Source: Planctomycetota bacterium
GTDB lineage: Bacteria; Planctomycetota; Phycisphaerae; Phycisphaerales; UBA1924
Direction of reading: 5' to 3'
Length of the DNA stretch: 64,000 nt
Assembly: GCA_033763975.1 (NCBI GenBank)
Contig: JANRJM010000007.1
Span: 1-64,000, forward strand
Shown piece by piece: positions 1 through 64,000 of this stretch. Positions within the stretch are counted from its first letter, which is position 1; the number at the start of each line of letters is the position of its first letter. The position numbers were made by a program, and so were the translations under genes. The notes under the pieces are model-generated. The model saw only the letters and a program-made list of their open reading frames with translations. It was not told the DNA's origin and ran no database searches.

Positions 1-1080
1 CGGGACGACGCGCGGCATGTTGAAGACCTCGAAGTCGTAGGCGGAGCGGACGAGCATCTCGCCGCCGCCGAGGAGGTAGAACATGTCGTCGCCTTCGCCC
101 TGGCCGTTGACGCGTGGGGTGTAGCGCTCGGTCCAGGAGCGGAAGTCCTCGAGTTCCTTGCCGGGGCGCTGGATGAAGGTGGAGACGCCGATGCGCATGG
201 TGAGCTGGTTGCGTTTGTGGAGTTCCTTGATGACGAGGTAGTCGTCGGGCCAGTTCTGGAAGCCGCCGCCACAGTCGAGCGAGCTGGTGATGCCCAGGCG
301 GTTGAGCTCCTTCATGAAGTGACGGCTGGAGAGCATCTGCTGCTCCATGTCGAGCTTGGGGCCGTCGTTGAGCGTTGAGTAGAGGATGAGCGCGGACGGG
401 TCGGCGAGGAGGAGGCCGGTGGGCTCGCCGGCGGCGTCGCGGACGATGGTGCCGCCGGGGTACTTGTTGCCGGGGAAGTTCTTGTCGATGCCGAGGTACT
501 TGAGGCATGCTTTGTTAAGCAGGGCGGATGTGTAGACGTAGAGCACGAAGACGGGGGTGTCGGGCGCGATCGCGTTGAGCTCGTCGAGCGTGGGGAGGCG
601 CTTCTCCTCGAACTGGGCGTACGACCAGCCGCCGACGACGCGGACCCACTGGCCGGGCGGGGTGCGACGGACCTGCTCGCGGAGCATCTGCAGGCCGTGC
701 CTGAGGCTGGTGACGCCGTCCCAGCGGAGTTCGAGGGCGTAGTTCAGCCCGCCCCGGACGGTGTGGGTGTGCGTGTCGTTGAGGCCCGGGATGAGGCGGC
801 GGCCCCGGGCGTTGATGACGCGCGTGCCCTCGTCGCGCAATCGCAGCACGTCGACATTGGAGCCCACCGCGGACACGCGCCCCGCGCTGACCGCGATCGC
901 CTCGGCCGCGGGGCGGGCACGATCGAGCGTCGTGACCTTCGCGTTGTGCACGATCAGGTCGGGCGCACCCGCCGGCGCGCCGGAACGGGCAGCCCCTTTC
1001 GTCATGCACGCGCCGAGCGAGCCTGCGGCGGCCACGGCGATGGTCGAACGGAGGAAGTCACGACGGGTTACGGGGTTCAT
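1..1080 (-). CDS. Exported amidohydrolase (YtcJ-like), 3' end outside window
   Basis: Reads leftward off the window edge, so only the first 360 residues are present. The N-terminus RRDFLRSTIAVAAAGSLGAC resembles a twin-arginine signal, with a possible lipobox Cys. It is followed by an N-terminal beta-strand domain (DLIVHNAKVTTL) and the metal-binding HTHT of the amidohydrolase fold (GLNDTHTH). This layout matches YtcJ-like metal-dependent amidohydrolases that cleave amide or related bonds; the substrate is unknown. Its ATG overlaps the stop of the upstream tautomerase gene (ATGA), which suggests translational coupling. It is the last visible gene of the minus-strand hydrolase cluster. The family call is firm; the exact function is not. 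Confidence 0.85.
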   Translation of the reverse strand, partial: MNPVTRRDFLRSTIAVAAAGSLGACMTKGAARSGAPAGAPDLIVHNAKVTTLDRARPAAEAIAVSAGRVSAVGSNVDVLRLRDEGTRVINARGRRLIPGLNDTHTHTVRGGLNYALELRWDGVTSLRHGLQMLREQVRRTPPGQWVRVVGGWSYAQFEEKRLPTLDELNAIAPDTPVFVLYVYTSALLNKACLKYLGIDKNFPGNKYPGGTIVRDAAGEPTGLLLADPSALILYSTLNDGPKLDMEQQMLSSRHFMKELNRLGITSSLDCGGGFQNWPDDYLVIKELHKRNQLTMRIGVSTFIQRPGKELEDFRSWTERYTPRVNGQGEGDDMFYLLGGGEMLVRSAYDFEVFNMPRVVP

Positions 1081-1292
1081 TGTGGTGCATCCTTCATCTG
1101 GGCTCGGTACTCGGTGGTCAGCATTCCGGCGAACCCCCAGTTCTCCGGATCGACTTCGTCGATCACGATGTGGACGTGCTCGGGACGCTTGCCCAGCACC
1201 CGCTGCAGCGTGCCCGTCACGTCGCGCACGATCTCGGCCTTCTGCGCCGCGGTCACGCCGTCACGAGTGATCTTGATGTTGACGTACGGCAC
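1077..1292 (-). CDS. 4-oxalocrotonate tautomerase family protein
   Basis: A 71-residue protein starting fMet-Pro-Tyr-Val-Asn-Ile-Lys. Pro at position 2 becomes the N-terminal catalytic proline in 4-OT-type tautomerases, so the GTG at 1292 is preferred over longer upstream starts. An AGGGAG ribosome-binding site lies just upstream. Length and fold pattern (short strand, helix with QKAEIVRDVTGTL, then HVHIVIDEV) match the small tautomerases that interconvert keto and enol acids in aromatic degradation. The stop overlaps the start of the following amidohydrolase gene. The substrate cannot be read from sequence. Confidence 0.85.
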   Translation of the reverse strand: MPYVNIKITRDGVTAAQKAEIVRDVTGTLQRVLGKRPEHVHIVIDEVDPENWGFAGMLTTEYRAQMKDAPQ

Positions 1293-1471
1293 GGGGTGCT
1301 CCCTAAGGCTCGAGTGTCCGGAGGTCGCGGCGGCGGGCCCGTGCGTTGCGAGGAAGCGGGCACCCGGGAGGGAGCGCGGGGCGCGGGTTGGGGAGGATGG
1401 GGTGGGGGGGCTCATGCGGGTGCTCGCTGCGGGAGTGGCCGCGGGTGTGGGTGTGGGAGGTGGCGGCGGAG

Positions 1472-1933
1472 TCAGCGGGCGGGGGGTGGGGGCGTGTTGT
1501 CGAGATGGCGGACGAGGAAGAGAATGACGAGGGTGCCGGCGAAGTACATGTAGAGGTCGTGGATGCCGTCGAAGTCGGAGAGGAGTTGCTTGCCCAGGCT
1601 GAGTTGGACGAAGAGAGCGAGGGAGACGAGGAGAGAGAGGCGGAGGAAGAGGGGCGTGACGGCGCGGATGAACTCGCCGCGGAGGAGGGAGAGGAGGGCG
1701 AGGAGAGCGGCGAGTGATTCGAGGATGGCGATGGAGTAGAAGCTGGCGGGGAGGCCCGGGAAGGTGGCGAGGAAGGTCTTGTTGAACTGGTCGGCGAACC
1801 AGGTGGGGACGCCGCCGGAGGTGAGTTTGGCGACGCCGGCGAAGCCCCAGAGCATGGCGAGGAGGAGGGCGGTGAGGGAGAAGACGGCGGCGCGATGGAG
1901 GGTGTGGAGGCGTTGCGGGGTGGGTGTGTTCAT
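1472..1933 (-). CDS. DoxX-like integral membrane protein
   Basis: 153 residues with about four hydrophobic segments (roughly residues 17-40, 63-84, 94-115 and 126-142). The early motif GFAGVAKLTSG, followed by WF and a TFP-GLP segment, is typical of DoxX/DoxD-like membrane proteins. These are often found beside redox or thiosulfate enzymes, but their biochemical role is poorly defined. It lies inside the YcaC-like hydrolase cluster on the same strand, 35 bp after the preceding hydrolase gene, so it is probably cotranscribed. A longer in-frame ORF extends upstream but is only a shadow of the hydrolase gene. Confidence 0.7.
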   Translation of the reverse strand: MNTPTPQRLHTLHRAAVFSLTALLLAMLWGFAGVAKLTSGGVPTWFADQFNKTFLATFPGLPASFYSIAILESLAALLALLSLLRGEFIRAVTPLFLRLSLLVSLALFVQLSLGKQLLSDFDGIHDLYMYFAGTLVILFLVRHLDNTPPPPAR

Positions 1934-1968
1934 GGTGGGGGTGCGAGTGGGGTGGAGTTGGGGGGTGG

Positions 1969-2607
1969 TCAGCGTGCGGCGCGGGAGGCTTGCTGGTTGT
2001 TGGCGAGCATGCCGTAGAAGGGAAGGTGTTGGGCGAAGATGTCGAGGGTGCCCTGAGCGGATGGGCGGCGCCAGTCGGACTGGAGGTCGGCGCAGATGGC
2101 GGCCCAGTTGCAGACGACGGCGCCTGCCTGGGTCATGCGCTGACAGGCGATGAGTTCGCTCATCTGATCCCAGCAGCCGGAGGCGTCGTAGACGGCGTGG
2201 ACGTCGTAGCCGTCGGCGAGGGCTTGGAGGACGGGGAACATGAGGCAGACGTCCGTGGTGACGCCGGACATGATGAGCTTCTTGCGGCCAGTGGCTTTGA
2301 CGGCGGCGACGAAGTTGGGGTCGTCCCAGGAGCTGATGGGGCCCGGGCGGTAGATGACCGGGGCGTTGGGGAACATCTCGAGGAGTTCGGGCATGAGCGG
2401 GCCGTTGGGCCCTTCGGCGTAGCTGGCGGTGAGGACGACGGGGAGGTTGTGGACCTTGGCGGTCTTTGCGAGGGCGAGGACGTTGGAGCGGAACTGGTCG
2501 AGGCGGATGTCCTGAACGCCCAGCATGGTGCCGGTCTGGTGGTCGATGAGGAGCATGGCGCAGTTGTCGGGGGTGAGGCGGGCGTGGAACGGGTTGGGCG
2601 TCGGCAT
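1969..2607 (-). CDS. YcaC-like isochorismatase-family hydrolase (copy 1)
   Basis: 212 residues with the isochorismatase/cysteine-hydrolase fold. LLIDHQ gives the catalytic Asp (D22) and GVTTDVC the nucleophilic Cys (C121). The position 34 residues before the Cys, where the classical family has Lys, is Arg (YRPGP), as in E. coli YcaC. That places it in the YcaC-like clade, whose natural substrates are not known. It is one of four such paralogues in this cluster, and sits 57 bp downstream of copy 2. Cytoplasmic by sequence; no signal peptide. Confidence 0.9.
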   Translation of the reverse strand: MPTPNPFHARLTPDNCAMLLIDHQTGTMLGVQDIRLDQFRSNVLALAKTAKVHNLPVVLTASYAEGPNGPLMPELLEMFPNAPVIYRPGPISSWDDPNFVAAVKATGRKKLIMSGVTTDVCLMFPVLQALADGYDVHAVYDASGCWDQMSELIACQRMTQAGAVVCNWAAICADLQSDWRRPSAQGTLDIFAQHLPFYGMLANNQQASRAAR

Positions 2608-2664
2608 GGATCGGGCTCCTGGGGCGCTTGGAAGCGAACACGGCGGAGGGGGTGGCGGGGCAAC

Positions 2665-3258
2665 TCAGCCGATACGTGGCAGGACGTCAGTGAAAAGGAG
2701 CTGGATGAGCTGGCTTCCGGCAGGGGTGGACCAGTCTTGGGCCAGTTCGGCGATCATCGTGTTCGTCGCGGTGAGAACGACGCCCGCGTTCTCCATGCGA
2801 CGCTGCGAGAAGTCCTCGGACTGCATGAAGGGCGAGCCCGACGCGTCGAGCACGGCCTGCACGCGGTAGCCCTCCTGCACGGCGCTGATGGTCGGGAAGA
2901 CCAGGCACACGTCGGTCGTGACGCCCGCCATGATCAGGTTCCGCCGACCGGTGGCGACGGCGGCGTTGCGGAAGTGCACGTCGGTCCAGGCGTTCACGAT
3001 GCCGGCCCGCCGGATGCGGCGGTCGAACGCCTCGGGCACGATCTGCTTGAGTTCCGGGATCAGCGGGCCCTGCAGACGCTCTTCCTGTGAACTGGTGAGC
3101 ACGACCGGCATGTTCAGGATCTTGGCCGCCTTCGCGAGCGCGAGCGTGTTGCGCTTCACGACGTCGAGGGGGATGTTCTTGATGAGCTGCATCGTGCCGA
3201 CCTGGTGATCGATGAGCAGCAGCGCGGTGTCGGCGGGCGAGAAGGCGGCGTGTGTCAC
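2665..3258 (-). CDS. YcaC-like isochorismatase-family hydrolase (copy 2)
   Basis: 197 residues from the GTG at 3258, chosen because it overlaps the stop of the upstream NAD(P)-binding gene (GTGA) and has AGGAG 7 bases upstream. LLLIDHQ carries catalytic D17 and AGVTTDVC carries C118. The 34-before-Cys position is Arg, as in the other copies. The usual RKK before the LIM strand is RRN here, so this copy has diverged. No signal peptide. It is probably translationally coupled to the preceding gene. Substrate unknown. Confidence 0.88.
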   Translation of the reverse strand: MTHAAFSPADTALLLIDHQVGTMQLIKNIPLDVVKRNTLALAKAAKILNMPVVLTSSQEERLQGPLIPELKQIVPEAFDRRIRRAGIVNAWTDVHFRNAAVATGRRNLIMAGVTTDVCLVFPTISAVQEGYRVQAVLDASGSPFMQSEDFSQRRMENAGVVLTATNTMIAELAQDWSTPAGSQLIQLLFTDVLPRIG

Positions 3259-3935
3259 GGGTCGCTCCTGTGGTTCGGTTGAGGCGCGGCGGTCAGAATG
3301 GGGGCGCGGCCGAGGAATCCGGCCTCGACGGCTTCGCGGATGAGGAACTTCGCAACGGTGGCGCGCGGCACGTGCGCGGGCTCGGGCCCCGAACGGTCCG
3401 ACGCGTCGACGGTGCGCCACGGGCCCGCCGGGGCGTCGGTGAGTTCCGCCGGGCGCACGATGGACCAGCGCGTCGCGCTGGACCGGACGAGGTCTTCCTG
3501 AATCTGGCGGTCTGCAAAGATGCGCCCGAGCAGGACGGGCCGGATGAACGAGCGGAAGATGCGGCGGCCCCGGCCCCGGCTGTCGCCCACGCCGATGGCC
3601 GTCATGCAGACAAGCCTGGCGACCCCGGTGCGCGCCATGGCCTGAAGCACCGAACGCGTGCCGACGGCGCAGACCGTGGGCATGCGGGTGATGGTGGACC
3701 AGTTGAGCGGAGCGCCGAAGGTGCAGACGACGGCGTCCGCGCCGGCGAGCGCCTGCTCCAGAGAGGCCGCGTTGAGCACGTCGCCGGGGAGCCTGGTGAG
3801 CGAGCCGGGCCCGCGCACGTCGGGGATTCGGTCGGGGTTACGGGCAAGGGCGCGCACGTGGTGCCCTTGTGCGACGCCCTCGGCGACCGTAAGGCCGCCG
3901 ATCTTGCCCGCAGCCCCGAGGATGGCGATCTTCAT
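3255..3935 (-). CDS. NAD(P)H-binding protein, NmrA/atypical SDR type
   Basis: 226 residues beginning MKIAILGAAGKIG, a Gly-rich dinucleotide-binding motif (GxxGxxG type) at the end of the first Rossmann strand. Later features are GDVLNAASLEQALAGADAVV and a long C-terminal region without the YxxxK pair of classical SDRs, as in NmrA-like or atypical SDRs (NAD(P)H-binding, sometimes quinone reductases). It lies between two YcaC-like hydrolases, 18 bp after one and overlapping the start of the next by 4 bp. A redox role in the cluster is inferred. Confidence 0.85.
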   Translation of the reverse strand: MKIAILGAAGKIGGLTVAEGVAQGHHVRALARNPDRIPDVRGPGSLTRLPGDVLNAASLEQALAGADAVVCTFGAPLNWSTITRMPTVCAVGTRSVLQAMARTGVARLVCMTAIGVGDSRGRGRRIFRSFIRPVLLGRIFADRQIQEDLVRSSATRWSIVRPAELTDAPAGPWRTVDASDRSGPEPAHVPRATVAKFLIREAVEAGFLGRAPILTAAPQPNHRSDP

Positions 3936-3953
3936 GACGCAGTTCCGCGAGGA

Positions 3954-4661
3954 TCAGGCGTACCGGTACTCGACCTTGCGCGAGGCGGCGGGAACGGTCT
4001 CGGCGATGTGGGGGCGCACGGCGTCGGCGGTCTTGCCCGTGGCCAGGTAGTTGTTCATCGCGGCGTAGTAGGTGCCCGTGTGCTCGGTCAACAGGCCCGC
4101 GATGTGCTTGCCGTTGATGGTCGTGTCCTTGCAGAGCTCCGCGAGGACGGGGACCCAGGTGGTGACGACGACGCCGGCAGACGCCATGCGGAGCATGGCG
4201 GCCTGCTCGTTCAGGGAATCGAAGGTGCTCGAGGCGTCCACGACCGCGTAGACGTCGTAGCCGGCCTGAACGCCGTAGACGGCGGCCATCGCGAGGCAGG
4301 TGGTGGTGTCGAGCGCCGCGATGATGAGCTTCTTGCGCCCGAGCTTCTGGACGGCGTCGACGGAGGGCTGGTGATCCCAGAAGTTGACCGTGTTGCGGTC
4401 GATGATCTTGTTCTCGGGGAAGAGCTCGACGAGTTCGGGCATGGTCGGCCCGTTCGGGCCGTGGGGCCAGCTCGTCGTGAGGATGGTGGGCAGGCCCAAC
4501 GCCTTGGCGGTCTTGGCGAGGCCCAGGATGCTGTTCTTGAGGGTGAGTGCGTTGACCGACGGAAGGAAGCTGAAGAGGCCGACCTGATGATCGATGAGGA
4601 GCACGGCGGCGTTCTGCGGGGTGAGGCGTTCGGCGAAGGGGTTGCGGGCGTGGGGGAACAT
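3954..4661 (-). CDS. YcaC-like isochorismatase-family hydrolase (copy 3)
   Basis: About 235 residues from the ATG at 4661, preferred over an ATG 39 bases upstream because AAGGA lies about 9 bases before it. LLIDHQ provides D24 and DTTTC the nucleophilic Cys. The loop before the Cys reads IIAALDTTTC instead of the Gly-containing IMSGVTTDVC of its neighbours, so it is the most divergent copy at the active site. It has a longer C-terminus ending RKVEYRYA. It is the first hydrolase gene after the intergenic region next to marR, and is probably the head of the operon running to the window edge. Confidence 0.88.
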   Translation of the reverse strand: MFPHARNPFAERLTPQNAAVLLIDHQVGLFSFLPSVNALTLKNSILGLAKTAKALGLPTILTTSWPHGPNGPTMPELVELFPENKIIDRNTVNFWDHQPSVDAVQKLGRKKLIIAALDTTTCLAMAAVYGVQAGYDVYAVVDASSTFDSLNEQAAMLRMASAGVVVTTWVPVLAELCKDTTINGKHIAGLLTEHTGTYYAAMNNYLATGKTADAVRPHIAETVPAASRKVEYRYA

Positions 4662-4800
4662 GGCGAGTGCGTCCTTGTCGTGGCGTCTGCGCGGGGCCAC
4701 GGCGGGAGACGGATGTCTCCCGGCGATTGCTGTGAGGAACGTGGCCGACCCACGAGACCCGTGCGATTCGGGCGGGTCGGTGGGCGGATTCAGGCGGATC

Positions 4801-4811
4801 GATGATTCATC
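4801..4811. promoter_or_regulatory. Short palindrome between marR and hydrolase operon
   Basis: GATGATTCATC is a perfect 5-bp inverted repeat around one base. It lies in the AT-richer part of the 199-bp gap between marR and the hydrolase gene at 4661. MarR proteins bind short imperfect palindromes near their own genes, so this is a plausible operator. A second, weaker dyad (CAACGAGTTG) lies about 25 bases to the right. Assignment is inference. Confidence 0.35.
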
Positions 4812-4860
4812 AACAAAATCGGTTTGGTGACATCACAACGAGTTGATCGAGCGGCGGGCA

Positions 4861-5301
4861 TCAGTCCGCCCGCGCGACCGGGACGTTGCTCGGCACGCGC
4901 GAGAGCAGCCGCAGCAGTCGGGACCGTTCGGCGGGCGAGAAGGTGGCGAGGAAATCCTCGGAGACCGAGGCGGTGACCGCCTCGAGCGTGGGCAGGAGTG
5001 CCGCCCCCTTGGGCGACAAGCGCAGTCGTCTGGTGCGGCGGTCGTCCGCGGAGGGGCGTCGTTCGATGAGGCGGACCCGTTCGAGCTGCGTGAGCACCCG
5101 GGAGACGCCCGCGCGATCGAGGTTCATCCACCGCGCCAGGTCGGCCGCGGTGGCGCACCCGTGCCGGCCGATCGAGACGAGCGCGCCCCACTGCGCCGAG
5201 GTCACCCCGTGCGCCGCCAGGCGCGCATCGAGCTCGCGTCGCATCCCGCTGGCGGCCCGGTGGACGTGATAGCCGATGCTGACCGTCAGGTCGTAGGGCA
5301 T
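4861..5301 (-). CDS. MarR family transcriptional regulator
   Basis: 146 residues with the winged-helix layout of MarR dimers. An N-terminal helix is followed by QWGALVSIGRHG, the recognition region DLARWMNLDRAGVSRVLTQLE and the wing RRPSADDRRTRRLRLSPKG. MarR proteins usually repress adjacent genes and respond to phenolic or oxidative ligands. It sits between an exported YcaC-like hydrolase and the downstream run of hydrolases, all on the minus strand, so it probably controls one or both. A Cys (GCATAADL) is present but a redox-sensing role is not shown. Confidence 0.92.
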   Translation of the reverse strand: MPYDLTVSIGYHVHRAASGMRRELDARLAAHGVTSAQWGALVSIGRHGCATAADLARWMNLDRAGVSRVLTQLERVRLIERRPSADDRRTRRLRLSPKGAALLPTLEAVTASVSEDFLATFSPAERSRLLRLLSRVPSNVPVARAD

Positions 5302-5462
5302 GCGGGCATGCTATTCCGTGCCCGGAATGATGCCCGGGGACGAGCGCCCCAGCGGCGTGCGGCGGGATCGCGGCGCAGATTGTGCGGGGTGGGTGCATGG
5401 GGGGTGCGGCAGGGAGGGTGCGAACACGCCGCGGGGGCGTTGGCCCGGGCGGCGCGGGTTGG

Positions 5463-6233
5463 TCACTTGCTCTTGGAGTGGGCCTGGTGGCTGTGGAAGA
5501 TCTCGGCGTAGGCGGGGAAGTGCTCGACGAAGAGCTGCGCCGTCTCCTGACCCTTGGGGTTGCGCCAGTCGTAGAGCATCTCGCACGAGAGCGCGAACCA
5601 CGTTCCCATGACGGCCCCGGCCTCCTGCATGCGCATGAGCGAGGCGAGCTGCGTCTGCTCGCTCATCGAGCCGGAGGCGTCGGTGACGACGTAGACCTCG
5701 AACCCGGCGTCGAGCGCGGAGAGCGCCGCGAAGGTCACGCAGACGTCGGTGGTGATGCCGGACATGACGATCTTCGTCCGGCCTGTCTTGCGGATCGCGT
5801 CCACGAACGCGGGGTCCTCCCACGCGTTGATCTGCCCGTTGCGCTTGATGTACGGGGCGTTGGGGAGCTGGGCGAGGATCTCGGGCAGCTTCGGGCCGTT
5901 CGGGCCGGTCTCGGCGCTCGTCGTGATGACCGAGGGGATGTTGTGGATCTTCGCGAGCTTGGCCATCCCCACGACGATGTTCTTGTACTCGCCCGCGGGC
6001 GTGTCGTTGACCAGGTTCATGAGGCCGGTCTGGTGATCGACGAAGGCAAAGACGCAGTTGTCGGGCGTCCAGCGCTCGCGCGCGCCGCCCGACGCCCACG
6101 TAACTTTGGCGCGGGCGGTGCCCGCCGGCTGGGCGTGGCTCGGCGTGGCGGCGCCGGCAAAGACCGCGGCGGCGCCGGCGCCTGCGACGAGCGCGAGACC
6201 GATGGAAAGGGCCCGGTGGCGAAGAGCGTGCAT
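5463..6233 (-). CDS. Exported YcaC-like isochorismatase-family hydrolase (copy 4)
   Basis: 256 residues with a clear Sec-type signal peptide: ALRHRALS, a hydrophobic stretch to about residue 28, and a likely cleavage after SHA. The mature protein has FAFVDHQ (catalytic Asp) and SGITTDVC (Cys), with Arg at the usual Lys position (YIKRNG). The isochorismatase fold is normally cytoplasmic, so an exported copy beside three cytoplasmic paralogues is unusual. It lies upstream of marR on the same strand with a 161-bp gap. Confidence 0.88.
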   Translation of the reverse strand: MHALRHRALSIGLALVAGAGAAAVFAGAATPSHAQPAGTARAKVTWASGGARERWTPDNCVFAFVDHQTGLMNLVNDTPAGEYKNIVVGMAKLAKIHNIPSVITTSAETGPNGPKLPEILAQLPNAPYIKRNGQINAWEDPAFVDAIRKTGRTKIVMSGITTDVCVTFAALSALDAGFEVYVVTDASGSMSEQTQLASLMRMQEAGAVMGTWFALSCEMLYDWRNPKGQETAQLFVEHFPAYAEIFHSHQAHSKSK

Positions 6234-6451
6234 GAGGCAGCTTCCTATGGGTCGGCGAAACGCCGTTCCCCGACTCGGACCACCAGACCCGTCCGGACAC
6301 GCGTCCGACCGGCGATCACAGTGCGTCCACCGTCAAGACGCAGGACGGGCGTTTCGACCGACACCCGCGGCACGAAAGTCGTTCGCCGGCCGAACCGCCA
6401 GCTCGCGGGGAGGGGCTCCGGCGGCACCGTCGGCTGATACCATGGGCCCCG

Positions 6452-7030
6452 GTGAGTCCTGATATCGGCCCGACATCTCACGAGGATCCGACCCGGCCGG
6501 ACCACCCGGCACGCATCGATCAACTGATCTCCTTGGTCTACGAGGAGTTGCGCTCGCTCGCCGAGCAGCGACTGCGCACCCTCGGGCCGGGCGCTTCGCT
6601 CCAGCCGACCGAACTGCTGAACGAGGTCTACTTGAAGCTGGGGAAGGACCCGTCGCGGTCATGGGCCGGAAAGTCGCACTTCATCGGCGCCGCGGCGATG
6701 GCGATGCGCAGCATCCTGGTCGACCGGGCCCGCCGGGCCGCCGCGATCAAGCGGGGAGGGCAGCAGGGTCGGACCCCGCTCGAGGAGGCCGACATCGCCA
6801 TCGAACGGAGCCCGGACGAGGTGCTCGGCATCGACAAGGCCCTGACACGCCTGGAAGCGATCGACGCCAGGTCGGCGAAAGTCGTCACGATGCGTTTCTA
6901 TCTAGGACTGGACTTCGCCGAGATCGCGATCTCGCTGGGCGTCACGGAGCGCACGGTCGAACGAGATTGGGCCTTTGCGCGCCGGTGGTTCGCGCAGGAA
7001 CTGCAGGCGAACCGGGACCCGGGCAGGTAG
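6452..7030 (+). CDS. ECF RNA polymerase sigma factor (SigTPR/TIGR02999 type)
   Basis: 192 residues from a GTG start. Region 2 includes IDQLISLVYEELRSLAEQRL and a PTELLNEVYLKL segment with AMRSILVDRARR. Region 4 includes VTMRFYLGLDFAEIAISLGV and an HTH with TERTVERDW. This pattern is characteristic of the planctomycete/acidobacterial ECF group whose gene is followed by a membrane Ser/Thr kinase, as here (6-bp gap). The kinase is thought to control such sigma factors; no anti-sigma gene is visible nearby. Confidence 0.92.
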   Translation: MSPDIGPTSHEDPTRPDHPARIDQLISLVYEELRSLAEQRLRTLGPGASLQPTELLNEVYLKLGKDPSRSWAGKSHFIGAAAMAMRSILVDRARRAAAIKRGGQQGRTPLEEADIAIERSPDEVLGIDKALTRLEAIDARSAKVVTMRFYLGLDFAEIAISLGVTERTVERDWAFARRWFAQELQANRDPGR

Positions 7031-7036
7031 CACCCT

Positions 7037-9682
7037 ATGGATCTGCGGCAGGAACGTCTCAAAGAATCTCTGCTGATCCTCGAAGGGCTCAACCCCGCCC
7101 AGCGCCGGGCGTGGATCAAGGAGCGCCTGTCCGATGACCCGGACCTGGCGCGTGATGTCACCCGGCTGATGAGCGTCGACCTGGGCTCGGACGACGCGCT
7201 CGCCCCGCTCGTGGCGCCGCCCGAGGGGTTTGCCTCCGGCGGTCTGCTGCCCAGGCAGATCGGCCCGTTCGTCGTCGACGGGCTGATCGCGCAGGGCGGC
7301 ATGGGCACCGTGTACCGCGCCCACCAGGTCGTCCCGGTTCGTCGCCGAGCCGCGGTCAAGGTCCTGCGGGCCGAGTTCAGCACCCAGCAGCTCCTCGCCC
7401 GGTTCGAGGACGAGCGCGTCGCGATCGCCAAGATGGAGCACCGCAACGTCGCGCGGATGCTCGACGCGGGCACCGATGCCCACGGGCGCTCGTACATCGC
7501 GATGGAGCTTGTCGAAGGGCCGCCCATCACCGAGTACGCGTCCCTCCACAACCTCTCGCTCCGCCAGCGCCTGGAGCTGTTCGTGCAGGCCTGCCGGGGC
7601 GTGCAGCACGCCCACAACCGGGGCATTCTCCACCGCGACCTCAAGCCCTCCAACATCCTCGTCACCGACGAGGACGCCCAGCCCGTCGCCAAGGTCATCG
7701 ACTTCGGCCTCGCGAAGCTCCTGGCGACCAACGCCACACGCTCCGGACAGACGCTCGCCGGGCAGTTGCTCGGCACCATCGGGTACATGAGCCCGGAGCA
7801 GACCGACCAGCTCAAGCCCGACGCCGACGTCCGCTCCGACGTGTACTCGCTCGGCGTCGTCCTGTACGAACTGCTTACCGGCGCGCTCCCCGTCCCCACC
7901 GACATGCTCGACGGCATGTCCGTGGGCGACGTCCGCGCGCTCATCTCCGCGCACCCGCGCGTTCCGCCCAGCCGGTTCAGCCCGCCCGCGCCCACGCCCC
8001 GGGGAGTCCGTGACGGCATTCCGGCCGAACTCGATTGCCTCGTGCTGAAAGCCTCCCACCCCGACCCCGCCCAGCGGTACCCGTCTCCCAGCGACCTCGC
8101 CGAGGACATCGAGCGGTTCCTTTCCGGGCGGACGATCCTCGCCCGCCCGCCCTCCACGTGGTACCGCACCCAGAAGTTCGTGCAGCGCCACAAGCTGCCC
8201 GTCGCCTCCGGCATCATCGTCGTGGGGGCGCTGGTCGGCGGGCTGCTCGCCGCGGGGATCGGCCTCCGGCGTGCCGTCATCGACCGCCGCGCCGCCGAGA
8301 CGGCGTTGGCCCGATCGCAGGAAGACGCGGCGCGCGCCGACCAGGCCCTCGCCCGCGCCGAAGAGGTCGCGGCGTACCTGCGCGAACTGCTCATGCGCGC
8401 CCACCCCGCGCGACTCGGGCCCAACGCGACCTTCGAGCAGATCCTCAAGGCCTCGGCGGCCGACTTTCTGGCCCAGCCCCCGTCGAACAGCATCGTGCGG
8501 GCGGAGGTCGCCAGCGCGCTCGCCGAGCCGCTGTACCTGACCGGAGACTACGCGACCGTCGAGTCGCTGCTCCTGCCGCAGATCGAGTCGCTCGCCGGCG
8601 AGACGCTGCCCCGGGCCCGGTCGCTGCGCACGAGCATCATGATCCGACTCGGGTACGTCGCCAGCCGCATGAGCCGCACGCAGGACGCGGAGCAGCGATT
8701 CGTCCGCGCGACCGAGTTCGCCCGCGACTCGGACTCGCCCCAACTCATCTTCCAGGCGACCGGCGCGCTGGCGCAGACCTACTCCGCCGGCGGCAACTAC
8801 GACCGGGCCATCGAGATGCTGCTCCTCTTGCTCGAGAGCGACGTCGCGAAGAGCGACGAGCTCCTCCGCGCATCGGCGCTCTCGAACCTCGGCGTCGCGT
8901 ACGGACGGAAGGGGGCGGCCGCGCAGGGGCTCCCCTACGCACGCGAGGGGTACGAGATCCGAGCGCGTCTCGCGCCGCGCGATCCGAACACGCACAACAT
9001 GGGCTGGCAACTCGGCATCTCGTACATGGAGAACGACCAGCTCGACCAGGCCGTCGAGATCTTTCAGCGGAACTACGCGGCGAGCGTCGACGCGTCGGGC
9101 GATGACCATCCGGACGCCGTGTCCGGCGCGGTGCTGCTGCACTACGCCCGGGCGCGCCGGGGCGACGGGCCCGACGTCATCGCCCCGATGCTCGCGTCCG
9201 TCGAGCACCAGCGCCGCATCGGGATTCCCCCGCAGCAGATCGCGCAGACCAGGATGTACGTCGCCGGGGCGCTGATGTACACGGGCCAGCGGGAACGCGC
9301 CCTCGCCGAGGCGAACGCCGCGCTGGCGGAACTCGAGACCACCAGCACGCGCTGCGGGCGGGGCGTCGTGACCGTGCTGCTGCAGATCGGGACGATCCTC
9401 TCCGCCGCCGGAGCGCCCACCGAATCGCTCGCCTATCTCGAACGCGCGTTCGAATGTACTCAGGTCGAACCCACCGCCGCGCCGTTCGCCACGCGCATCG
9501 CCGGTGCGATCGTGTCTTCGTATCAGCGTGTGCAGGACGACGCGAACGTCCGGCGTTGGCGCGAGATCCAGGCGGGCCTCCAGACGCCGCCGCCCCCGAA
9601 CCGGCAAAATGGACCAGCAGGACCCGCCAAGGCGGGCGGGCGTCCAGAACCGGGCACCAGCCCTGCCGGCACTCCCCAGTGA
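7037..9682 (+). CDS. Membrane Ser/Thr protein kinase with C-terminal TPRs
   Basis: 881 residues. A short N-terminal helical region is followed by a Hanks-type kinase domain (about 75-370) with the Gly loop GGMGTVYRA, AAVKVLR (ATP Lys), HRDLKPSN (catalytic loop near residue 200) and DFGLAK. One transmembrane segment lies at about 388-408. The remaining part is a tetratricopeptide-like solenoid, probably outside the membrane. It follows the ECF sigma gene by 6 bp and they are surely cotranscribed. The last 30 residues are a Pro/Gly/Asn-rich tail next to an antisense RHS remnant, so the 3' end may have been altered by recombination. Confidence 0.93.
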   Translation: MDLRQERLKESLLILEGLNPAQRRAWIKERLSDDPDLARDVTRLMSVDLGSDDALAPLVAPPEGFASGGLLPRQIGPFVVDGLIAQGGMGTVYRAHQVVPVRRRAAVKVLRAEFSTQQLLARFEDERVAIAKMEHRNVARMLDAGTDAHGRSYIAMELVEGPPITEYASLHNLSLRQRLELFVQACRGVQHAHNRGILHRDLKPSNILVTDEDAQPVAKVIDFGLAKLLATNATRSGQTLAGQLLGTIGYMSPEQTDQLKPDADVRSDVYSLGVVLYELLTGALPVPTDMLDGMSVGDVRALISAHPRVPPSRFSPPAPTPRGVRDGIPAELDCLVLKASHPDPAQRYPSPSDLAEDIERFLSGRTILARPPSTWYRTQKFVQRHKLPVASGIIVVGALVGGLLAAGIGLRRAVIDRRAAETALARSQEDAARADQALARAEEVAAYLRELLMRAHPARLGPNATFEQILKASAADFLAQPPSNSIVRAEVASALAEPLYLTGDYATVESLLLPQIESLAGETLPRARSLRTSIMIRLGYVASRMSRTQDAEQRFVRATEFARDSDSPQLIFQATGALAQTYSAGGNYDRAIEMLLLLLESDVAKSDELLRASALSNLGVAYGRKGAAAQGLPYAREGYEIRARLAPRDPNTHNMGWQLGISYMENDQLDQAVEIFQRNYAASVDASGDDHPDAVSGAVLLHYARARRGDGPDVIAPMLASVEHQRRIGIPPQQIAQTRMYVAGALMYTGQRERALAEANAALAELETTSTRCGRGVVTVLLQIGTILSAAGAPTESLAYLERAFECTQVEPTAAPFATRIAGAIVSSYQRVQDDANVRRWREIQAGLQTPPPPNRQNGPAGPAKAGGRPEPGTSPAGTPQ

Positions 9683-9699
9683 CAACGCCCGCCGCCGTT

Positions 9700-9897
9700 T
9701 ACGTCGCCCGCCCAGCGGTGCGACGCGCGGCCGTAGGCATCATACCGCACCCGCTCCACCAGACGCCCGGTGTCGTCCACCACGGCGACGGTGCTCCCGC
9801 GGGGATCGGTCAGGTGGAAGTAGAGGCGGGAGGGCTCCTCCGTGTCGGCCGGGACGATGCGGCGGGCGACGGCGTCGTCGATGCGGTGTGAGTCTCA
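9700..9897 (-). pseudogene. RHS-repeat protein fragment
   Basis: Minus-strand frame bounded by a TGA at 9895-9897 and without a start codon that would include the homologous part. It encodes YFHLTDPRGSTVAVVDDTG followed by RLVERVRYDAYGRA, the hallmark of the last RHS/YD repeat before the hypervariable C-terminal region. Past about 9700 the frame runs into sequence antisense to the kinase tail and loses similarity. This is a stranded 65-codon relic of a polymorphic-toxin or wall-associated RHS protein. Confidence 0.7.
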
Positions 9898-10060
9898 GGA
9901 TGTCAAAGACTCGTCGATTGCCGGATACACATCGTCAATAGTATAAACGCGTTTCCAACCCGGTCATCTCATTCAGGAAGGCAGCGAGCCGGGAGTCTTC
10001 TTCTTTTCGGTCATAAATCATATTATCGTCACCGATATGCTCTGTTAACTAGGACTGCAG
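9898..10060. other. AT-rich islet without confident gene
   Basis: About 160 bases that are much richer in A+T than the flanks. On the minus strand a short frame (10019 to 9936) reads MIYDRKEEDSRLAAFLNEMT and then about eight more residues. It could be the tail of an immunity-like or other accessory gene, but it is too short to assign. The composition suggests transferred DNA left with the RHS fragment. Confidence 0.4.
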
Positions 10061-10087
10061 GTGGCATCGAAGTGCGGTACACCGTGC

Positions 10088-10200
10088 CACCGAGATCGAC
10101 GGCTTTGCGGCGATCTCGGTGCTCCAGTCTACGATCGCCGGTCCAAGGCGGGCCACTTCACCCGGAAGCACCGAAATCGCAAGGCCGATCTCGGTGCTCG
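10088..10200. repeat. Four copies of CACCGAGATCG-type element in two hairpins
   Basis: CACCGAGATCG (10088-10098) is followed 12 bases later by its exact complement CGATCTCGGTG (10111-10121). The same pair recurs as GCACCGAAATCG (about 10168-10179) and CGATCTCGGTGC (about 10187-10198), with one mismatch. The two right arms share CGATCTCGGTGCTC. This makes two tandem stem-loops of one repeat family in a gene-free stretch between the kinase and tRNA-Asn. Function unknown. Confidence 0.6.
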
Positions 10201-10350
10201 GGCGATCGGGACGGCGTCGCCGGGCAATCGGGACGGCTCGGCGGCGGGGGTCACCAGCGCTCTGGCGCGGGCGGCGTGAGTGCGGCGACCGCGTTTTCGG
10301 TGCCACGGGCCGCGTTGTGCCGCCGTCCGCGGCTTGCGCGTCGCGGCAAC

Positions 10351-10371
10351 AAAAACCCCGACGCCGCGGGG
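10351..10371 (-). terminator. Intrinsic terminator after tRNA-Asn
   Basis: On the minus strand CCCCG-CGGCGT-CGGGG forms a 5-bp GC stem with a 6-base loop followed by TTTTT. It lies 15 bases past the 3' end of tRNA-Asn and is oriented to end that transcript. Confidence 0.7.
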
Positions 10372-10385
10372 CGCCGGGGGAGGAA

Positions 10386-10457
10386 CTCCTCGTCTAGGAC
10401 TCGAACCTAGAACCTAGCGGTTAACAGCCGCTCGCTCTACCATTGAGCTAACGAGGA
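10386..10457 (-). tRNA. tRNA-Asn (anticodon GTT)
   Basis: 72 bases on the minus strand. The acceptor stem TCCTCGT pairs with ACGAGGA, the D arm contains AGCTCAATGGTAGAGC, the anticodon stem AGCGG/CCGCT encloses CTGTTAA (anticodon GTT), and the T arm is CTAGG-TTCGAGT-CCTAG. The discriminator base is G and CCA is not encoded. Confidence 0.97.
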
Positions 10458-10602
10458 ACGAACAGCCCGGGCGCGGGTCGCGTCCGGGGTCTCAAGGCTA
10501 GCAGCCCTCCTCCATCGGTCAAGGGGGGGCGTCGGGCCAGTCGGAGGGCGCTTTGCCGCGGGCGGGTGCCGGCCTACACTCTCCGCCCAGCGAGGTTCAC
10601 CC

Positions 10603-10827
10603 ATGAAGGCCGACACGCATCCGCGGTATTTCCACAACTGCAAGGTCTACCACAACGGCCAGGTCGTGATGACGACCGGCGCCACCGTGCCCGAACTGCA
10701 CGTCGAGGTGTGGTCCGGCTCGCACCCGTTCTTCACGGGCAAGCAGGCCTTCGTCGACTCCGCAGGCCGCGTCGAGAAGTTCCAGCGCAAGTTCTCGGGC
10801 GACTACTTCAAGGGCAAGAAGAAGTAA
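10603..10827 (+). CDS. rpmE: 50S ribosomal protein L31 (zinc-free type)
   Basis: 74 residues with the L31 signature: MKADTHPRYF, a central region ending GSHPFFTGKQAFVDSAGRVEKF, and a basic tail KGKKK. Zinc-binding L31 has a CxxC in the centre (VCSKCHPF type). Here the equivalent is VWSGSHPF, and only one Cys remains, near residue 13, so this is the C-minus form that needs no zinc. It acts on the large subunit at the central protuberance. It is a single gene preceded by tRNA-Asn on the other strand and followed by a 435-bp gap before metH. Confidence 0.95.
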   Translation: MKADTHPRYFHNCKVYHNGQVVMTTGATVPELHVEVWSGSHPFFTGKQAFVDSAGRVEKFQRKFSGDYFKGKKK

Positions 10828-10834
10828 GTCCCAC

Positions 10835-10865
10835 GCCGCGGCGTGACGCTCGCGGGCGGCTTTTT
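10835..10865 (+). terminator. Possible rpmE terminator
   Basis: GCCGC pairs with GCGGC across a 16-base loop that can itself fold (GCGTgACGC), followed by five T. It begins 7 bases after the rpmE stop. The long loop makes it weak. Confidence 0.35.
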
Positions 10866-11081
10866 GCGGCAGCCCTGTACGCGGCGTGTCGCGCAACGCG
10901 CTGTCGCGAAAGGTTTTCCGGTCAGTTTCGGCCGTATCTCCGTTTCCGAGGGGCGAAACGCCACTCTCTGCGCGGCGTGTGCGGATCGGCCCGGACGGCT
11001 GGCGGTCGTTCTGGGACGTCAGCAGCGAACCGCCCGCGTGAACGGTTTCAGGCCGCCGATGGTCGTCCGAGAACGCTATTC

Positions 11082-11101
11082 CCGTTCATCCAAATGAACG
11101 G
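11082..11101. promoter_or_regulatory. Inverted repeat upstream of metH
   Basis: CCGTTCAT-ccaa-ATGAACGG is an 8-bp perfect dyad in the metH leader. It lacks a T-run. It may be an operator or an RNA hairpin; assignment is inference. Confidence 0.35.
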
Positions 11102-11262
11102 ATGGAATGATCGCGGCGCGCCGCCTAGCGTTCGCCCGGTCTGGTTCGGCAGGTCCCGGCCCGGTGGGCGGATCGGTCGGATGTCGCCGGCGTCAGGATG
11201 GGCCGATGAACTGGACTCGGTGCGGGGTGCGGGCGGCCGAGACGCCGCCCGGAAGGAGTCCG

Positions 11263-14200
11263 ATGGGCAGTCTGTTCCTGGATCATCTGCGCCGGCGGGT
11301 CTTGGTGTGCGACGGCGCGATGGGCACGTCGATCTTCGCGCGCAACCTGACGGTGGAGCACGACTACTGCGGCTGCGAGAACTGCACGGACATTCTCGTC
11401 AAGACGCGTCCGGACGTGATCCGCGAGATTCACGAGTCGTTCCTGGAGGCCGGCGCCGACTGCGTGGAGACCGACAGCTTCGGCGCGAACACGCTGGTGC
11501 TGTCCGAGTTCGGGCTGGAGGCCGAGGCGCGCAGCCTGAGCCGCATGGCGGCGGAGGTGGCGCGGAGCGCGTGCGACCGGTTCGCGACGCGAGAGAGGCC
11601 GCGCTTCGTGCTGGGCTCGATGGGCCCGGGCACGAAGTTGCTGACGCTGGGCAACACGACGTGGGACACCATGCTGGCGAGCTATCGCGAGCAGGCGCTG
11701 GGGCTGCTGGAGGGCGGCGCTGACGGATTCCTGATCGAGACGTGCCAGGACCTGCTGCAGGTGAAGTGCGCGATCAACGCCGTGCTGAGCGCGCTGCGCG
11801 AGGCCGGGCGGACGCCGGCCGACGTGCCGATCCTGGTGAGCGTGACGATCGAGACGACGGGCGCGATGCTGCTGGGAACGGAGATCGCGGCGGCCGCGAG
11901 CGCGTTGGCGGGGTACCCCATCGCGTCGCTGGGGCTGAACTGCGCGACGGGCCCGACGGAGATGAGCGAGCACGTGGGGTTCCTGGGCGCGCACTGGGCG
12001 GCGATGGGCACGACGCCCGACGGCGCGGGCCCGCGCCACATCAGCGTGATGCCCAACGCGGGGCTGCCGGTGCTGGTCGACGGGCGCACCGAGTTCCCGC
12101 TGACGCCCCCCGCGTTCGTCGAGGCGATGCTGAAGTTCGTGGAGCGTGACGGCGTCGGGCTCGTGGGCGGGTGCTGCGGCACGACGCCCGCGCACATCGG
12201 GGCGCTGGCGAAGGGCCTGGAATCGCACGGGCTGCTGGATCGGGCGCGCCGGGCCGCCCCGCGCGTGGTGAGTGCGCCCAAGGCGGGCGTGACGAGCCTG
12301 TACTCGACGCAGGACTACCGCCAGGACAACTCGTTCCTGATCGTGGGCGAGCGGATGAACGCGAGCGGGAGCCGCGCGTTCAAGAAGCTGCTGGAGGCCG
12401 AGGACTGGGACGGCATCGTGAGCCTGGCGCGCGAGCAGGTGCGTCACGACGGGGCGCACGTGCTCGACCTCAACGTCGACTACGCCGGGCGCGACAACGC
12501 GCGCGACATGGGCGAGATCGTCTCGCGCGTGGTGCGTCAGGTGAACATCCCCCTGATGCTCGACAGCACGCAGCTCGCGACGCTGGAGGCCGGCCTCAAG
12601 CGAGCCGCGGGCAAGTGCATCATCAACAGCGCGAACTTCGAGGACGGCGAGCACAAGTTCGACGCGATCTGCGCGCTCGCGAAGACCTACGGGGCGTCCC
12701 TGGTCATCGGCTCCATCGACGAGGACAAGGAAGCCTCGATGGCCCGCACGGCGGATCGCAAGCTGGCGATCGCGGCGCGCGGGCTGCGCCGCGCGGTCGA
12801 CGTGCACGGCATGAGCCCCGAGGACATCCTCTTCGACCCGCTCGTGCTCCCGATCTCCACGGGCATGGAGAGCGACCGGCGCAGCGGGCTCGAGACCGTC
12901 GAGGGCGTCCGGCGCATCATGGCGGCCTTCCCCACCAGCCAGACGACGGTCGGGCTTTCGAACTGCTCCTTCGGGCTCAAGCCCGCGGCCCGCGTCGTGC
13001 TCAACAGCGTCTTCCTGCACGAGCTGCGGGAAGCCGGGCTGACGAGCGCCATCGTGCACTTCAGCAAGATCCTGCCGCGAAACCGCATCGCCGACGACCA
13101 GTGGAACGCGGCGCTGGACATCATCTACGACCGCCGGCGCGAGGGGCACGACCCGCTGCAGGCGTTCATCGCGATGTTCGTCGACGCGGATTCCGCCGGC
13201 GCCGCGAAGAAGGCCGCGGTGCACCGCACGGTCGAGGAGCGCCTGCGGGCGCACATCATCGACGGCGAGAAGGAAGGGCTCGGGCGGACGCTCGAGGAGG
13301 CGCTGGCGACCTACCCGCCCCTGGCGATCATCAACGACCACCTGCTCGACGGCATGAAGACCGTTGGCGAGCTGTTCGGCAGCGGGCAGATGCAGTTGCC
13401 GTTCGTGCTCCAGAGCGCGGAGGTCATGAAGATGGCCGTGGCGCACCTCGAGCCGCTGATGGAGAAGGCGCAGGGGCAGACCAAGGGCACGATCGTGCTC
13501 GCGACGGTCAAGGGCGACGTGCACGACATCGGCAAGAACCTGGTAGACATCATTCTCTCGAACAACGGGTACACCGTTGTGAACCTGGGCATCAAGCAGC
13601 CGATCGCCGACATCGTAAAGGCATGGCGCGAGCACAACGCCGACGCGATCGGCATGTCCGGGCTGCTGGTCAAGAGCGTGAACGTGATGGAAGAGAACCT
13701 GCGCGAGCTGACAGCCCAGGGCGTCAAGGCGCCGGTGCTGCTGGGCGGGGCGGCCCTCACGAGGCACTACTGCGAGGGGCACCTGCGCACGTGCTATCCG
13801 GGCGAGGTCTTCTACGGAAAGGACGCGTTCGAGGGCCTGCGCACCATGGACTGCATCGTGGGCGGGCGGGCCGACGAACTCCGGCGCGAGATCGAGGCGC
13901 GCCAGAGCAAGCGGTCGGCGGCGGAGGAAGCGATCAACCGCACGCGGATCGAGAAGCTCGCCGCCGCGAACCGGGACACCCCGGCGTCTTCGGGCGGCGG
14001 CGTCGCGCTCGCGCCGGCGCGCTCGGCGGTGCGGACGGACGTGCCGGTGCCGACGCCGCCCTTCTGGGGCTCGCGCGTCGTGACGGGCATCGACGTGCGC
14101 GATGTGTACCCGTTCATCAACCCGGTGGCGCTCGTCCGCGGGCAGTGGCAGGTGAAGAAGGGTGCGCTCGACGACGCGGCGTACGACGCGCTGCTCGAAG

Positions 14201-14871
14201 ACCAGATCACGCCCATCTTCGAGAAGCTCAAGGCCCGCTGCGCGGACGAGCAGATCCTCTCGCCCGCCGTGGTCTATGGGTACTTCCCGTGCGCCAGCGA
14301 GGGCGACGATCTCGTCATCTACGACCCGGCGTCGTTCGCGGCCGGGTCGCGCGAGACACGCGCCACGCCCCGCGAGATCGAGCGGTTCAACTTTCCCCGC
14401 CAGGGCGACAAGAAGCGCCTGTGCATCAGCGACTACTTCAGGCCCGCCGGCGCGGGCGAGTTCGACGTCATCGGCATGCACTGCGTGACGGTCGGGCCGC
14501 GGGCAAGTGAGGAGGCGCAGAAGCTCTTCCGCGCGAACGACTACGCGAACTATCTGTACCTGCACGGGCTGGGCGTCGAGACGGCCGAGGCGCTGGCCGA
14601 GTTCTGGCACAAGCGCATGCGCCAGGAACTGGGCATCGCGAACGAGGACAGCCCGAAGATCAAGGACCTGTTCACGCAGCACTACCGCGGCTCGCGCTAT
14701 TCCTTCGGCTACCCGGCGTGCCCGGACATGAGCGACCAGGACCGGCTGTTCCGATTGCTCGACCCCGCCCGCATCGGCTGCACGCTCACCGAGAACTGGC
14801 AGATCGATCCGGAGCAGAGCACCAGCGCGATCATCGTGCACCACCCCGAGGCGAAGTACTTCAACGTCTAG
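11263..14871 (+). CDS. metH: Cobalamin-dependent methionine synthase
   Basis: 1202 residues from the ATG at 11263, which has GGAAGGAG 4 bases upstream; longer upstream starts have no ribosome-binding site. Domains in order: homocysteine-binding barrel with zinc Cys in GLNCATGP and GGCCGTTP; pterin (methyl-THF) barrel beginning FLIVGERMNASGSRAFKK; B12 cap; B12-binding Rossmann domain with VKGDVHDIGKN (His ligand of cobalt); and C-terminal AdoMet reactivation domain with RGSRYSFGYPACPD. It transfers methyl from methyl-THF to homocysteine in the cytoplasm. Full length for the family (about 1200). No obvious B12 riboswitch upstream. Confidence 0.98.
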   Translation: MGSLFLDHLRRRVLVCDGAMGTSIFARNLTVEHDYCGCENCTDILVKTRPDVIREIHESFLEAGADCVETDSFGANTLVLSEFGLEAEARSLSRMAAEVARSACDRFATRERPRFVLGSMGPGTKLLTLGNTTWDTMLASYREQALGLLEGGADGFLIETCQDLLQVKCAINAVLSALREAGRTPADVPILVSVTIETTGAMLLGTEIAAAASALAGYPIASLGLNCATGPTEMSEHVGFLGAHWAAMGTTPDGAGPRHISVMPNAGLPVLVDGRTEFPLTPPAFVEAMLKFVERDGVGLVGGCCGTTPAHIGALAKGLESHGLLDRARRAAPRVVSAPKAGVTSLYSTQDYRQDNSFLIVGERMNASGSRAFKKLLEAEDWDGIVSLAREQVRHDGAHVLDLNVDYAGRDNARDMGEIVSRVVRQVNIPLMLDSTQLATLEAGLKRAAGKCIINSANFEDGEHKFDAICALAKTYGASLVIGSIDEDKEASMARTADRKLAIAARGLRRAVDVHGMSPEDILFDPLVLPISTGMESDRRSGLETVEGVRRIMAAFPTSQTTVGLSNCSFGLKPAARVVLNSVFLHELREAGLTSAIVHFSKILPRNRIADDQWNAALDIIYDRRREGHDPLQAFIAMFVDADSAGAAKKAAVHRTVEERLRAHIIDGEKEGLGRTLEEALATYPPLAIINDHLLDGMKTVGELFGSGQMQLPFVLQSAEVMKMAVAHLEPLMEKAQGQTKGTIVLATVKGDVHDIGKNLVDIILSNNGYTVVNLGIKQPIADIVKAWREHNADAIGMSGLLVKSVNVMEENLRELTAQGVKAPVLLGGAALTRHYCEGHLRTCYPGEVFYGKDAFEGLRTMDCIVGGRADELRREIEARQSKRSAAEEAINRTRIEKLAAANRDTPASSGGGVALAPARSAVRTDVPVPTPPFWGSRVVTGIDVRDVYPFINPVALVRGQWQVKKGALDDAAYDALLEDQITPIFEKLKARCADEQILSPAVVYGYFPCASEGDDLVIYDPASFAAGSRETRATPREIERFNFPRQGDKKRLCISDYFRPAGAGEFDVIGMHCVTVGPRASEEAQKLFRANDYANYLYLHGLGVETAEALAEFWHKRMRQELGIANEDSPKIKDLFTQHYRGSRYSFGYPACPDMSDQDRLFRLLDPARIGCTLTENWQIDPEQSTSAIIVHHPEAKYFNV

Positions 14872-14910
14872 GGACGCGGGTCGCGCCGGGGTCTCCTATC
14901 GTCGGCGAGC

Positions 14911-15921
14911 ATGTTCGGGAGCCACCTGTCGATCGCCGGGACGATGGTCAATGCGCTGGACGAGGGCGAGCGTCTGGGCCTCGACTGCGTGCAGGTCTTC
15001 ACGAAGAACCAGCAGCAGTGGAAGGCCAAGCCCCTGGATCCCGGCATGGTGCGCGACTGGCACGCGCGCGTCGCGGAGCTCGGCTGGGGCCGGGGTGGCC
15101 CGGACGGTCGGGGCGGCATCGTCAGCCACGCGTCGTACCTCATCAACCTCGCAAGCGTCAAGGACGAGTTGTGGGCCAAGAGCGTCGATCTCATGACCGA
15201 CGAGATCGAACGGTGCGAGGCGCTGGGCATCCCGTACCTGGTGCACCACCCCGGGTCGCACGTCGGAGGCTCGTTCGAGGACGGCATGGCCCGCATCGAG
15301 AAGGCGTACGCCGAGGTGTTCTCGCGCACGGCCGGCTTCCGCACCGTGTCGTGCTTTGAGGGCACGGTGGGGGGTGGGAGTTCGATCGGCGGGAAGCTCG
15401 AGCACCTGCGCGACCTGCTGTCGCGGTGCGCCGGGGCGACGGGACGCCCGGAGCGACTGGGTGTGTGCCTGGATACGTGTCACCTGCACGCCGCCGGGTA
15501 CGACCTTTCGACGCGGGCGCAGGGCGAGGCGGTGCTGGCGGAGGTCGACCGGGTGGTGGGGCTGTCGCGGGTTCGGGTCCTGCACGTGAACGACAGCAAG
15601 GGACGGGCGGGGAGCAAGCTCGACCGGCACGAGCACATCGGGGAGGGGTGGATCGGCGGGACGGTGAAGGCCCACGCCGGGAAGGGGACCTATTCGGTAA
15701 CGCGGCTTAGGGCGAGCGGGTTTGCCTCGTTCATGGGGTGCCCGGCGTTCCGGGGCGTGCCGAAGATTCTCGAAACGCCCAAGGTGAACGATTCGCGCGG
15801 ACGGGCGTACGACCTGACGAATCTCCGGCGCCTGCGCCTGCTGGTCGGGGCGGCGCCGACGCGCCCCGGCGCCGGCTCGCACGGTTCGGCCGCGAAACCC
15901 GCGATTCGCGCCGGGCTATGA
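14911..15921 (+). CDS. nfo: Endonuclease IV (AP endonuclease)
   Basis: 336 residues, TIM-barrel AP endonuclease acting in base-excision repair. Motifs: MFGSHLSIAG, QVFTKNQQQWK, YLVHHPGSH, the metal ligands in CFEGT, GVCLDTCHLHAAGYD, and VLHVNDSKGRAGSKLDRHEHIGEG (listed by key residues H, D and H). Between this motif and the C-terminal LETPK there is an insertion of about 25 residues (TYSVTRLRASGFASFMGCPA) not usual in compact family members. It starts 39 bp after metH. Confidence 0.95.
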   Translation: MFGSHLSIAGTMVNALDEGERLGLDCVQVFTKNQQQWKAKPLDPGMVRDWHARVAELGWGRGGPDGRGGIVSHASYLINLASVKDELWAKSVDLMTDEIERCEALGIPYLVHHPGSHVGGSFEDGMARIEKAYAEVFSRTAGFRTVSCFEGTVGGGSSIGGKLEHLRDLLSRCAGATGRPERLGVCLDTCHLHAAGYDLSTRAQGEAVLAEVDRVVGLSRVRVLHVNDSKGRAGSKLDRHEHIGEGWIGGTVKAHAGKGTYSVTRLRASGFASFMGCPAFRGVPKILETPKVNDSRGRAYDLTNLRRLRLLVGAAPTRPGAGSHGSAAKPAIRAGL

Positions 15922-15986
15922 CCGATAATCTGAGGACGGGCCGATCAACCCAGCGGTCACGCCAGCAACGGATCGGAGCGATGTGC

Positions 15987-17138
15987 ATGCCAGAACGCAA
16001 GAAATCGGCGATGGCGGGCGGACGTGCGGTGTTCGGCGGGGCGATCGTCTGTTCGCTCGCGCTCGTCGCGGGCGGGTGCCAGTCGCTCGACAAGTACGCC
16101 GTCAACCGAAACCGCAAGCCCCGACCCGCGACGGTCTCGCCCTCCAGCGACGGGCGGCCTCCGGCGGTGGTCGCGGGAGATGAACCCGCGCGGGCCGCGT
16201 CGGATGGACGTCGGACTGCCGGCGCGGGCGCCGACGCGCCGGCCCCCGGGCGGGCCGCCCCGGGGCAGCAGTACGTCGAACGCGCCCAGCGCTTGCAGAC
16301 GCAGGGCAACCTCGAGGAAGCCCTGCGCGAGTTCGAGAAGGCGATCGAGGTCAACCCGACCCTCACCGTGGCGTATCTCGGCGCGGGCGACATCCACCGC
16401 CAGATGGGCGACTACGCGGGGGCGGAGCGTCGGTACGCGCGGGCGGCGGAACTCGAGCCGACGAACTTCTCCGCGCAGTACCTGCACGCACTGTCGCTGC
16501 AACTCCTCGACCGCACGGGCGAGGCGATCCGGGCGTACCTGCGGGCGCTCACCATCCGCCCGGAAGACTTCGACGCGAACATGAACCTGGGCATCGCCTA
16601 CCTCCAGGTCGGCGAGCCCGCCGAGGGTCTGGCGTACCTCCAGCGCGCGGTGCGGACCAACCCCCGCAACGCAGCGGCCCGCACGAACCTGGGCGCGATC
16701 TACAGCGCCCTCGACCGGCACGAGGAGGCGGTGGTCGAGTATCAGCAGGCGGCCGAACTCACCGAGCTCACCGGCCCGGTGCTGCTGAACCTGGCGAACA
16801 GCCTGGGCCGGAGCGGGCGGTACGAGGAAATGGTGAACACGCTCGAGCAGTTGACGCGGACCGAGCCGACGCCCAACGCGTACGAGCGGCTCGGGGCGGG
16901 GCTGTTCCGTCTGCGCCGGTACGAGGAGGCCCTCGCGTCGTACCGCAAGGCGCTGGAGATCGACCCGAACCACTTCCCGGCGCTCAACGGCGTGGGCGTG
17001 TGCCTGATGAACGAGTGGCACTTCACCGATCAGAAGGACGAGCGGGCGCGGCGCGAAGCGCTGGACGCCTGGCGCCGGAGCCTGCAGATCCAGCGGAACC
17101 AGCCCCGGATCCTGGAACTGCTGGGCAAGTACCAGTAG
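15987..17138 (+). CDS. TPR-repeat lipoprotein
   Basis: 383 residues from the ATG at 15987, spaced 8 bases from GGAG; a second ATG at 15981 is too close to it. The lipobox is LALVAGGC after a short basic N-terminus. A Pro/Ala-rich linker leads to about seven tetratricopeptide repeats from residue 90 on (for example [20 protein letters not shown] and [19 protein letters not shown]). TPR lipoproteins act as scaffolds in envelope complexes; no specific partner is indicated. It follows nfo by 65 bp. Confidence 0.9.
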
Positions 17139-17175
17139 CGCGCGTCGGCGTGCCCGCACGCGGGTATCGTTGCGG

Positions 17176-17556
17176 ATGCCCGACCCCTCGCTGCTGCAGG
17201 CGTTCGAAACCCCCGCCGACGCTCCGTTCGTGGTCGAGCACATCGCCGAGGAGTTCACGAGCGTGTGCCCCGTGACGGGACACCCGGACTTTGGTACCGT
17301 GACGATCCGCTTCGAGCCGCGCGGGCGCGGCGTGGGCGGGCTGTGCGTGGAGCTCAAGAGTCTCAAGCTCTACCTGCAGGGCTTTCGCAACGAGGGGATC
17401 TACTACGAGGCCGTCACGAATCGGATCCGCGACGACCTGGCCCGCCTGATGGGCCCCGCCTGGCTGCTGGTGCGGACGGACTGGCGCGGGCGGGGCGGCA
17501 TCCGGAGCATCGTCCGCGCGACGCACGGCGAGGTGCCGGCGCCGTGGGCGCAGTAG
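17176..17556 (+). CDS. queF: NADPH-dependent 7-cyano-7-deazaguanine reductase QueF
   Basis: 126 residues, the short unimodular QueF. It reduces preQ0 to preQ1 in queuosine synthesis. Catalytic Cys and Asp are in [10 protein letters not shown], and the substrate-binding Glu is in [11 protein letters not shown]. The usual FHE after the FRN motif is YYE here ([16 protein letters not shown]), so one commonly conserved His is Tyr. The ATG at 17176 is preferred over an upstream TTG. It lies 37 bp after the TPR gene; no other queuosine gene is visible. Confidence 0.93.
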
Positions 17557-17602
17557 AAGGGCCGGTCGTCGGCGTCGTGGAATCGAACTCGCGGAGGACC
17601 GC

Positions 17603-18628
17603 ATGGCCAGCGTGCAGAGCAAGGGTGTGCCCATGAATCAGGCGCGGACGTACATCGCGGACCTCGGCGAGCCGCCGCAGAACCTGGCGGGCCTCTTCGC
17701 GATCATCAACAAGCAGCTCGGCACCACGCGCGAGAGCCGCAAGTACTTCCTCAAGTGCCTGATCGGCGACAAGACCGGGCAGGTGCCGGCCCGCATGTGG
17801 ACGATCGACGAGCCGACGTACTCGAGCCTGCCGACGGACGGGTTCGTGCGCCTGGAAGGGCAGACGCAGGCGTACCAGGGCGAGATCCAGCTCATCATCA
17901 GCCGCATCGAGGCGGCCGAGCCCACGCCCGAGCAGATGCGCGAGCTGCTCCCCGCCTCGACGCGTCCGGTGGGCGAGATGTTCGAGGAGTTGGTGGCCCT
18001 GCTCGACACGCTGCAGCACCCGGCGATGCGGGCGCTCGCCAAGGCGTACCTCGACGACGCGTTCCTGATGGACCAGTTCCGCACCGCGCCGGCGGCGAAG
18101 AGCATGCACCACGCGTACCTGGGCGGGCTGCTGGAGCACACGCTCACGCTCGTGAAACTGGCGACGGTGGTGTGCCCGCTGTACCCGAAGATCAGCCGCG
18201 ACATCGTGGTGATGGGCCTGTTCCTGCACGACCTGGGCAAGACGCGCGAGCTGGTCTACGACCGGGCGTTCTCGTACACGGACCGGGGCGAGCTGATCGG
18301 GCACATCGTGGACGGCGCGATCATGCTGCACGACAAGGCGCAGCAGGTGATGCGCGAGCAGGGGGTGCGCATCCCCGGCAACGCGATGCTGGTGCTGCAG
18401 CACATCATCGTGTCGCACCACGGCGTGCCGGAGTTCGGGGCCGCCAAGATCCCCGCGACCCCCGAGGCCATCCTCGTGAGCCAGCTCGACAACCTGGACG
18501 CCAAGACCACGATGGCCCTGGCCGCCGCCCGCCCCGACCGGGCCCACGCCATCGACACCGGCGGCAACTTCACCGAAAAGCAGTGGGCGCTGGACACCAA
18601 GCTGTTCAAGCCGGATCCGCTGGGGTAA
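17603..18628 (+). CDS. 3'-5' exoribonuclease, YhaM family (OB + HD domains)
   Basis: 341 residues. The N-terminal OB-type nucleic-acid binding domain (about 15-115) includes SRKYFLKCLIGDKTGQVPAR. The C-terminal HD hydrolase domain includes HHAYLGGLLEHTL, the HD pair FLHDLGKTREL, and IVSHHGVPEFGAAK. YhaM-type enzymes degrade RNA and possibly ssDNA 3' to 5' with Mn. The start at 17603 has GGAGG at a good distance; an internal ATG at residue 11 is less likely. The length is close to the roughly 315 residues of B. subtilis YhaM. Confidence 0.9.
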   Translation: MASVQSKGVPMNQARTYIADLGEPPQNLAGLFAIINKQLGTTRESRKYFLKCLIGDKTGQVPARMWTIDEPTYSSLPTDGFVRLEGQTQAYQGEIQLIISRIEAAEPTPEQMRELLPASTRPVGEMFEELVALLDTLQHPAMRALAKAYLDDAFLMDQFRTAPAAKSMHHAYLGGLLEHTLTLVKLATVVCPLYPKISRDIVVMGLFLHDLGKTRELVYDRAFSYTDRGELIGHIVDGAIMLHDKAQQVMREQGVRIPGNAMLVLQHIIVSHHGVPEFGAAKIPATPEAILVSQLDNLDAKTTMALAAARPDRAHAIDTGGNFTEKQWALDTKLFKPDPLG

Positions 18629-18700
18629 GAAGAAGCGAGCGAGACAGGGAGACAGGGAACAAGCGAGACAGCGAGACAGGGAAGAAGCGAAAAAGCGGGA
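18629..18700. repeat. Short imperfect GCGAGACAGGGA tandem repeats
   Basis: Between the convergent YhaM-like and DUF4139 genes the plus strand repeats units like GAGACAGGGA and AAGCGAGACAG about four times, nearly all purine. Probably a slippage-derived intergenic repeat; no gene. Confidence 0.6.
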
Positions 18701-18718
18701 GCTCGCCCGCGCGACGCC

Positions 18719-20269
18719 TCACCACGTGTATCGCACGGTGTAGCGGATCACCTTCTCCTCGTCGGGCGCGAGGCGCAGCGTGTGGTGCATGCGCCGGGCG
18801 TCGATCTTCGTGAACTCGTGCGTGGACTTCACGATCTCCCACTGCAGCCAGCGGACGAGGCGCTCCTGCACGATGACGTCGACCGGCTGCTGCTTGCGGT
18901 TGCGCACCGTGATCTCGATGGTCTCTTCCATCATCTCCTTCGAGTGATCGACCTTGAAGTCCGTGGCGATGCGCTCGCCCACGACGTCGAAAGCCTTGCC
19001 GACCTTGACGAGGATCTCCTCGTTGCGGGGCGTGTGGCGGATGACGTCTTCACCGATGAACTCCACGCCCCCGTCGGCCTCGTCGACCTTGCTGATGCGG
19101 ATGCGCCCGGCGGGGAAGGGCATGCCCAGCCCGGCCTGCGGCGTGTTGCGGAAGCGGACGTAGACGTCCACGTCCTTGCGGGTCTGCGAGCCGAGGTTGG
19201 CGTCGGTGTACGGGCCGCCGCCGAACCACACGTCCTGGCCCAGGCCGTCGTAGACGACGACCTTGTCGCAGGGCACCTTCTGGGCCGCGGGGAAGAGCTC
19301 GATCTGCTTGGTCGAGTTGTTCGGGATGGTGGTGGAGCGGCCAAGGGTGTAGAGGTGGTACTCGAAGAACGACTTCTCGGCGAAGCCGCCGACCCCGCCG
19401 ACGGCCTCGTCGACGACCATGCCCAGTTCCCGCCGGCTGTTCCAGCGCTGGTCCTGGCGCGGCGCGCGGTTGACGCTGCCCGCGACGAGCTTGAGCTGGG
19501 CGTTGTCGTAGGTGCCGCCGCTGCGGTTGAGGATGCTGACCCACGCGCCGACGTCGAGGAATCCGGCGTTCTCGTTCGTGCCCTCGTGGTAGATGAGGTT
19601 GTAATCGGCCCACCAGGTCACGCCCTCGGTCTCGTACGAGACGCGGGCGGTGTGCGCGCCGGGCTTGGCGGTGCCGATCTTCCACACGAGGGTGGGGCGG
19701 GTCTGGAACCCTTCGGGCAGGCTGGGGAAGGTGATGCCCTGGTAGCCGTTGATGACTTCGAGCCCGCCGTTCGCCGCGAGCACGAACTGCCCGGGCGAGC
19801 TGGAGAGGAGCGTGCCGGTGATCGTCTCGGTGTGGTCGCCCCGGGGGACGGTGACGGTGATCTCGCGATCGATGAAATTCTCGAGGAGCTTGTCGGGCGA
19901 GACGAGGTCGAACTGGTAGTTCTGCTCGAGCACGCGGGTGCCGGGGTCGGTGAGGCAGGTGAAAGAGACGGTCGTGGGGTCGATGAGGGCGGCGACGTCG
20001 GTGAAGCGCACCTCGCTGACCTGCGCGCCGAGATTGATGGGGCGGTCCTGGCGGACGATGGCGAAGCCGGGAACCGCCTGCTGCTGGTGGTAGGCGTAGG
20101 GGTTGTTGGGCGTGGGGCGGTAGGTGGAGGGCGGGACAGCGCCGGGCTCGGCGGCGCTGTAGATCGTGACGCTGGTGGAAGGGGTGCGCGCGGGCTGCGC
20201 ATGGACGCCGAAGGACATGCCGGCGAGCGCCACAAGCACGGACGCGGCCGAAAGAGCCGAAGTGTTCAT
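18719..20269 (-). CDS. Exported DUF4139-domain protein
   Basis: 516 residues from the ATG at 20269 with AGGAG about 7 bases upstream. A Sec signal peptide covers about residues 1-25 (VLVALAGMSFGVHAQ). The body has the DUF4139 beta-rich pattern: VSYETEGVTWWADYNLIYH, VGAWVSILNRSGGTYDNAQL and, near the end, VRNRKQQPVDVIVQERL and LRLAPDEEKVIRYTVRYTW. Members are surface or periplasmic proteins of unknown activity. It is divergent from the metallo-hydrolase gene that starts 88 bp away. Confidence 0.85.
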   Translation of the reverse strand: MNTSALSAASVLVALAGMSFGVHAQPARTPSTSVTIYSAAEPGAVPPSTYRPTPNNPYAYHQQQAVPGFAIVRQDRPINLGAQVSEVRFTDVAALIDPTTVSFTCLTDPGTRVLEQNYQFDLVSPDKLLENFIDREITVTVPRGDHTETITGTLLSSSPGQFVLAANGGLEVINGYQGITFPSLPEGFQTRPTLVWKIGTAKPGAHTARVSYETEGVTWWADYNLIYHEGTNENAGFLDVGAWVSILNRSGGTYDNAQLKLVAGSVNRAPRQDQRWNSRRELGMVVDEAVGGVGGFAEKSFFEYHLYTLGRSTTIPNNSTKQIELFPAAQKVPCDKVVVYDGLGQDVWFGGGPYTDANLGSQTRKDVDVYVRFRNTPQAGLGMPFPAGRIRISKVDEADGGVEFIGEDVIRHTPRNEEILVKVGKAFDVVGERIATDFKVDHSKEMMEETIEITVRNRKQQPVDVIVQERLVRWLQWEIVKSTHEFTKIDARRMHHTLRLAPDEEKVIRYTVRYTW

Positions 20270-20356
20270 CGCGAGGTCTCCTGGGACGTTCGTCCCGCCA
20301 CAGCGCCGGCGACGCGTGCCGCCGGCGCATGCTACCCCGGTGAGACGCAAGAACGC

Positions 20357-21340
20357 GTGAACTGGTTCTCCAGGCGTGACACGCCGGTGACACGGCGCGC
20401 CTTCAATCCCTACGTGAGCACGCCGGCGGACAGCAATGGTCGGGGCGGGCCCTGGGCGCGGATGGTGGACATGGCCGCCGCCGCCGCCCGGTCGTCGACG
20501 CGCCGCTACCCGCGGGAACTTCTGGCGTCGATGCGCGAGCTCCGCGAAGGGGCGGCGTTGCGCGTCGAGCACCCGCACGCGGACGCCAGCCTCGGGGGCG
20601 TGTGGCTCGGACATTCGACCGTGCTGCTGCGCATCGGGCGATCGTGGGTGCTGACCGACCCGGTGTTCTCGGAGCGCATCGGCGTACGCGTGGGCGGGCG
20701 GACGTTCGGGCTGGGGAGGTTGGCGCCGACGTTTGATCTCGGCACACTCCCGCCCGTCGACCTGATCCTCGTCAGCCACGCGCACTTTGATCACCTCGAC
20801 CGTCCGACGCTGGCGAAGCTCGTCTCGCCGCGCACGCGGGTGATTACGGCGGAGCGGACCGGTGCGCTCATCCCGGGCGGATTTGAGGGCGTGCACGAGC
20901 TGCGGTGGAACGACGAAGTTCGGGCGGGCGACCTGGTGATCCGGGCCATGCGTCCGGCGCACTGGGGCGCGCGCACCGCGTTCGACCGCCAGCGCGGGTT
21001 CAACAGCTACGTGATCGACGCGCCCGACCACCGGCGGCGCGTGCTCTTCAGCGGCGACACCGCCCACACCCGGGCGTTCGAGCGCGTGGGCGGGGCCGAC
21101 CTCACGATCTTCGGCATCGGCGCGTACGACCCGTGGGAGCACGCGCACGCGACGCCCGAGCAGGCCTGGGACATGCACCGCCTGGCCGGGGGCGAGCGGT
21201 TCATGCCCATGCACCACTCGACGTTCCCGCTCAGCGACGAGCCCGCGGGCGAACCCTTGCGCCGGCTGATCGCCGCGGCCGGCGCCGCCGGTCCGACGGT
21301 CGTCGGTGAGAACCTGGGCAAGGCGTGGCACGCGGCGTGA
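20357..21340 (+). CDS. MBL-fold metallo-hydrolase (UlaG/NAPE-PLD-like)
   Basis: About 327 residues from the GTG at 20357; the next in-frame ATG at 20462 would remove the N-terminal region, and neither start has a strong ribosome-binding site. Zinc motifs: VSHAHFDHLD (HxHxDH), MRPAHWGART, FSGDTAHT and MPMHHSTF. The segment WLGHSTVLLRIG before the first motif is typical of the group that includes N-acyl-phosphatidylethanolamine phospholipase D and UlaG lactonase. Substrate undetermined. Confidence 0.88.
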   Translation: MNWFSRRDTPVTRRAFNPYVSTPADSNGRGGPWARMVDMAAAAARSSTRRYPRELLASMRELREGAALRVEHPHADASLGGVWLGHSTVLLRIGRSWVLTDPVFSERIGVRVGGRTFGLGRLAPTFDLGTLPPVDLILVSHAHFDHLDRPTLAKLVSPRTRVITAERTGALIPGGFEGVHELRWNDEVRAGDLVIRAMRPAHWGARTAFDRQRGFNSYVIDAPDHRRRVLFSGDTAHTRAFERVGGADLTIFGIGAYDPWEHAHATPEQAWDMHRLAGGERFMPMHHSTFPLSDEPAGEPLRRLIAAAGAAGPTVVGENLGKAWHAA

Positions 21341-21414
21341 GCGCCCGGCGCGCTCGGTTTTTGCTGTGCGCCCGCAACGACTCTGGTAGACTCACGTGGT
21401 TTGGAGCACCACCC

Positions 21415-23100
21415 ATGACTCAGCATGCGCGCGCGTTCGCGGTCGCCGTCGGCCTTGCATTCGCCCTGGGGGCCCGCCCCGCGACGGCGCTCGAGCCGAA
21501 CGCGTCTTTCCTCTCCGCGCCGGACCGTCCGGCGCCGCTAGCGCCGGCGCTCGCGGCGGCCTTTGAGGAGCGCGACGAGCTCAAGGTGTGGGTGATGTTC
21601 GTGGACAAGGGCGTCGCGCCGGGTGCGGCGATGCAGGCCGCGCTCGCGGGCCTGGAGGCGACGTACCCGGCCCGCGCGGTCGAGCGTCGGCGGCTGCGCC
21701 GCTCTGATCCGGGGCTGTTCGATGAGCGCGACCTGCCGGTGCACGCCGGGTACACGGCGCAGCTCGGGGCGCTGGGCGTGCGGGTGCTGCGCGAGAGCCG
21801 CTGGGCGAACGCGGCGAGCGTGCGCGTGACGCGCGTGCAGGCAGAGCAGATCGCGGCGTTGCCGTTCGTGCGGTCGATCGAGCCCGTGCGGTGGGGGCGG
21901 GGCGTGCGTCCGGTGGAGGTGGTGCCGGCCGCGCACTCGACCTCCGGCGGGTACGGCGCGCGCGACATGTACGGTCGTTCGTCCGCGCAGCTCGCGCAGA
22001 TCAACCTGCCCGCGCTGCACGGGCAGGGCTTCACGGGGCAGGGCGTGATCGTCGGGATTCTCGACACCGGCTTCCGGCGCGACCACGCGGCGTTCAACTT
22101 CCCCGGGCACGTGCTGCCGGTGGTCGCCGAGCATGACTTCATCGACGACGACACCAACACGGGCCCGCAGGCGGGCGATCACCCCGACCAGCACTCGCAC
22201 GGCACGCTCATCCTGGGCTGCATCCGCGCGTACCAGCCGAATGAACTCGTCGGCGGCGCGTACGACGCGTCGGTGATCCTCGCGAAGACCGAGGACATCG
22301 CCAGCGAGACGCCCATCGAAGAGGACAACTACGTCGCTGGGCTGGAGTTCATCGAGTTCCACGGCGGAGACCTCGCGACGTCCTCGCTCAGCTACATCGA
22401 CTGGTACACGCAGGCGGACCTGGACGGTGTGACGGCGGTGACGTCGATCGCGGTGAACGTCGCGACGGCGAACGGGCTGCACTGCCTGACCGCCGCGGGC
22501 AACGCCGGGCATGACGACAACCCCGCGACGAGCACGCTGGGCGCGCCCGCCGATGCGCTGCGCGTCATCACGTGCGGCGCGGGTCGCTCGGACGGCACGT
22601 CGTCGGGGTTCACGTCGTCGGGCCCCACGGCCGACGGACGCGTGAAGCCCGAGGTGCTGGCGCGGGGCTCGGGCACCGCGACGGTGTCGTCCTCCAGCAC
22701 GACGGGATTCGCGCTGGCGAACGGGACGTCGCTGTCCACGCCGCTGGTCGCCGCGGCGGTCGCGTGCATCGTGCAGGCGCGCCCCACGTGGACGGTGGAC
22801 CAGATGCGGGCGGCGATCTTCTCGAACGCGACCGACTACGTCGCGACGGGTATGACCGACCCGCTGTTCATCCGCGGGTACGGGTTCATCGACGCCGCCG
22901 CGACGGTCGGGCCCATCTGCGATCCGGACGTCAACCAGGACGGCAACGTCGACCAGGACGACGTGGCGTGCCTGGCGCAGGTGATCGCCGGGGACGCGTC
23001 GTGCTCGTCGGGCGATCCGGACTTCAACCAGGACGGCAACGCCGACCAGGACGACGTCGAATCGCTCTCGCAGGTGGTCGGCGGGCAGGCGTGCCCGTAA
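21415..23100 (+). CDS. Secreted subtilisin-like serine protease with dockerin-like repeats
   Basis: 561 residues. Signal peptide about 1-26 (VAVGLAFALGARPATA), a propeptide region to about 190, then an S8 catalytic domain: GILDTGFRRDH (Asp), HSHGTLI (His), oxyanion Asn in TAAGNAGH and ANGTSLSTP (Ser). The last 60 residues hold two Asp/Asn-rich repeats, DVNQDGNVDQDDV and DFNQDGNADQDDV, each followed by L-Q-V. These are EF-like calcium loops typical of planctomycete dockerin-like C-termini. Ribosome-binding GGAG lies 9 bases before the ATG. Likely exported and surface-anchored. Confidence 0.93.
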   Translation: MTQHARAFAVAVGLAFALGARPATALEPNASFLSAPDRPAPLAPALAAAFEERDELKVWVMFVDKGVAPGAAMQAALAGLEATYPARAVERRRLRRSDPGLFDERDLPVHAGYTAQLGALGVRVLRESRWANAASVRVTRVQAEQIAALPFVRSIEPVRWGRGVRPVEVVPAAHSTSGGYGARDMYGRSSAQLAQINLPALHGQGFTGQGVIVGILDTGFRRDHAAFNFPGHVLPVVAEHDFIDDDTNTGPQAGDHPDQHSHGTLILGCIRAYQPNELVGGAYDASVILAKTEDIASETPIEEDNYVAGLEFIEFHGGDLATSSLSYIDWYTQADLDGVTAVTSIAVNVATANGLHCLTAAGNAGHDDNPATSTLGAPADALRVITCGAGRSDGTSSGFTSSGPTADGRVKPEVLARGSGTATVSSSSTTGFALANGTSLSTPLVAAAVACIVQARPTWTVDQMRAAIFSNATDYVATGMTDPLFIRGYGFIDAAATVGPICDPDVNQDGNVDQDDVACLAQVIAGDASCSSGDPDFNQDGNADQDDVESLSQVVGGQACP

Positions 23101-23188
23101 CGCGGCGTCCGGCGCGGGGGCGAACTTTGGTGCGCGGCGCCGCGGCTCGCGGTTCTCCGCGTCTCGCCGCGTCGTGTATCCTCCCGCC

Positions 23189-24730
23189 ATGTTTCTCGGC
23201 ATCGACATCGGCACGTCGGGCGCAAAGGCGATCGTGATCGACCGCGAGGGGCGGATCGTGGGACGCGGCGCGTCGACGTACCCGCGCTCGCAGCCCCACC
23301 CGGGCTGGAGCGAGCAGGACCCGCGCGACTGGTGGGAGGGAGCCTCCATCGCGGCCCGCCAGGCGCTGGCGGGCGTGGATTCAACGGGCGTGCGCGCGCT
23401 CGCGCTCTCGGGCCAGATGCACGGGCTGACGGTGATCGACGCGGACGAGAGTTTCCGCGCGGGCACGCGCGTGCTCAACCCCGTCCGCCCGGCCATCCTC
23501 TGGAACGACCAGCGCTGCGAGGCGCAGTGCGCGGAGATCGAGGCGGCGTTCGGCGGGCGCCTCGCCTGCGTGCGCACGCTCGGCAACGCGCCGCTCGCGG
23601 GGTTCACGCTGCCGAAGCTGCTGTGGCTGCGCAAGCACGAGCCGGACGCGCTCGCGAACCCCGGCGCGTTCCTGCTGCCCAAGGACTACGTGCGATTCAC
23701 GATGACGGGCGAACTGGCGACCGACTATGGCGACGCCTCGGGCACGCTCATGCTCGACATGCAGGAGCGTCGCTGGTCGGACCAGGCGTGCGCGCTGGCG
23801 GGGATCGATCGGCGGCGCCTGCCCGCGCTGCGCGAGAGCGCGGTGAACGCGGGGATTCTGACGCCCTGGGCGGCGGGGGAGTTCGGCGTGCCGCGGGCGA
23901 CGGCGGCGATCGCCGGCTCGGGCGACAACCAGGCCGGGGCGGTGGGCGCGGGCGTGGTGAAGCCCGGCGACGCGCTGCTCTCGCTGGGCACGAGCGGCGT
24001 GCTGTACGTGCACAGCGACCGGGCGCGGTTCGACGATCGCACGCCCGGCAAGCCGGGGCGCGTGCACACGTTCTTCGCGGGCGACGGGAAGGGCGGCTCG
24101 CCCGCGTCGTGGTGCAACACGGGGTGCATGCTCTCGGCGTGCGCGAGCCTGGACTGGGCGAAGCGCGAGCTGGCGCCGCAGGTGCCGCTGGAGGCGCTGC
24201 TGGAGGAGGCCGCCACCGCGCCGGCGGGGAGCGACGGGCTCGTGTTCCTGCCGCACCTGACGGGCGAGCGCTGCCCGCACCCTTCGGCGAGTGCGCGGGG
24301 CGCGTGGGTGGGGCTGACGGAGCGGCACACGCGGGCGCACCTGGTGCGGGCGGTGCTCGAGGGCGTTGCGCTCACGATGCGTCAGATCCTGGACATCATG
24401 CGCGAGGCGCGGGCGACGGTGAGCCGCGTGCGGGTGATCGGGGGCGGGGCCAAGTCGGCGCTGTGGCGGCAGATCCACGCCGACGCGATGGGCGTGCCGC
24501 TGGTCTCGCTCGAGAGCGAGGAGGGCCCGGCGCTGGGGGCGGCGATCCTGGCGGGCGTCGGCATGGGCGCGTGGCCGGGCGTGCGCGAGGCGTGCGAGGT
24601 GATCGTGCGCGAGAAGGAAACCACCGAGCCGACGGCGTCGGGCACCGCGACGTACGAAGAGGTGCTCGCGCGGTACAAGACCGTGTACCCGGGGCTGGAG
24701 TCCTACTGCCGGGCGACGGCGGGGGAGTGA
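23189..24730 (+). CDS. xylB: Xylulokinase
   Basis: 513 residues, FGGY carbohydrate kinase. N-terminal phosphate loop FLGIDIGTSGAKAI, substrate-binding GQMHGL, ILWNDQR, AGSGDNQAGAVGAG with the catalytic Asp, FLPHLTGER and C-terminal VIGGGAKSALWRQ. The GQMHG plus WNDQR combination is typical of xylulokinases, which phosphorylate D-xylulose for the pentose phosphate pathway. The ATG at 23189 gives the usual N-terminus. A sugar isomerase-like gene lies 1.3 kb downstream, separated by a gene on the other strand. Confidence 0.93.
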   Translation: MFLGIDIGTSGAKAIVIDREGRIVGRGASTYPRSQPHPGWSEQDPRDWWEGASIAARQALAGVDSTGVRALALSGQMHGLTVIDADESFRAGTRVLNPVRPAILWNDQRCEAQCAEIEAAFGGRLACVRTLGNAPLAGFTLPKLLWLRKHEPDALANPGAFLLPKDYVRFTMTGELATDYGDASGTLMLDMQERRWSDQACALAGIDRRRLPALRESAVNAGILTPWAAGEFGVPRATAAIAGSGDNQAGAVGAGVVKPGDALLSLGTSGVLYVHSDRARFDDRTPGKPGRVHTFFAGDGKGGSPASWCNTGCMLSACASLDWAKRELAPQVPLEALLEEAATAPAGSDGLVFLPHLTGERCPHPSASARGAWVGLTERHTRAHLVRAVLEGVALTMRQILDIMREARATVSRVRVIGGGAKSALWRQIHADAMGVPLVSLESEEGPALGAAILAGVGMGAWPGVREACEVIVREKETTEPTASGTATYEEVLARYKTVYPGLESYCRATAGE

Positions 24731-24739
24731 GGTCAGGCA

Positions 24740-24789
24740 CACCGCACGGAGTGCGGTGGTACCCCAGGTGGTACGCGAGGTGGTACGCG
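24740..24789. repeat. Hairpin and tandem repeat between convergent genes
   Basis: CACCGCAC-gga-GTGCGGTG (24740-24758) is an 8-bp stem, followed by two exact copies of AGGTGGTACGCG (24766-24789). It may end both convergent transcripts, but there is no T-run. Confidence 0.5.
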
Positions 24790-24810
24790 AGGCACAGCAA
24801 CGCACACCCG

Positions 24811-25935
24811 TCAGCCGAAGAGCGAGAGCTGCCCGCCGGTCTGCGGGCGCCGAAAGTGTGCGCCCGAGAGCGGGCGGACGTCGCGATTGAGCCCGTGCCG
24901 CCGCGTGAAGACGTCGAAGACCTGGGCGATCTGTTCCGCGAGGGGGCCCTGCCCGCGGTGGCGCGCGTTCGAGGCGTCGTAGAGCTTCCCGCCGCGGGTG
25001 TCGCGGATCTGTGCTTCGACTTTCTTCGCGCGTTCGGGGTGCACGGATCGCGAGAGCCAGTCGAGGAAGAGGTCCTTGATCTGGTAGGGCAGGCGGAGCA
25101 GGACGTACGACGCGCGGAGCGCCCCGGCCTTCGCGGCGGCCTCGAGGATCGCGGGCACTTCCGAGTCGGTCAGGCCCGGGATGATCGGCGCGACGTTGAC
25201 GCTCACCGGCACGCCCGCGTCGGTGAGCTCGCGGATGGCCCGCAGGCGCGCCACCGGCAGCGACGCGCGCGGCTCGAGCTTCTGAGCAAGGTCCGCGTCG
25301 AGCGTCACCAGCGTGATGATGACGCGCCCGGCGTTCTTGGAGGCGAGCGTCGCCCAGAGGTCGGTGTCGCGCAGCACCATCGCGCTCTTGGTCATGGTCG
25401 AGACCGGCTGAGAACACTCGGCGAGCACCTCCAGGCACTGGCGGGCGAGGCGCATGGTGTGCTCGATCGGCTGGTAGATGTCGGTGCTGGCCGACATCAC
25501 GATGGGCTCGGGCTTCCAGGAGGGCGACGCGAGTTCGTCGCGCAGCAGGCGGGCGGCGTCGGGCTTGGCGACGAGCTTGGTCTCGAAGTCGAGCCCGCAA
25601 CTGAAGCCGAGGTACTCGTGGTACTGGCGTGCGAAGCAGTAGACGCAGCCGTGCTCGCACCCGCGGTACGGGTTGATCGTCCAATCGAACGGAACGTCGG
25701 AGGTGCGGGCGACGCGGTTGATGATGGTGCGGGTGGCGTCGCGGAAGACCTGTCGCTCGACGCGGCGGCGCGTGCCGTCGGCGTCGGCGCGCTCGATCAT
25801 CTGGCGGTCGAGTTCCTCGCCGAGCACGTGCAGGCGGAGGTCCTCGAAGCGGTTGCCGGGGTTGAGGCCGGCGGCGCGTCGGTGGGCCGGGCCCTCGGCG
25901 AGGGCGTCGCGGTAGGTGAAGTCGTCGTCCGCCAT
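24811..25935 (-). CDS. PA0069-family radical SAM protein
   Basis: 374 residues from the ATG at 25935; an in-frame TTG two codons earlier is less likely. The [4Fe-4S] motif is in RGCEHGCVYCFARQ (Cx3Cx2C), preceded by DWTINPYRGC, which is typical of the PA0069/SplB-like Rv2578c group. Further marks are MSASTDIYQP and VNVAPIIPGLTDSEV. The reaction is unknown; members are often called DNA-repair-photolyase-like. It is convergent with xylB and divergent from the isomerase-like gene. Confidence 0.88.
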   Translation of the reverse strand: MADDDFTYRDALAEGPAHRRAAGLNPGNRFEDLRLHVLGEELDRQMIERADADGTRRRVERQVFRDATRTIINRVARTSDVPFDWTINPYRGCEHGCVYCFARQYHEYLGFSCGLDFETKLVAKPDAARLLRDELASPSWKPEPIVMSASTDIYQPIEHTMRLARQCLEVLAECSQPVSTMTKSAMVLRDTDLWATLASKNAGRVIITLVTLDADLAQKLEPRASLPVARLRAIRELTDAGVPVSVNVAPIIPGLTDSEVPAILEAAAKAGALRASYVLLRLPYQIKDLFLDWLSRSVHPERAKKVEAQIRDTRGGKLYDASNARHRGQGPLAEQIAQVFDVFTRRHGLNRDVRPLSGAHFRRPQTGGQLSLFG

Positions 25936-26067
25936 ACCCAAACGTTATGCGAACGCAATGGGCGCGACAATCGCGGGGTGCCCGCGAATTGCGAGGTGGC
26001 GCGGCCGGGCCCGACGCGCGGGCCCCGCCGGCGGGCGCGATAGGCTGGGGGCAATCAGGGAGGGTTC

Positions 26068-27213
26068 ATGCCATTGCACGATCTGAGACCCCAGGGGCTG
26101 CGGCGTACGCCGGACGACCTGCTGCGGCACTTGTCGACGTTCTCGCTCGACCTGCGGTTTTCGGCGGGGGTGTGGTTCTTCTCGCCCTGCCCGTCGCGGT
26201 TCCACGAGCGGTACACGCCGGTGCTGGATCTGGAACGCCGGCTGGAAATCGCCGCGGGGCTGGCCTCGCGCGGGCTGGCGGCGATGGAGGCGCACTACCC
26301 CAACGAGATCAACGAGGAGAACGTGGGGCTGTGGCGGACGTTTGCGGCCCAGACCGGCGTGCGACTGCTGACGGTCATCCCGCTGCTCTTCTGGGACACG
26401 CAGTTCGAGTTCGGGTCGCTGTCGAGCCCGGTCGAATCGGCGCGCCGGGCGGCGATCGATCGCACGGCCCGGGCGCTCGCGCTCAACCGCGAGCTCGACA
26501 CCGATTTCGCGGTGGTGTGGCCCGGCATCGACGGGTACGAGAACCCGTTCGGCGTGGACTTCGCGGGGATGCGCGACCGGTTCGCGTCCGGGCTGGCGGA
26601 GGCGATGGACCGTGTGCCGGGCGTGCGGATCGCGTTCGAGCCAAAGCCCTACGAGCCGCGCGGCAGGATCCTCTATGGCACGACGCCCGAGGGCATCTTG
26701 CTGGCGCGCGACGTGGAGCGGCGGCTGGGCGCGGACGCCAACCGGCGCGTGCTGGGCGAGGGGCATGGCCTGGTGTGCATGAACCCGGAAGTGGGGCACG
26801 TGCTGATGGGCTTTGAGGATCTTGCGTACGCCTTCAGTTGGCCTCTGTCGGAAGGGCGCCTGGCGCACACGCACTGGAACAGCCAGCCGCTGGGCAACTA
26901 CGACCAGGATCTGAACGTGGGCGTCGTCTCGCCCGAGCAGACGGAGGCGGGGCTGTACGCGCTCAAGATGCACGGGTACGTGGGGTACTTCGGCATCGAC
27001 GTGAACCCGGAGCGGATGCCGGTGGAGGTGGCGCTGCGCAACTCGATGGACGCGCTGCGCGCCGCGAACGACCGGATCGACGCGCTCGACCACGAGGCGA
27101 TCCTGTTCAGTCATCGGCACCCGGCGCGAAGCCGCGGGTGGCTGGAGGGGCACCTGACGCGGGCGCGGGCGTCGCGCCCGGACCGGCTGGCGCCGCTTGC
27201 GAGGCCCTGCTAG
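26068..27213 (+). CDS. Xylose isomerase-like TIM-barrel protein
   Basis: 381 residues. Barrel features: AAMEAHYPNEINEEN, DFAVVWPGIDGYE, FEPKPYEPRG (metal-binding Glu and Lys), LVCMNPEVGHVLMG and AHTHWNSQPLGNYDQDL, then GYVGYFGIDVNPERMP. The FEPKP and NPEVGH motifs and the length match the xylose isomerase-like family, which interconverts aldoses and ketoses using divalent metals. With the nearby xylulokinase this suggests xylose use, but the exact sugar is inferred. The start is well placed after AGGGAGG. Confidence 0.75.
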   Translation: MPLHDLRPQGLRRTPDDLLRHLSTFSLDLRFSAGVWFFSPCPSRFHERYTPVLDLERRLEIAAGLASRGLAAMEAHYPNEINEENVGLWRTFAAQTGVRLLTVIPLLFWDTQFEFGSLSSPVESARRAAIDRTARALALNRELDTDFAVVWPGIDGYENPFGVDFAGMRDRFASGLAEAMDRVPGVRIAFEPKPYEPRGRILYGTTPEGILLARDVERRLGADANRRVLGEGHGLVCMNPEVGHVLMGFEDLAYAFSWPLSEGRLAHTHWNSQPLGNYDQDLNVGVVSPEQTEAGLYALKMHGYVGYFGIDVNPERMPVEVALRNSMDALRAANDRIDALDHEAILFSHRHPARSRGWLEGHLTRARASRPDRLAPLARPC

Positions 27214-27401
27214 AGGTCGATGTCGGGATGCACGGGGGGAGCGCGGAGGGCGTCGAGCGCTGACCCCAGCGAACCCGGCGTGCGGCGGAGATGACGATCT
27301 CGCCGTGATCCTGCTGAGCGGGCGCGCGGCGTTTAGCCTTGCCGGCCTCGCGTCGGCCCGCGGAATGCCGTGGTCTACAGTGCGAGGCGCGAGGAGCACG
27401 C

Positions 27402-28037
27402 ATGAGCGGGACGGGTGAGATCGGCGTGGCGGGGGACGTTGCGCCCAGCGACTTCTCGGACGAGGCGGCGCTGGTGCGCGGGCTGCGCGCCCGCGACGAG
27501 CGCGCGTACGAGCACCTGGTGCGGACGGTGGGCGGGCGGCTGCTGGCCGTGGCGCGACGGATCTGTGCGAGCGAGGCCGACGCGGAGGATGCGGTGCAGG
27601 AGGCGTTCGTCTCGGCGCTGCGGGCGATCGACGAGTTCGACGGGCGGGCCGCGGTGAGCACATGGCTGCACCGGATCGTGGTGAACGCGGCCCTGGCGAA
27701 GGCGCGCCGGGACCGCACGCGTCGCGAACGTCCGATCGACGACCTGATGCCGCGATTCACCGAAGGGCACCACGCCGAATCTCCGAGGCGATGGGAAGAT
27801 GTCACGCCGGGGGGCGGGGTGCCCATCGAAGAAGCGGAGGCGGTGCGACGGGCGCTCGATACGCTTCCCGAGGAGTTCCGGAGCGTGCTTGTGCTGCGCG
27901 ACATCGAGGGCATGGAGTCGAAGGCCGTCGCCGTGGCGCTGGGCATCAGCGATGCGCTGGTGCGTCAGCGCTTGCACCGGGGGCGGCTGGCCCTGATGAA
28001 ACTGCTGGAAGCGCAGATGGCGCGGGGTGGCTCATGA
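27402..28037 (+). CDS. ECF RNA polymerase sigma factor
   Basis: 211 residues from the ATG at 27402 with GAGGAG 5 bases upstream. Sigma region 2 contains RDERAYEHLVRTVGGRLLAV and ASEADAEDAVQEAFVSALR, and region 4 contains LPEEFRSVLVLRDIEGME and an HTH ending RQRLHRGR. Its stop overlaps the start of a zinc-finger anti-sigma gene by 4 bp (ATGA), so the two are coupled. Target regulon not visible. Confidence 0.92.
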   Translation: MSGTGEIGVAGDVAPSDFSDEAALVRGLRARDERAYEHLVRTVGGRLLAVARRICASEADAEDAVQEAFVSALRAIDEFDGRAAVSTWLHRIVVNAALAKARRDRTRRERPIDDLMPRFTEGHHAESPRRWEDVTPGGGVPIEEAEAVRRALDTLPEEFRSVLVLRDIEGMESKAVAVALGISDALVRQRLHRGRLALMKLLEAQMARGGS

Positions 28038-28333
28038 GCGACATTCCCCCGACGGGCAAGCGTCCGCCGTGTCCGCAGGCCGCCTCGGCGCTGTCCTGCA
28101 AGGACTGCGTGGAGTTTCTTCTGGACTACTTGGACGGGCAACTGCCGGCGGAGCAGCGGTTCACGTTTGAATCGCATATCGCGTTCTGCGGCGACTGCGA
28201 GGTTTTCCTCGCGAACTACCGCAAGGCGGTCGAGCTGACATCGGGCTGCGCCCGAGGCGGGGCCGGTGCGCCGGGGAAGATCCCCGAGCACATGGTGGAC
28301 GCGATCGTCAAGGCGCTCAAGCGCCCCGAGTAG
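28034..28333 (+). CDS. Zinc-finger anti-sigma factor (soluble)
   Basis: 99 residues. SCKDCVEFLLDYLDG and FESHIAFCGDCEVFL give the His-x3-Cys-x2-Cys zinc finger of ZAS-domain anti-sigma factors. No transmembrane segment follows, so it is a cytoplasmic form. It is translationally coupled to the upstream ECF sigma gene and so probably binds and silences it. RsrA-like thiol sensing is possible because the Cys residues are present, and the next genes are AhpD-like and thioredoxin, but that link is inferred. Confidence 0.85.
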   Translation: MSDIPPTGKRPPCPQAASALSCKDCVEFLLDYLDGQLPAEQRFTFESHIAFCGDCEVFLANYRKAVELTSGCARGGAGAPGKIPEHMVDAIVKALKRPE

Positions 28334-28555
28334 CCCGCGGTCACCGGCGGGCGCACGCAACTGGTTCTGGGGTCCGCCGGGGGTGTGTCCGGGGTGTGCG
28401 TACACGCCCGTGGGGCGTTTCGGGGCGGCGCGTTTCTTCAATGTCACACGGCGGGAGCGGGGCGCGTCCAAGGTATGAGCGTCCGGAATGTTCGGGCGTG
28501 AACGAACAACCTGGGGCGGCGTGCACGCACGTCCCTCAGACAGAGGAGCAGGCAC

Positions 28556-29101
28556 ATGGCACGTCTTCCGATCCAGAATCCTGAGGCCGCGACCGGCACC
28601 AACCAGGAGATCTACGCGCACCTGCGCAAGGTGCTGGGCACCGTCCCGAACATGACGCGGGTGATGGGCAACAGCCCGGCGGTTCTGCAGGCGTACGCGC
28701 AGTTCAGCGGCGCGCTGAACGGCGCGAAGCTGGGCGCGGGGGTGCGCGAGCAGATCGCGCTACTGACGGCGGAGGAGAACGCGTGCGGGTACTGCCTGGC
28801 GGCGCACAGCGCGATCGGCAAGATGGTGGGGCTGAAGCCCGAGCAGATGGATGCGGCGCGCCACGCCGAGGCGACCGACCCGAAGACGCGCGGCGCGCTG
28901 CGCTTCGCGCAGGCGGTGCTCGCGACGAAGGGCGGCGTGTCGGACGCCGATGTGCAGAGTGCGCGGAGCGCGGGGCTGAGCGACGCGGAACTGGCGGAGG
29001 TGGTGGGGGCGGTCGCGCTGAACGTGTTCACGAACTACTTCAACCGCGCGTTCTCGGTGGACATCGACTTCCCGCGCGTCGAACTGCACGCGCACGCGTA
29101 G
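28556..29101 (+). CDS. AhpD-like carboxymuconolactone decarboxylase-family protein
   Basis: 181 residues, all-helical AhpD-type fold. The redox motif is ENACGYCLAAHS (CxxC with a downstream His), as in alkylhydroperoxidase-like proteins. The CxxC with Glu and His supports a peroxidase or thiol-redox role in the cytoplasm, though many family members are untested. A GAGGAG ribosome-binding site lies 7 bases before the ATG. It is followed 64 bp later by a thioredoxin gene, a plausible electron donor. Confidence 0.9.
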   Translation: MARLPIQNPEAATGTNQEIYAHLRKVLGTVPNMTRVMGNSPAVLQAYAQFSGALNGAKLGAGVREQIALLTAEENACGYCLAAHSAIGKMVGLKPEQMDAARHAEATDPKTRGALRFAQAVLATKGGVSDADVQSARSAGLSDAELAEVVGAVALNVFTNYFNRAFSVDIDFPRVELHAHA

Positions 29102-29165
29102 GCGATGTTCCGCGGGTGCGCAACGGGTGTTCTCGAGCGGATGAGCCGCTCGTTCGGAGGAACTC

Positions 29166-29621
29166 ATGCAACGACGGACCTGGACGCTCATGGTGGGTGC
29201 GGGGGCGTGCTGTGCGGCGGCGTGTGCCGCATGGCTGGCGCCGGCACGCGAGCAGGCATCGAACGTGAAAGGAGCAGCGACCATGGAATCGGAGCAGAAC
29301 GGCGTGGTGCATCTGACGGCGGAGTCGTTCGGGACGACCCTCGCGGGCACGGACCAGCCGGTGCTGGTGGACTTCTGGGCCTCGTGGTGCCCGCCGTGCC
29401 GGGCGCTCGCGCCGACGATCGACGCGATCGCCGAGGATGCGCAGGGCAAGGCGGTGATCGCCAAGCTGGATGTTGACGAAGCGCGCGACGTGGCGCGAGA
29501 GCACCGGATCCAGTCCATCCCGACGCTGGTGATCTTCAAGGACGGGCGCGAGGTGGATCGGATGGTGGGCCTGCAATCCAGGGGCGAGATCGAGCGCCGC
29601 CTGGCCAAGGCCGCCGGGTAG
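29166..29621 (+). CDS. Thioredoxin with N-terminal signal, possible second start
   Basis: 151 residues. The N-terminus MQRRTWTLMVGAGACCAAAC is hydrophobic, a signal or anchor, and the thioredoxin domain begins about residue 45. The active site is WASWCPPCR and the cis-Pro is in IQSIPTLVIF. Two starts are both well supported. The ATG at 29166 follows GGAGGAAC, and an internal ATG at 29283 follows AGGAG by 8 bases and would yield a cytoplasmic thioredoxin without the signal. It probably acts with the AhpD-like protein upstream. Confidence 0.92.
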   Translation: MQRRTWTLMVGAGACCAAACAAWLAPAREQASNVKGAATMESEQNGVVHLTAESFGTTLAGTDQPVLVDFWASWCPPCRALAPTIDAIAEDAQGKAVIAKLDVDEARDVAREHRIQSIPTLVIFKDGREVDRMVGLQSRGEIERRLAKAAG

Positions 29622-29632
29622 CCATCCGGGTA

Positions 29633-30541
29633 TCAGCCGGCCGATCGTGGGCGGGACCGCCGCACCGGGCGGCGGCCCCGGCGCGCGGCGCGGGGAGCCG
29701 CGTCGCGCGCCGCGATCGCGCGCAGGATCGCGCTCCGCAGCGCGTCGGGGAGGTCGCCCGACGCCAGTTGCGTGCAGGCGTCCTGCACGAGATCGAGTTC
29801 GCGGAAGACGGCGCGACAGCGGGCGCAGACCTCCGCCTGCGGCACGAGGAATCCGGCGGCCGCGCCCCCACGGTCCATCGCGTCCAGTTTCGTCTTGAGC
29901 AGGTCGAGGCAGACCTGCTTCTCGAAGATCGGGGGCGGGGCGTCGACGCTGGGCGCGCGGGCGGTCATCGCCTTGCGCAGCGCCAGGCGCGCCCGGTGCA
30001 GGCGGGTCTTGACCGTGTTCTCGGCCAGCCCGAGCGCGCCCGCGACGTCCTCGACGCGCACGCCCAGGACGTCCTTGAGAAGAACCGGAACGCGTAGATG
30101 CTCGGGAAGGTCGGCGATCGCTCCGTGGACGCGCTCGACGCTCTCGCGCCGTTCGGCCTCGTGCGGCTCGTCGGCCCGGGCCGCGGCGAACTGCGCGACG
30201 GTGGTCTCGCTCCACGGCATGAGCTGCGACATGGCGGGCGTGCGTCGGCGGGCGTCGCGCTTGCGCCGGGCGCGGCACTCGCGCACAGCGATCGCGTACA
30301 GCCAGGTGCCCGGATCGGCGTCGCCCCGGAACGTGTGCCACTTGCGGAACGCGCGGAGGAAGGTGTCCTGCACCGCGTCGTCGGCGTCGGCATGGTTGCG
30401 ACAGAGGCGATGCGCGAGGGCGCGGATGCGCGGGCCGTAGAGATCGAGCAGACGTGCAACGGCCTCGTCGGCCGGCGCACCGAGGGTCGGCACGCGGCGT
30501 CGTGCGGTGCTCCCGGGCGATGCGGGTGCGGTGGGGGCCAT
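29633..30541 (-). CDS. ECF sigma factor fused to C-terminal zinc-finger-like domain
   Basis: About 302 residues from the ATG at 30541; another ATG at 30568 is possible. Sigma region 2 contains RIRALAHRLCRNHADADDAVQ and region 4 contains LPEHLRVPVLLKDVLG and VEDVAGALGLAENTVKTRLH. After the sigma part, a tail of about 120 residues contains FEKQVCLDLLKTKLDAMDRG and EVCARCRAVFRELD, a Cys-x2-Cys motif like that of a ZAS anti-sigma finger. So sensor and sigma may be one polypeptide. It is divergent from the lipoprotein gene at 30630 and convergent with thioredoxin. Confidence 0.85.
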   Translation of the reverse strand: MAPTAPASPGSTARRRVPTLGAPADEAVARLLDLYGPRIRALAHRLCRNHADADDAVQDTFLRAFRKWHTFRGDADPGTWLYAIAVRECRARRKRDARRRTPAMSQLMPWSETTVAQFAAARADEPHEAERRESVERVHGAIADLPEHLRVPVLLKDVLGVRVEDVAGALGLAENTVKTRLHRARLALRKAMTARAPSVDAPPPIFEKQVCLDLLKTKLDAMDRGGAAAGFLVPQAEVCARCRAVFRELDLVQDACTQLASGDLPDALRSAILRAIAARDAAPRAARRGRRPVRRSRPRSAG

Positions 30542-30629
30542 CAGCGCACTGTAGAGCAGCCCGGACATGTTCTCGCGCGCTGGGCGGGAAGGGCGGAATC
30601 CACTCGATGCGAGCGACGAACACAGCGGC

Positions 30630-31148
30630 ATGCGACGACGGACATGGATGATCGCGGCCGGGGCGGCCTTGGGCACGCTGGCCGGCGGTTTCGCGATCAG
30701 CGGCTGCACCATCGCGACGCCCTTCAAGGGACCCGGCTATTCGCGGGGCGAGGGTGTTACGCTCGCGGGAGTGGGTAGCACGGTGGTCGTGTCGGTGACG
30801 CACGCGCGGGTGGAGCGGTCGAAACGTGCCGTATTCGATCAGCATTCGGCGCGGGTGGTGCGGAGCATGGGTGAGCACGACGGGCTCATCGGGTACTCGG
30901 TGCGGCGCGAACTGCTCGGCGACGGCGTCTGGACGATGACGGTGTGGCGCGACCGCGACGCCGTGCTGAACTTCGCCAATACGCGGGTGCATACCGACGC
31001 TATGGGCGAAGGGCTGCCCGCGGTGAAGGAGATGCACTTCCTGCGGTTCGAGTGCCCGACCCGGGAAGCGCCCCCATCGTGGACGCAGGCGCTCGCGCGG
31101 CTGGACGAGGACATCGCCAGCCGGGCGGCGGCGGCGGCACGGGAATGA
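30630..31148 (+). CDS. Exported lipoprotein with ABM-like dimeric barrel
   Basis: 172 residues from the ATG at 30630. The N-terminus is MRRRTWMIAAGAALGTLAGG followed by FAISGC, a lipobox. The body has the ferredoxin-like monooxygenase pattern: VVVSVTHARVERSKRAVFD, HDGLIGYSVRRELLGDGVWT, MTVWRDRDAVLNF. This resembles DUF3291/antibiotic-biosynthesis-monooxygenase-like proteins, small cofactor-free or heme-binding barrels. A lipid-anchored example is unusual. Function uncertain. Confidence 0.75.
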   Translation: MRRRTWMIAAGAALGTLAGGFAISGCTIATPFKGPGYSRGEGVTLAGVGSTVVVSVTHARVERSKRAVFDQHSARVVRSMGEHDGLIGYSVRRELLGDGVWTMTVWRDRDAVLNFANTRVHTDAMGEGLPAVKEMHFLRFECPTREAPPSWTQALARLDEDIASRAAAAARE

Positions 31149-31283
31149 AGGAGGGCGAGGCTCAAGCGCCTCGCCCCTAGTGCGGCGGATCGGTGCCGAC
31201 GAGGGCGCGATGCCGTGCAGTCGTGCCGCCGGTGCGCGTTTTGCGAGCGGTGGCGGGGTGAACTGCGGCGGTCGCTCGGCCTC

Positions 31284-31691
31284 TTACATATCGCAGCCGT
31301 AGAAGAACTTGGCCTCGGTGATCTTGCCGTTGGCGACGGTGTAGAGGCAGGTTTCGTTCATGTTCATGCGCTGGCCGGCCATGGGGCCCTCGCCGCAGGT
31401 CACGTCCATCTTCATCTCGCAGACGAACTGGTCGCCGTTGACGAGGGGCGCGCTGCAGGACGCGCTATGAACGGTGTTGGTCTTGCACCAGAGCTCGCTC
31501 ATCTTGAGGAGGTTGGCCTTGCCCTCGGTGATGCGCTTGTACGGGCTGCCGGGGATCTCCATCGCCTCGATGTGGCGGGCGTTGTCGGCGTACAGCTCCT
31601 GCATCGCCTCGGAGAAGTTGCCGGCGTTGCACAGGCCGGTCAGGCGGCGAGCGACGGTGGCGGTTTCGGACGGCGTCATGGTGGTGTTCAT
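31284..31691 (-). CDS. SnoaL-like (NTF2-fold) protein
   Basis: 135 residues with a small alpha+beta pattern typical of NTF2-like proteins: an early helix with LTGLCNAGNFSEAMQELYAD, then beta strands with GDQFVCEMKMDVTC, MNMNETCLYTVANGKI and EAKFFYGCDM. Six Cys residues are unusual for a 135-residue member. Members bind small hydrophobic molecules or act as cyclases, but none is indicated here. Single gene. Confidence 0.75.
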   Translation of the reverse strand: MNTTMTPSETATVARRLTGLCNAGNFSEAMQELYADNARHIEAMEIPGSPYKRITEGKANLLKMSELWCKTNTVHSASCSAPLVNGDQFVCEMKMDVTCGEGPMAGQRMNMNETCLYTVANGKITEAKFFYGCDM

Positions 31692-31820
31692 GGTCGCACT
31701 CTACCGCCCCGCCTGGTACGCGCCAAGATGAGCGACGGCGGGTGCCGCACATTTAGCGCGGGTGACATGCCGCAACCGGGGCGAGGCGCTGCGCGGAACA
31801 CGTGCCTGTGGAGCGAAGCT

Positions 31821-34800
31821 TCAGGTCGCGACCGCGGCCGCGGGCACAGCGCCGTTCGTGTGGGGTACCTCGTGCCGGTCGCGCGGGGCATCGGGGGCCT
31901 CCGGCACGTGCGCGGCCCGCTTGCTGGCGAGCAGCATGTAGATGGAGGGCACGACGAAGAGCGTGAACAGGGTCGAAATGGCCATGCCGCTGACGAGCAC
32001 GATGCCGATGCTGTTGCGGGCCTCGGCGCCGGCGCCGGTGACGAGCACGAGGGGGAAATGCCCGAAGACTGTGGCGGCGGAGGTCATGAGGATGGGGCGC
32101 AGGCGCGTCGACGAGGCCTGCTTCACGGCGTCGAGCTTGCTGAGCCCCTGCTCGCGGAGGTGGTTGGCGAACTCGACGATGAGGATGCCGTTCTTCGCGA
32201 CGAGGCCGACCAGCGTGATGAGCCCGACCTGCGAGTAGATGTTGATGGTGGTGGCGCCGAAGGCGGTGAACACGAGCGCGCCGGTGAGGGCGAGGGGCAC
32301 GGAGCCGAGCAACACGATGAAGGGATCGCGGAAGCTGCCGAACTGGGTGGCGAGCACGAGGTAGATGAGCCCGACCGCGAAGCCGAGCGTGCCGACGAGC
32401 GTAGAGCCCTCGGTGCGCATCTGGCGGCTCTCGCCGGCGTAGTCGACGGCATAGCCCGCGGGCACGATCTGGCGCGCGGCGTCCTCGAGGGCGCTGAGGG
32501 CTTCTTCCTTCGTGACGCCCGGCGCGACGACGCCGTAGACCTTCGCGCTGTTGCGCTGCTGGAAGCGGGTGAGGACGCGGGGAACGGCCTCGGTGCGGAG
32601 GTGCACGAGCGAGCGGAGCGAGACCGAGCCGCCGTCGGAGGTGCGCACCTTGAGTTCGAGCAGTTGCTCGGGGGTGCGGCGGAGCGAATCGCCGACCTGC
32701 GGGATAACCTTGTAGCTGCGCCCGAGGTAGTTGAAGCGGTTGACGTACCCGCCCGAGAGGAGCACGGCGAGGTCCTGGCCGATGTCGGCCATGTCGAGCC
32801 CGAGATCGGCGACCTTCTTGCGATCAATCTCGATGCGGGTCTGGGGGAGGTCGATCTTGAGGTCGCTGTCGACGTAGACGAACTTGCCGGACCCGTACCC
32901 CGCGCCGATGAGCTGGCCGATGTAGGGCTCCATGTCCTGCGCGTCGTCGGCGCTGGTGATGACGAGTTCGACGTCGAACTGCCCGGCGCCGGGGAGCGGC
33001 GCGGGCCGCACGGCGATGGAGCGGAGCTCCTCGACGCCCATGAGCTGGCCGATGACCTCGCCCTGGATGGGCTCGGTGGTGCGGGTGCGCTTGTCCCAGT
33101 CGACGGTCTGGATGCCGCCGAACCCGCCGCCCATCGAGAGCTCGGCGATCTGGAAGAAGAACCGCGCCTCGGGGACGGAGAGGAACGCGTCGGCGACCTT
33201 CCGGAAGCCGCGCACGGTGTAGTCGAGCGTTGCGTCGGGGGCGGTCTGCACGACGGCGAAGACGATGCCCTCGTCCTCGGTGGGGGCGAGTTCCTTCTTG
33301 GAGTTCTGGTAGAGGAAGGGGGCGAAGACGCAGATCGCGATGGCGGCGATGACGCAGACCCACCAGACCTGCAGGACGGCGCCCAGCGCGCGGTCGTAGA
33401 CGCGCCGCACGCCGTCGAAGATCGAGTTCACGAAGCGGGTGAACCGGTTCTCCTTCCCGCCCGCGGGCACCATCCACGCGCTCATGATGGGCGAGAGCGT
33501 GACGGCGACAATGCCGGAGATGACGACGGCGGCGGCGAGCGTGAACGCGAACTCGCGGAAGAGCATGCCCGTGAGCCCGGACTGGAAGCCGATGGGCGTG
33601 TAGACCGCCGCGAGCGTGATGGTCATGGAGATGATGGGGGCGAAGAGCTCGCGCGCGCCCAGCAGGGCGGCGTCGAGGCGGCTCTTGCCCTCGCGCACGT
33701 GTCGTTCGACGTTCTCGACCACCACGATCGCGTCGTCGACCACCAGCCCCACCGAGAGCACGATGGCCAGGATCGTCAGCAGGTTCAGCGAGAACCCGAA
33801 GAGCAGCATCGCGATGCACGCGCCCACGAGCGAGACGGGCATCGCGACCAGCGGCACGAGCACCGTGCGGATCGAGCCCATGAAGAGGAACACCACCAGC
33901 GCCACGATGGCGACCGTCTCGATGAGCGTCGTCGTGATCTCCGAGATCGCGTGCTCCATGTAGTACGTGCCGTCGTAGGCGAGCGTCATCTCGACGCCCT
34001 TGGGCAGCGTTGGGCGCACCTGCTCGATCCGCTCCTTGAGGCGAGAGGCGACGTCCAGTTCGTTCGCGCGCGGGAGGGGCCAGATGGAGAGCCAGATCGC
34101 GGGCTTGCCGTTGAAGCCGGCCTCGCCGGTGGGTTCCTCGCTCCCGAGCTCCACCCGCGCGATGTCCTTGAGGCGCACGAGCGTGCCCTCGCGTTCGCGC
34201 ACGATGAGGTCCTCGAACTCCGCGACCGACTTGAGATCGGTGTCGGTCAGCAGGTCGATCTGCACGTCGCTGCTCTTCGTTCGACCCACGGTGGCGAGGA
34301 AGTTGTTCCGCGTGAGCGCGAGGCGCACCTCGCTCGCCGTGATGTCGTAGCTCTCCATCTTCGTGGTGTCGAGCCACGCGCGCAGCGCGAGTTCGCGCTG
34401 TCCCTCGACGCCCGCGCGCTGCACGCCCTCGATGGTCTGGAACTCGGGCTGCACCTCGCGCACGAGGTAGTCGTTGAGCTGCGTGAGCGACAGGTCGTCG
34501 CTCGTGAAGCTGATGTAGAACGTCGCGTAGGGCTTGTCGGTGCGCTGGATGTCCACCGACGGGGCCTCGGCGTCGCTGGGCAGGCGGCTGCGCACCTGGT
34601 TCAGGCGCGCGCTGATCTCGGCCAGCGCGTCGTTGCTGTCGTGGTTCAGGCGCAGACGCACCGTGACCACGCTCACGCCCGCGCGGCTGCTGCTCTCGAT
34701 GTAGTCGATCCCGTCGATCGCCGACACCGCCTGCTCGATCGGCGTGGTGATGAACCCCCGCACCGTCTCCGCGTTCGCGCCCACGTACACCGTCGTGATG

Positions 34801-34940
34801 AGGATCGCGCTCGATTCCAGGCGCGGGTACTGGCGCACCGCCAGGGCGTCGATCGAACGCCACCCCACCGCCAGGATGATCAGGTTGATCACGATCGCCA
34901 GCACGGGCTTGCGGATGAAGATGTCTGTGAACGACTTCAC
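31821..34940 (-). CDS. RND efflux transporter permease (HAE1/AcrB type)
   Basis: 1039 residues, the standard AcrB/MexB length. The N-terminus SFTDIFIRKPVLAIVINLII is TM1; large periplasmic porter domains lie at about 40-330 and 560-860; twelve transmembrane segments are expected. TM4 carries the proton-relay Asp pair in GLVVDDAIVVVEN. It drives drug or solvent export across the envelope. It lies downstream of the adaptor gene and TetR gene with small gaps, so the order tetR-adaptor-permease forms one operon. No outer-membrane channel gene is next to it. Confidence 0.95.
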   Translation of the reverse strand: MKSFTDIFIRKPVLAIVINLIILAVGWRSIDALAVRQYPRLESSAILITTVYVGANAETVRGFITTPIEQAVSAIDGIDYIESSSRAGVSVVTVRLRLNHDSNDALAEISARLNQVRSRLPSDAEAPSVDIQRTDKPYATFYISFTSDDLSLTQLNDYLVREVQPEFQTIEGVQRAGVEGQRELALRAWLDTTKMESYDITASEVRLALTRNNFLATVGRTKSSDVQIDLLTDTDLKSVAEFEDLIVREREGTLVRLKDIARVELGSEEPTGEAGFNGKPAIWLSIWPLPRANELDVASRLKERIEQVRPTLPKGVEMTLAYDGTYYMEHAISEITTTLIETVAIVALVVFLFMGSIRTVLVPLVAMPVSLVGACIAMLLFGFSLNLLTILAIVLSVGLVVDDAIVVVENVERHVREGKSRLDAALLGARELFAPIISMTITLAAVYTPIGFQSGLTGMLFREFAFTLAAAVVISGIVAVTLSPIMSAWMVPAGGKENRFTRFVNSIFDGVRRVYDRALGAVLQVWWVCVIAAIAICVFAPFLYQNSKKELAPTEDEGIVFAVVQTAPDATLDYTVRGFRKVADAFLSVPEARFFFQIAELSMGGGFGGIQTVDWDKRTRTTEPIQGEVIGQLMGVEELRSIAVRPAPLPGAGQFDVELVITSADDAQDMEPYIGQLIGAGYGSGKFVYVDSDLKIDLPQTRIEIDRKKVADLGLDMADIGQDLAVLLSGGYVNRFNYLGRSYKVIPQVGDSLRRTPEQLLELKVRTSDGGSVSLRSLVHLRTEAVPRVLTRFQQRNSAKVYGVVAPGVTKEEALSALEDAARQIVPAGYAVDYAGESRQMRTEGSTLVGTLGFAVGLIYLVLATQFGSFRDPFIVLLGSVPLALTGALVFTAFGATTINIYSQVGLITLVGLVAKNGILIVEFANHLREQGLSKLDAVKQASSTRLRPILMTSAATVFGHFPLVLVTGAGAEARNSIGIVLVSGMAISTLFTLFVVPSIYMLLASKRAAHVPEAPDAPRDRHEVPHTNGAVPAAAVAT

Positions 34941-35002
34941 TTGCTGCTCCTCACGCCCCTCAGCGTGGCCTTCGCGTTCGTTCGTCGACGTGCACTGCTC
35001 GC

Positions 35003-36271
35003 CTAGCGGCTGCCCACGGCCCCGCCCGTTCCAGCCTCACCGCCCGGTCCACCCGGTCCACCCGGCCCGCCCGGTCCACCCGGTCCACCCGCGGGAGGGC
35101 CGACCATGACCTTCACCCCGTCGCGCAGCTTGAACGAGCCGTCCGCCGCGATGCGTTCGCCCGGCTTGACGCCCTCGAGCACGATGACGGAGTCGTCGAT
35201 CGCCGCCCCGAGCGTGACATACCGCTGCACGGCTCGGGTGTCGCCCCCGGCGGACGGCTGGCCGATGACGAACACCGAGTTTGCGTGCGCCGCGCGACGG
35301 ATGGCGGTGGACGGCACGACGACGCGCGTCGTCGGGGCCGCGATCGGCACGCGCACCTGGATGAACATCCCGGGGACCAGCACGCCCCGCGAGTTATCCA
35401 CCACCGCGCGCACGCGCAGGTTGCGGGTGTCTCGGCTCACGGTCGCGTCCACCGCGACCACGTCGATGCGGATCGGCTCGTCGCCCAGCAGCGGGGCCGA
35501 CGCCATGACCGACGTGCCCAGCGTCACGAGCGGGGAATACTGCTGCGGGATCGCGAAGTCGAGGTAGATCGTGTCGGTCAGTTCCTGCAGGCCGACCACG
35601 TCGACCCCCTCGGCCAGGTACTGGCCCTCGTGCACCGAGCGCATGCCCGCGCGGGCGCGGAAGGGCGCCCGGATCGTGAGCTTCGCGAGGCGCACTTCCA
35701 CCTGGGCGGCCCGGGCCTTGGCCTGGTCCACCTCCGCCAGCCAGCGCAGGCGGTCGGCCTGCACGGTGTCGAGCCGCGAGCGGGCACGGTCGATCTCGAG
35801 CTCCGCGACGGCCCCGCGCGACTGCACGTCCGACAGGCGCTGCAGTTCCAGCTGCGCCAGCGCGACCTGCGTGTCGGTGGTGGCGACGTTGGCCTCGGCG
35901 ACGCGCACCGAGGCGATCGCCGCCTCGAGATCGGCCCGTTCCGTCGCGTCGTCGAGCTTCAGGAGTTCCTCGCCCGCCTCCACCACGTCGCCCGACTGGA
36001 ACCCCACGTGCGTCACCACGCCGGGGAGTTCGTTCCGCACGACCACGGAGCGCACCGCGACGACAGTGCCGACCAGGTCGGCGGTCTCCTGGTACGGGAC
36101 CTCGCGCGCTTCGACGATCTGGACGGTCTCGAACGGCTCGAAGGCGGCCTCCCCGCCGCCGGGCGGGCCCGCGTCCGGCGCGGGTCGGGACGTGTACATC
36201 ACGAGCAGCCCGCCCGCCGCCACGACGATCACGCACGCGAGCACGATGCCCACCACAGTCGCACGCTTCAT
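35003..36271 (-). CDS. RND periplasmic adaptor (HlyD/AcrA type)
   Basis: 422 residues with an N-terminal membrane anchor (about 5-27). The lipoyl/hairpin region starts VRNELPGVVTHVGFQSGDVV and runs through an alpha hairpin (about 110-190, VAEANVATTDTQVALAQLEL), followed by a beta-barrel and the MP domain (VVVPSTAIRR...VGPPAGG). The C-terminus is a run of five GGP units, matched by a tandem repeat in the DNA at 35041-35095. Its ATG overlaps the tetR stop (ATGA), so it is coupled. It bridges the permease to an outer-membrane channel. Confidence 0.95.
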   Translation of the reverse strand: MKRATVVGIVLACVIVVAAGGLLVMYTSRPAPDAGPPGGGEAAFEPFETVQIVEAREVPYQETADLVGTVVAVRSVVVRNELPGVVTHVGFQSGDVVEAGEELLKLDDATERADLEAAIASVRVAEANVATTDTQVALAQLELQRLSDVQSRGAVAELEIDRARSRLDTVQADRLRWLAEVDQAKARAAQVEVRLAKLTIRAPFRARAGMRSVHEGQYLAEGVDVVGLQELTDTIYLDFAIPQQYSPLVTLGTSVMASAPLLGDEPIRIDVVAVDATVSRDTRNLRVRAVVDNSRGVLVPGMFIQVRVPIAAPTTRVVVPSTAIRRAAHANSVFVIGQPSAGGDTRAVQRYVTLGAAIDDSVIVLEGVKPGERIAADGSFKLRDGVKVMVGPPAGGPGGPGGPGGPGGPGGEAGTGGAVGSR

Positions 36272-36912
36272 CTCGACCCTCCTCGCTTCGAACGCTCTTG
36301 CGTGGCACGTGTGGACAGGGCGCGGGATCCGCGCCGCGCCGGGGAAGCGCCGGTGCGCGACCCCTCGCCCTGCACCAGCGGCTCGAGCACCTTGCGCACG
36401 CGCTTCATGAGCGCGGCGTCCACGGGCGCCAGCCCGAGCACGCGGCACAGCCAGAGCCCGTCGAGCGCGGCGATCACCACGTCGCCCACGCCCGGGGGCA
36501 GCCCGTCCCGCGACAGCCGTTCGCGCATCTCGCCCGAGACGGCGCGCATCGGCTCGATCAGGCTGGGGTTCTGCGCAAGGGCCGCGAACACCGCGCACGA
36601 ACTCTGGCGGCACTGCTCGCTCCACTCCTGCTCGTCGGCCAGGTGGCTGAGCAGCCCGCGGGCCATGCGCCCGGACCCGGGCGGCACGCGCTCGTACGCC
36701 TCCAGCGAGCAGGCGCGCCAGTGTTCGGCGCAGCGCTGCACCATGCCCTCGATCAGCCGGTCCTTGCTCGGAAAGTGGTGCAGCAGCCCGCCCTTGCTGA
36801 TCCCCGCCTCCGCCGCCACCGCCTCCAGCGTCACCGAGCCGATGCCCTGGCGCACGACGACCGTCTCGGCGGCGTCGAGGATGCGGTCGCGCAGGGCGGG
36901 CGGGTGGTCCAT
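36268..36912 (-). CDS. TetR family repressor of the RND operon
   Basis: 214 residues. The N-terminal HTH DRILDAAETVVVRQGIGSVT leads to LEAVAAEAGISKGGLLHHF, classic TetR. The C-terminal ligand domain is helical and unassigned. Two palindromes (ACCGTCCGGACGGT and CCGTCCGGACGG) lie just upstream of the start, so autoregulation and control of the downstream adaptor and permease is the expected logic. It overlaps the adaptor start by 4 bp. Confidence 0.94.
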   Translation of the reverse strand: MDHPPALRDRILDAAETVVVRQGIGSVTLEAVAAEAGISKGGLLHHFPSKDRLIEGMVQRCAEHWRACSLEAYERVPPGSGRMARGLLSHLADEQEWSEQCRQSSCAVFAALAQNPSLIEPMRAVSGEMRERLSRDGLPPGVGDVVIAALDGLWLCRVLGLAPVDAALMKRVRKVLEPLVQGEGSRTGASPARRGSRALSTRATQERSKRGGSR

Positions 36913-36922
36913 GTCCAAGAGT

Positions 36923-36958
36923 ACCGTCCGGACGGTCGGAGTCAAACCGTCCGGACGG
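36923..36958. promoter_or_regulatory. Two tandem palindromic operators for TetR
   Basis: ACCGTCCGGACGGT (36923-36936) is a perfect 14-bp palindrome. CCGTCCGGACGG (36947-36958) is a 12-bp palindrome with the same core, 24 bases away centre to centre. They begin 10 bases from the tetR start; the second overlaps the 3' end of the SRPBCC gene, whose final VRTV is encoded by it. Spacing and perfect symmetry fit a TetR-type operator pair that represses tetR-adaptor-permease. Confidence 0.75.
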
Positions 36959-37478
36959 ACGGCCCACCCCCCGCCGCCCGCTCGGCGCGCGAGCGGATCA
37001 TCCCCAGCCCGTGCTCCCACCCCATCGCCACGCCCTCGGTGTGCTCGCTGAGCAGCAGCCCCATCGCGCGGTGCACCAGTTCCAGGACCGATCCGCCCCC
37101 CGGGGCCTGCGTCACGCGGTACTGCACGAAGTTCGCCGCGGGGTACGACATGAACATGGGCCCGCACAGCTCCAGCAGCGTCGGGGGCTTGATCACCTGC
37201 ACGTGCCCCCACAGGTGCCCGCGCCCGTCGCCCAGGTCTCGGAACCACCGCCCGCCGGGCCAGGCCTCCACCCGCATCTGCATCGACCGCCCGTCCGGCA
37301 GCACGCTCCCCGGGCCCATCTCCTCCAGGATCGCATCGAACACCACCTCGGGCGGCGCGTCGATCTCGATGCGTCGCTCGATGCGCAGCGTGCGCACCGG
37401 CTCCTGCGGGGCGTCGACGCTGGCGGGCGTTGCGTGGGGCGCGAGGGGGACGCTGGCGTTCGTCGGGCGGGTCGACAT
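36942..37478 (-). CDS. SRPBCC (START/AHSA1-like) domain protein
   Basis: 178 residues with the SRPBCC helix-grip pattern: IERRIEIDAPPEVVFDAILE, MRVEAWPGGRWFRDLGDGRG and the C-terminal helix GVAMGWEHGLGMIRSRAE. These bind hydrophobic ligands; AHSA1-like members often sit downstream of an ArsR regulator, as here (4-bp gap). The 3' end contains one copy of the TetR operator. Function otherwise unknown. Confidence 0.88.
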   Translation of the reverse strand: MSTRPTNASVPLAPHATPASVDAPQEPVRTLRIERRIEIDAPPEVVFDAILEEMGPGSVLPDGRSMQMRVEAWPGGRWFRDLGDGRGHLWGHVQVIKPPTLLELCGPMFMSYPAANFVQYRVTQAPGGGSVLELVHRAMGLLLSEHTEGVAMGWEHGLGMIRSRAERAAGGGPSVRTV

Positions 37479-37482
37479 CGGG

Positions 37483-37863
37483 CTACTCCTTGGTGTGCGG
37501 GGATCCGCGGCTCGCCCGGTTCGCCCGGCGTTCCGCGCGCTGCTTGATGCGGTCGAGGTGCGTGGTCCAGTGCTGCTCGAGCGCCGCGACCCAGTCGTAC
37601 ACGGGCTTGAGCGCCGGGCCGTTCAGTTCGTAGATGCGCTGGCGCCCGCGGCGCTCAACCCGCACGAGCCCGACCTCCCGCAGGATCGCGAGGTGCTTGG
37701 ACACGCTGGGCTGCGGGATCTGCATCGCGTCCACGAGGTCGCCCGCGGGCGTTGGCCCCTGCCGCGCGAGCAGGTCGATCAGCCGGCGTCGTCGAGGCTC
37801 GGCGATCGCCGCGAACGCGTCGGCGGGCGGGGGCTCGGGCGATTGCACGGGCGAGGCGGGCAT
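37483..37863 (-). CDS. ArsR family transcriptional regulator
   Basis: 126 residues, winged helix. The HTH covers PTPAGDLVDAMQIPQPSVSK followed by HLAILREVGLV, and the wing is RRGRQRIYEL. There is no Cys in the helix region, so it is not a metal-thiolate sensor of the SmtB/ArsR Cys type; it belongs with the ArsR-SRPBCC pairs. It is followed after 4 bp by the SRPBCC gene. An inverted repeat 9 bases upstream of its start is a candidate operator. Confidence 0.92.
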   Translation of the reverse strand: MPASPVQSPEPPPADAFAAIAEPRRRRLIDLLARQGPTPAGDLVDAMQIPQPSVSKHLAILREVGLVRVERRGRQRIYELNGPALKPVYDWVAALEQHWTTHLDRIKQRAERRANRASRGSPHTKE

Positions 37864-37871
37864 GGGCGGAT

Positions 37872-37893
37872 CATATTCCCGTTCAAGAATATG
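37872..37893. promoter_or_regulatory. Inverted repeat upstream of arsR-type gene
   Basis: CATATTC, 8 bases, then GAATATG: a perfect 7-bp dyad, notably AT-rich in a GC-rich context, 9 bases upstream of the ArsR start. ArsR proteins bind such dyads over their promoters. It also marks the edge of the TauE remnant. Confidence 0.6.
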
Positions 37894-38144
37894 TCAACCC
37901 CGAACTGCCGCCGTGGGTCCGCGGGGGAATCGCTGGCAGCCTCGTCGGCAACGTGCTCGCCGCGCGCATCCGCCAGAGCACTCTGAAGCGCATCTTTGCC
38001 GTGTTCCTGGTGGCGATGGCCGGGTTCATCCTGGTTCGCCAGGCGCCACGGGTGCTCGCGAGCGCCGACGCAGATGCCGCCGACCTCGCCCCGCCGGCAG
38101 TGTTGCATTTGGAACCCATCGGCGCCGTGGCGACTCTCAACTGA
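37894..38144 (+). pseudogene. TauE/SafE-like permease, C-terminal remnant
   Basis: The frame reads VGNVLAARIRQSTLKRIFAV followed by FLVAMAGFILVRQAP and a Pro/Ala-rich tail, which matches the last membrane helices of sulfite exporter TauE/SafE proteins. No start codon or upstream helices exist in this frame: left of it is the ArsR promoter and gene on the other strand. So most of the gene is deleted. The adjacent rhodanese supports an original sulfur-transport role. Confidence 0.6.
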
Positions 38145-38217
38145 TGGGGCGTACGCAACGCCCACGCTGGTGCGCGGCCGCGGGCCGCACCAGAGCGACA
38201 CGATGAAGGAGGACACG

Positions 38218-38853
38218 ATGACCATGACAAGCGCCAGCCGAACCGCCCCGACCGGAGCACTGCAGCCGGTGCCCGCCGACGCCGCCATCGCGGCGCAGGC
38301 CGAGCCTCGCGAAGTGCGCCGTTGGCTGCAATCGGGCGAGTGCGTGCTGCTGGACGTGCGAGAAGCCGACGAGCACGCCCGCGAGCGCATCGCCGGTGCG
38401 AAGCTGCTGCCGCTCTCGAAGTTCGATCCCGCCCACGCCGCGTCCATGGTGCGCGCCGGACAGAAGCTCGTCGTGCACTGCCGCAGCGGTCGACGGTCGG
38501 CGGACGCCTGCCGCCTGGCGGCGTCGCTGGCCGCGTCGGGCGTGCAGGTCGTGAACATGACGGGCGGGATCGAGGCCTGGAAGAAGGACGCGCTGCCCGT
38601 CGAGGTCGACTCGCGGGTTTCGGGCATTAGTGTCATGCGCCAGGTGCAGTTGGTGATCGGCGTGGGCGTGCTCGGCGGGAGCGCGCTCGCGTGGTTCGTC
38701 GATCCTCGGTTCGTCGCGCTGCCCGCCTTCTTCGGGGCCGGCCTCACATTCGCCGGCGCCACCGGCACCTGCGCCCTCGCCACGCTGATCGGCAAAATGC
38801 CCTGGAATCGGGCCAAGACCGGCGGATCGTGCTCCACCGGCACGTGCGGCTAA
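38218..38853 (+). CDS. Rhodanese-domain protein with two-helix membrane tail
   Basis: 211 residues from the ATG at 38218 (AAGGAGG 5 bases upstream). Rhodanese domain about 25-125, with the active-site loop VVHCRSGRRSADACRL (catalytic Cys). A DUF2892-like hydrophobic part (about 140-190) carries two transmembrane segments. The end is Cys-rich: GGSCSTGTCG. It probably moves sulfane sulfur at the inner membrane and belongs with the truncated TauE gene next door. Confidence 0.9.
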   Translation: MTMTSASRTAPTGALQPVPADAAIAAQAEPREVRRWLQSGECVLLDVREADEHARERIAGAKLLPLSKFDPAHAASMVRAGQKLVVHCRSGRRSADACRLAASLAASGVQVVNMTGGIEAWKKDALPVEVDSRVSGISVMRQVQLVIGVGVLGGSALAWFVDPRFVALPAFFGAGLTFAGATGTCALATLIGKMPWNRAKTGGSCSTGTCG

Positions 38854-38897
38854 CCCTGGCCGACGGCGACCCGCCCCCGCAACACCCGGAGGTCATC

Positions 38898-39266
38898 ATG
38901 CATCACGACGCGAGTTCGTTCTATGAATCCTGGCCCGCCACCATGAACGCCATGAAGGCGATGCCCGGCGGCTGGGACATCGGCAAGGCCTTCGCCCCCT
39001 TCTTTCAGGGGATCATGAAGGACACCGCCGCCGAAGGCGGGCTGTCGGCCAAGCACAAGGAACTCGTCGCGCTGGGCGTCGGCGTATCGTCGCGGTGCGA
39101 GCCGTGCATCTACGCCCACGTCGAGAAGTGTCTGAAGGCGGGGGCCACGCCGCGCGAGGTCATGGACGCCGCGGGAGTCGCCGTGATGATGGGCGGCGGC
39201 CCGGTGTATACATATGTGCCGGTCGTCGCCGCCGCGCTCCGCCATTGGGAAGCCGCGGCGCGGTGA
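38898..39266 (+). CDS. AhpD-like carboxymuconolactone decarboxylase-family protein
   Basis: 122 residues. The redox motif is VGVSSRCEPCIYAHVEKC (CxxC and His), typical of AhpD-like proteins, preceded by LSAKHKELVALG. CGGAGG lies upstream of the ATG. It sits between rhodanese and a DUF442-like lipoprotein, 44 and 64 bp away, all in one direction, so one operon with a sulfur or redox theme is likely. It is distinct from the AhpD-like protein at 28.5 kb. Confidence 0.88.
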   Translation: MHHDASSFYESWPATMNAMKAMPGGWDIGKAFAPFFQGIMKDTAAEGGLSAKHKELVALGVGVSSRCEPCIYAHVEKCLKAGATPREVMDAAGVAVMMGGGPVYTYVPVVAAALRHWEAAAR

Positions 39267-39330
39267 CCCGCGATCAACGCCGGGCCCGTGCGCGGCGTGG
39301 GGCGAACGTTTGAACCCGAGGAGAACTGCG

Positions 39331-40485
39331 ATGCGGCTCGACTGTGAAACGCAAGACGGACGACCGGTGCGTGCGGCCCTCGCCGCCCCGCTCGCCGCGG
39401 CACTCGGCGCGGGGTTCGCCGCCGCGCTGGCGATGACATCGTGCGCGGGCAAGGCCTCAACGCCGGGCACCGGCGCAACCTCCGCGATGCATGCCACGCC
39501 GCCCGCCGATGACCCGTACCCCGGCGTAAACACCGTGGCGCGCGACCGCGACGTCTGGCAGCAGCTCCTCTCCGACCACGCGAAGATCCGGCGCGTGCTC
39601 CGCCACTCGCAGAACGGCGAGACGGGCGTCGTCGAGACCCTCACCGAGAGCGACGACCCCGAGGTTGCGGCACGCATCATCGACCACGCGAAGGCCATGC
39701 AGGCCCGGATGAAGGTCGGCGCGAACGTCCGAATCTGGGACCCGGTCTTCAGGGAACTCTTCCAGAATCACGCGCGCGTCACGCTCGTCGTGACGCCCAC
39801 CGAATCGGGCGTCAAGATCGTCGAGTCGAGCGACGACCCGGAGACCATCGCCCTCATGCGGTCGCACGCGATCGGCGTGAGCGCGTTCGTACGCCACGGG
39901 CACGCCATCGGGAGCGAACCCACCGCGCGCCTGCAGGTCGGCGCGCCGCTCCCGCCCGACGAGGTCGCGATCGGCGGCCTGCCGCACCGCTTCCTGCTTC
40001 GCCAGCCCACGCCCGAGCAGCTCGCCCTGCTCCGTGCGCAGGGCGTCGGGCGCGTCGTCAACTTCCGCCGGCACGACGAGCACGCGGCGTACGACGAGGC
40101 CGCCGCCGCCTCCGCCGCCGGCGCGACGTATTGCAACATCCCCTTCAAGGACGCCACGGAACTCACCGACGACGTCTTCGCGGCGGCACGCGCCGAGTAC
40201 GCGCGGGCGGCCGAGCAAGACCTGGTCCTCGCGCCGCACTGCCGCACCGGCAACCGCGTCGGCCCCGGGCTCGCGGCGTACCTGGCCATCGACCTCGGCG
40301 TCGATGTGGACCGCGCCATCCGGGCCGCCCAGGCCGTCGGCATGTCCAGCCCGCAACTCGAGCGCACGACGCGGGACTACATCCGTCGCAACGCCCCGAC
40401 CGCGCCCCGCCCCGACACGGCACGCCCCGACACGGCACGCCCCGACGCGAGCGCCGCCCAGCCGCGGAAACAGCCGCCTGCGTGA
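39331..40485 (+). CDS. Lipoprotein with DUF442 (BLH)-type phosphatase-like domain
   Basis: 384 residues. The N-terminus is hydrophobic with a plausible lipobox at AMTSC (about residue 36). An N-terminal domain of unknown family (about 65-205) starts VARDRDVWQQLLSDHAKIRR. The C-terminal domain (about 215-345) has VVNFRRHDEHAAYDE and the active-site loop APHCRTGNRVGPG, a rhodanese/DUF442-type CX4R. The family includes the beta-lactamase-hydrolase-like domain of sulfide-metabolism genes. The last 40 residues are repetitive Pro/Asp/Thr. Confidence 0.75.
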   Translation: MRLDCETQDGRPVRAALAAPLAAALGAGFAAALAMTSCAGKASTPGTGATSAMHATPPADDPYPGVNTVARDRDVWQQLLSDHAKIRRVLRHSQNGETGVVETLTESDDPEVAARIIDHAKAMQARMKVGANVRIWDPVFRELFQNHARVTLVVTPTESGVKIVESSDDPETIALMRSHAIGVSAFVRHGHAIGSEPTARLQVGAPLPPDEVAIGGLPHRFLLRQPTPEQLALLRAQGVGRVVNFRRHDEHAAYDEAAAASAAGATYCNIPFKDATELTDDVFAAARAEYARAAEQDLVLAPHCRTGNRVGPGLAAYLAIDLGVDVDRAIRAAQAVGMSSPQLERTTRDYIRRNAPTAPRPDTARPDTARPDASAAQPRKQPPA

Positions 40486-40854
40486 ACTTTGCGACCAGGC
40501 GGGTATCCGTGGCCCGCAGTTCGGCGTCGCTCCGCATGTGTAGCACGGCAAGTTGCGCCGATGTCGAACGCTCGTACCCTCGCGGCAAGTGGCATTGACA
40601 TCGAAATGAAGCTGTCCCTGTCACGACTTGCGTCCTCGCAAGTCAGTGCGCCCCTGTAGTGCCGCAGCACCGACATCGAATCTCCGATGCGGTGGCACGG
40701 CTTTCACCACCTTCGATGCCGCCGGTCTCTGATGCCTACGGCCGCGTCGAGGACCGCTGGGACCGCACCGAACCACGCTCCCCGACGGCCCGGCCGACCT
40801 CCGCCTCGGGCACAGGCGCCCCGGCGAACGGTCCGTTGGATATCCTCCGCACGA
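40486..40854. other. 369-bp intergenic with perfect hairpin
   Basis: No gene is supported here. GACTTGCG-tcct-CGCAAGTC (40625-40644) is an 8-bp perfect stem without a T-run. Two GACATCGAA copies lie nearby. The stretch separates the sulfur group from the metal-efflux cluster and should contain the promoter of the latter. Confidence 0.5.
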
Positions 40855-41019
40855 GTGACGACGACGTCCGCCGATGCTCGACGGCCGCGCACCACCGCAC
40901 GGGTGGAGTGGCTACGCCGCGCGGTGGCGCTGCTGCTCATCGTGCCCCTGCTGATTCTGGGAACGTTCGGCGGCTATTCGATCCTGGCGCATAGCCACCA
41001 CGGGCATGACGGGCACTAG
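40855..41019 (+). CDS. Small membrane peptide with His-rich tail
   Basis: 54 residues from the GTG at 40855. One strong hydrophobic segment (AVALLLIVPLLILGTFGGYS) ends in AHSHHGHDGH. The reading frame continues past its TAG (41017-41019) directly into the next ORF (His-Val-Ala at 41020 on), so the two may be one gene broken by a nonsense codon. It heads the metal-efflux cluster; metal binding is suggested by the His run. Confidence 0.55.
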   Translation: MTTTSADARRPRTTARVEWLRRAVALLLIVPLLILGTFGGYSILAHSHHGHDGH

Positions 41020-41022
41020 CAC

Positions 41023-41436
41023 GTGGCGACTTCCCGCGATGGGGCGGTCGCGGCGGGTGTTCGCCACCGGGCCCGCCATGACGTCGGGCAGCGCGGCGCG
41101 CCGGAACGCGCGCACGGGCATTGCCACTTCGGCGACGTTCACGTCGACGGACAGGCTGAAGACGGCCGGACCCCGCCGTCGCCGGATCATCCGGACGACG
41201 GGACGCTCATCACATTGCCGGACCACGATCCGGTGGTGACGCGCGGCGCGTCTGTCGCGTTCGAGGCGGTGGTGGGGCACATCGCGGTCATCGTCGCGTG
41301 GATGATGGTGCCCGATCGGCGAGCCGCCACGGACGAAGCCGACCCGGGGGGCGTTCGCGCCGGCCTTCCGCGCCACCTGTGCGCGCTCAGCGCGTGCGAC
41401 CGCCTGCTGCGGACGAGCCGCGCCTTCCTGATCTAG
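41023..41436 (+). CDS. His/Asp-rich protein, downstream half of interrupted gene
   Basis: 137 residues from the GTG at 41023, 3 bases after the previous stop and in the same frame. Contains HGHCHFGDVHVDG, LITLPDHDP, one hydrophobic segment (AFEAVVGHIAVIVAWMMV) and a conserved-looking tail LHRxLCALSACDRLLRTSR type. No known domain recognised. Position before a CzcCBA-type pump and its His/Cys content suggest a metal-handling accessory. Codon use looks normal for the region, unlike its shadows in other frames. Confidence 0.5.
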   Translation: MATSRDGAVAAGVRHRARHDVGQRGAPERAHGHCHFGDVHVDGQAEDGRTPPSPDHPDDGTLITLPDHDPVVTRGASVAFEAVVGHIAVIVAWMMVPDRRAATDEADPGGVRAGLPRHLCALSACDRLLRTSRAFLI

Positions 41437-41614
41437 GTGATGTTCGTGCCCGCCCGCGCGTTCTGCGCGGCGTAATGGTCCTTTCCGCGCGCACTTGGTG
41501 CGCCGCGGCTTTGCATCACCGGACGTACCCGTCTCTCACGAACACGGTTCCACCCCCGCGCCGGCGCCGGCCTTGCGATGCCGAGTCGATCGGCCGGGGA
41601 ACCCAGTCGCAGCC

Positions 41615-43051
41615 ATGCCGCTCCACATTTCGCAGGTCATGTTCCGAGTGCGCGTCGCCCTGGGCGGCGGGGCGTTGCTTGTCGCCGCGGGATGCCGGAC
41701 GTACGAGCCCCGCCCGCTCGATCTCGACGGCGCGCGCGCCGCGTGGCTGGCCCGCTCGCCCTCGGACAACAGCGTCCGCGAGTTCGCCGCCTCGCTCGCC
41801 CGGCGTCCGGATGATCCGACGTTCCATCCCGCCGATGGGCTGACCCTCGGCGAGGGCGAGGTCGTCGCGCTCGTCTTCAACGCCGACCTCCGGCGAGCGC
41901 GGCTGGAAGCGGGCGTCATACGCGCCACCGCCGACCACGCCGGGCTGTGGCACGATCCCGTCCTAGGGGTGGACTTGGAGCGTGTGGTTGCCAACGGCGG
42001 CGGCGCGAACCCGTGGGTCGTCGCGGGCACGCTCGGGCTGACTGTGCCGATCTCGGGCCGCCTGGACGCCGAGAAGGCCCGCGCCGGCGCCGAGCTCGCG
42101 GCCGAACTCGAAGAGGTCGCGGCTCTGGAGTGGGCCACCCGTGCCGCCCTGCGCGAACTGTGGGTCGAATGGTCCGCGGCGAGCGTGCGCCGAGAGGTCG
42201 GCGCCCGGTATGTCACCGCGCTCCGCGAGGTCGCCGGCCTTGCCGAAGCGCAGGAGAGTGCCGGATCGCTCACGCGGCTGGAGGCCCGAGCGTTCCGCGT
42301 GGAACTGGCGGCACGCGAGGCCGACCAGATCGCGCTCGATGCCCGGGCGCGCGAACTGGAGATTCAACTTCGCGCGATGATGGGTCTGGCGCCCGGGGCG
42401 GCCGCTGATCTTGTGCCGACCGTCGCGTTCGCGTTCTCCGGCGGCGAAGACGACGACGGCCTCCGAACCGCCCTCGAGCGCTCGAGCCCCGAGCTCGCCA
42501 GCGTCCGCGCACGGTACGAGGCGGCGGAAGCATCCCTCCGGACGGAGGTGCGAAAGCAATATCCCGATCTGGTGCTGGGCCCCGGCTACGGGCGTGACCA
42601 GGGCGACGACCGCGTGCTGCTGGGCCTGCAGGTGCCCGTGCCTCTGTGGAATCGCAACCGCCAGGGCGTGGCCGAGGCCGAGGCACGGCGCGAGTCGGCG
42701 CGCACGCGCTTCGAGACGACGTACGAGCACCTGGCCTCGCGCCTGGCCGTCGCGCTCGTGCGCCATGCCGCCGGGCGCGCCCAGCGCGAGTGGGTCGAGT
42801 CGGCGGTGGTCCCGCTGGCCGATGAGCAGGAGGCGGATGCGCGCCGCGTCGCCGCGCTGGGGCGGGTGGACACGCTTCTGCTGCTCGCCTCGCTGCAGGC
42901 CCAGCATGCGGCGCGCGTGCGACTCATCGACGCCCGCGCCGCGGAGGCGATCGGCGCCATCCGCGTCGCCGAACTCATCGGCCCCCCGCCCGTCGAGCCC
43001 CGATCCGAGTCAGTCGTGCCCTCCGAGTCGCGCCCCGCTCCCTCCAACTGA
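41615..43051 (+). CDS. Outer-membrane efflux channel (TolC/CzcC family)
   Basis: 478 residues from the ATG at 41615. Lipobox LLVAAGC at about residue 20. Two TolC-type helical repeats follow, with GVDLERVVANGGG and TVPISGRLDAEKARAGAELA in the first and LQVPVPLWNRNRQGVAEAEA in the second; the PISGR/PLWNRN landmarks are typical of CzcC/CusC. It forms the outer-membrane duct of the metal pump. It is the first gene of the pump set, followed after 31 bp by the adaptor gene. Confidence 0.9.
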   Translation: MPLHISQVMFRVRVALGGGALLVAAGCRTYEPRPLDLDGARAAWLARSPSDNSVREFAASLARRPDDPTFHPADGLTLGEGEVVALVFNADLRRARLEAGVIRATADHAGLWHDPVLGVDLERVVANGGGANPWVVAGTLGLTVPISGRLDAEKARAGAELAAELEEVAALEWATRAALRELWVEWSAASVRREVGARYVTALREVAGLAEAQESAGSLTRLEARAFRVELAAREADQIALDARARELEIQLRAMMGLAPGAAADLVPTVAFAFSGGEDDDGLRTALERSSPELASVRARYEAAEASLRTEVRKQYPDLVLGPGYGRDQGDDRVLLGLQVPVPLWNRNRQGVAEAEARRESARTRFETTYEHLASRLAVALVRHAAGRAQREWVESAVVPLADEQEADARRVAALGRVDTLLLLASLQAQHAARVRLIDARAAEAIGAIRVAELIGPPPVEPRSESVVPSESRPAPSN

Positions 43052-43082
43052 CGCCCCTCCCGGCACACCCCACGAGTCGACC

Positions 43083-44552
43083 ATGAGCACACGAAACCTA
43101 CCCGGACTCGCCGCCGTGTTCCTGCCGCTGCTGCTGATGCTGCTGCTGATGATGATGGCGGCGTGCGATAGCGGCACAGACCCGTCGTCGGCGCCGTCAG
43201 CCTCGCCGGCGGGCGCCGCTGCGCCCACCAACCACGTGGACATCCCCGCTTCCGTTCGCCAGAACCTGGGCATCACCTTCGCGAAGGTCGAGCGCCGGGC
43301 CGTCGCCCGCACACTGCGCCTGCCGGGCCGCTTCGAGCTGCTCCCGAACGCCCGGCGGGAGCATCGCGCCGCCGTGCCCGGCACGGTGGAACTGCTCGTG
43401 GGGCAGTACGAAGTCATCAAGGCCGGCACGGTTCTGTACCGGATCGACTCGCCGCACTGGCGCCAGACGCAGCGTGAACTCGCCGACGCGCACGCCGCGC
43501 TGCGTCTTGCGCAGGCGGGCGCGGACAGCATCGGGCCGCTGTCCGCGGCGCACGAGCAGCACCACGCGGAAGTGGAGCGCGCGGTGGAGTTGTGGACGGC
43601 GCGGGTCGCGAACCTGGAACAACTGCGGGCGGCCGGCGGCGCGCGCGGGGACGAGATCGCGCAGGCCCGCGCTGCGCTGGCCTCCATCCGAGTTGACCTG
43701 GCCGAGACGCTCGAGAAGGAGGCCGAACTCGTGGCGCGGCGAACCGAAGCCGCGGCCTCGCTGGAAGCGGCCCGCGCACGCCTGGACTTCCTCTTCCAGG
43801 CCGCCGCCACGATGACGGGCCTGTCGGTAGGCGCACTCCAGGCCGCCGATCCCGCCTCTCTGCCCGCCGAAGCGCGCCCGCGCTGGGCGACGCTTCCCGC
43901 GATCGAGGTCCGCGCTCCCGCGCCCGGGGTCGTCGAAACCCTGCACGCGGTCTCGGGCGGCGTGGTCGATCAGCACGCGCCGGTCCTCTCCACCGTACAG
44001 CCCGAACTCGTCCGCTTCCGCGCCGTGGCGCTGCAGAGCGACCTCCTCCGACTCGCCGACGCCCAGCCCGCCACGGTGGTGCCGGCACAGGGGTCGATGC
44101 CCGTCGACGCCCCCGCCTTCGCGGGCACGCTCACGCTCGCCCCGACCGCAGATCCGGAACGCCGCACGCTCGAGGTGGTACTCGCGCCCGGGCCTGCGAC
44201 GCAGCCTCCCGGCTGGGCGCGGGCCGGAGTCGCCGCGTTCCTCGAAGTTGTCACCGGGCCCACGGGCTCCGGCACGCGCGACGAACTGGCAATCCCGCTG
44301 CGCTGCGTTGCGCGCGACGGCACGAAGGCCATCATCTTCCGCCGCGATCCGGCCAACCCCGACAAGGCCATCCGCATGGAGGCCGACCTCGGCCTCGACG
44401 ACGGTCGGTGGGTCGTCATCAGGAGCGGCGTCGCCGAGGACAACGAGATCGTCCTCGAAGGCGTCTACCAGCTCATGGTCGCCACCAGCGGCTCCATCAC
44501 CAAGGGCGGGCACTTCCACCCGGACGGCACGTTCCACGAGGGCGACGACTGA
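43083..44552 (+). CDS. Heavy-metal RND periplasmic adaptor (CzcB/CusB family)
   Basis: 489 residues. Signal plus lipobox LMMMAAC. The barrel-lipoyl region runs VDIPASVRQNLGITFAKVER and PGTVELLVGQYEVIKAG, a long helical hairpin (about 130-255) lies between the lipoyl halves, and a C-terminal domain ends HFHPDGTFHEGDD, with His residues that may bind metal. It connects the channel and the permease. It is cotranscribed with both: 31 bp after czcC and 22 bp before czcA. Confidence 0.92.
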   Translation: MSTRNLPGLAAVFLPLLLMLLLMMMAACDSGTDPSSAPSASPAGAAAPTNHVDIPASVRQNLGITFAKVERRAVARTLRLPGRFELLPNARREHRAAVPGTVELLVGQYEVIKAGTVLYRIDSPHWRQTQRELADAHAALRLAQAGADSIGPLSAAHEQHHAEVERAVELWTARVANLEQLRAAGGARGDEIAQARAALASIRVDLAETLEKEAELVARRTEAAASLEAARARLDFLFQAAATMTGLSVGALQAADPASLPAEARPRWATLPAIEVRAPAPGVVETLHAVSGGVVDQHAPVLSTVQPELVRFRAVALQSDLLRLADAQPATVVPAQGSMPVDAPAFAGTLTLAPTADPERRTLEVVLAPGPATQPPGWARAGVAAFLEVVTGPTGSGTRDELAIPLRCVARDGTKAIIFRRDPANPDKAIRMEADLGLDDGRWVVIRSGVAEDNEIVLEGVYQLMVATSGSITKGGHFHPDGTFHEGDD

Positions 44553-44574
44553 TCGCATCCCCGCGGCATTCACC

Positions 44575-47500
44575 ATGCTCAAGCACCTCATCGCCTTCTC
44601 GCTCAAGCACTCCTCGCTGGTGATCCTCATCGCCGCGGCGATGCTCGTGTACACCCTCGTCCGGCTGCCGCGCCTGCCGGTAGACGTCTTTCCGGAACTC
44701 AACGCGCCCACCGTGGTCGTGCTCACCGAGGCGGGCGGGCTGGCCGCCGATGAGGTCGAGCAGTACGTCACGTTCCCGCTCGAGTCGGCGGTGAACGGGC
44801 TGCCCGGTGTGCGCCGCGTCCGATCGGCCTCGGCCATCTCGCTCTCGCTCGTCTGGGTCGAGTTCGACTGGGGCACCGACATCTACCGCGCCCGCCAGCT
44901 CGTCGCCGAGCGCCTCGACGGCGTCCGCGGCTCGCTCCCCCCGGGCGTGGAGCCCGTCATGACGCCCATCTCGTCGATCACCGGCGAGATCATGCTCCTG
45001 GCCGTCTCCTCACCCGACGGGAGCGTGAGTGACCTGGACCTGCGCGCGTACGCCGAGTTCGACCTGCGCAACAAGCTCCTGGCCATCCCCGGCGTCTCGC
45101 AGGTCGCCGCCATCGGTGGCGAGCTGCCCGAGTACCAGGTGAACGTGCGGCAGGACCGCCTCGCCCTCCACGGGCTCACGGTCGCGGACGTGGTGGAGGC
45201 GGCCCGCGGCGCGCACAGCACCGCGAGCGCGGGCTACCTCGCCGATGTCGACCGGGCCGAACTCCCCGTCCGCCAGGCCGCCCGTGTCACAGGCGTGCGC
45301 GACATCGCCGCGACGCGCGTCGTCATGAAGGACGGCCTGCCGATCACCATCGGCGACGTCGCCGACGTGACGCTCGGGGGCGCCCCTCGTCGCGGCACCG
45401 CGGCCAACCAGGGCGTGCCCGCCGTCGTGCTGACCGTCCAGAAGGCCCCGGGCACCAACACGCTCACCCTCACCCGGCGCATCGACGAGGCCCTCGCCCA
45501 GATCGAGCAATCTGCCCCCCCGGGCGTGCGCATCAACAAGGACGTCTTCCGCCAGAGCCATTTCATCCAGCGCTCCGTGAACAACGTCATCAAGGTGCTG
45601 CTGGAGGCGACGGCCATCGTCGGCGTGATTCTCGTCCTGTTCCTCCTCAACGTGCGGACGATGATCATCACGCTGACGGCGCTTCCCCTGTCCCTCGCCG
45701 CGGCGCTCCTGACGCTCGACTGGCTGGGCCTCACGCTGAACGTCATGACGCTGGGCGGGCTGGCGGTCGCGATCGGAGAGCTCGTCGACGACGCGATCAT
45801 CGATGTCGAGAACGTGCACCGCCGGTTGGAGGAGAACGCGCTGCTCCCCGAAGACCAGCGCAAGGGCGTCGTGCAGACGATCTTCGACGCGAGCAACGAG
45901 ATCCGCTCGTCGGTCGTCTACGCGACCGTGCTCATCTGCATCGTGTTTCTCCCCCTCATGTTCCTGGACGGGCTGGAGGGCCGCTTCTTCAAGCCGCTGG
46001 CGATCACGTACGTCGTGTCGATCATGGCGTCCCTCGTGGTGGCGCTCACCGTCACGCCGGCGATGTGCAAGCTGCTGCTCAGGCCCGCCAGGCGTGCGGC
46101 GCGGGCGACGGACGCTCCGCACGCGAGCGGCCCCGCCCGCACCAACCCAGACGGATTCCTCGTCCGCTGGCTCAAGCGCCGCTACGAGCCCGCGCTGCGC
46201 TGGTCACTGGCGCACCGCGGGATCGTGCTCGGTGCGGCGGTGGGCGCCACCGTGCTTTCCCTCTTCCTGGCCCGCACGTTCGGAACATCGTTCCTCCCGG
46301 AGTTCAACGAGGGCTCGTTCACCGTCTTCGTGTCATCGCCCCCGGGCACCTCGCTGACCGAGAGCGACCGCTCGGCCCGTGCCATCGAGGCCCGGATCAT
46401 CCAGATCGAGGGTGTCCGCAGCGTGACCCGCCGCACCGGGCGTGCCGAGCGCGACGAGCACGCCGAACCGGTTTCCAACAGCGAGCTGGACATCCTCTTC
46501 GACCCCGGCGCCGACAAGACCGAGGTTCGAGCGCAAATCGCCGCCGTCGCGCAGGCCGTCCCGGGCGTCACCGTCCAGATCGGCCAGCCCATCGAGCACC
46601 GGCTCTCGCACATTCTCTCGGGCACGCCCGCGGCCATCGCGATCAACGTCTACGGCGAAGACCTGGCCACGCTTCGATCTCTCGCCCGGCGGATCGAGTC
46701 CGAGCTCAAGACCATCCCCGGCGCCCGCGACGTGACCGCCAACCGCGAGGTGCTCGTCACCAGCCTGCCCATCCGGTACCGCCATCAGGACCTCGCCGCC
46801 GCGGGTCTGACGCCCGCCGCCGCCGCCGAGCAGGTGCAGATGGCGCTCTACGGCGAAGAGGTCGCCGACGTGAATCACGGGCTCCGCCGGTACGCGCTCG
46901 TCGTGCGGCTCGACGCCTCCGAGCGCGAGCGCGTCGATCAGGTGCGCGACCTCATGCTCCGCGGCGAGGGCGACGACGCCAGCCCCGGCCCGACCGTCCG
47001 CCTCCGGGATGTCGCCGACATCGGGCCCGAGCGCACGCCCAACATCATCGCGCGCGAGAACGCCCAGCGAAAGGCCGTCGTCTCCTGCAACGTCGCCGAC
47101 GGGTACAACCTGGGCGACCTCGTCGAGCAGGTCAAGGCCCGCGTCGAGCCCATCGTGCATCGCGAAGGCTACGTCGTCGAGTTCGGCGGGCAGTTCGAGG
47201 CGCAGCGCTCCGCGAGCCGCACCCTGCTCATCGCCGGCGCGGGCATCGCCGTCGTCATGCTCATGCTGCTGCAACTCTCGACCGGCTCGCTGCGGGTGGG
47301 CGTGCTCGTGATGGTCAACCTGCCGCTGGCGACCATCGGGGGCGTGGCGGCGATCTTCATCACCGACTCGGTCCTGCACGCCGGGGGCGTCGCCGGGCTT
47401 GTCCGCAACTCACTCGCGCTCCTGGGCCTGGGCCCCTCGACGTACCACGCCCCCGTTCTCTCCATCGCCAGCCTCGTCGGCTTCATCACGCTCTTCGGCA

Positions 47501-47880
47501 TCGCCGTCCGCAACGGCATCCTGCTCGTCAACCACTACCGCCACCTTGTCGAGGTCGACCGCACGCCCATCGTCGACGCGATTGTCCGGGGCTCCATGGA
47601 ACGGCTCGTCCCCATCCTCATGACCGCACTTTCCGCCGCGCTGGGCCTGCTCCCCCTCGCCCTCGCCTCTGGCCAACCCGGCAGCGAACTGCTCGCACCC
47701 CTCGCGGTCGTCGTGCTCGGCGGCCTGAGTACCTCCACCTTCCTCAATCTCATCGTCGTGCCCGCCGGCTACGCACTGCTCCACGGCGTTTCCCGCCCGG
47801 CCGACGCCGCCGCGGGATCGACTTCCAGACCCTCCGTGCTCGGGCGCGTTGCCCGGGCGCTCGGCATCGTCCGCCGTTGA
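44575..47880 (+). CDS. Heavy-metal RND permease (CzcA/CusA family)
   Basis: 1101 residues, slightly longer than CusA (about 1047). TM1 is LVILIAAAMLVYTLVRLPRL, TM4 has LAVAIGELVDDAIIDVEN (Asp and Glu relay residues of HME-RND pumps), and there are two periplasmic porter domains. It exports a divalent or monovalent transition metal by proton antiport; the metal cannot be told with confidence. The three-Met cluster that marks Cu/Ag-specific CusA was not located. A further His-rich lipoprotein gene follows after 53 bp. Confidence 0.93.
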   Translation: MLKHLIAFSLKHSSLVILIAAAMLVYTLVRLPRLPVDVFPELNAPTVVVLTEAGGLAADEVEQYVTFPLESAVNGLPGVRRVRSASAISLSLVWVEFDWGTDIYRARQLVAERLDGVRGSLPPGVEPVMTPISSITGEIMLLAVSSPDGSVSDLDLRAYAEFDLRNKLLAIPGVSQVAAIGGELPEYQVNVRQDRLALHGLTVADVVEAARGAHSTASAGYLADVDRAELPVRQAARVTGVRDIAATRVVMKDGLPITIGDVADVTLGGAPRRGTAANQGVPAVVLTVQKAPGTNTLTLTRRIDEALAQIEQSAPPGVRINKDVFRQSHFIQRSVNNVIKVLLEATAIVGVILVLFLLNVRTMIITLTALPLSLAAALLTLDWLGLTLNVMTLGGLAVAIGELVDDAIIDVENVHRRLEENALLPEDQRKGVVQTIFDASNEIRSSVVYATVLICIVFLPLMFLDGLEGRFFKPLAITYVVSIMASLVVALTVTPAMCKLLLRPARRAARATDAPHASGPARTNPDGFLVRWLKRRYEPALRWSLAHRGIVLGAAVGATVLSLFLARTFGTSFLPEFNEGSFTVFVSSPPGTSLTESDRSARAIEARIIQIEGVRSVTRRTGRAERDEHAEPVSNSELDILFDPGADKTEVRAQIAAVAQAVPGVTVQIGQPIEHRLSHILSGTPAAIAINVYGEDLATLRSLARRIESELKTIPGARDVTANREVLVTSLPIRYRHQDLAAAGLTPAAAAEQVQMALYGEEVADVNHGLRRYALVVRLDASERERVDQVRDLMLRGEGDDASPGPTVRLRDVADIGPERTPNIIARENAQRKAVVSCNVADGYNLGDLVEQVKARVEPIVHREGYVVEFGGQFEAQRSASRTLLIAGAGIAVVMLMLLQLSTGSLRVGVLVMVNLPLATIGGVAAIFITDSVLHAGGVAGLVRNSLALLGLGPSTYHAPVLSIASLVGFITLFGIAVRNGILLVNHYRHLVEVDRTPIVDAIVRGSMERLVPILMTALSAALGLLPLALASGQPGSELLAPLAVVVLGGLSTSTFLNLIVVPAGYALLHGVSRPADAAAGSTSRPSVLGRVARALGIVRR

Positions 47881-47933
47881 TTCGCGCGGGCGCCGCTCGC
47901 ACAGTTTGTACCATCACCCCGAGAGGAACCGTC

Positions 47934-48512
47934 ATGACCCTGCACCGACTCGCCGCGCTCGCCCTCGCCGCCGCACCGCTCACGATGCTCGCGTCCGCCG
48001 GCGGCTGCGAAGAGAAGAAGCCCACGCCCACCACCAGCGCCGACGACCACGGGCACGATCACAACACCGACGACCACGGGCACGATCACAGCGCCGACGA
48101 CCACGGGCACGATCACAACGCGGGCGCCTCGCACCCCGCGCCAACCGCCGGCGGCCCCGGCCACGGCGGCTCGGTCATCGCCCTCGGCGAGCAGACCATC
48201 GGCGCGTTCAACGCCAAGGCCACGCGCGACCAGGGCGAGATCGTCGCCGGCAAGGACGCCCCCATCGACGTCACCGTCATGCCCGCGCCGGGCTCGACGG
48301 CGAAGGTCGCCGCCGTCCGCTTCTGGATCGGTACCGAGGACGCCAAGGGCAGCGTGAAGGCCCGCGCCGAGGTCGAGAACCCCACCGATCCCAGCCGCTG
48401 GCACACGCACGCCGAGGTGCCCAGCCCCCTCCCCGCCGAAAGCCGCCTCTGGGTCGAGATCGAGGACGACAAGGGTGCAACTACGGTCTCGAGCTTCGAC
48501 CTGAAAGTGTGA
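47934..48512 (+). CDS. His-rich metal-binding lipoprotein
   Basis: 192 residues. Signal with lipobox LASAGGC; then three 9-residue repeats DDHGHDHNT, DDHGHDHSA and DDHGHDHNA, encoded by a 27-bp tandem repeat at 48043-48120. The folded part resembles small beta-sandwich proteins of metal clusters, with VMPAPGSTAKVAAVRFW and SRWHTHAEVPSPLPAESRL. It probably buffers or delivers metal to the efflux pump directly upstream. No other domain recognised. Confidence 0.75.
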   Translation: MTLHRLAALALAAAPLTMLASAGGCEEKKPTPTTSADDHGHDHNTDDHGHDHSADDHGHDHNAGASHPAPTAGGPGHGGSVIALGEQTIGAFNAKATRDQGEIVAGKDAPIDVTVMPAPGSTAKVAAVRFWIGTEDAKGSVKARAEVENPTDPSRWHTHAEVPSPLPAESRLWVEIEDDKGATTVSSFDLKV

Positions 48513-48671
48513 GGCGCCGAGTTCGATCGTGCGTCGCCCGCCCGCGTCATACGCGCGGCCGTTCACGTCCCGCGAGTGACTCGTCCCTCCGCGCGCACAC
48601 GCTGGTCCCGTGATCGCCCCCCGCACCCCAGGCGATCAGCGACTCGGTGACGACGCATCGCGCGTGGTGGA

Positions 48672-49055
48672 CGATCGCTCTTCCAAGCCAAGCTCTATGC
48701 CTTCGAGCCCGCCACGCCGGGCAGGGCCGCGCTGCACGCCGAGGCCATCCGCAAGTTCAACGAACTCGTGGAGCTGCGTCGCGAGCGGCTCGAGGCGGTC
48801 CACACCGGGCTTCCCAGAGCGCTCTGGAGGGTGGTGGGGCTCGGCGCGATCCTCAACATTTCCATCACCTGGTTCTTCCGCGTTGAGCGGATTCGCCTGC
48901 ACGCGATCCTTGTCGGCATCACGTCGGCCCTTGTCGGGCTGCTGATCTTCCTGACGGGGGCGATGGACAATCCCTTCCGCGGCGAAGTCAGCGTCGGGCC
49001 CGACTCGTTTGAGTCGGTCTACGAGCAGTTGATGCGCCAGCACGAAGGCACGTAA
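48672..49055 (+). pseudogene. DUF4239 (bestrophin-like) protein, 5'-truncated
   Basis: The open frame runs FQAKLYAFEPATPGRAALHA (no start codon in frame) into AIRKFNELVELRRERLEAVH and then two hydrophobic segments (LWRVVGLGAILNISITWFF; AILVGITSALVGLLIFLTGA). This is the C-terminal half of DUF4239 membrane proteins. The first in-frame start, GTG at 48768, would omit the conserved first part, so the gene has lost its N-terminal helices. Confidence 0.65.
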
Positions 49056-49110
49056 GCCCGCAGCCGAGCCGCCGCCTCTGTGTGGATTGGCCGAACGCAG
49101 GGATCCGGCC

Positions 49111-49860
49111 CTACCGGCGTTGATAGGTGTTCTTCAATCTGTCCTGCAGAACCACGACCGTGTCATCCTTGCCCGGCGCAAGGCTGAGGTCTGCTTCGAG
49201 AAGGCGGGCGCGGTACTTCCAGCCGCGCGGCAGTCGCAACCGCGATTCGAGCGTCGCGAGGTCGGCGATCTTGACGTCAGGCTCCTCCGACAGCGACATG
49301 GAATGCATGACGTAGACAACACCATCCGGCGAGATCAACTCGTAGACCTCCTCGCCACCTTTGAAAGTGTTGGTCGTCTTGCGCGGCACGACACGCTCTT
49401 TGAGCGGATCGCCATCGCCCCGCTTGACCTCGAGCGTGGCGACGAGACCCATCTCGATGCCGCCGAAGCGTCGTCGCGATTCCGCCGGCGGCGTCGGGGC
49501 CGGAGAGTTCGGGAGCCAGATCTTTGGTCCGTTGATCACGACGCGCTGGGCCTTGGTTTCAGTCTTAATAGCAGCGGCATCAAACACCGCCTTACAATCT
49601 TTCGGGCAAGCGCTGATGCCCTGGGTGCTCCAGACTTCAGCCTCGTTCTTGCCCGCGTTACGCCGCACGATCATGATTTCGCAATATCGCCCGCCTCGCA
49701 CGAGTGGCTTGACGTCCTCGGCTGTCGCATCCGTCGTGTTTTGTGTTGGCGCAGACGTGGGCTGGTGCACGAGTGCGGCCCCGCCGACGGTCAGACAGGT
49801 CAACGCGGCGGCCGCAGCCAACTCTCGCCGCGAGCGACAAATGCTCTTGAATATGGTCAT
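49111..49860 (-). CDS. Exported hypothetical protein
   Basis: 249 residues. Signal peptide about 1-27 (ELAAAAALTCLTVGGAALVH). The mature part includes GGRYCEIMIVRRNAGKNEAE, VWSTQGISACPKDCKAVFDA with two conserved-looking Cys, INGPKIWLPN and a VYVMHSMSLSEEPDVKI core. I do not recognise a family. Convergent with the DUF4239 remnant. Flanking genes are decayed metal genes, so it may be cargo of the same region. Confidence 0.7.
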   Translation of the reverse strand: MTIFKSICRSRRELAAAAALTCLTVGGAALVHQPTSAPTQNTTDATAEDVKPLVRGGRYCEIMIVRRNAGKNEAEVWSTQGISACPKDCKAVFDAAAIKTETKAQRVVINGPKIWLPNSPAPTPPAESRRRFGGIEMGLVATLEVKRGDGDPLKERVVPRKTTNTFKGGEEVYELISPDGVVYVMHSMSLSEEPDVKIADLATLESRLRLPRGWKYRARLLEADLSLAPGKDDTVVVLQDRLKNTYQRR

Positions 49861-50155
49861 GATCAGTCTCCTTCACCTGAATCGAGCCCAAAGCCCCGGA
49901 CGCGGTATCAGCAGCACTGTACTCTTCGGTGTCAACCCGTGCTGTGGACGAGAGTCCTCGTTGATCGCGTACAGGGCGGGCACCGCGAAGTCGAAGCCTC
50001 GATGCACGAAGACAACTCCACCCGCGCCGCCGTCCTCTTCAGCGGCACCGGGACGCGGGCGAAGTGCGTCAGCGGCGCACGCCTGCGGGCTCGATCCCGC
50101 TCGCGGCGTTGCTGGCTTGCTGGGGGCACCGCCCATCATCGCGGCCAAAGTCTGA
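49861..50155. other. Gene-poor stretch before TolC fragment
   Basis: No start, ribosome-binding site or family match is convincing on either strand. A minus-strand frame ending near 49873 reads FVHRGFDFAVPALYAINEDS, which looks protein-like but has no recognised relatives. I treat the stretch as eroded DNA. Confidence 0.4.
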
Positions 50156-51184
50156 TTGCAAACCCGCGATGCAGCCTTCGATCTCGCGCCGGGTGTCGGG
50201 GCTGCCGGTGCGACGGCGCACATCCGGCAACATACACGCGCCCAAGCGCGCCCGCGCCGTCAAAGCCCGACACACAAACCCCGATTGCCATGCAGAAATG
50301 GCGGGGGGTGCACTGGCACACCCATCGCCACAGAACGCGCGGCGCGGGCGAACCTCGAGAGCGTTCGGTCTGCATATCGCCCCGGGGAAGCGAAGCCAGA
50401 ACTGCCGTTGCTCACCACGGAATCGCCGCTGGCGGACTACCTGCGCTGCGCGATGCTCAACAACCCTCGCGTTGAGGCTGCGTACTACGCGTGGGCTGCC
50501 TCCGTCGAGCGCATCACACCCGCGCGGTCGCTCCCCGACCCGCGCCTGACCTTCGAGGCCGATATCGCCGACATGCTCGACGCCGTCATGCCCGGCCTCA
50601 TGCTTGACCTGCCGGGACCGGGCAAGCTCCGGGCGGCCGGTGATGTGGCGGCGGCGGAGGCGAAGGTGGGGTACTTCGGCTTTGAGAGCGAGGTGCTCCA
50701 GGCTGCGTACGCGACCAAGTCCGCCTACATCCGGCTTCATTTCCTGAGCGACACGATCCGGGTGCAGCGCGAAGCGCTCGCCCTGCTCGGCGATGTCGAG
50801 TCGCAGGCGCAGCAGCAGGTCGGCGCTGGACGCGGCACGATCCAGGACGTCCTGCGCGCCCAGATCGAGCGAGAACAGCTGGCCAACCAGATCGCCAACC
50901 TGGAGGACTCGCGGGGCGTGCTGGAGGCCGAGTTCCGGGCCGCGCTTGGTCACTCACCCGCGGATGTCTCGGTGCCCGTGCCCGCCACGTTTGAAGTCGC
51001 GAGTTCGCCGGGGTCGGTGGACACGGTGCTCGATCGCGGCTCCGACGTCATGCAGCCCATGGCCATCCCGGCGATGGGCGGCATGACCGTGTCGCTCATC
51101 ACGCTCTTCATTGTGCCCTGCGTCTTCTGCGCGGTCGAGGAGTGGAAGTGGAGCCGCAGCCGGCGTAAGCAGGCCGCGGCGTGA
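50156..51184 (+). pseudogene. Chimeric remnant: TolC/CusC N-part joined to RND permease C-terminus
   Basis: From about 50310 the frame is a TolC/CusC channel: PLLTTESPLADYLRCAMLNN, PRVEAAYYAWAASVERITPA and GKLRAAGDVAAAEAKVGYF. After VDTVLDRGSDVMQ it switches to VMQPMAIPAMGGMTVSLITL and FIVPCVFCAVEEWKW, the last helix and tail of a CusA-type permease. So about half of cusC, all of cusB and almost all of cusA were removed in one in-frame deletion. The N-terminal 50 codons before the TolC part look frameshifted and carry no real signal peptide. Not a functional pump part. Confidence 0.8.
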
Positions 51185-51198
51185 GATCCGACGCACTG

Positions 51199-51487
51199 AG
51201 GGCGGGTCGCCGGACCGGCTCCCCCGCGTGCCTGTTGTGTCCGGACCGTTTCCTCGACGCTGGGCGACGTTTCAGGCGTCACGGTCCGATCTGTCGCCGT
51301 CGGCAGCGCCGAGATCGAGGCTCCCGACGGGCTCACTGTCGCGGCGGCCATCGCGGCGCTCGACGAGGTGGGCTACCCGTCCCGAGTCCGCGACTCGAAG
51401 ACGCTTCCCGCCCGAGGGCTCGCGCCGCGAAAGTCCTGCTGCGGCTCCAGCGACAGCGATGAAGATCCTCGGGGCTGCTGCGGCTAA
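51199..51487 (+). pseudogene. HMA copper-chaperone domain remnant
   Basis: The frame ending at TAA 51485-51487 reads RACCVRTVSSTLGDVSGVTV followed by VGSAEIEAPDGLTVAAAIAA, LDEVGYPSRV and a Cys-rich tail CCGSSDSDEDPRGCCG. This is the ferredoxin-like HMA fold of copper chaperones, but the strand with GMTC is cut and there is no in-frame start codon after the upstream TGA. Lies between the cus remnant and csoR. Confidence 0.65.
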
Positions 51488-51541
51488 AGCCGGCGATCGC
51501 CCACGTTCATTCGCAGGAGTTCGCCCGAAGGAACATCAGCC

Positions 51542-51994
51542 ATGAAGAACCGCAAGAACAACGAACCACGCATCGAGACTCCAAGTCCGTCACTCAACGG
51601 CCACGGCAGTGCCGCCGCTTCGGACGCGATGGCCACGCCGTCGGCGTGCTGCGGCTGCGCGGGGACACGCGCAGGGGCAGGCGCCCATGAAGGCGTAGGC
51701 CCCGGAGCCCACGCCGCGGGTGTCGACTCTGGGCTTAAGGCCGCCAACCTCAAGCACCTCAAACGCATTGAGGGCCAAGTGCGCGGCATCGCCGCGATGA
51801 TCCAGGAGGACCGCTACTGCGCCGACATCATCCAGCAGTGCGCGGCGGTGCAGGAGTCCCTCCGAGCTGTGGCGAAGAACCTGCTGCGGAACCACCTCGG
51901 GCATTGCGCGAGCCGCGCGATGCACGGTGACAAGCAGCAGCAGGACGCGATGGTCGAAGAGCTCATCGAACTGGTCGGAAGGATTGCACGCTAA
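51542..51994 (+). CDS. csoR: CsoR/RcnR-family metal-sensing repressor
   Basis: 150 residues. The DUF156 core (about 68-150) has LKHLKRIEGQVRGIAAMIQE, YCADIIQQCAAVQESL and NHLGHCASRA. The Cys-His-Cys triad (YC, NHLGHC) is that of copper-sensing CsoR. An extra N-terminal 65 residues with CCGC and several His is longer than the roughly 90-residue family norm. It probably represses the adjacent copper ATPase gene (37-bp gap). Confidence 0.9.
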   Translation: MKNRKNNEPRIETPSPSLNGHGSAAASDAMATPSACCGCAGTRAGAGAHEGVGPGAHAAGVDSGLKAANLKHLKRIEGQVRGIAAMIQEDRYCADIIQQCAAVQESLRAVAKNLLRNHLGHCASRAMHGDKQQQDAMVEELIELVGRIAR

Positions 51995-52031
51995 GCGCGA
52001 CACCCCGCGATAACTCACACAGGCGACAGAA

Positions 52032-54515
52032 ATGACCACCACGAACGTCGGCGATGACCGTGCGCACCCGCACGGCAGCGATGCCTCGCACTCCTCCGGG
52101 AAATCGCACCCTTTACAACCCGCGATTGAGCGCTGCGATTTGCCCATCGAAGGCATGACGTGCGCCTCGTTCGCCTCGCGCATCGAGAAGCGCCTGGCAA
52201 AGCAGCCCGGCGTAACCTCCGCGAGCGTGAACTTCGCCACCAAAGTGGCGACGGTGACGTTCGATCCGGCGGCCATCCGCCCCGAGGCCTTGGCCAAGGC
52301 CGTGGATGACATCGGGTACAAAGCGATCGTGCCTGCGGCCCCATCTTCCGGCCACGCGGCGATGATGCGTGGGCCGGCAGAAGCCGGTGCGCAGTCGCAC
52401 GCTCACGGGCGGCACGGGGCAGGCGGCCGAGACGACCACTCGGCCCACATGAACGTCGGCGAGGCCGAGGCGAAACGTCTGCTGCTCAAGATCATCGTCG
52501 GGGCCACACTTTCATTGCCCGTGCTCGTGATCGCGATGTCGCACGGCACGATCGAGGCCCTCAACGTTGCCTGGATCAACTGGCTCCAGCTCGCGCTGAC
52601 CACGCCCGTGCTCCTCTGGTGCGGGTGGCAGTTCTTCCGCTCCGCCTGGAAGGGCCTTTGGCATCTCAGCGCGAACATGGACACGCTGGTCGCGATGGGC
52701 ACGGGCGCGGCGTATCTCTACTCGCTGGCGGCGACAATCTGGCCGTCGTTCTTCGCAGGGGTGGCAAGCGGTGCGGGCAGTGCGGCACATTCGCACGGCG
52801 CTGGCGGTGCGCCCATGGTGCCCGTTTACTTCGAGGCCGCCGCGGTCATCATCGTGCTCATCCTGCTGGGCAAGTACTTCGAGGCCCGAGCGACGGGGAG
52901 GACCACGGCGGCGATCAAGCGGCTCATCGGCTTGCAACCCAAGACCGCCCGGGTGCTGCGGGACGGCGCCGAGGGCGATGTGCCCATCGACGCCGTTGTG
53001 GTCGGCGACCGCGTGCTGGTGCGGCCCGGCGAGAAGATCCCCGTGGACGGCACGGTCGAGAGCGGCCAGTCGTCGGTCGATGAATCGATGCTGACCGGCG
53101 AGAGCGTGCCCGTCGACAAGAAGGCTGGCGACAGCGTCTTCGGCGCCACGATAAACACCACCGGAGCCCTGCGGCTCATCGCAACCAAGGTCGGGGCCGA
53201 CTCGGCCCTCCAGCAGATCGTGCGGCTCGTACAGGAGGCCCAGGGGAGCAAAGCCCCGATCGCCCGTCTGGCCGACAAGATTAGCGGTGTGTTTGTTCCC
53301 GTCGTGATCGCCATCGCACTCGTGACGTTCGTGGTCTGGTGGTTCGCATCTCCGGTGGATTCCCGGTTCAGCATGGCGCTGGTCACGGCCGTTTCCGTGC
53401 TCATCATCGCGTGCCCCTGTGCCCTTGGGCTGGCGACGCCCACGGCGATCATGGTCGGCACAGGTCGCGGCGCGGAGAAGGGCATCCTCATCAAGGGTGG
53501 CGAGGCCCTGGAGACCGCCCACAAGCTCACCGCCATCGTGCTCGACAAGACGGGCACCATCACGCACGGCAAGCCCGCCGTAACCGACATCTTCACCTCC
53601 GCCGACTCGGGCGTTGACGAGGCGGAACTGCTGCGGCTGGCCGCGTCCGCCGAGCAGCACAGCGAGCACCCGCTCGCCGCGGCGATCGTGCGCGAGGCGA
53701 CCGCCCGGAGCTCGCGCCTGGTCGAACCGGCGGAGTTCGGGGCGGTCGTCGGGCACGGTGTCGAGGCGAACGTGGACGGCAAGCGGCTGCTCGTCGGCAA
53801 GGCCGCTTTGCTCGAGCAGCGCGGCATCCCGATCACCCTTGCCGAGAAGGCCGCGGGGTTGGCGGCGCTGGGCCGCACCCCGATGTTCGTCGCGATCGAC
53901 GGGCGCGAGGCCGGGATCATCGCGGTCGCGGACACCGTCCGTCCCGAATCAAAGGAAGCCATCGCAACGATGCACGCGCTGGGGCTGCGCGTGGTGATGA
54001 TGACCGGCGACAGCCGTCTCACCGCGGAGGCCGTCGCCTCGCAGGTCGGGGTCGACCAGGTCTTCGCGGAGGTGCTGCCCAGCGGCAAGGCGGCCAAGGT
54101 CAAGGCCCTTCAGGCCGAGGGCCACGTCGTCGGCATGGTGGGCGACGGCATCAACGATGCCCCCGCACTCGCCCAGGCGGATGTCGGCCTCGCCGTCGGA
54201 ACCGGGACGGACGTGGCGATGGAATCCGCTGATATCACGCTCATGCGGGGAGACCTCCGCGCGGTGCCCCAGGCCATCGCGCTCTCCCATGCGACGATGC
54301 GGACCATTCGGCAGAACCTCTTCTGGGCGTTCATCTACAACGTCGTGGGCATCCCCGTCGCCGCAGGCGTGCTCTTCCCGTTCACGGGCTGGCTGCTGTC
54401 GCCGATCATCGCGAGCGCTGCGATGGCGTTCAGCAGCGTGAGCGTGGTGCTCAACAGCCTGAGGCTGCGGGGGCCAACGTCGACCCGCATCGGCCGGTCT
54501 ACCACGCTCGACTGA
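52032..54515 (+). CDS. copA: Copper-translocating P1B-type ATPase (CopA-like)
   Basis: 827 residues. One N-terminal HMA domain (about 36-102), a His-rich linker ([19 protein letters not shown]), about eight transmembrane segments, actuator loop [13 protein letters not shown]6 metal site [14 protein letters not shown], phosphorylation [20 protein letters not shown] and [17 protein letters not shown] makes it Cu(+)/Ag(+)-type. In the HMA domain the second metal Cys is Phe (GMTCASF, codon 52170-52172), so that domain probably cannot bind copper as a CxxC. It follows csoR. Confidence 0.95.
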
Positions 54516-54525
54516 CGGGAGATCA

Positions 54526-54747
54526 GTGGGCCGATCAGTCGCAACGCTCGGAAGTCAATGCGGGCGCTTCGGTCCGCCGCGGACTGTGTGCCCGTCGGTT
54601 GTGCCAGATGCGCTGGCCGGTGTGCTCGAAACGGCGGGGCGCGTCACGCTGGATCGGTTCGGCGCGCTGACCGGCATGGGTGACGGCAAGGATTCGCGCG
54701 CACAACGGGCGCTGAAGGCGCTCGAAACGAACGGGGGTGCGGCGTGA
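54526..54747 (+). CDS. Small hypothetical protein, phage-like segment
   Basis: 73 residues from a GTG 10 bases after the copA stop. No known domain; the C-terminus GMGDGKDSRAQRALKALETN is charged and helical. It overlaps the next gene by 4 bp (GTGA) and may be the tail of a larger phage-type gene whose start was lost. Weak evidence. Confidence 0.4.
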   Translation: MGRSVATLGSQCGRFGPPRTVCPSVVPDALAGVLETAGRVTLDRFGALTGMGDGKDSRAQRALKALETNGGAA

Positions 54748-55442
54748 GTGATACGAACCCCAACACTGAGAACGGCAAACCGCCCGCGCCGACTGCGGCG
54801 GACCTGGACCGGCTGAAGGCGGCGCTGGAAGCCGAGCGCGCCGCGCACAAGGAAACGAAGACGAAGGCGGCGGAGCGCCGCACGGTCTACGCCCGCACAC
54901 TGGGCCTTGCCGAGAACGTGAACGATGAAGATATCGTGGCGCACCTCAGCGGCACCGATCATGCGAAGGCTGTCGCCAGCATCCAAGCCGAACGCGACGA
55001 ACTGCGGGCGAAGGTTACGAAGATTGAGCAGGAACGCGACGCCCAGCAAGTCGAATCGGCAATCAGTTCGGCGCTGTCGAAGTCGGGGATGATCCCCGCG
55101 AACCACGAAGACGCGGCCAACCTCATTCGTTCCATGCTGACCGTGAAGGAAGGGAAGGTGGTCACGAAGGACGGGGTACCGAACGTCATCCCCGGCATGG
55201 ACCCGACACAACTGTTCCACGCGACGGTGAAGACTCTGCGGCCCCACTGGTGGCCGTCGTCTGTCGGTGGCGGCGCGGTGGGCAGTCGTGGCAACGCCAA
55301 CCCCAACGCGCTCCCCGGTGATGCGTCGTGCTTCGACCCGCGTTCCCCGAACTTCAACGTGACGAAGCAAGGGCAGTACCACCGTGCCTACGGCCCCGAA
55401 GCGGCAGCGCGGGCGCGAGCGCAGTACGGGGGTGGACGGTGA
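54744..55442 (+). CDS. Phage scaffold-like coiled-coil protein
   Basis: 232 residues from the GTG at 54744 (overlaps previous stop). Residues 18-120 form a long charged coiled coil (DLDRLKAALEAERAAHKETK, VTKIEQERDAQQVESAISS). The rest is low-complexity Gly/Asn/Pro with PGDASCFDPRSPNFNVTKQG. Length and layout resemble phage head scaffolding proteins, but no family was confirmed. It overlaps the next gene by 4 bp. Confidence 0.55.
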   Translation: MSDTNPNTENGKPPAPTAADLDRLKAALEAERAAHKETKTKAAERRTVYARTLGLAENVNDEDIVAHLSGTDHAKAVASIQAERDELRAKVTKIEQERDAQQVESAISSALSKSGMIPANHEDAANLIRSMLTVKEGKVVTKDGVPNVIPGMDPTQLFHATVKTLRPHWWPSSVGGGAVGSRGNANPNALPGDASCFDPRSPNFNVTKQGQYHRAYGPEAAARARAQYGGGR

Positions 55443-55690
55443 ATACACCTGCTGAACTGTTCGCCGAATCATGGCGGCGCTTCCGGGAGTGGTGCCCCCG
55501 GATCGTCGGTGACGCCGACGTATCCGCAATCCATGACCTGTTGGCCCGGTGCTCTGAAGGGGGAACGCCGGGCCTTGAAGAGGTGTGGGAAGCCGTCGAA
55601 CAGCATCCGGGGGCTGACCGGCGGACGGTGACGGAATACTTCGCGCGGGAAGGGGAGTGGAACCGGCCAACTCGCCTACCGAATGGCTGA
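55439..55690 (+). CDS. Small hypothetical protein, phage-like segment
   Basis: 83 residues from the GTG at 55439, overlapping the previous stop (GTGA). It reads FAESWRRFREWCPRIVGDAD and later VEQHPGADRRTVTEYFAREG, a compact helical protein. I recognise no family. Third member of a chain of 4-bp overlaps that indicates one operon. Confidence 0.5.
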   Translation: MNTPAELFAESWRRFREWCPRIVGDADVSAIHDLLARCSEGGTPGLEEVWEAVEQHPGADRRTVTEYFAREGEWNRPTRLPNG

Positions 55691-55722
55691 CCGGCAATCC
55701 GGGCGGAGAAACCTGTCGCTGG

Positions 55723-55782
55723 CGTCTACAGTGTTGGCGATAGGATCGACGCCCGGAATGACCGGGCGTCGATCCTGTAGAC
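55723..55782. promoter_or_regulatory. Strong 15-bp hairpin before the TIGR04255-type gene
   Basis: AGGATCGACGCCCGG (55742-55756), loop AATGA, CCGGGCGTCGATCCT (55762-55776) is a perfect 15-bp stem. Outer arms GTCTACAG (55723-55730) and CTGTAGAC (55775-55782) extend it past an 11-base bulge. It ends 14 bases before the ATG at 55797. No T-run follows. It could be an attenuator, a transcription barrier, a regulatory RNA or an element end. Confidence 0.6.
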
Positions 55783-55796
55783 TTCACCCACCCCCA

Positions 55797-56603
55797 ATGG
55801 CTACTGCCCGTCCAGATTGGAAACGTCCCCCCGTCATCGAAGTGGTGCTGGGTGTGCAGTTTGACGCGCTGCCCGCGCTGACGAATGGGCACCTTGGCTG
55901 GTTCTGGGGCGACATGCACGCAGAGTTCCCCAACTCAGACGATGTGCCGCCTATCCCGCCGGTCGTTGAAGCGTTTGGTGACGAAGTTCCGTTCGGGTTT
56001 CCGGCGCTGGGCTTCCGTCGCGCCACTGGGGATTCGCGGTTGCGCATGACCTCAGCCGATGGCACGAAGATGATCCAAGTTCAGAACGGTTGGCTGGTTG
56101 CCAACTGGACGAAAAAGGGGGACACTGAATACCCCGGCTTCACCGGCGTAAAGACGCTGTTCGACGAAGCGATGCGACGATTCGCGTCCTTCCTGAAGGA
56201 ACGAAATCTGGGAATCATCAAGCCGAACTTGTGGGAGGTGACGTACATTGACCACCTCCCGGAGGGTACCGTCTGGAACTCTCTGGCTGACCTTCCCAAA
56301 GTCTTCCCCGGCTTGTTCGGCAACGGCCAGTGTGCCAATGGAACGAACGAAGCCGTAGATTCCACTTGGGCGTGGCGTCTTTCCCCTCAACCGGGGCGCT
56401 TGCGGGTTTCGGTGCAATCGGCCCGGACCAGTTCGGAACCAGAACGGGATATCCTGTTGGTTCGGAGCATTGCACGCGGGCCTTTGGGGACCGATAATGC
56501 GGGTTCTCTTGACGATGCCCTGAACTTTGGCCGATCTTCAGTGGTAGATACATTCATGGGCTTGGCTTCCGACGAAGCGAAGCGATACTGGCAGGGAGAC
56601 TAA
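55797..56603 (+). CDS. TIGR04255-type protein
   Basis: 268 residues from the ATG at 55797; a longer frame upstream is non-coding. The N-terminal pattern RPPVIEVVLGVQFDALPAL is the PPV-EVV-x-FxxL signature of TIGR04255, a sporadically distributed family of unknown function. The rest is mixed alpha/beta with VTYIDHLPEG. It directly abuts the next gene (TAA-ATG) and has lower GC than the flanking chromosome. Role unknown. Confidence 0.7.
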   Translation: MATARPDWKRPPVIEVVLGVQFDALPALTNGHLGWFWGDMHAEFPNSDDVPPIPPVVEAFGDEVPFGFPALGFRRATGDSRLRMTSADGTKMIQVQNGWLVANWTKKGDTEYPGFTGVKTLFDEAMRRFASFLKERNLGIIKPNLWEVTYIDHLPEGTVWNSLADLPKVFPGLFGNGQCANGTNEAVDSTWAWRLSPQPGRLRVSVQSARTSSEPERDILLVRSIARGPLGTDNAGSLDDALNFGRSSVVDTFMGLASDEAKRYWQGD

Positions 56604-57083
56604 ATGCTCACGCTCGACCACCCAACCGCTGGCTTCAAAGACTACTCACTCAGCGCGGGTTCCGCGCGTGTGGTGATGGTCCAGCCTGCGTGTGGTCCCA
56701 GCCCCGAGCGTTCCGACCCCTACATGGAATGGGCACTTCACTTCGATCAGGGCTTGAAGCGAGTGGATCAGCGCATCCGCGATTGGTCGCGCGATGCTGC
56801 CGCGCTTGCGGACGAAGAGTTGGAAGCACCTTCCCGTGAAACAATCGTGCGTGCAATCGAGATCATCAACCAGTTGAAGGTTCTGGTCATGGATCGAGTC
56901 GCGCCCGCGACGGCCACGCTGCTGAATCTGAAGGGTGCGTCGCTTGGCAGCGGTGGAGAGATCAGCCTTGAACTGGGTTCTGGCCCGTTCGCTGTCACCT
57001 ACCGGATTGAATCCGACGGTACCGTCACCGAGTTGTTCTTCAAGAACAGTCGGTTGATCCGTCGTGACCAGATTCTGCGCTGA
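56604..57083 (+). CDS. Hypothetical protein of TIGR04255-linked module
   Basis: 159 residues starting at the base after the TIGR04255 stop. A helical first two thirds (RETIVRAIEIINQLKVLVMD) leads to a small beta domain GGEISLELGSGPFAVTYRIE then SDGTVTELFF, similar in layout to uncharacterised proteins of the pattern GGI-x-W-...-dG. No catalytic motif. Lower GC than neighbours. Function unknown. Confidence 0.6.
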   Translation: MLTLDHPTAGFKDYSLSAGSARVVMVQPACGPSPERSDPYMEWALHFDQGLKRVDQRIRDWSRDAAALADEELEAPSRETIVRAIEIINQLKVLVMDRVAPATATLLNLKGASLGSGGEISLELGSGPFAVTYRIESDGTVTELFFKNSRLIRRDQILR

Positions 57084-57136
57084 CGACGGGTTCCGCCAGT
57101 CGAAGTGCGGGGTGTATCCTTGCACTAATCTCCACG

Positions 57137-57601
57137 GTGGAACAGAACGATCCCATTCAGCCTGATGAGATCATTCTCCGTCGCGTCCCAGAGGACCAGA
57201 TGGGAAGTGGCAACCCGCGCTTGCCTCTGCCAGACGGCTTCGACCCTCACCGAACGAACGATGCTGATGGTCTGTCCGTCTATCGAGAGAAGTTCCACAC
57301 TCCAGCGCAAGTCGCTGGGTTTCGTACAAAGGGATCAAAGCCGACGTGGATAGCGAGACTCCGCGCAAAGTCGATCACGGACCTTGGGCTGACCTTGAAA
57401 CCTGATCCAAGAGAACCTGAGGACGGACTACCCGCCCGACCGGGACACGCTCTGATCGTTGAGATGAACACTCCGGCGCGAAAGTCGGATGCCGTGGAAC
57501 AGTGGAAACAACAACTGCTGTCGTCGGTCATAGGAGTTGAAGGGGGCGATACTGGCTTCCCTGCCCCGGTCGCAGCACCTGCCGCGCCGCAGTCAGGTTG
57601 A
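57137..57601 (+). CDS. Hypothetical protein of TIGR04255-linked module
   Basis: 154 residues from a GTG at 57137, 53 bp after the previous gene. Segment pattern: DEIILRRVPEDQ, NDADGLSVYREKFHTPAQVA, PTWIARLRAKSITDLGLTLK, PGHALIVEMN. I associate this GLSVYRE / PGHALI pattern with uncharacterised short proteins seen in several phyla, but I cannot name a family. Last gene before tRNA-Lys; low GC. It probably shares the operon. Confidence 0.6.
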   Translation: MEQNDPIQPDEIILRRVPEDQMGSGNPRLPLPDGFDPHRTNDADGLSVYREKFHTPAQVAGFRTKGSKPTWIARLRAKSITDLGLTLKPDPREPEDGLPARPGHALIVEMNTPARKSDAVEQWKQQLLSSVIGVEGGDTGFPAPVAAPAAPQSG

Positions 57602-57668
57602 GCGCCGAACGTCCGGTTTGTGCCCCAGTTGTGCCCCACCGACCGACACGCCCCGAAGCCGGTCCAAG

Positions 57669-57697
57669 AAAAAAGCCTCTGGCAATCGCCAGAGGCT
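57669..57697 (-). terminator. Strong intrinsic terminator after tRNA-Lys
   Basis: On the minus strand AGCCTCTGGC-gatt-GCCAGAGGCT (10-bp perfect stem) is followed by TTTTTT. It lies 11 bases past the tRNA-Lys 3' end and is placed to end its transcript. A shorter T-run (TTTT) on the plus strand side may also stop readthrough from the upstream module. Confidence 0.85.
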
Positions 57698-57707
57698 GGT
57701 TTTCAAG

Positions 57708-57780
<73 letters not shown>

Positions 57781-58186
57781 GTCGCGGCGTGTCCGCCGCT
57801 CGACCATTCTACCGCCCAAACCACGCCGCTTCTTCCCAAGGCGGCTCCTCCGCGCCACGATTGTCGGCGCCGTGCTTGTCAGGCGCGAGTTCACCGCATC
57901 GCCGCCGGCCGCATTCGCCCGGTTCCGCGTCCGGGCGCCCGCGTGTCGTGCAGATCTCGCGAGTCGACGCTCACGCCAGCCCGCCCGCTGCCCGCCGATC
58001 GCAGATCGCCGCCCATCGGGCGACGCGGCCCGATCCGCTCGTCGCGCGAGCGGCCTAGAACCCCCGGCGGCACCCCCGTCCGCCGCCAGTTGATCCTCCT
58101 TCCGCAGATTCCTACTATCCCCACCCTACCGGACCCCCCGGTGCTGACCGAAGTTGACGGCCGTGCGTGGCCGAGGAGTTGCTCCG
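57781..58186. other. Gene-free stretch between tRNA-Lys and rpmF
   Basis: Very GC-rich, and no frame on either strand has a believable start and composition. The DUF177 (yceD) gene often found before rpmF is not present. The promoter for the rpmF-plsX-fabH unit should lie here, but no clear -35/-10 pair stands out. Confidence 0.5.
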
Positions 58187-58387
58187 ATGCTTCCCACCCA
58201 GAGAGTCAGTTACGGCCGGACGCGCCGCCGTCGGTCTCATCACGCCCTCGAGCCCGTCAACACCTGCACCTGCCCGCTCACCGGGCTCCCGAAGCTCTCG
58301 CACCGGGCGTGCAAGGAATCCGGGTACGTGCGCGCCGGGCTCCAGATCAAGGTCCCCAAGCTCGGCATCGGCGTTCCGAAGAACTGA
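58187..58387 (+). CDS. rpmF: 50S ribosomal protein L32
   Basis: 66 residues from the ATG at 58187 with GAGGAG 8 bases upstream. N-terminus MLPTQRVSYGRTRRRRSHHA and the Cys-bearing centre NTCTCPLTGLPKLSHRAC are typical of zinc-type L32. It starts the common rpmF-plsX-fabH block, with a gap of 97 bp to plsX. Confidence 0.95.
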   Translation: MLPTQRVSYGRTRRRRSHHALEPVNTCTCPLTGLPKLSHRACKESGYVRAGLQIKVPKLGIGVPKN

Positions 58388-58484
58388 CCGACTCCTCGCT
58401 CCTGGGGTGCGCGGCGTGTGCGGCCGCCTCCCTGCTCCTTCCTCCGCGCGCCAATCGCTGCGCGCACCCTAGACCGGATTGAAC

Positions 58485-59561
58485 GTGCGGATCGCCATCG
58501 ACATCATGGGCGGCGACCACGCCCCCGACGCCATTCTGAAGGGCTGCGTCTCGGCGTTGCCCGATCTCCCACCCGGAGACGTCCTCGTCCTCGTCGGTCG
58601 CTCGCGCGTCATCCGCGAGTCCCTCGACGAGTGGAACATCCGCCCCGACGATCCCCGCATCGAGATCGTCGATGCCGAGCAGGTCATCGACATGGGCGAG
58701 CCCGCCTCCATCGGGGTTCGCCGCAAGACCGATTCCTCGATCGTCCGGATGCACCAGCTCGGCGCCGCGACCCATCCGCGCGCGTGCGACGTCGTGCTCT
58801 CCGCCGGCAACACCGGCGCCTGCGTCGCCGCCGCCACTTTGTTCATGCGCCGCCTCCCGGGCGTGCTGCGCCCGGGCATCGCCGTCACCATCCCGGCGTT
58901 CCACGGCCCGCTCGTCCTTACCGACGCCGGCGCCAACCCGGAGCCCAAGCCCGAGCACCTCTGGCAGTACGCCATCATGGCCGACGTGCTCGCCCGGCGC
59001 GTCCACCGCGTCGAGAGCCCCCGCGTCGCGCTCATGAACATCGGCAGCGAGGAGGCCAAGGGCACCGGGCTCATCAAGCAGACCCGCGACCTGCTCAAGA
59101 GCACCCCGGGCCTCAACTACATCGGCTACATCGAAGGACGCGACTTCTTCAACGGCGTCGCCGACGTCGTCGTCACCGACGGCCTCGTCGGGAACACGCT
59201 CCTCAAGGCGGCCGAGGGAATGGCCAAGGCCCTCTTCAAGGCCATCGCCGCCGAACTCCTGGAGTACGACCCCTCCCTGGTCCCGCAGTTCGAGCCGATC
59301 GTCAAACGCATCTACGCCAAGAACGACTACCACGAGTACGGCGGGGCTCCGCTCCTGGGCATCCGCGGCGCGTGCTTCATCGCGCACGGCAGTTCCGAGC
59401 CCCGCACCATCCGCGCCGCCATCCGCAACTGCCGTGCATACGTCGCGGCCGGCGTGAACGACGCGATCATCCGCCGCCTCGGCGAACTCGAGCCCCTGCA
59501 CCTCACCGACGCCGCCCGACAGACCACGCCCGATGCGGCCGACGAGGGTGTCCGCGTATGA
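58485..59561 (+). CDS. plsX: Phosphate acyltransferase PlsX
   Basis: 358 residues from the GTG at 58485 (MRIAIDIMGGDHAPDA, the standard N-terminus); a TTG two codons earlier is less likely. It makes acyl-phosphate from acyl-ACP for phospholipid synthesis at the membrane. Motifs: SAGNTGACVAAA, LMNIGSEEAKGT, DVVVTDGLVGNTLLK, GGAPLLGIRG. Stop overlaps the fabH start (ATGA). Confidence 0.97.
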   Translation: MRIAIDIMGGDHAPDAILKGCVSALPDLPPGDVLVLVGRSRVIRESLDEWNIRPDDPRIEIVDAEQVIDMGEPASIGVRRKTDSSIVRMHQLGAATHPRACDVVLSAGNTGACVAAATLFMRRLPGVLRPGIAVTIPAFHGPLVLTDAGANPEPKPEHLWQYAIMADVLARRVHRVESPRVALMNIGSEEAKGTGLIKQTRDLLKSTPGLNYIGYIEGRDFFNGVADVVVTDGLVGNTLLKAAEGMAKALFKAIAAELLEYDPSLVPQFEPIVKRIYAKNDYHEYGGAPLLGIRGACFIAHGSSEPRTIRAAIRNCRAYVAAGVNDAIIRRLGELEPLHLTDAARQTTPDAADEGVRV

Positions 59562-60562
59562 CCAGAGCGCGGGGGGTGAGGATCTCGGGGACAGGCTCGT
59601 TCCTCCCGGAAGACCGCCTCACGAACGGCGATCTCGAGCGTCTCATGGAGACCTCGGACGAGTGGATCGTCCAGCGCACCGGCATCCGCGAACGACGCCG
59701 CGCCCGTCTCCGCGAGGGCGAGACCGTCACCCCGCTCGCCGCACGCGCACTCTCGCGCGCGCTCGAAGCGGCCGGCGTTCGCGCCTCGTCCCTCGACCTG
59801 GTCATCTGCGCGACCATGACCCCCGAGATGGACACCCCCGCCAGCGCCTGCCGCATCGCCAATCTTGTCGGCGCGGGGCACGCCGGCGCGTTCGATCTCA
59901 ACGCCGCCTGCTCCGGGTTCGTCTTCGCCCTCACCGTCGCCCACGACCTCATCAAGTGCGGGTCGCACGCCCGCATCGGCGTCGTCGGCGCCGACACCCT
60001 CACCCGCGCCATGGACTACAGCAGCGCCGGGCGCGCCACCGCCATCCTCTTCGGCGACGGCGCCGGGGCCGCCATCCTCGAGGCCTGCGACAATCCCTCC
60101 CTCGGCGTCATCGCCCACGCCATGCACGCCGACGGCGGGGCCTGGGCCGACATCTTCATCCCCCGCGTCCCCACCGACTTCCCGGACGACCTTCCCCCCG
60201 ATCCCGCCCGCTGCGGCGTCGTCCAGATGAACGGCTCGTCCGTCTACAAGTTCGCCGTCTCCACCTTCCCTCGCCTCATCGAGAACACCCTCGACAAGGC
60301 CGGCCTCTCCCCGGACGACATCGACTTCTACGTCTGCCACCAGAGCAACGCCCGCATCCTCGCCGCCGCCCAGCAGCGCTTCAACATCCCCGACAGCAAG
60401 TTCTACATCAACATCGACCGCTACGGGAACACCGTCAGCGCCTCCGTCCCCATCTGCCTCGACGAACTCACCCGCGCCGGTCGCATCCGACCCGGCATGC
60501 GCGTCATGTTCCTGGGCTTCGGCGCGGGGCTCACCTGGGGAAGCTGCCTCTGGCAGACCTGA
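59558..60562 (+). CDS. fabH: 3-oxoacyl-ACP synthase III (FabH)
   Basis: 334 residues. Condenses acetyl-CoA with malonyl-ACP to start fatty acid synthesis. Catalytic Cys in LNAACSGFVFAL, His in FYVCHQSNARIL, Asn in DRYGNTVSASVP; C-terminal FLGFGAGLTWGSCLW. Translationally coupled to plsX by the 4-bp overlap. Usual family length. Confidence 0.97.
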   Translation: MTRARGVRISGTGSFLPEDRLTNGDLERLMETSDEWIVQRTGIRERRRARLREGETVTPLAARALSRALEAAGVRASSLDLVICATMTPEMDTPASACRIANLVGAGHAGAFDLNAACSGFVFALTVAHDLIKCGSHARIGVVGADTLTRAMDYSSAGRATAILFGDGAGAAILEACDNPSLGVIAHAMHADGGAWADIFIPRVPTDFPDDLPPDPARCGVVQMNGSSVYKFAVSTFPRLIENTLDKAGLSPDDIDFYVCHQSNARILAAAQQRFNIPDSKFYINIDRYGNTVSASVPICLDELTRAGRIRPGMRVMFLGFGAGLTWGSCLWQT

Positions 60563-60643
60563 CACGCCCGCCGCACGCGGGCCGACCCTGAGTTATCCCC
60601 AACCCATCCACAACCCAACCGCCGCTTGCCGTACCGATCCCGT

Positions 60644-60668
60644 ATCTGTAATTTGTTCTGGTACAGAT
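60644..60668. promoter_or_regulatory. Inverted repeat upstream of HTH gene
   Basis: ATCTGTA (60644-60650) and TACAGAT (60662-60668) form a 7-bp perfect dyad with an 11-base spacer, in an AT-rich dip 39 bases before the HTH start. A possible promoter overlaps (TTGCCG, 17 bases, TAATTT). A candidate autoregulatory operator. Confidence 0.5.
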
Positions 60669-60706
60669 CGAACCCCGTTCGGGTGTTCACCCCAGGGAGG
60701 CGGCAC

Positions 60707-61192
60707 ATGGTCGGATCGAATCTCCACCAGCGGCTCCGCGCCGTCACCGGTCACCGCAGTTACCGCGAGATCGCCGAACTCACCGGCACGCACCCCGAAA
60801 CCGTCCGCCGCTACATGCTCGGGCAATCCCCCAGCATCGAGTTCATCAGCGCACTCAGCAGCGCGCTCCAGGTCAACGGCGAGTGGCTGCTCACCGGCCG
60901 CGGGCCCAGCGGGCGGGGCGACATCCGCGCCCACGCGCTCCGCGAGGCGAACCCCACCGAACTCCTCAACGCCGTCGCCGCCACGCTCGAACGCCTCATG
61001 GACCGCGTCGAGCGCCTCGAAACGTTCCTGCACACGATGGAAGCGCGGCTGCGGGCCGCACCCCCAGTATCCTCCCCGCATGCCGACCGACCCGTTGTTT
61101 CAGTACCCGACAGGCCCCTCTCGATCGCCGACGCCATCGGCGGGGGAGCACCTGCGGATGCTGGTCGACCTCCTCCGCCCGGGAACCGCTGA
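60707..61192 (+). CDS. Helix-turn-helix (Cro/CI-type) regulator
   Basis: 161 residues from the ATG at 60707 with GGGAGG 6 bases upstream. The N-terminal HTH (about 5-60) reads HQRLRAVTGHRSYREIAELT followed by GTHPETVRRYMLGQSPSIEF, and a coiled-coil segment (TLERLMDRVERLETFLHTME) probably mediates oligomerisation. The C-terminus is Pro-rich and disordered. The 3' part overlaps the next gene by 113 bp in another frame. Targets unknown. Confidence 0.8.
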   Translation: MVGSNLHQRLRAVTGHRSYREIAELTGTHPETVRRYMLGQSPSIEFISALSSALQVNGEWLLTGRGPSGRGDIRAHALREANPTELLNAVAATLERLMDRVERLETFLHTMEARLRAAPPVSSPHADRPVVSVPDRPLSIADAIGGGAPADAGRPPPPGNR

Positions 61193-61523
61193 CCTCGCCC
61201 GGCGCTGGGTCGGGGCCCTGCTCACCGTCGATCCCGCCGATCGCGAGGCCCTCGTCGCCGAGGTCGAGCGACGTGTCGCCTCGCTGTATCCGCTCGCGCC
61301 CGGCGCTGATCAGCCCGACGCGGGCTCGAGCCTCTCCGGCGCTGCCGACGAACCGCCCGCCGAGCCCGTCGACGTCGTGCACCCGCCCCGCCAGCGCGAC
61401 GGCTACGTCGAGCAGGTCCGCGTGACCTACGAGCGCGGGACGGCGTCGCCGCCGCCCCCCGCCGCGCGCGCCACGCCGAGCGCCCCGACGCCCGGGGCTC
61501 GGCGCGTACGCTCCCGCGGGTAG
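61080..61523 (+). CDS. Hypothetical protein overlapping the HTH gene
   Basis: 147 residues from the ATG at 61080; an in-frame ATG at 61158 is also possible. Only the segment LRPGTADLARRWVGALLTVD and PADREALVAEVERRVASLYP looks conserved, a helical domain of about 50 residues. The tail is Pro/Ala-rich. It starts 113 bp before the end of the HTH gene, an unusually long overlap. Family not recognised. Confidence 0.6.
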   Translation: MPTDPLFQYPTGPSRSPTPSAGEHLRMLVDLLRPGTADLARRWVGALLTVDPADREALVAEVERRVASLYPLAPGADQPDAGSSLSGAADEPPAEPVDVVHPPRQRDGYVEQVRVTYERGTASPPPPAARATPSAPTPGARRVRSRG

Positions 61524-61568
61524 GCCCGCGCCGTCGCGCCGGCCGCCGTTCGATCGGAGCCGGCGGGA

Positions 61569-63416
61569 ATGTCGACCAACGAAGCGCTGGCGTCGCGCCT
61601 GGAAGAAATCGCGGCCCTGCTCGACCTGCTGGGCGAAGACTCCTTCCGCGCCGCCGCCCACACCCGGGCCGCCCGCGCCGTCGCCGACCTCGCCCACGAC
61701 ATCGGCGATCTCGCCCGCGATCGGGCCAACATCACCGCCATCCCGGGGGTGGGCGCCAAGATCGCCGACAAGATCATCGAGTTCTGCACCACCGGCGCGA
61801 TCGCCGAGCTCGACGCCCTGCGCGCAAGGGTGCCCTCGGGCCTGCTCGCACTGCTCCGCATCCCGGGCCTGGGCCCCAAGACCGTCCGCGTGCTCTGGCA
61901 GCAGGGGGGCGTCACGGACGTCGCCTCGCTCGAGCAGTGCATCGAGAGCGGCGCGATCCTCTCGCTGCCCCGCATGGGCGCCAAGGCCGCCGAGAAGATC
62001 AAGGCCAACCTTGAGTTCGCCCGCAGCACGCAGCAGCGCCTGTGGCTCGGACGCGCCGCGCGCGTCGCCGACGTGTTCCTCGCGCGCGTGCGCGCCCTGC
62101 CCGCGGTCGAGCGTGCGGAAGTCGCCGGCTCCGTCCGGCGTGGCAAGGAAACCATCGGCGACATCGACATCCTGGTCGCGCTCAGGCCCGGGCACGAGCA
62201 CGCCGCCCTGTCGGTCGCCGAGACGTTCGCGTCCACGCCCGGCGTTGTCGGTGTCATCACCTCTGGCGAGGGGCGTAGTTCGGTGCGCGTCTCGCTCGAC
62301 GCCGACCACGGGCGCTGGGGGAGCCCCGCCTCCACGGACGCCGACGTCGCCGTCGCCGGCCCGACCATCCAGGTCGATCTCCGCGTGCTCCCGGCCGCGT
62401 CCTGGGGAGCCGCCCTCATGTACTTCACGGGCAGCAAGGAGCACAACGTCCGCCTGCGCGAGCGGGCCCTCTCCATGGGCATGACCCTCACCGACTGGGG
62501 CCTCTTCCCCGAAGACGATGGGAAAACCCCGCCCCACACCCGGGGCGTGGTGCCCGTTGCAGGCGCCACCGAAGAAGACGTCTACGCGAAGCTCGGCCTG
62601 CCCTGGATCCCCCCCGAAGTCCGCGAAGACCGGGGCGAACTCGACCGCCCCAACCTCGACCCGCGCGCCCCCTGGGCCCTCGTCGACGTCTCGCAGATCC
62701 GGGCCGAACTCCACGCCCACACCACCGCGTCCGACGGGCGCATGTCGATCGAAGAACTCGCCGCCGAGGCCGCCCGGCGCGGGTTCCACACGATCGCCGT
62801 CACCGATCACTCGCAGTCGTCGACGGTGGCGAACGGGCTGCGCCCTGACCGGCTTCGCCGGCACATCGACGCCGTTCGCGAGGCCGCCGCACGCACGAAG
62901 GGCATCACCATCCTCGCCGGCAGCGAGGTGGACATCCTGGCCGACGGGGTGCTCGACTACGACGACGAACTGCTCGCGCAGCTCGACGTGGTGGTCGCGA
63001 GCCCGCACGCCGCGCTGACGCAGGACCCCGCGACCGCCACCAGGCGCCTGCTCCGCGCCATCGAGCACCCGCTGGTGCACATCCTGGGGCACCCGACGGG
63101 GCGGCTCATCAACCGGCGCAAGGGCCTGGAGCCGGCGATGCCCGAGCTCATCGCCGCCGCGAAGCAGCACCGCGTCGCGCTGGAGATCAACGCCCACTGG
63201 ATGCGCCTGGACCTGCGCGACATCCACGTCCGCGCCGCCGTCGACGCCGGCTGCCTCATCGCGATCGACTGCGACGTCCACGCGCGCGAGGACTACGACA
63301 ACCTGCCGTACGGCGTCGCCACCGCCCGGCGCGGCTGGTGCACCCCGGACCTGTGCGTCAACACCTGGGACGCGCCCCGCCTGCACGCGTGGCTCAAGAG
63401 CAAAGGCCGCGGGTAG
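61569..63416 (+). CDS. polX: Family X DNA polymerase with C-terminal PHP domain
   Basis: 615 residues. N-terminal HhH region (AIPGVGAKIADKIIEF, IPGLGPKTVRVLW), the polymerase palm with GSVRRGKETIGDIDILVAL (catalytic Asp pair) and LMYFTGSKEHNVRLRE, and a PHP domain (about 375-600) with AELHAHTTASDGRMSIEELA, AVTDHS and DCDVHARED. It performs gap filling and PHP-associated 3' or phosphatase activity in base-excision repair. The length fits B. subtilis PolX (about 570). Confidence 0.95.
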   Translation: MSTNEALASRLEEIAALLDLLGEDSFRAAAHTRAARAVADLAHDIGDLARDRANITAIPGVGAKIADKIIEFCTTGAIAELDALRARVPSGLLALLRIPGLGPKTVRVLWQQGGVTDVASLEQCIESGAILSLPRMGAKAAEKIKANLEFARSTQQRLWLGRAARVADVFLARVRALPAVERAEVAGSVRRGKETIGDIDILVALRPGHEHAALSVAETFASTPGVVGVITSGEGRSSVRVSLDADHGRWGSPASTDADVAVAGPTIQVDLRVLPAASWGAALMYFTGSKEHNVRLRERALSMGMTLTDWGLFPEDDGKTPPHTRGVVPVAGATEEDVYAKLGLPWIPPEVREDRGELDRPNLDPRAPWALVDVSQIRAELHAHTTASDGRMSIEELAAEAARRGFHTIAVTDHSQSSTVANGLRPDRLRRHIDAVREAAARTKGITILAGSEVDILADGVLDYDDELLAQLDVVVASPHAALTQDPATATRRLLRAIEHPLVHILGHPTGRLINRRKGLEPAMPELIAAAKQHRVALEINAHWMRLDLRDIHVRAAVDAGCLIAIDCDVHAREDYDNLPYGVATARRGWCTPDLCVNTWDAPRLHAWLKSKGRG

Positions 63417-63457
63417 GCCGCGAACCCCGCCGCCGCTTCGCCGGTACATTCCACGAC

Positions 63458-63997
63458 ATGTGCGCGGTGGTCTCGCTCTACCTGTTCCTCGTTCTTATGG
63501 CGTGCGTCGGCACCCGCACGGACGAGCCCCGTTCGGAGATGATCGCCTCCTGCCGCCGGTGCAAGTACGACCTGCAGGGCCTCCCCGACAACGCCGCCTG
63601 CCCGGAATGCGGCGTGCCCGACCCCCGGACGCTCTTCCACGCGTCGCGGACGTTTCTCGTCCTCACGTGGTCGCGCCAGCCCCGCCTGCTGCTGCTGTCC
63701 GTCGGCGTGATGGTCGCGTACACCGCGTATGGCGAGGCGTTCATCGTCGAACTGCTCGCGGATTCCTACATGCGCATGGGCTTCCTCGAATCCACCGCCC
63801 GCAACGCCGTCCGCGTGCGCGACCTCCGGGGCGGTGCGCCCAGCGTGCTCGCCGCCCTCCCGCTCACCGCCGCCGTCGTCCTGTTCCCGTGCACCGCGAT
63901 GATCCGCGACGCGGTGACGGCCTGGAGAATCGCCCTGACCGCCCTCGCGCTGGGCATTGTCCTGACCGTGTATCTCCCGTGGGGCGTGACGCAGTAA
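63458..63997 (+). CDS. Zinc-ribbon membrane protein
   Basis: 179 residues from the ATG at 63458; an ATG at about residue 28, just before the ribbon, is an alternative. The ribbon is SCRRCKYDLQGLPDNAACPECG (two CxxC pairs), a signature frequent in planctomycete membrane proteins, followed by about three transmembrane segments (LLLLSVGVMVAYTAYG; SVLAALPLTAAVVLF; IALTALALGIVLTVYLPWG). Function unknown. It ends 3 bases before the window edge. Confidence 0.7.
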   Translation: MCAVVSLYLFLVLMACVGTRTDEPRSEMIASCRRCKYDLQGLPDNAACPECGVPDPRTLFHASRTFLVLTWSRQPRLLLLSVGVMVAYTAYGEAFIVELLADSYMRMGFLESTARNAVRVRDLRGGAPSVLAALPLTAAVVLFPCTAMIRDAVTAWRIALTALALGIVLTVYLPWGVTQ

Positions 63998-64000
63998 CCC

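Follow-up and report, generated by a model that had tools for sequence, protein, structure and literature searches.

Organization of the P1–P2–P3 locus

The window analyzed here, a 64,000-nucleotide stretch from a Planctomycetota bacterium, contains three consecutive co-directional genes, referred to as P1, P2, and P3 (Table 1). P1 and P2 abut at a TAA–ATG junction, and P2 and P3 are separated by 53 bp; the P1 frame is open from position 55683, but its close homologs align starting at 55797. The GC content of P1–P3 is 0.589–0.595, compared with approximately 0.66–0.75 in most 1-kb windows. The shared strand, the abutting junction, and the lower GC than that of the chromosome had all been described in a first-pass annotation of this DNA, and each was borne out; the same annotation had set the genes between a phage-like gene chain and tRNA-Lys, of which the tRNA gene is present as described, whereas the phage-like character of the chain is carried by one gene, which matches a head-scaffolding family. 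The ORF at 55328–55690 had no convincing match in PHROGs (best 0.031). Purifying selection acts on all three genes, with dN/dS values of about 0.04, 0.08, and 0.10 for P1, P2, and P3 (window versus G065) that are only rough, dS being near or above 1. The genes had been called uncharacterised, and none of the three matched a metabolic family in Pfam, NCBIfam, or PHROGs; P2 and P3 gave no match of any kind in these collections at E ≤ 10.

Table 1. Features of the P1–P2–P3 locus and its surroundings (window coordinates)
Feature	Position	Strand	Description
Phage head-scaffolding gene	54744-55442	+	PHROG 206, E 1.9e-23; context, outside the module; remnant of a phage-like neighborhood
Hairpin directly 5' of the module	55740-55778	+	17-pair stem, 5-nt loop; inverted repeat I3
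P1	55797-56603	+	268 aa, TIGR04255 family; predicted two-repeat alpha/beta; putative sensor or neutralizer
P2	56604-57083	+	159 aa; combines a helical part with a beta part (GGEISLE...DGTVTELFF); putative adaptor or antitoxin
P3	57137-57601	+	154 aa, GTG start; PDC-M32B-related; predicted ART-like fold; putative effector
Terminator-like hairpin	57674-57697	.	A/T runs on either side; between P3 and tRNA-Lys
Presumed attachment core	57705-57728	+	End of tRNA-Lys (CTT)
tRNA-Lys (CTT)	57707-57780	-	Integration hot spot; ~105 bp from P3

The hairpin that directly precedes the module folds with a z-score of -6.9, and 0 of 200 shuffled sequences folded equally well; it was not listed in the terminator scan of the region and may serve either to terminate the upstream gene or as an operator. 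Terminator-like sites are about as frequent in this region (2 found) as in shuffled sequence (2.2 expected). On the opposite side, the presumed attachment core recurs in other genomes at the ends of integrase-bearing elements. No second copy was found within the window, and the sole other copy in this genome lies on contig C9. Since the window's contig yielded no tyrosine-integrase match, the element looks like a remnant; in a related genome (G006), genes matching positions 19–27 kb of the window stand shortly before the tRNA-Lys, and the left border could therefore reach as far left as ~27 kb. Loci of the same type adjoin tRNA-Lys in the window and in two further genomes (G107 and G008), and tRNA-Ala in another (G108).

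The first-pass annotation had recognized a TIGR04255 signature in P1, and the NCBIfam model indeed assigns P1 to this family (E 3.5e-13; 49.9 bits against a curated cut-off of 30), with an alignment spanning model positions 2–251 of 252; the listed model name states no function. The predicted structure of P1 (pLDDT 77.3, pTM 0.79) matched several different folds, and kinship with guanidino kinases, TBP, or AdoMetDC was rejected: Foldseek gave E 5e-5 to AdoMetDC/prozyme at a TM of only ~0.25, and VIA gave Z 9.6 to creatine kinase, but at 4.0 Å. A sequence search of solved structures returned nothing convincing (best 0.15). We take these modeled matches to reflect merely a common alpha/beta arrangement.

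Distribution, gene order, and mobility

In 200 related genomes, 29 TIGR04255 loci were found. P2 and P3 lie directly downstream in 18 of them, a different pair (HEAT-like plus DUF7689) follows in five, and neither pair in four. P2 was present in 6 of the 200 relatives. P3 was present in 14 at E ≤ 0.01, of which a later profile confirmed 11; the three unconfirmed genomes (G103, G031, and G119; E 1e-4 to 0.0035) were excluded from the locus counts. Six further members of the genus were searched, and both proteins were absent from all of them. A profile search of the fetched loci placed P2 ahead of 34 of 35 distinct P3 genes. When loci were obtained via P3 alone, TIGR04255 preceded 5 of 14 P3 genes and no recognized first gene was seen in 6 of 14 (L105, L114, two copies in L115, L117, and L118), several of them within ordinary operons. 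In another arrangement, the gene ahead of P2–P3 encodes a DUF4209 protein that matches PDC-S39 at 4.2e-18, and BrxA/BrxE lie some 4–5 kb away; DUF4209 is a HEPN family (PMC3710099).

Outside these genomes, the trio was found on a Mycobacterium plasmid with a MobF relaxase and on an IMG/VR viral contig, where an integrase is followed directly by the trio and then by phage genes; the P2–P3 order is the same in Mycobacterium, Hymenobacter, and the viral contig. In Limnohabitans, a related two-gene unit sits between RelE and VapBC genes. A contig scan with one P3 peptide pattern yielded ten loci, all in Planctomycetota, so only a few records from plasmids and viruses document a spread beyond this phylum. 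The window's P2 and P3 gave no match in tblastn searches of plasmids, nor did the L073 P3 against plasmids and phages, the L070 P2 against phages, or the L130 P1 against phages; the P1 proteins of the window and of L070 both retrieved one identical plasmid. Scans of viral contigs with two P3 alignments and a close P1 alignment returned no relative, and one was returned with a broader P1 alignment.

The suggestion that such proteins neighbor each other in unrelated bacteria, as parts of a mobile module, is thus supported: the three co-occur in fixed order in Planctomycetota, on the Mycobacterium plasmid, and on the viral contig, and their presence is sporadic, at tRNA-Lys or tRNA-Ala ends and on plasmids. 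The earlier picture of a three-gene unit led by TIGR04255 stands as to the order of the trio but not as to a fixed leader. The constant core is P2–P3, ahead of which may stand TIGR04255, the N-terminal part of PDC-M32A, the DUF4209/HEPN protein, or no recognized partner.

Relationship of P2 and P3 to PDC-M32

PDC-M32 is a phage-defense candidate of PADLOC-DB composed of M32A and M32B. At the level of sequence, P3 is homologous to PDC-M32B. Direct matches to the PADLOC model are mostly poor: of seven P3 proteins tested, from trio-type loci and Hymenobacter, one scored below 1e-3 (the L073 homolog, 1.2e-5), four scored 0.015–0.054 (the window's P3 among them, at E 0.027), and two had no match. 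In the other direction, the P3 HMM recovers the true M32B protein of L106 from a 15-sequence set at E 1.8e-12. Profile–profile comparison links the P2 groups (P2a/P2b, E 1e-5; P2a/P2c, E 8.8e-7), and P2b proteins match PDC-M32A positions ~257–365. P2 is a distant member of the family "NWDSYGA...dG.v.lEW", which forms the C-terminal part of PDC-M32A. P1 and P2 themselves had no PDC-M32A model match at E ≤ 10, P2 matched no PADLOC model at all, and the best hit of P2 among the sequences of solved structures was a capsid protein (0.011).

Gene order, close spacing, and occurrence on plasmids are common to both systems. In PDC-M32, however, the first domain is different and is fused to the P2-type part, whereas the window encodes a separate TIGR04255 protein. 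The P1-type proteins of the window, L071, and L119 did not match the M32A models, and the M32A proteins of L106 and L107 were unmatched by the TIGR04255-type HMMs built here. By these sequence comparisons, the window trio is not a member of PDC-M32 but a TIGR04255-led variant. TIGR04255, a named family, and PDC-M32, a listed candidate, both of them unexplained, are linked through the P2–P3 core.

Predicted fold and invariant residues of P3

The structure of P3 was predicted with a pLDDT of 88.5 and a pTM of 0.83. Its best VIA-align match is Tpt1 (Z 9.3 over 98 residues, 2.8 Å). Among the matches listed, 12 entries at Z 8.1–9.3 (91–98 residues) are all Tpt1/KptA tRNA 2'-phosphotransferases, making this the nearest fold of the model; two further Tpt1/KptA entries score 6.4 and 5.8, and the next families are AvrPphF ORF2 (5.9), DarT (5.4), and CC0527 (5.4). 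Of the 50 matches listed, 49 are what we take to be NAD+-using enzymes, as many but not all of their titles say, and one is uncharacterised. The best nine Foldseek matches comprise eight Tpt1/KptA chains and AvrPphF ORF2, with weak E-values (best 0.27) and unrelated proteins from rank 10. Profile–profile comparison of P3 with KptA and DUF952 alignments gave no support for an ART relationship (E 0.05 and 0.7); the control comparison of KptA with DUF952 was itself weak (0.0095). No match at E ≤ 10 was found among the sequences of solved structures, and the best match among viral predicted structures had an E-value of 0.064.

The first-pass annotation had seen no catalytic motif; this calls for revision, as P3 contains an invariant Arg–Ser–His set. 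Arg15 and Ser47 are conserved in 25 of 25 aligned sequences and His104 in 26 of 26, an invariance that arises partly by construction, the members having been collected with profiles containing these motifs. All three residues also occur in 9 of 9 further members, including genes behind M32A homologs on Limnohabitans, Rhizobium, and Rhodococcus plasmids. ART catalytic sets are of the R-S-E or H-Y-E type, with a Glu typical of ART catalysis. In the model, Arg15 lies on the first strand and Ser47 on the second, the order expected in R-S-E type ARTs; neither set is complete, however, the third invariant residue being His104 and position 109 being Glu in 17 of 24 sequences. As Glu is not invariant, P3 may lack catalysis. 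Judged by its model, P3 appears to be an ART-fold enzyme. The predicted ART-like structure, together with the invariant Arg15, Ser47, and His104, is what is new here; with the link through the P2–P3 core, it brings both unexplained families under a single hypothesis that can be tested.

Proposed mechanism and alternative explanations

We hypothesize, with a probability of about 0.52, that the trio is a horizontally moving conflict cassette, most likely serving phage defense or as a toxin–antitoxin system, in which P3 acts as a small ART-fold, NAD+-using effector, with P2 and P1 as neutralizer and sensor. P3 would use NAD+ through Arg15–Ser47–His104 and either transfer ADP-ribose to nucleic acid or protein or destroy NAD+. 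P2 may keep P3 inactive or deliver it, and P1 would be the exchangeable recognition part, sensing a product of the invader or stabilizing P2. The presumed trigger is infection, which would disturb a P1–P2 complex and free a toxic P3, so that the cell is stopped and defense possibly achieved.

Two known systems offer comparisons. DarT is an ART-fold DNA-modifying toxin, to which P3 scores Z 5.0–5.4 (4.4 to DarT1); these values are low, and Pfam finds no macrodomain antitoxin in the cassette, in contrast to DarTG. In CmdTAC, CmdC is a SecB-like chaperone and CmdT is a different ART, and Pfam and PADLOC scans of P1–P3 named no CmdTAC component. By analogy, the roles of P1 and P2 may resemble those of its chaperone and antitoxin. 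The likeness lies in three genes that here would encode an ART effector and two control proteins, CmdTAC being a three-gene ART phage-defense system (PMC11618068).

The trio could instead be an addiction module, with P3 as the toxin and P1 plus P2 as the antidote, that stabilizes a prophage or island and has no role in phage defense. Its location at the ends of tRNA-integrated elements and on plasmids, and the TA genes adjoining the related unit in Limnohabitans, fit such a role; a two-protein antidote would be unusual, however, Pfam assigns a DNA-binding antitoxin domain to neither P1 nor P2, though one may exist, and defense is suggested by the P2–P3 pair that accompanies a HEPN-type protein in the vicinity of BREX genes. 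We consider element maintenance alone unlikely. The unconserved Glu would also suit a catalytically dead ART-fold binder, the trio then being regulatory or structural phage cargo for superinfection exclusion or counter-defense, as the integrase beside the viral-contig trio might suggest; three polar residues invariant across several phyla suggest chemistry rather than binding only, which makes this improbable. It is more improbable still that P3 is a Tpt1/KptA-type 2'-phosphotransferase, or a modifier of RNA or DNA ends, that repairs or caps the element's nucleic acid: although Tpt1/KptA folds are nearest (Z 8.1–9.3 versus 5.9 for the best other family), P3 is without the Tpt1 N-terminal lobe and aligns only to residues ~84–183, at 7–10% identity, and comparison with KptA and DUF952 by profile found nothing. 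Finally, we give very little credence to P2–P3 being accessory genes of planctomycete operons that co-occur with TIGR04255 by shared descent, with no conflict role, as the five loci without a recognized first gene would allow, given the order kept in Mycobacterium, Hymenobacter, and the viral contig and the absence of both genes from the six same-genus genomes searched.

Should the conflict-cassette reading be true, P3 would stand for a further class of ARTs, one whose residue set is unusual, in a modular sensor–adaptor–effector design. More tentatively, and in our estimate doubtful, P3/PDC-M32B may define a new class of ART-fold effectors with an Arg–Ser–His site, a universal, P2-coupled warhead combined with interchangeable recognition parts as plug-in immunity. 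The recognition parts of such a plug-in arrangement would be TIGR04255, the N-terminal domain of M32A, and DUF4209/HEPN, with both bacteria and phages as users.

The trio and its occurrence among related genomes

The window belongs to a planctomycete of Phycisphaerales type; in a pattern-based genome_contigs scan, the named relatives closest to the trio locus were Phycisphaerales and Phycisphaeraceae metagenome-assembled genomes. The three consecutive, co-directional genes described in the first-pass annotation were confirmed (P1, P2 and P3; together, the trio), each with a GC content of 0.59 versus about 0.66–0.75 for most 1-kb windows. Between the window and related genome G065, P1, P2 and P3 share 90%, 86% and 72% identity, with dN/dS of about 0.04, 0.08 and 0.10, respectively, values that are rough only, dS being near or above 1. 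By sequence comparison, all three are maintained genes.

Coordinates of the features discussed, in the window and in fetched loci
Feature	Sequence	Position	Description
P1	window	55797-56603 (+)	268 aa; TIGR04255 match, 49.9 bits (cut-off 30)
P2	window	56604-57083 (+)	159 aa; no Pfam, NCBIfam or PHROGs match at E<=10
P3	window	57137-57601 (+)	154 aa; no Pfam, NCBIfam or PHROGs match at E<=10
tRNA-Lys(CTT)	window	57707-57780 (-)	
Terminator and tRNA-Lys end	window	57653-57754	
Heavy-metal/efflux-type genes	window	31821-54515	RND pumps, copper-type P-ATPase, CsoR-like regulator (labels by eye)
Copy of terminator and tRNA-Lys end	L143 (own genome G000, contig C9, ~29967)	7919-8017	103-column stretch, 87% identical
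142-aa ORF	L146 (G002 tRNA-Lys element)	1404-1832	beside attachment copy and integrase; pattern recalls KptA/DUF952-type ART proteins (by eye)
HigBA-like pair, integrase N-terminal fragment	L147 (G006 hot spot)	14835-15716	by eye
Tandem P2-P3-P2-P3	L115 (Gemmataceae contig)	2639-4280	
Decayed trio	L108 (G211)	5638-7299	stop in TIGR04255, stops in P3 match
PD-(D/E)XK nuclease-looking ORF	L117	3989-4642	ahead of P2-P3 (by eye)
Protein with two P2-like halves, then SspB-like gene	L120 (Acetobacter plasmid)	5944-7249	halves by eye

TIGR04255 occurs at 29 loci in 27 of the 200 related genomes (the window's own genome counted), and all 29 were fetched and checked for downstream genes. In 18 loci (L008–L013, L064, L066, L068–L076 and L078), it is immediately followed by co-directional P2-type and P3-type genes. 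The middle gene of L078 was assigned from position and alignment only (23% identity), and five of the P3 genes (L064, L066, L069, L070 and L076) were detected only by a profile built from the others, that of L076 reaching significance only in the second profile round. A contig end falls inside the module in two loci (L067, L079), and a HEAT-like gene (our label) plus a DUF7689 gene (scanned in one of the five) replace P2–P3 in five more (L059–L062, L077); neither pair was found in the remaining four (L057, L058, L063, L065). The HEAT-like arrangement constitutes a second three-gene unit headed by TIGR04255. The three subgroups of P2-type proteins, P2a, P2b and P2c, are mutually related (profile comparison E 1e-5, 8.8e-7 and 2.4e-8).

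Searched alone, window P2 was found in 6 of the 200 relatives and window P3 in 14, of which a later profile confirmed 11; both were absent from the six other same-genus genomes in these searches, and the pattern is therefore sporadic and mobile. Phylum-wide, the P3 profile matched 8 of 294 genomes, own genome included, and the genome_contigs scan gave 10 loci, in Planctomycetota only. Amino-acid identities of P1/P2/P3 to the window are 87/75/49% in G107 and 78/53/66% in G108; because these differ by gene, the relatives of P3 rank differently from those of P1 and P2. P3 seems to have been exchanged between loci (window versus L009 and L010).

A modular P2–P3 core related to PDC-M32

PDC-M32, a PADLOC phage-defence candidate of two genes, M32A and M32B, is mentioned for Sinorhizobium prophages in PMC12429752. 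P2b-type proteins match the C-terminal quarter of the PDC-M32A models (best 8e-11); window P2 and the P2c-type protein of L071 gave no match to this quarter in the PADLOC scan. When seven P3 proteins, six from trios and one from Hymenobacter, were scanned against PDC-M32B, one fell below 1e-3 (L073, 1.2e-5), four lay at 0.015–0.054 and two were unmatched; window P3 scored 0.027. In the reverse search, the P3 profile detected true M32B proteins (L106, 6.9e-9). Full PDC-M32A occurs in the same phylum in L106 (2.3e-120), with M32B behind (6.7e-51), and in L107 (4.6e-86), where the P3 behind reads in two pieces. Overlapping two-gene units led by homologues of the L106 M32A occur on plasmids of Limnohabitans, Rhizobium and Rhodococcus, and the second genes of these units match the P3 profile. 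The first domain of the L106 and L107 M32A proteins gave no TIGR04255 match with HMMs built here, whereas the window encodes TIGR04255 as a separate protein, P1; since the first domains differ in this way, P2–P3 forms the constant core.

Altogether, 35 distinct P3 genes were collected (40 profile matches minus five loci fetched twice), and a P2-type gene or part lies directly ahead of P3 in 34, the exception being the incomplete copy in L080. TIGR04255 takes the first position in 25, the M32A N-terminal domain (fused to a P2-type part) in 2 and DUF4209 in 1; in 6 no first partner was recognised. These proportions are skewed, since TIGR04255 was the route by which 18 of the 35 were retrieved. 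For the 14 genes in loci retrieved through P3 alone (L080, L102–L108 and L114–L118, two of them in L115), the corresponding counts are TIGR04255 5, M32A domain 2, unrecognised 6 and incomplete copy 1. The modular P2–P3 core and the link of TIGR04255 to PDC-M32 are new here. In the Acetobacter plasmid protein of L120, the first P2-like half matches PDC-M32A, and no P3 was found there by profile.

Beyond Planctomycetota, the trio occurs on a plasmid of Mycobacterium paragordonae, where TIGR04255, P2 and P3 stand directly behind a MobF relaxase gene, and on an 85.6-kb IMG/VR contig, where the order is integrase, TIGR04255, P2 and P3, followed by phage genes including the large terminase. On a Hymenobacter plasmid, a DUF4209 protein matching the PADLOC candidate PDC-S39 (4.2e-18) precedes P2–P3, with BrxA and BrxE genes 4–5 kb away; PMC3710099 places DUF4209 in the HEPN RNase superfamily. 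The Hymenobacter P2 and P3 were recognised with HMMs built in this analysis (2.9e-12 and 1.3e-5); in PADLOC, P2 matches PDC-M32A weakly (0.0045) and P3 matched no model.

Predicted structures and proposed mechanism

The AlphaFold2 model of P3, built from an alignment of 12 sequences, is confident, with a mean pLDDT of 88.5 and a pTM of 0.83, and its fold is predicted to be ADP-ribosyltransferase (ART)-like. The best nine Foldseek matches in the PDB are eight chains of the tRNA 2'-phosphotransferase Tpt1/KptA, among them 1wfx, and AvrPphF ORF2, with weak E-values (0.27 to 1.1) and unrelated proteins mixed in from rank 10. VIA-align paired the model with Tpt1 at Z 9.3 over 98 residues (2.8 A); among the rows listed, 12 entries at Z 8.1–9.3 are all Tpt1/KptA, and two more have Z 6.4 and 5.8. 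The next families are AvrPphF ORF2 (5.9), DarT (5.4) and CC0527 (5.4), followed by more ADP-ribosylating enzymes and NAD glycohydrolases. We take 49 of the 50 rows listed to be NAD+-using enzymes, as many, not all, of their titles say; CC0527 is the one uncharacterised entry. P3 corresponds to the catalytic half of Tpt1 only (residues about 84–183). Profile–profile comparison of P3 with KptA and DUF952 alignments built in this analysis lent the ART link no support (E 0.05 and 0.7), in a test of low sensitivity that scores KptA–DUF952 itself at only 0.0095.

Across 26 aligned P3 sequences, Arg15 (25/25), Ser47 (25/25) and His104 (26/26) are invariant in rows with a letter, an invariance that is partly by construction, because the profiles that collected the members include these motifs. 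All three residues recur in nine members added later (9/9), including those in second position in the three plasmid units, and the full set occurs in none of three unrelated aligned neighbours, one of which keeps Arg and His. The model places Arg15 and Ser47 on its first and second strands, respectively, and His104 on a later strand. An R-S-E layout is the catalytic arrangement of one ART class; the strand layout of P3 is similar, but with His in third place. Position 109 is Glu in 17 of 24 P3 rows. As modelled, the ART-like P3 fold with its Arg-Ser-His set is new here.

Most likely, P3 would be the effector, an NAD+-using enzyme with the predicted ART fold, whose NAD+ use and toxicity we infer; P2 would neutralise or position P3, and P1 would recognise the trigger. 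We further infer that P1, P2 and P3 form a complex and act in defence, and the trio is plausibly a defence system, with an addiction module, an enzyme acting on RNA ends or a dead ART-fold binder as possible alternatives. The exchange of first partners suggests swappable recognition on a P2–P3 core. Among working systems, CmdTAC offers the closest analogy; PMC11618068 describes it as a three-gene phage defence whose ART effector is freed once the chaperone senses a capsid protein; the likeness would be one of shared logic only, and the trio is not claimed as a member.

The P1 model, from seven sequences, is of middling confidence (pLDDT 77.3), and we read it as two alpha/beta repeats. Its structure matches (AdoMetDC, TBP and guanidino kinases) may reflect a common arrangement only, and the function of P1 is thus not deducible from its fold.

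Genomic setting and mobility

In this family, the tRNA-Lys(CTT) gene adjoining the window module serves as a hot spot for integration. Two stretches are delimited by a 47–49-bp copy of the tRNA-Lys 3' end: one of 36.7 kb in G065, where an integrase match is ~250 bp away from the tRNA, and one of 9.5 kb in G002 that contains an integrase. In G107 the trio is separated by ~150 bp from a 24-bp tRNA-end copy, and in G108 by ~98 bp from tRNA-Ala(CGC), while in G008 an incomplete P3 sits beside a stretch identical to the window tRNA-Lys; the remaining close copies (G065, G016 and G083) showed no tRNA near the trio. In L113, a G083-type contig, the trio has a phage major-head gene ~3 kb away, and a phage scaffold gene is left over in the window's carrier. 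This carrier seems decayed, since the window has no integrase match on its contig and no second tRNA-end copy. The earlier guess of a mobile module is supported.

The copy on contig C9, flanked by one large helicase-like and one groEL-like ORF (labels by eye), gives this genome a second locus with the window's end sequence. The efflux-type genes fall between ~27 kb and tRNA-Lys, where G006 carries other genes. The integrase fragment at the G006 hot spot has no PHROGs match; a longer relative in L111 matches an integrase (1.5e-5).
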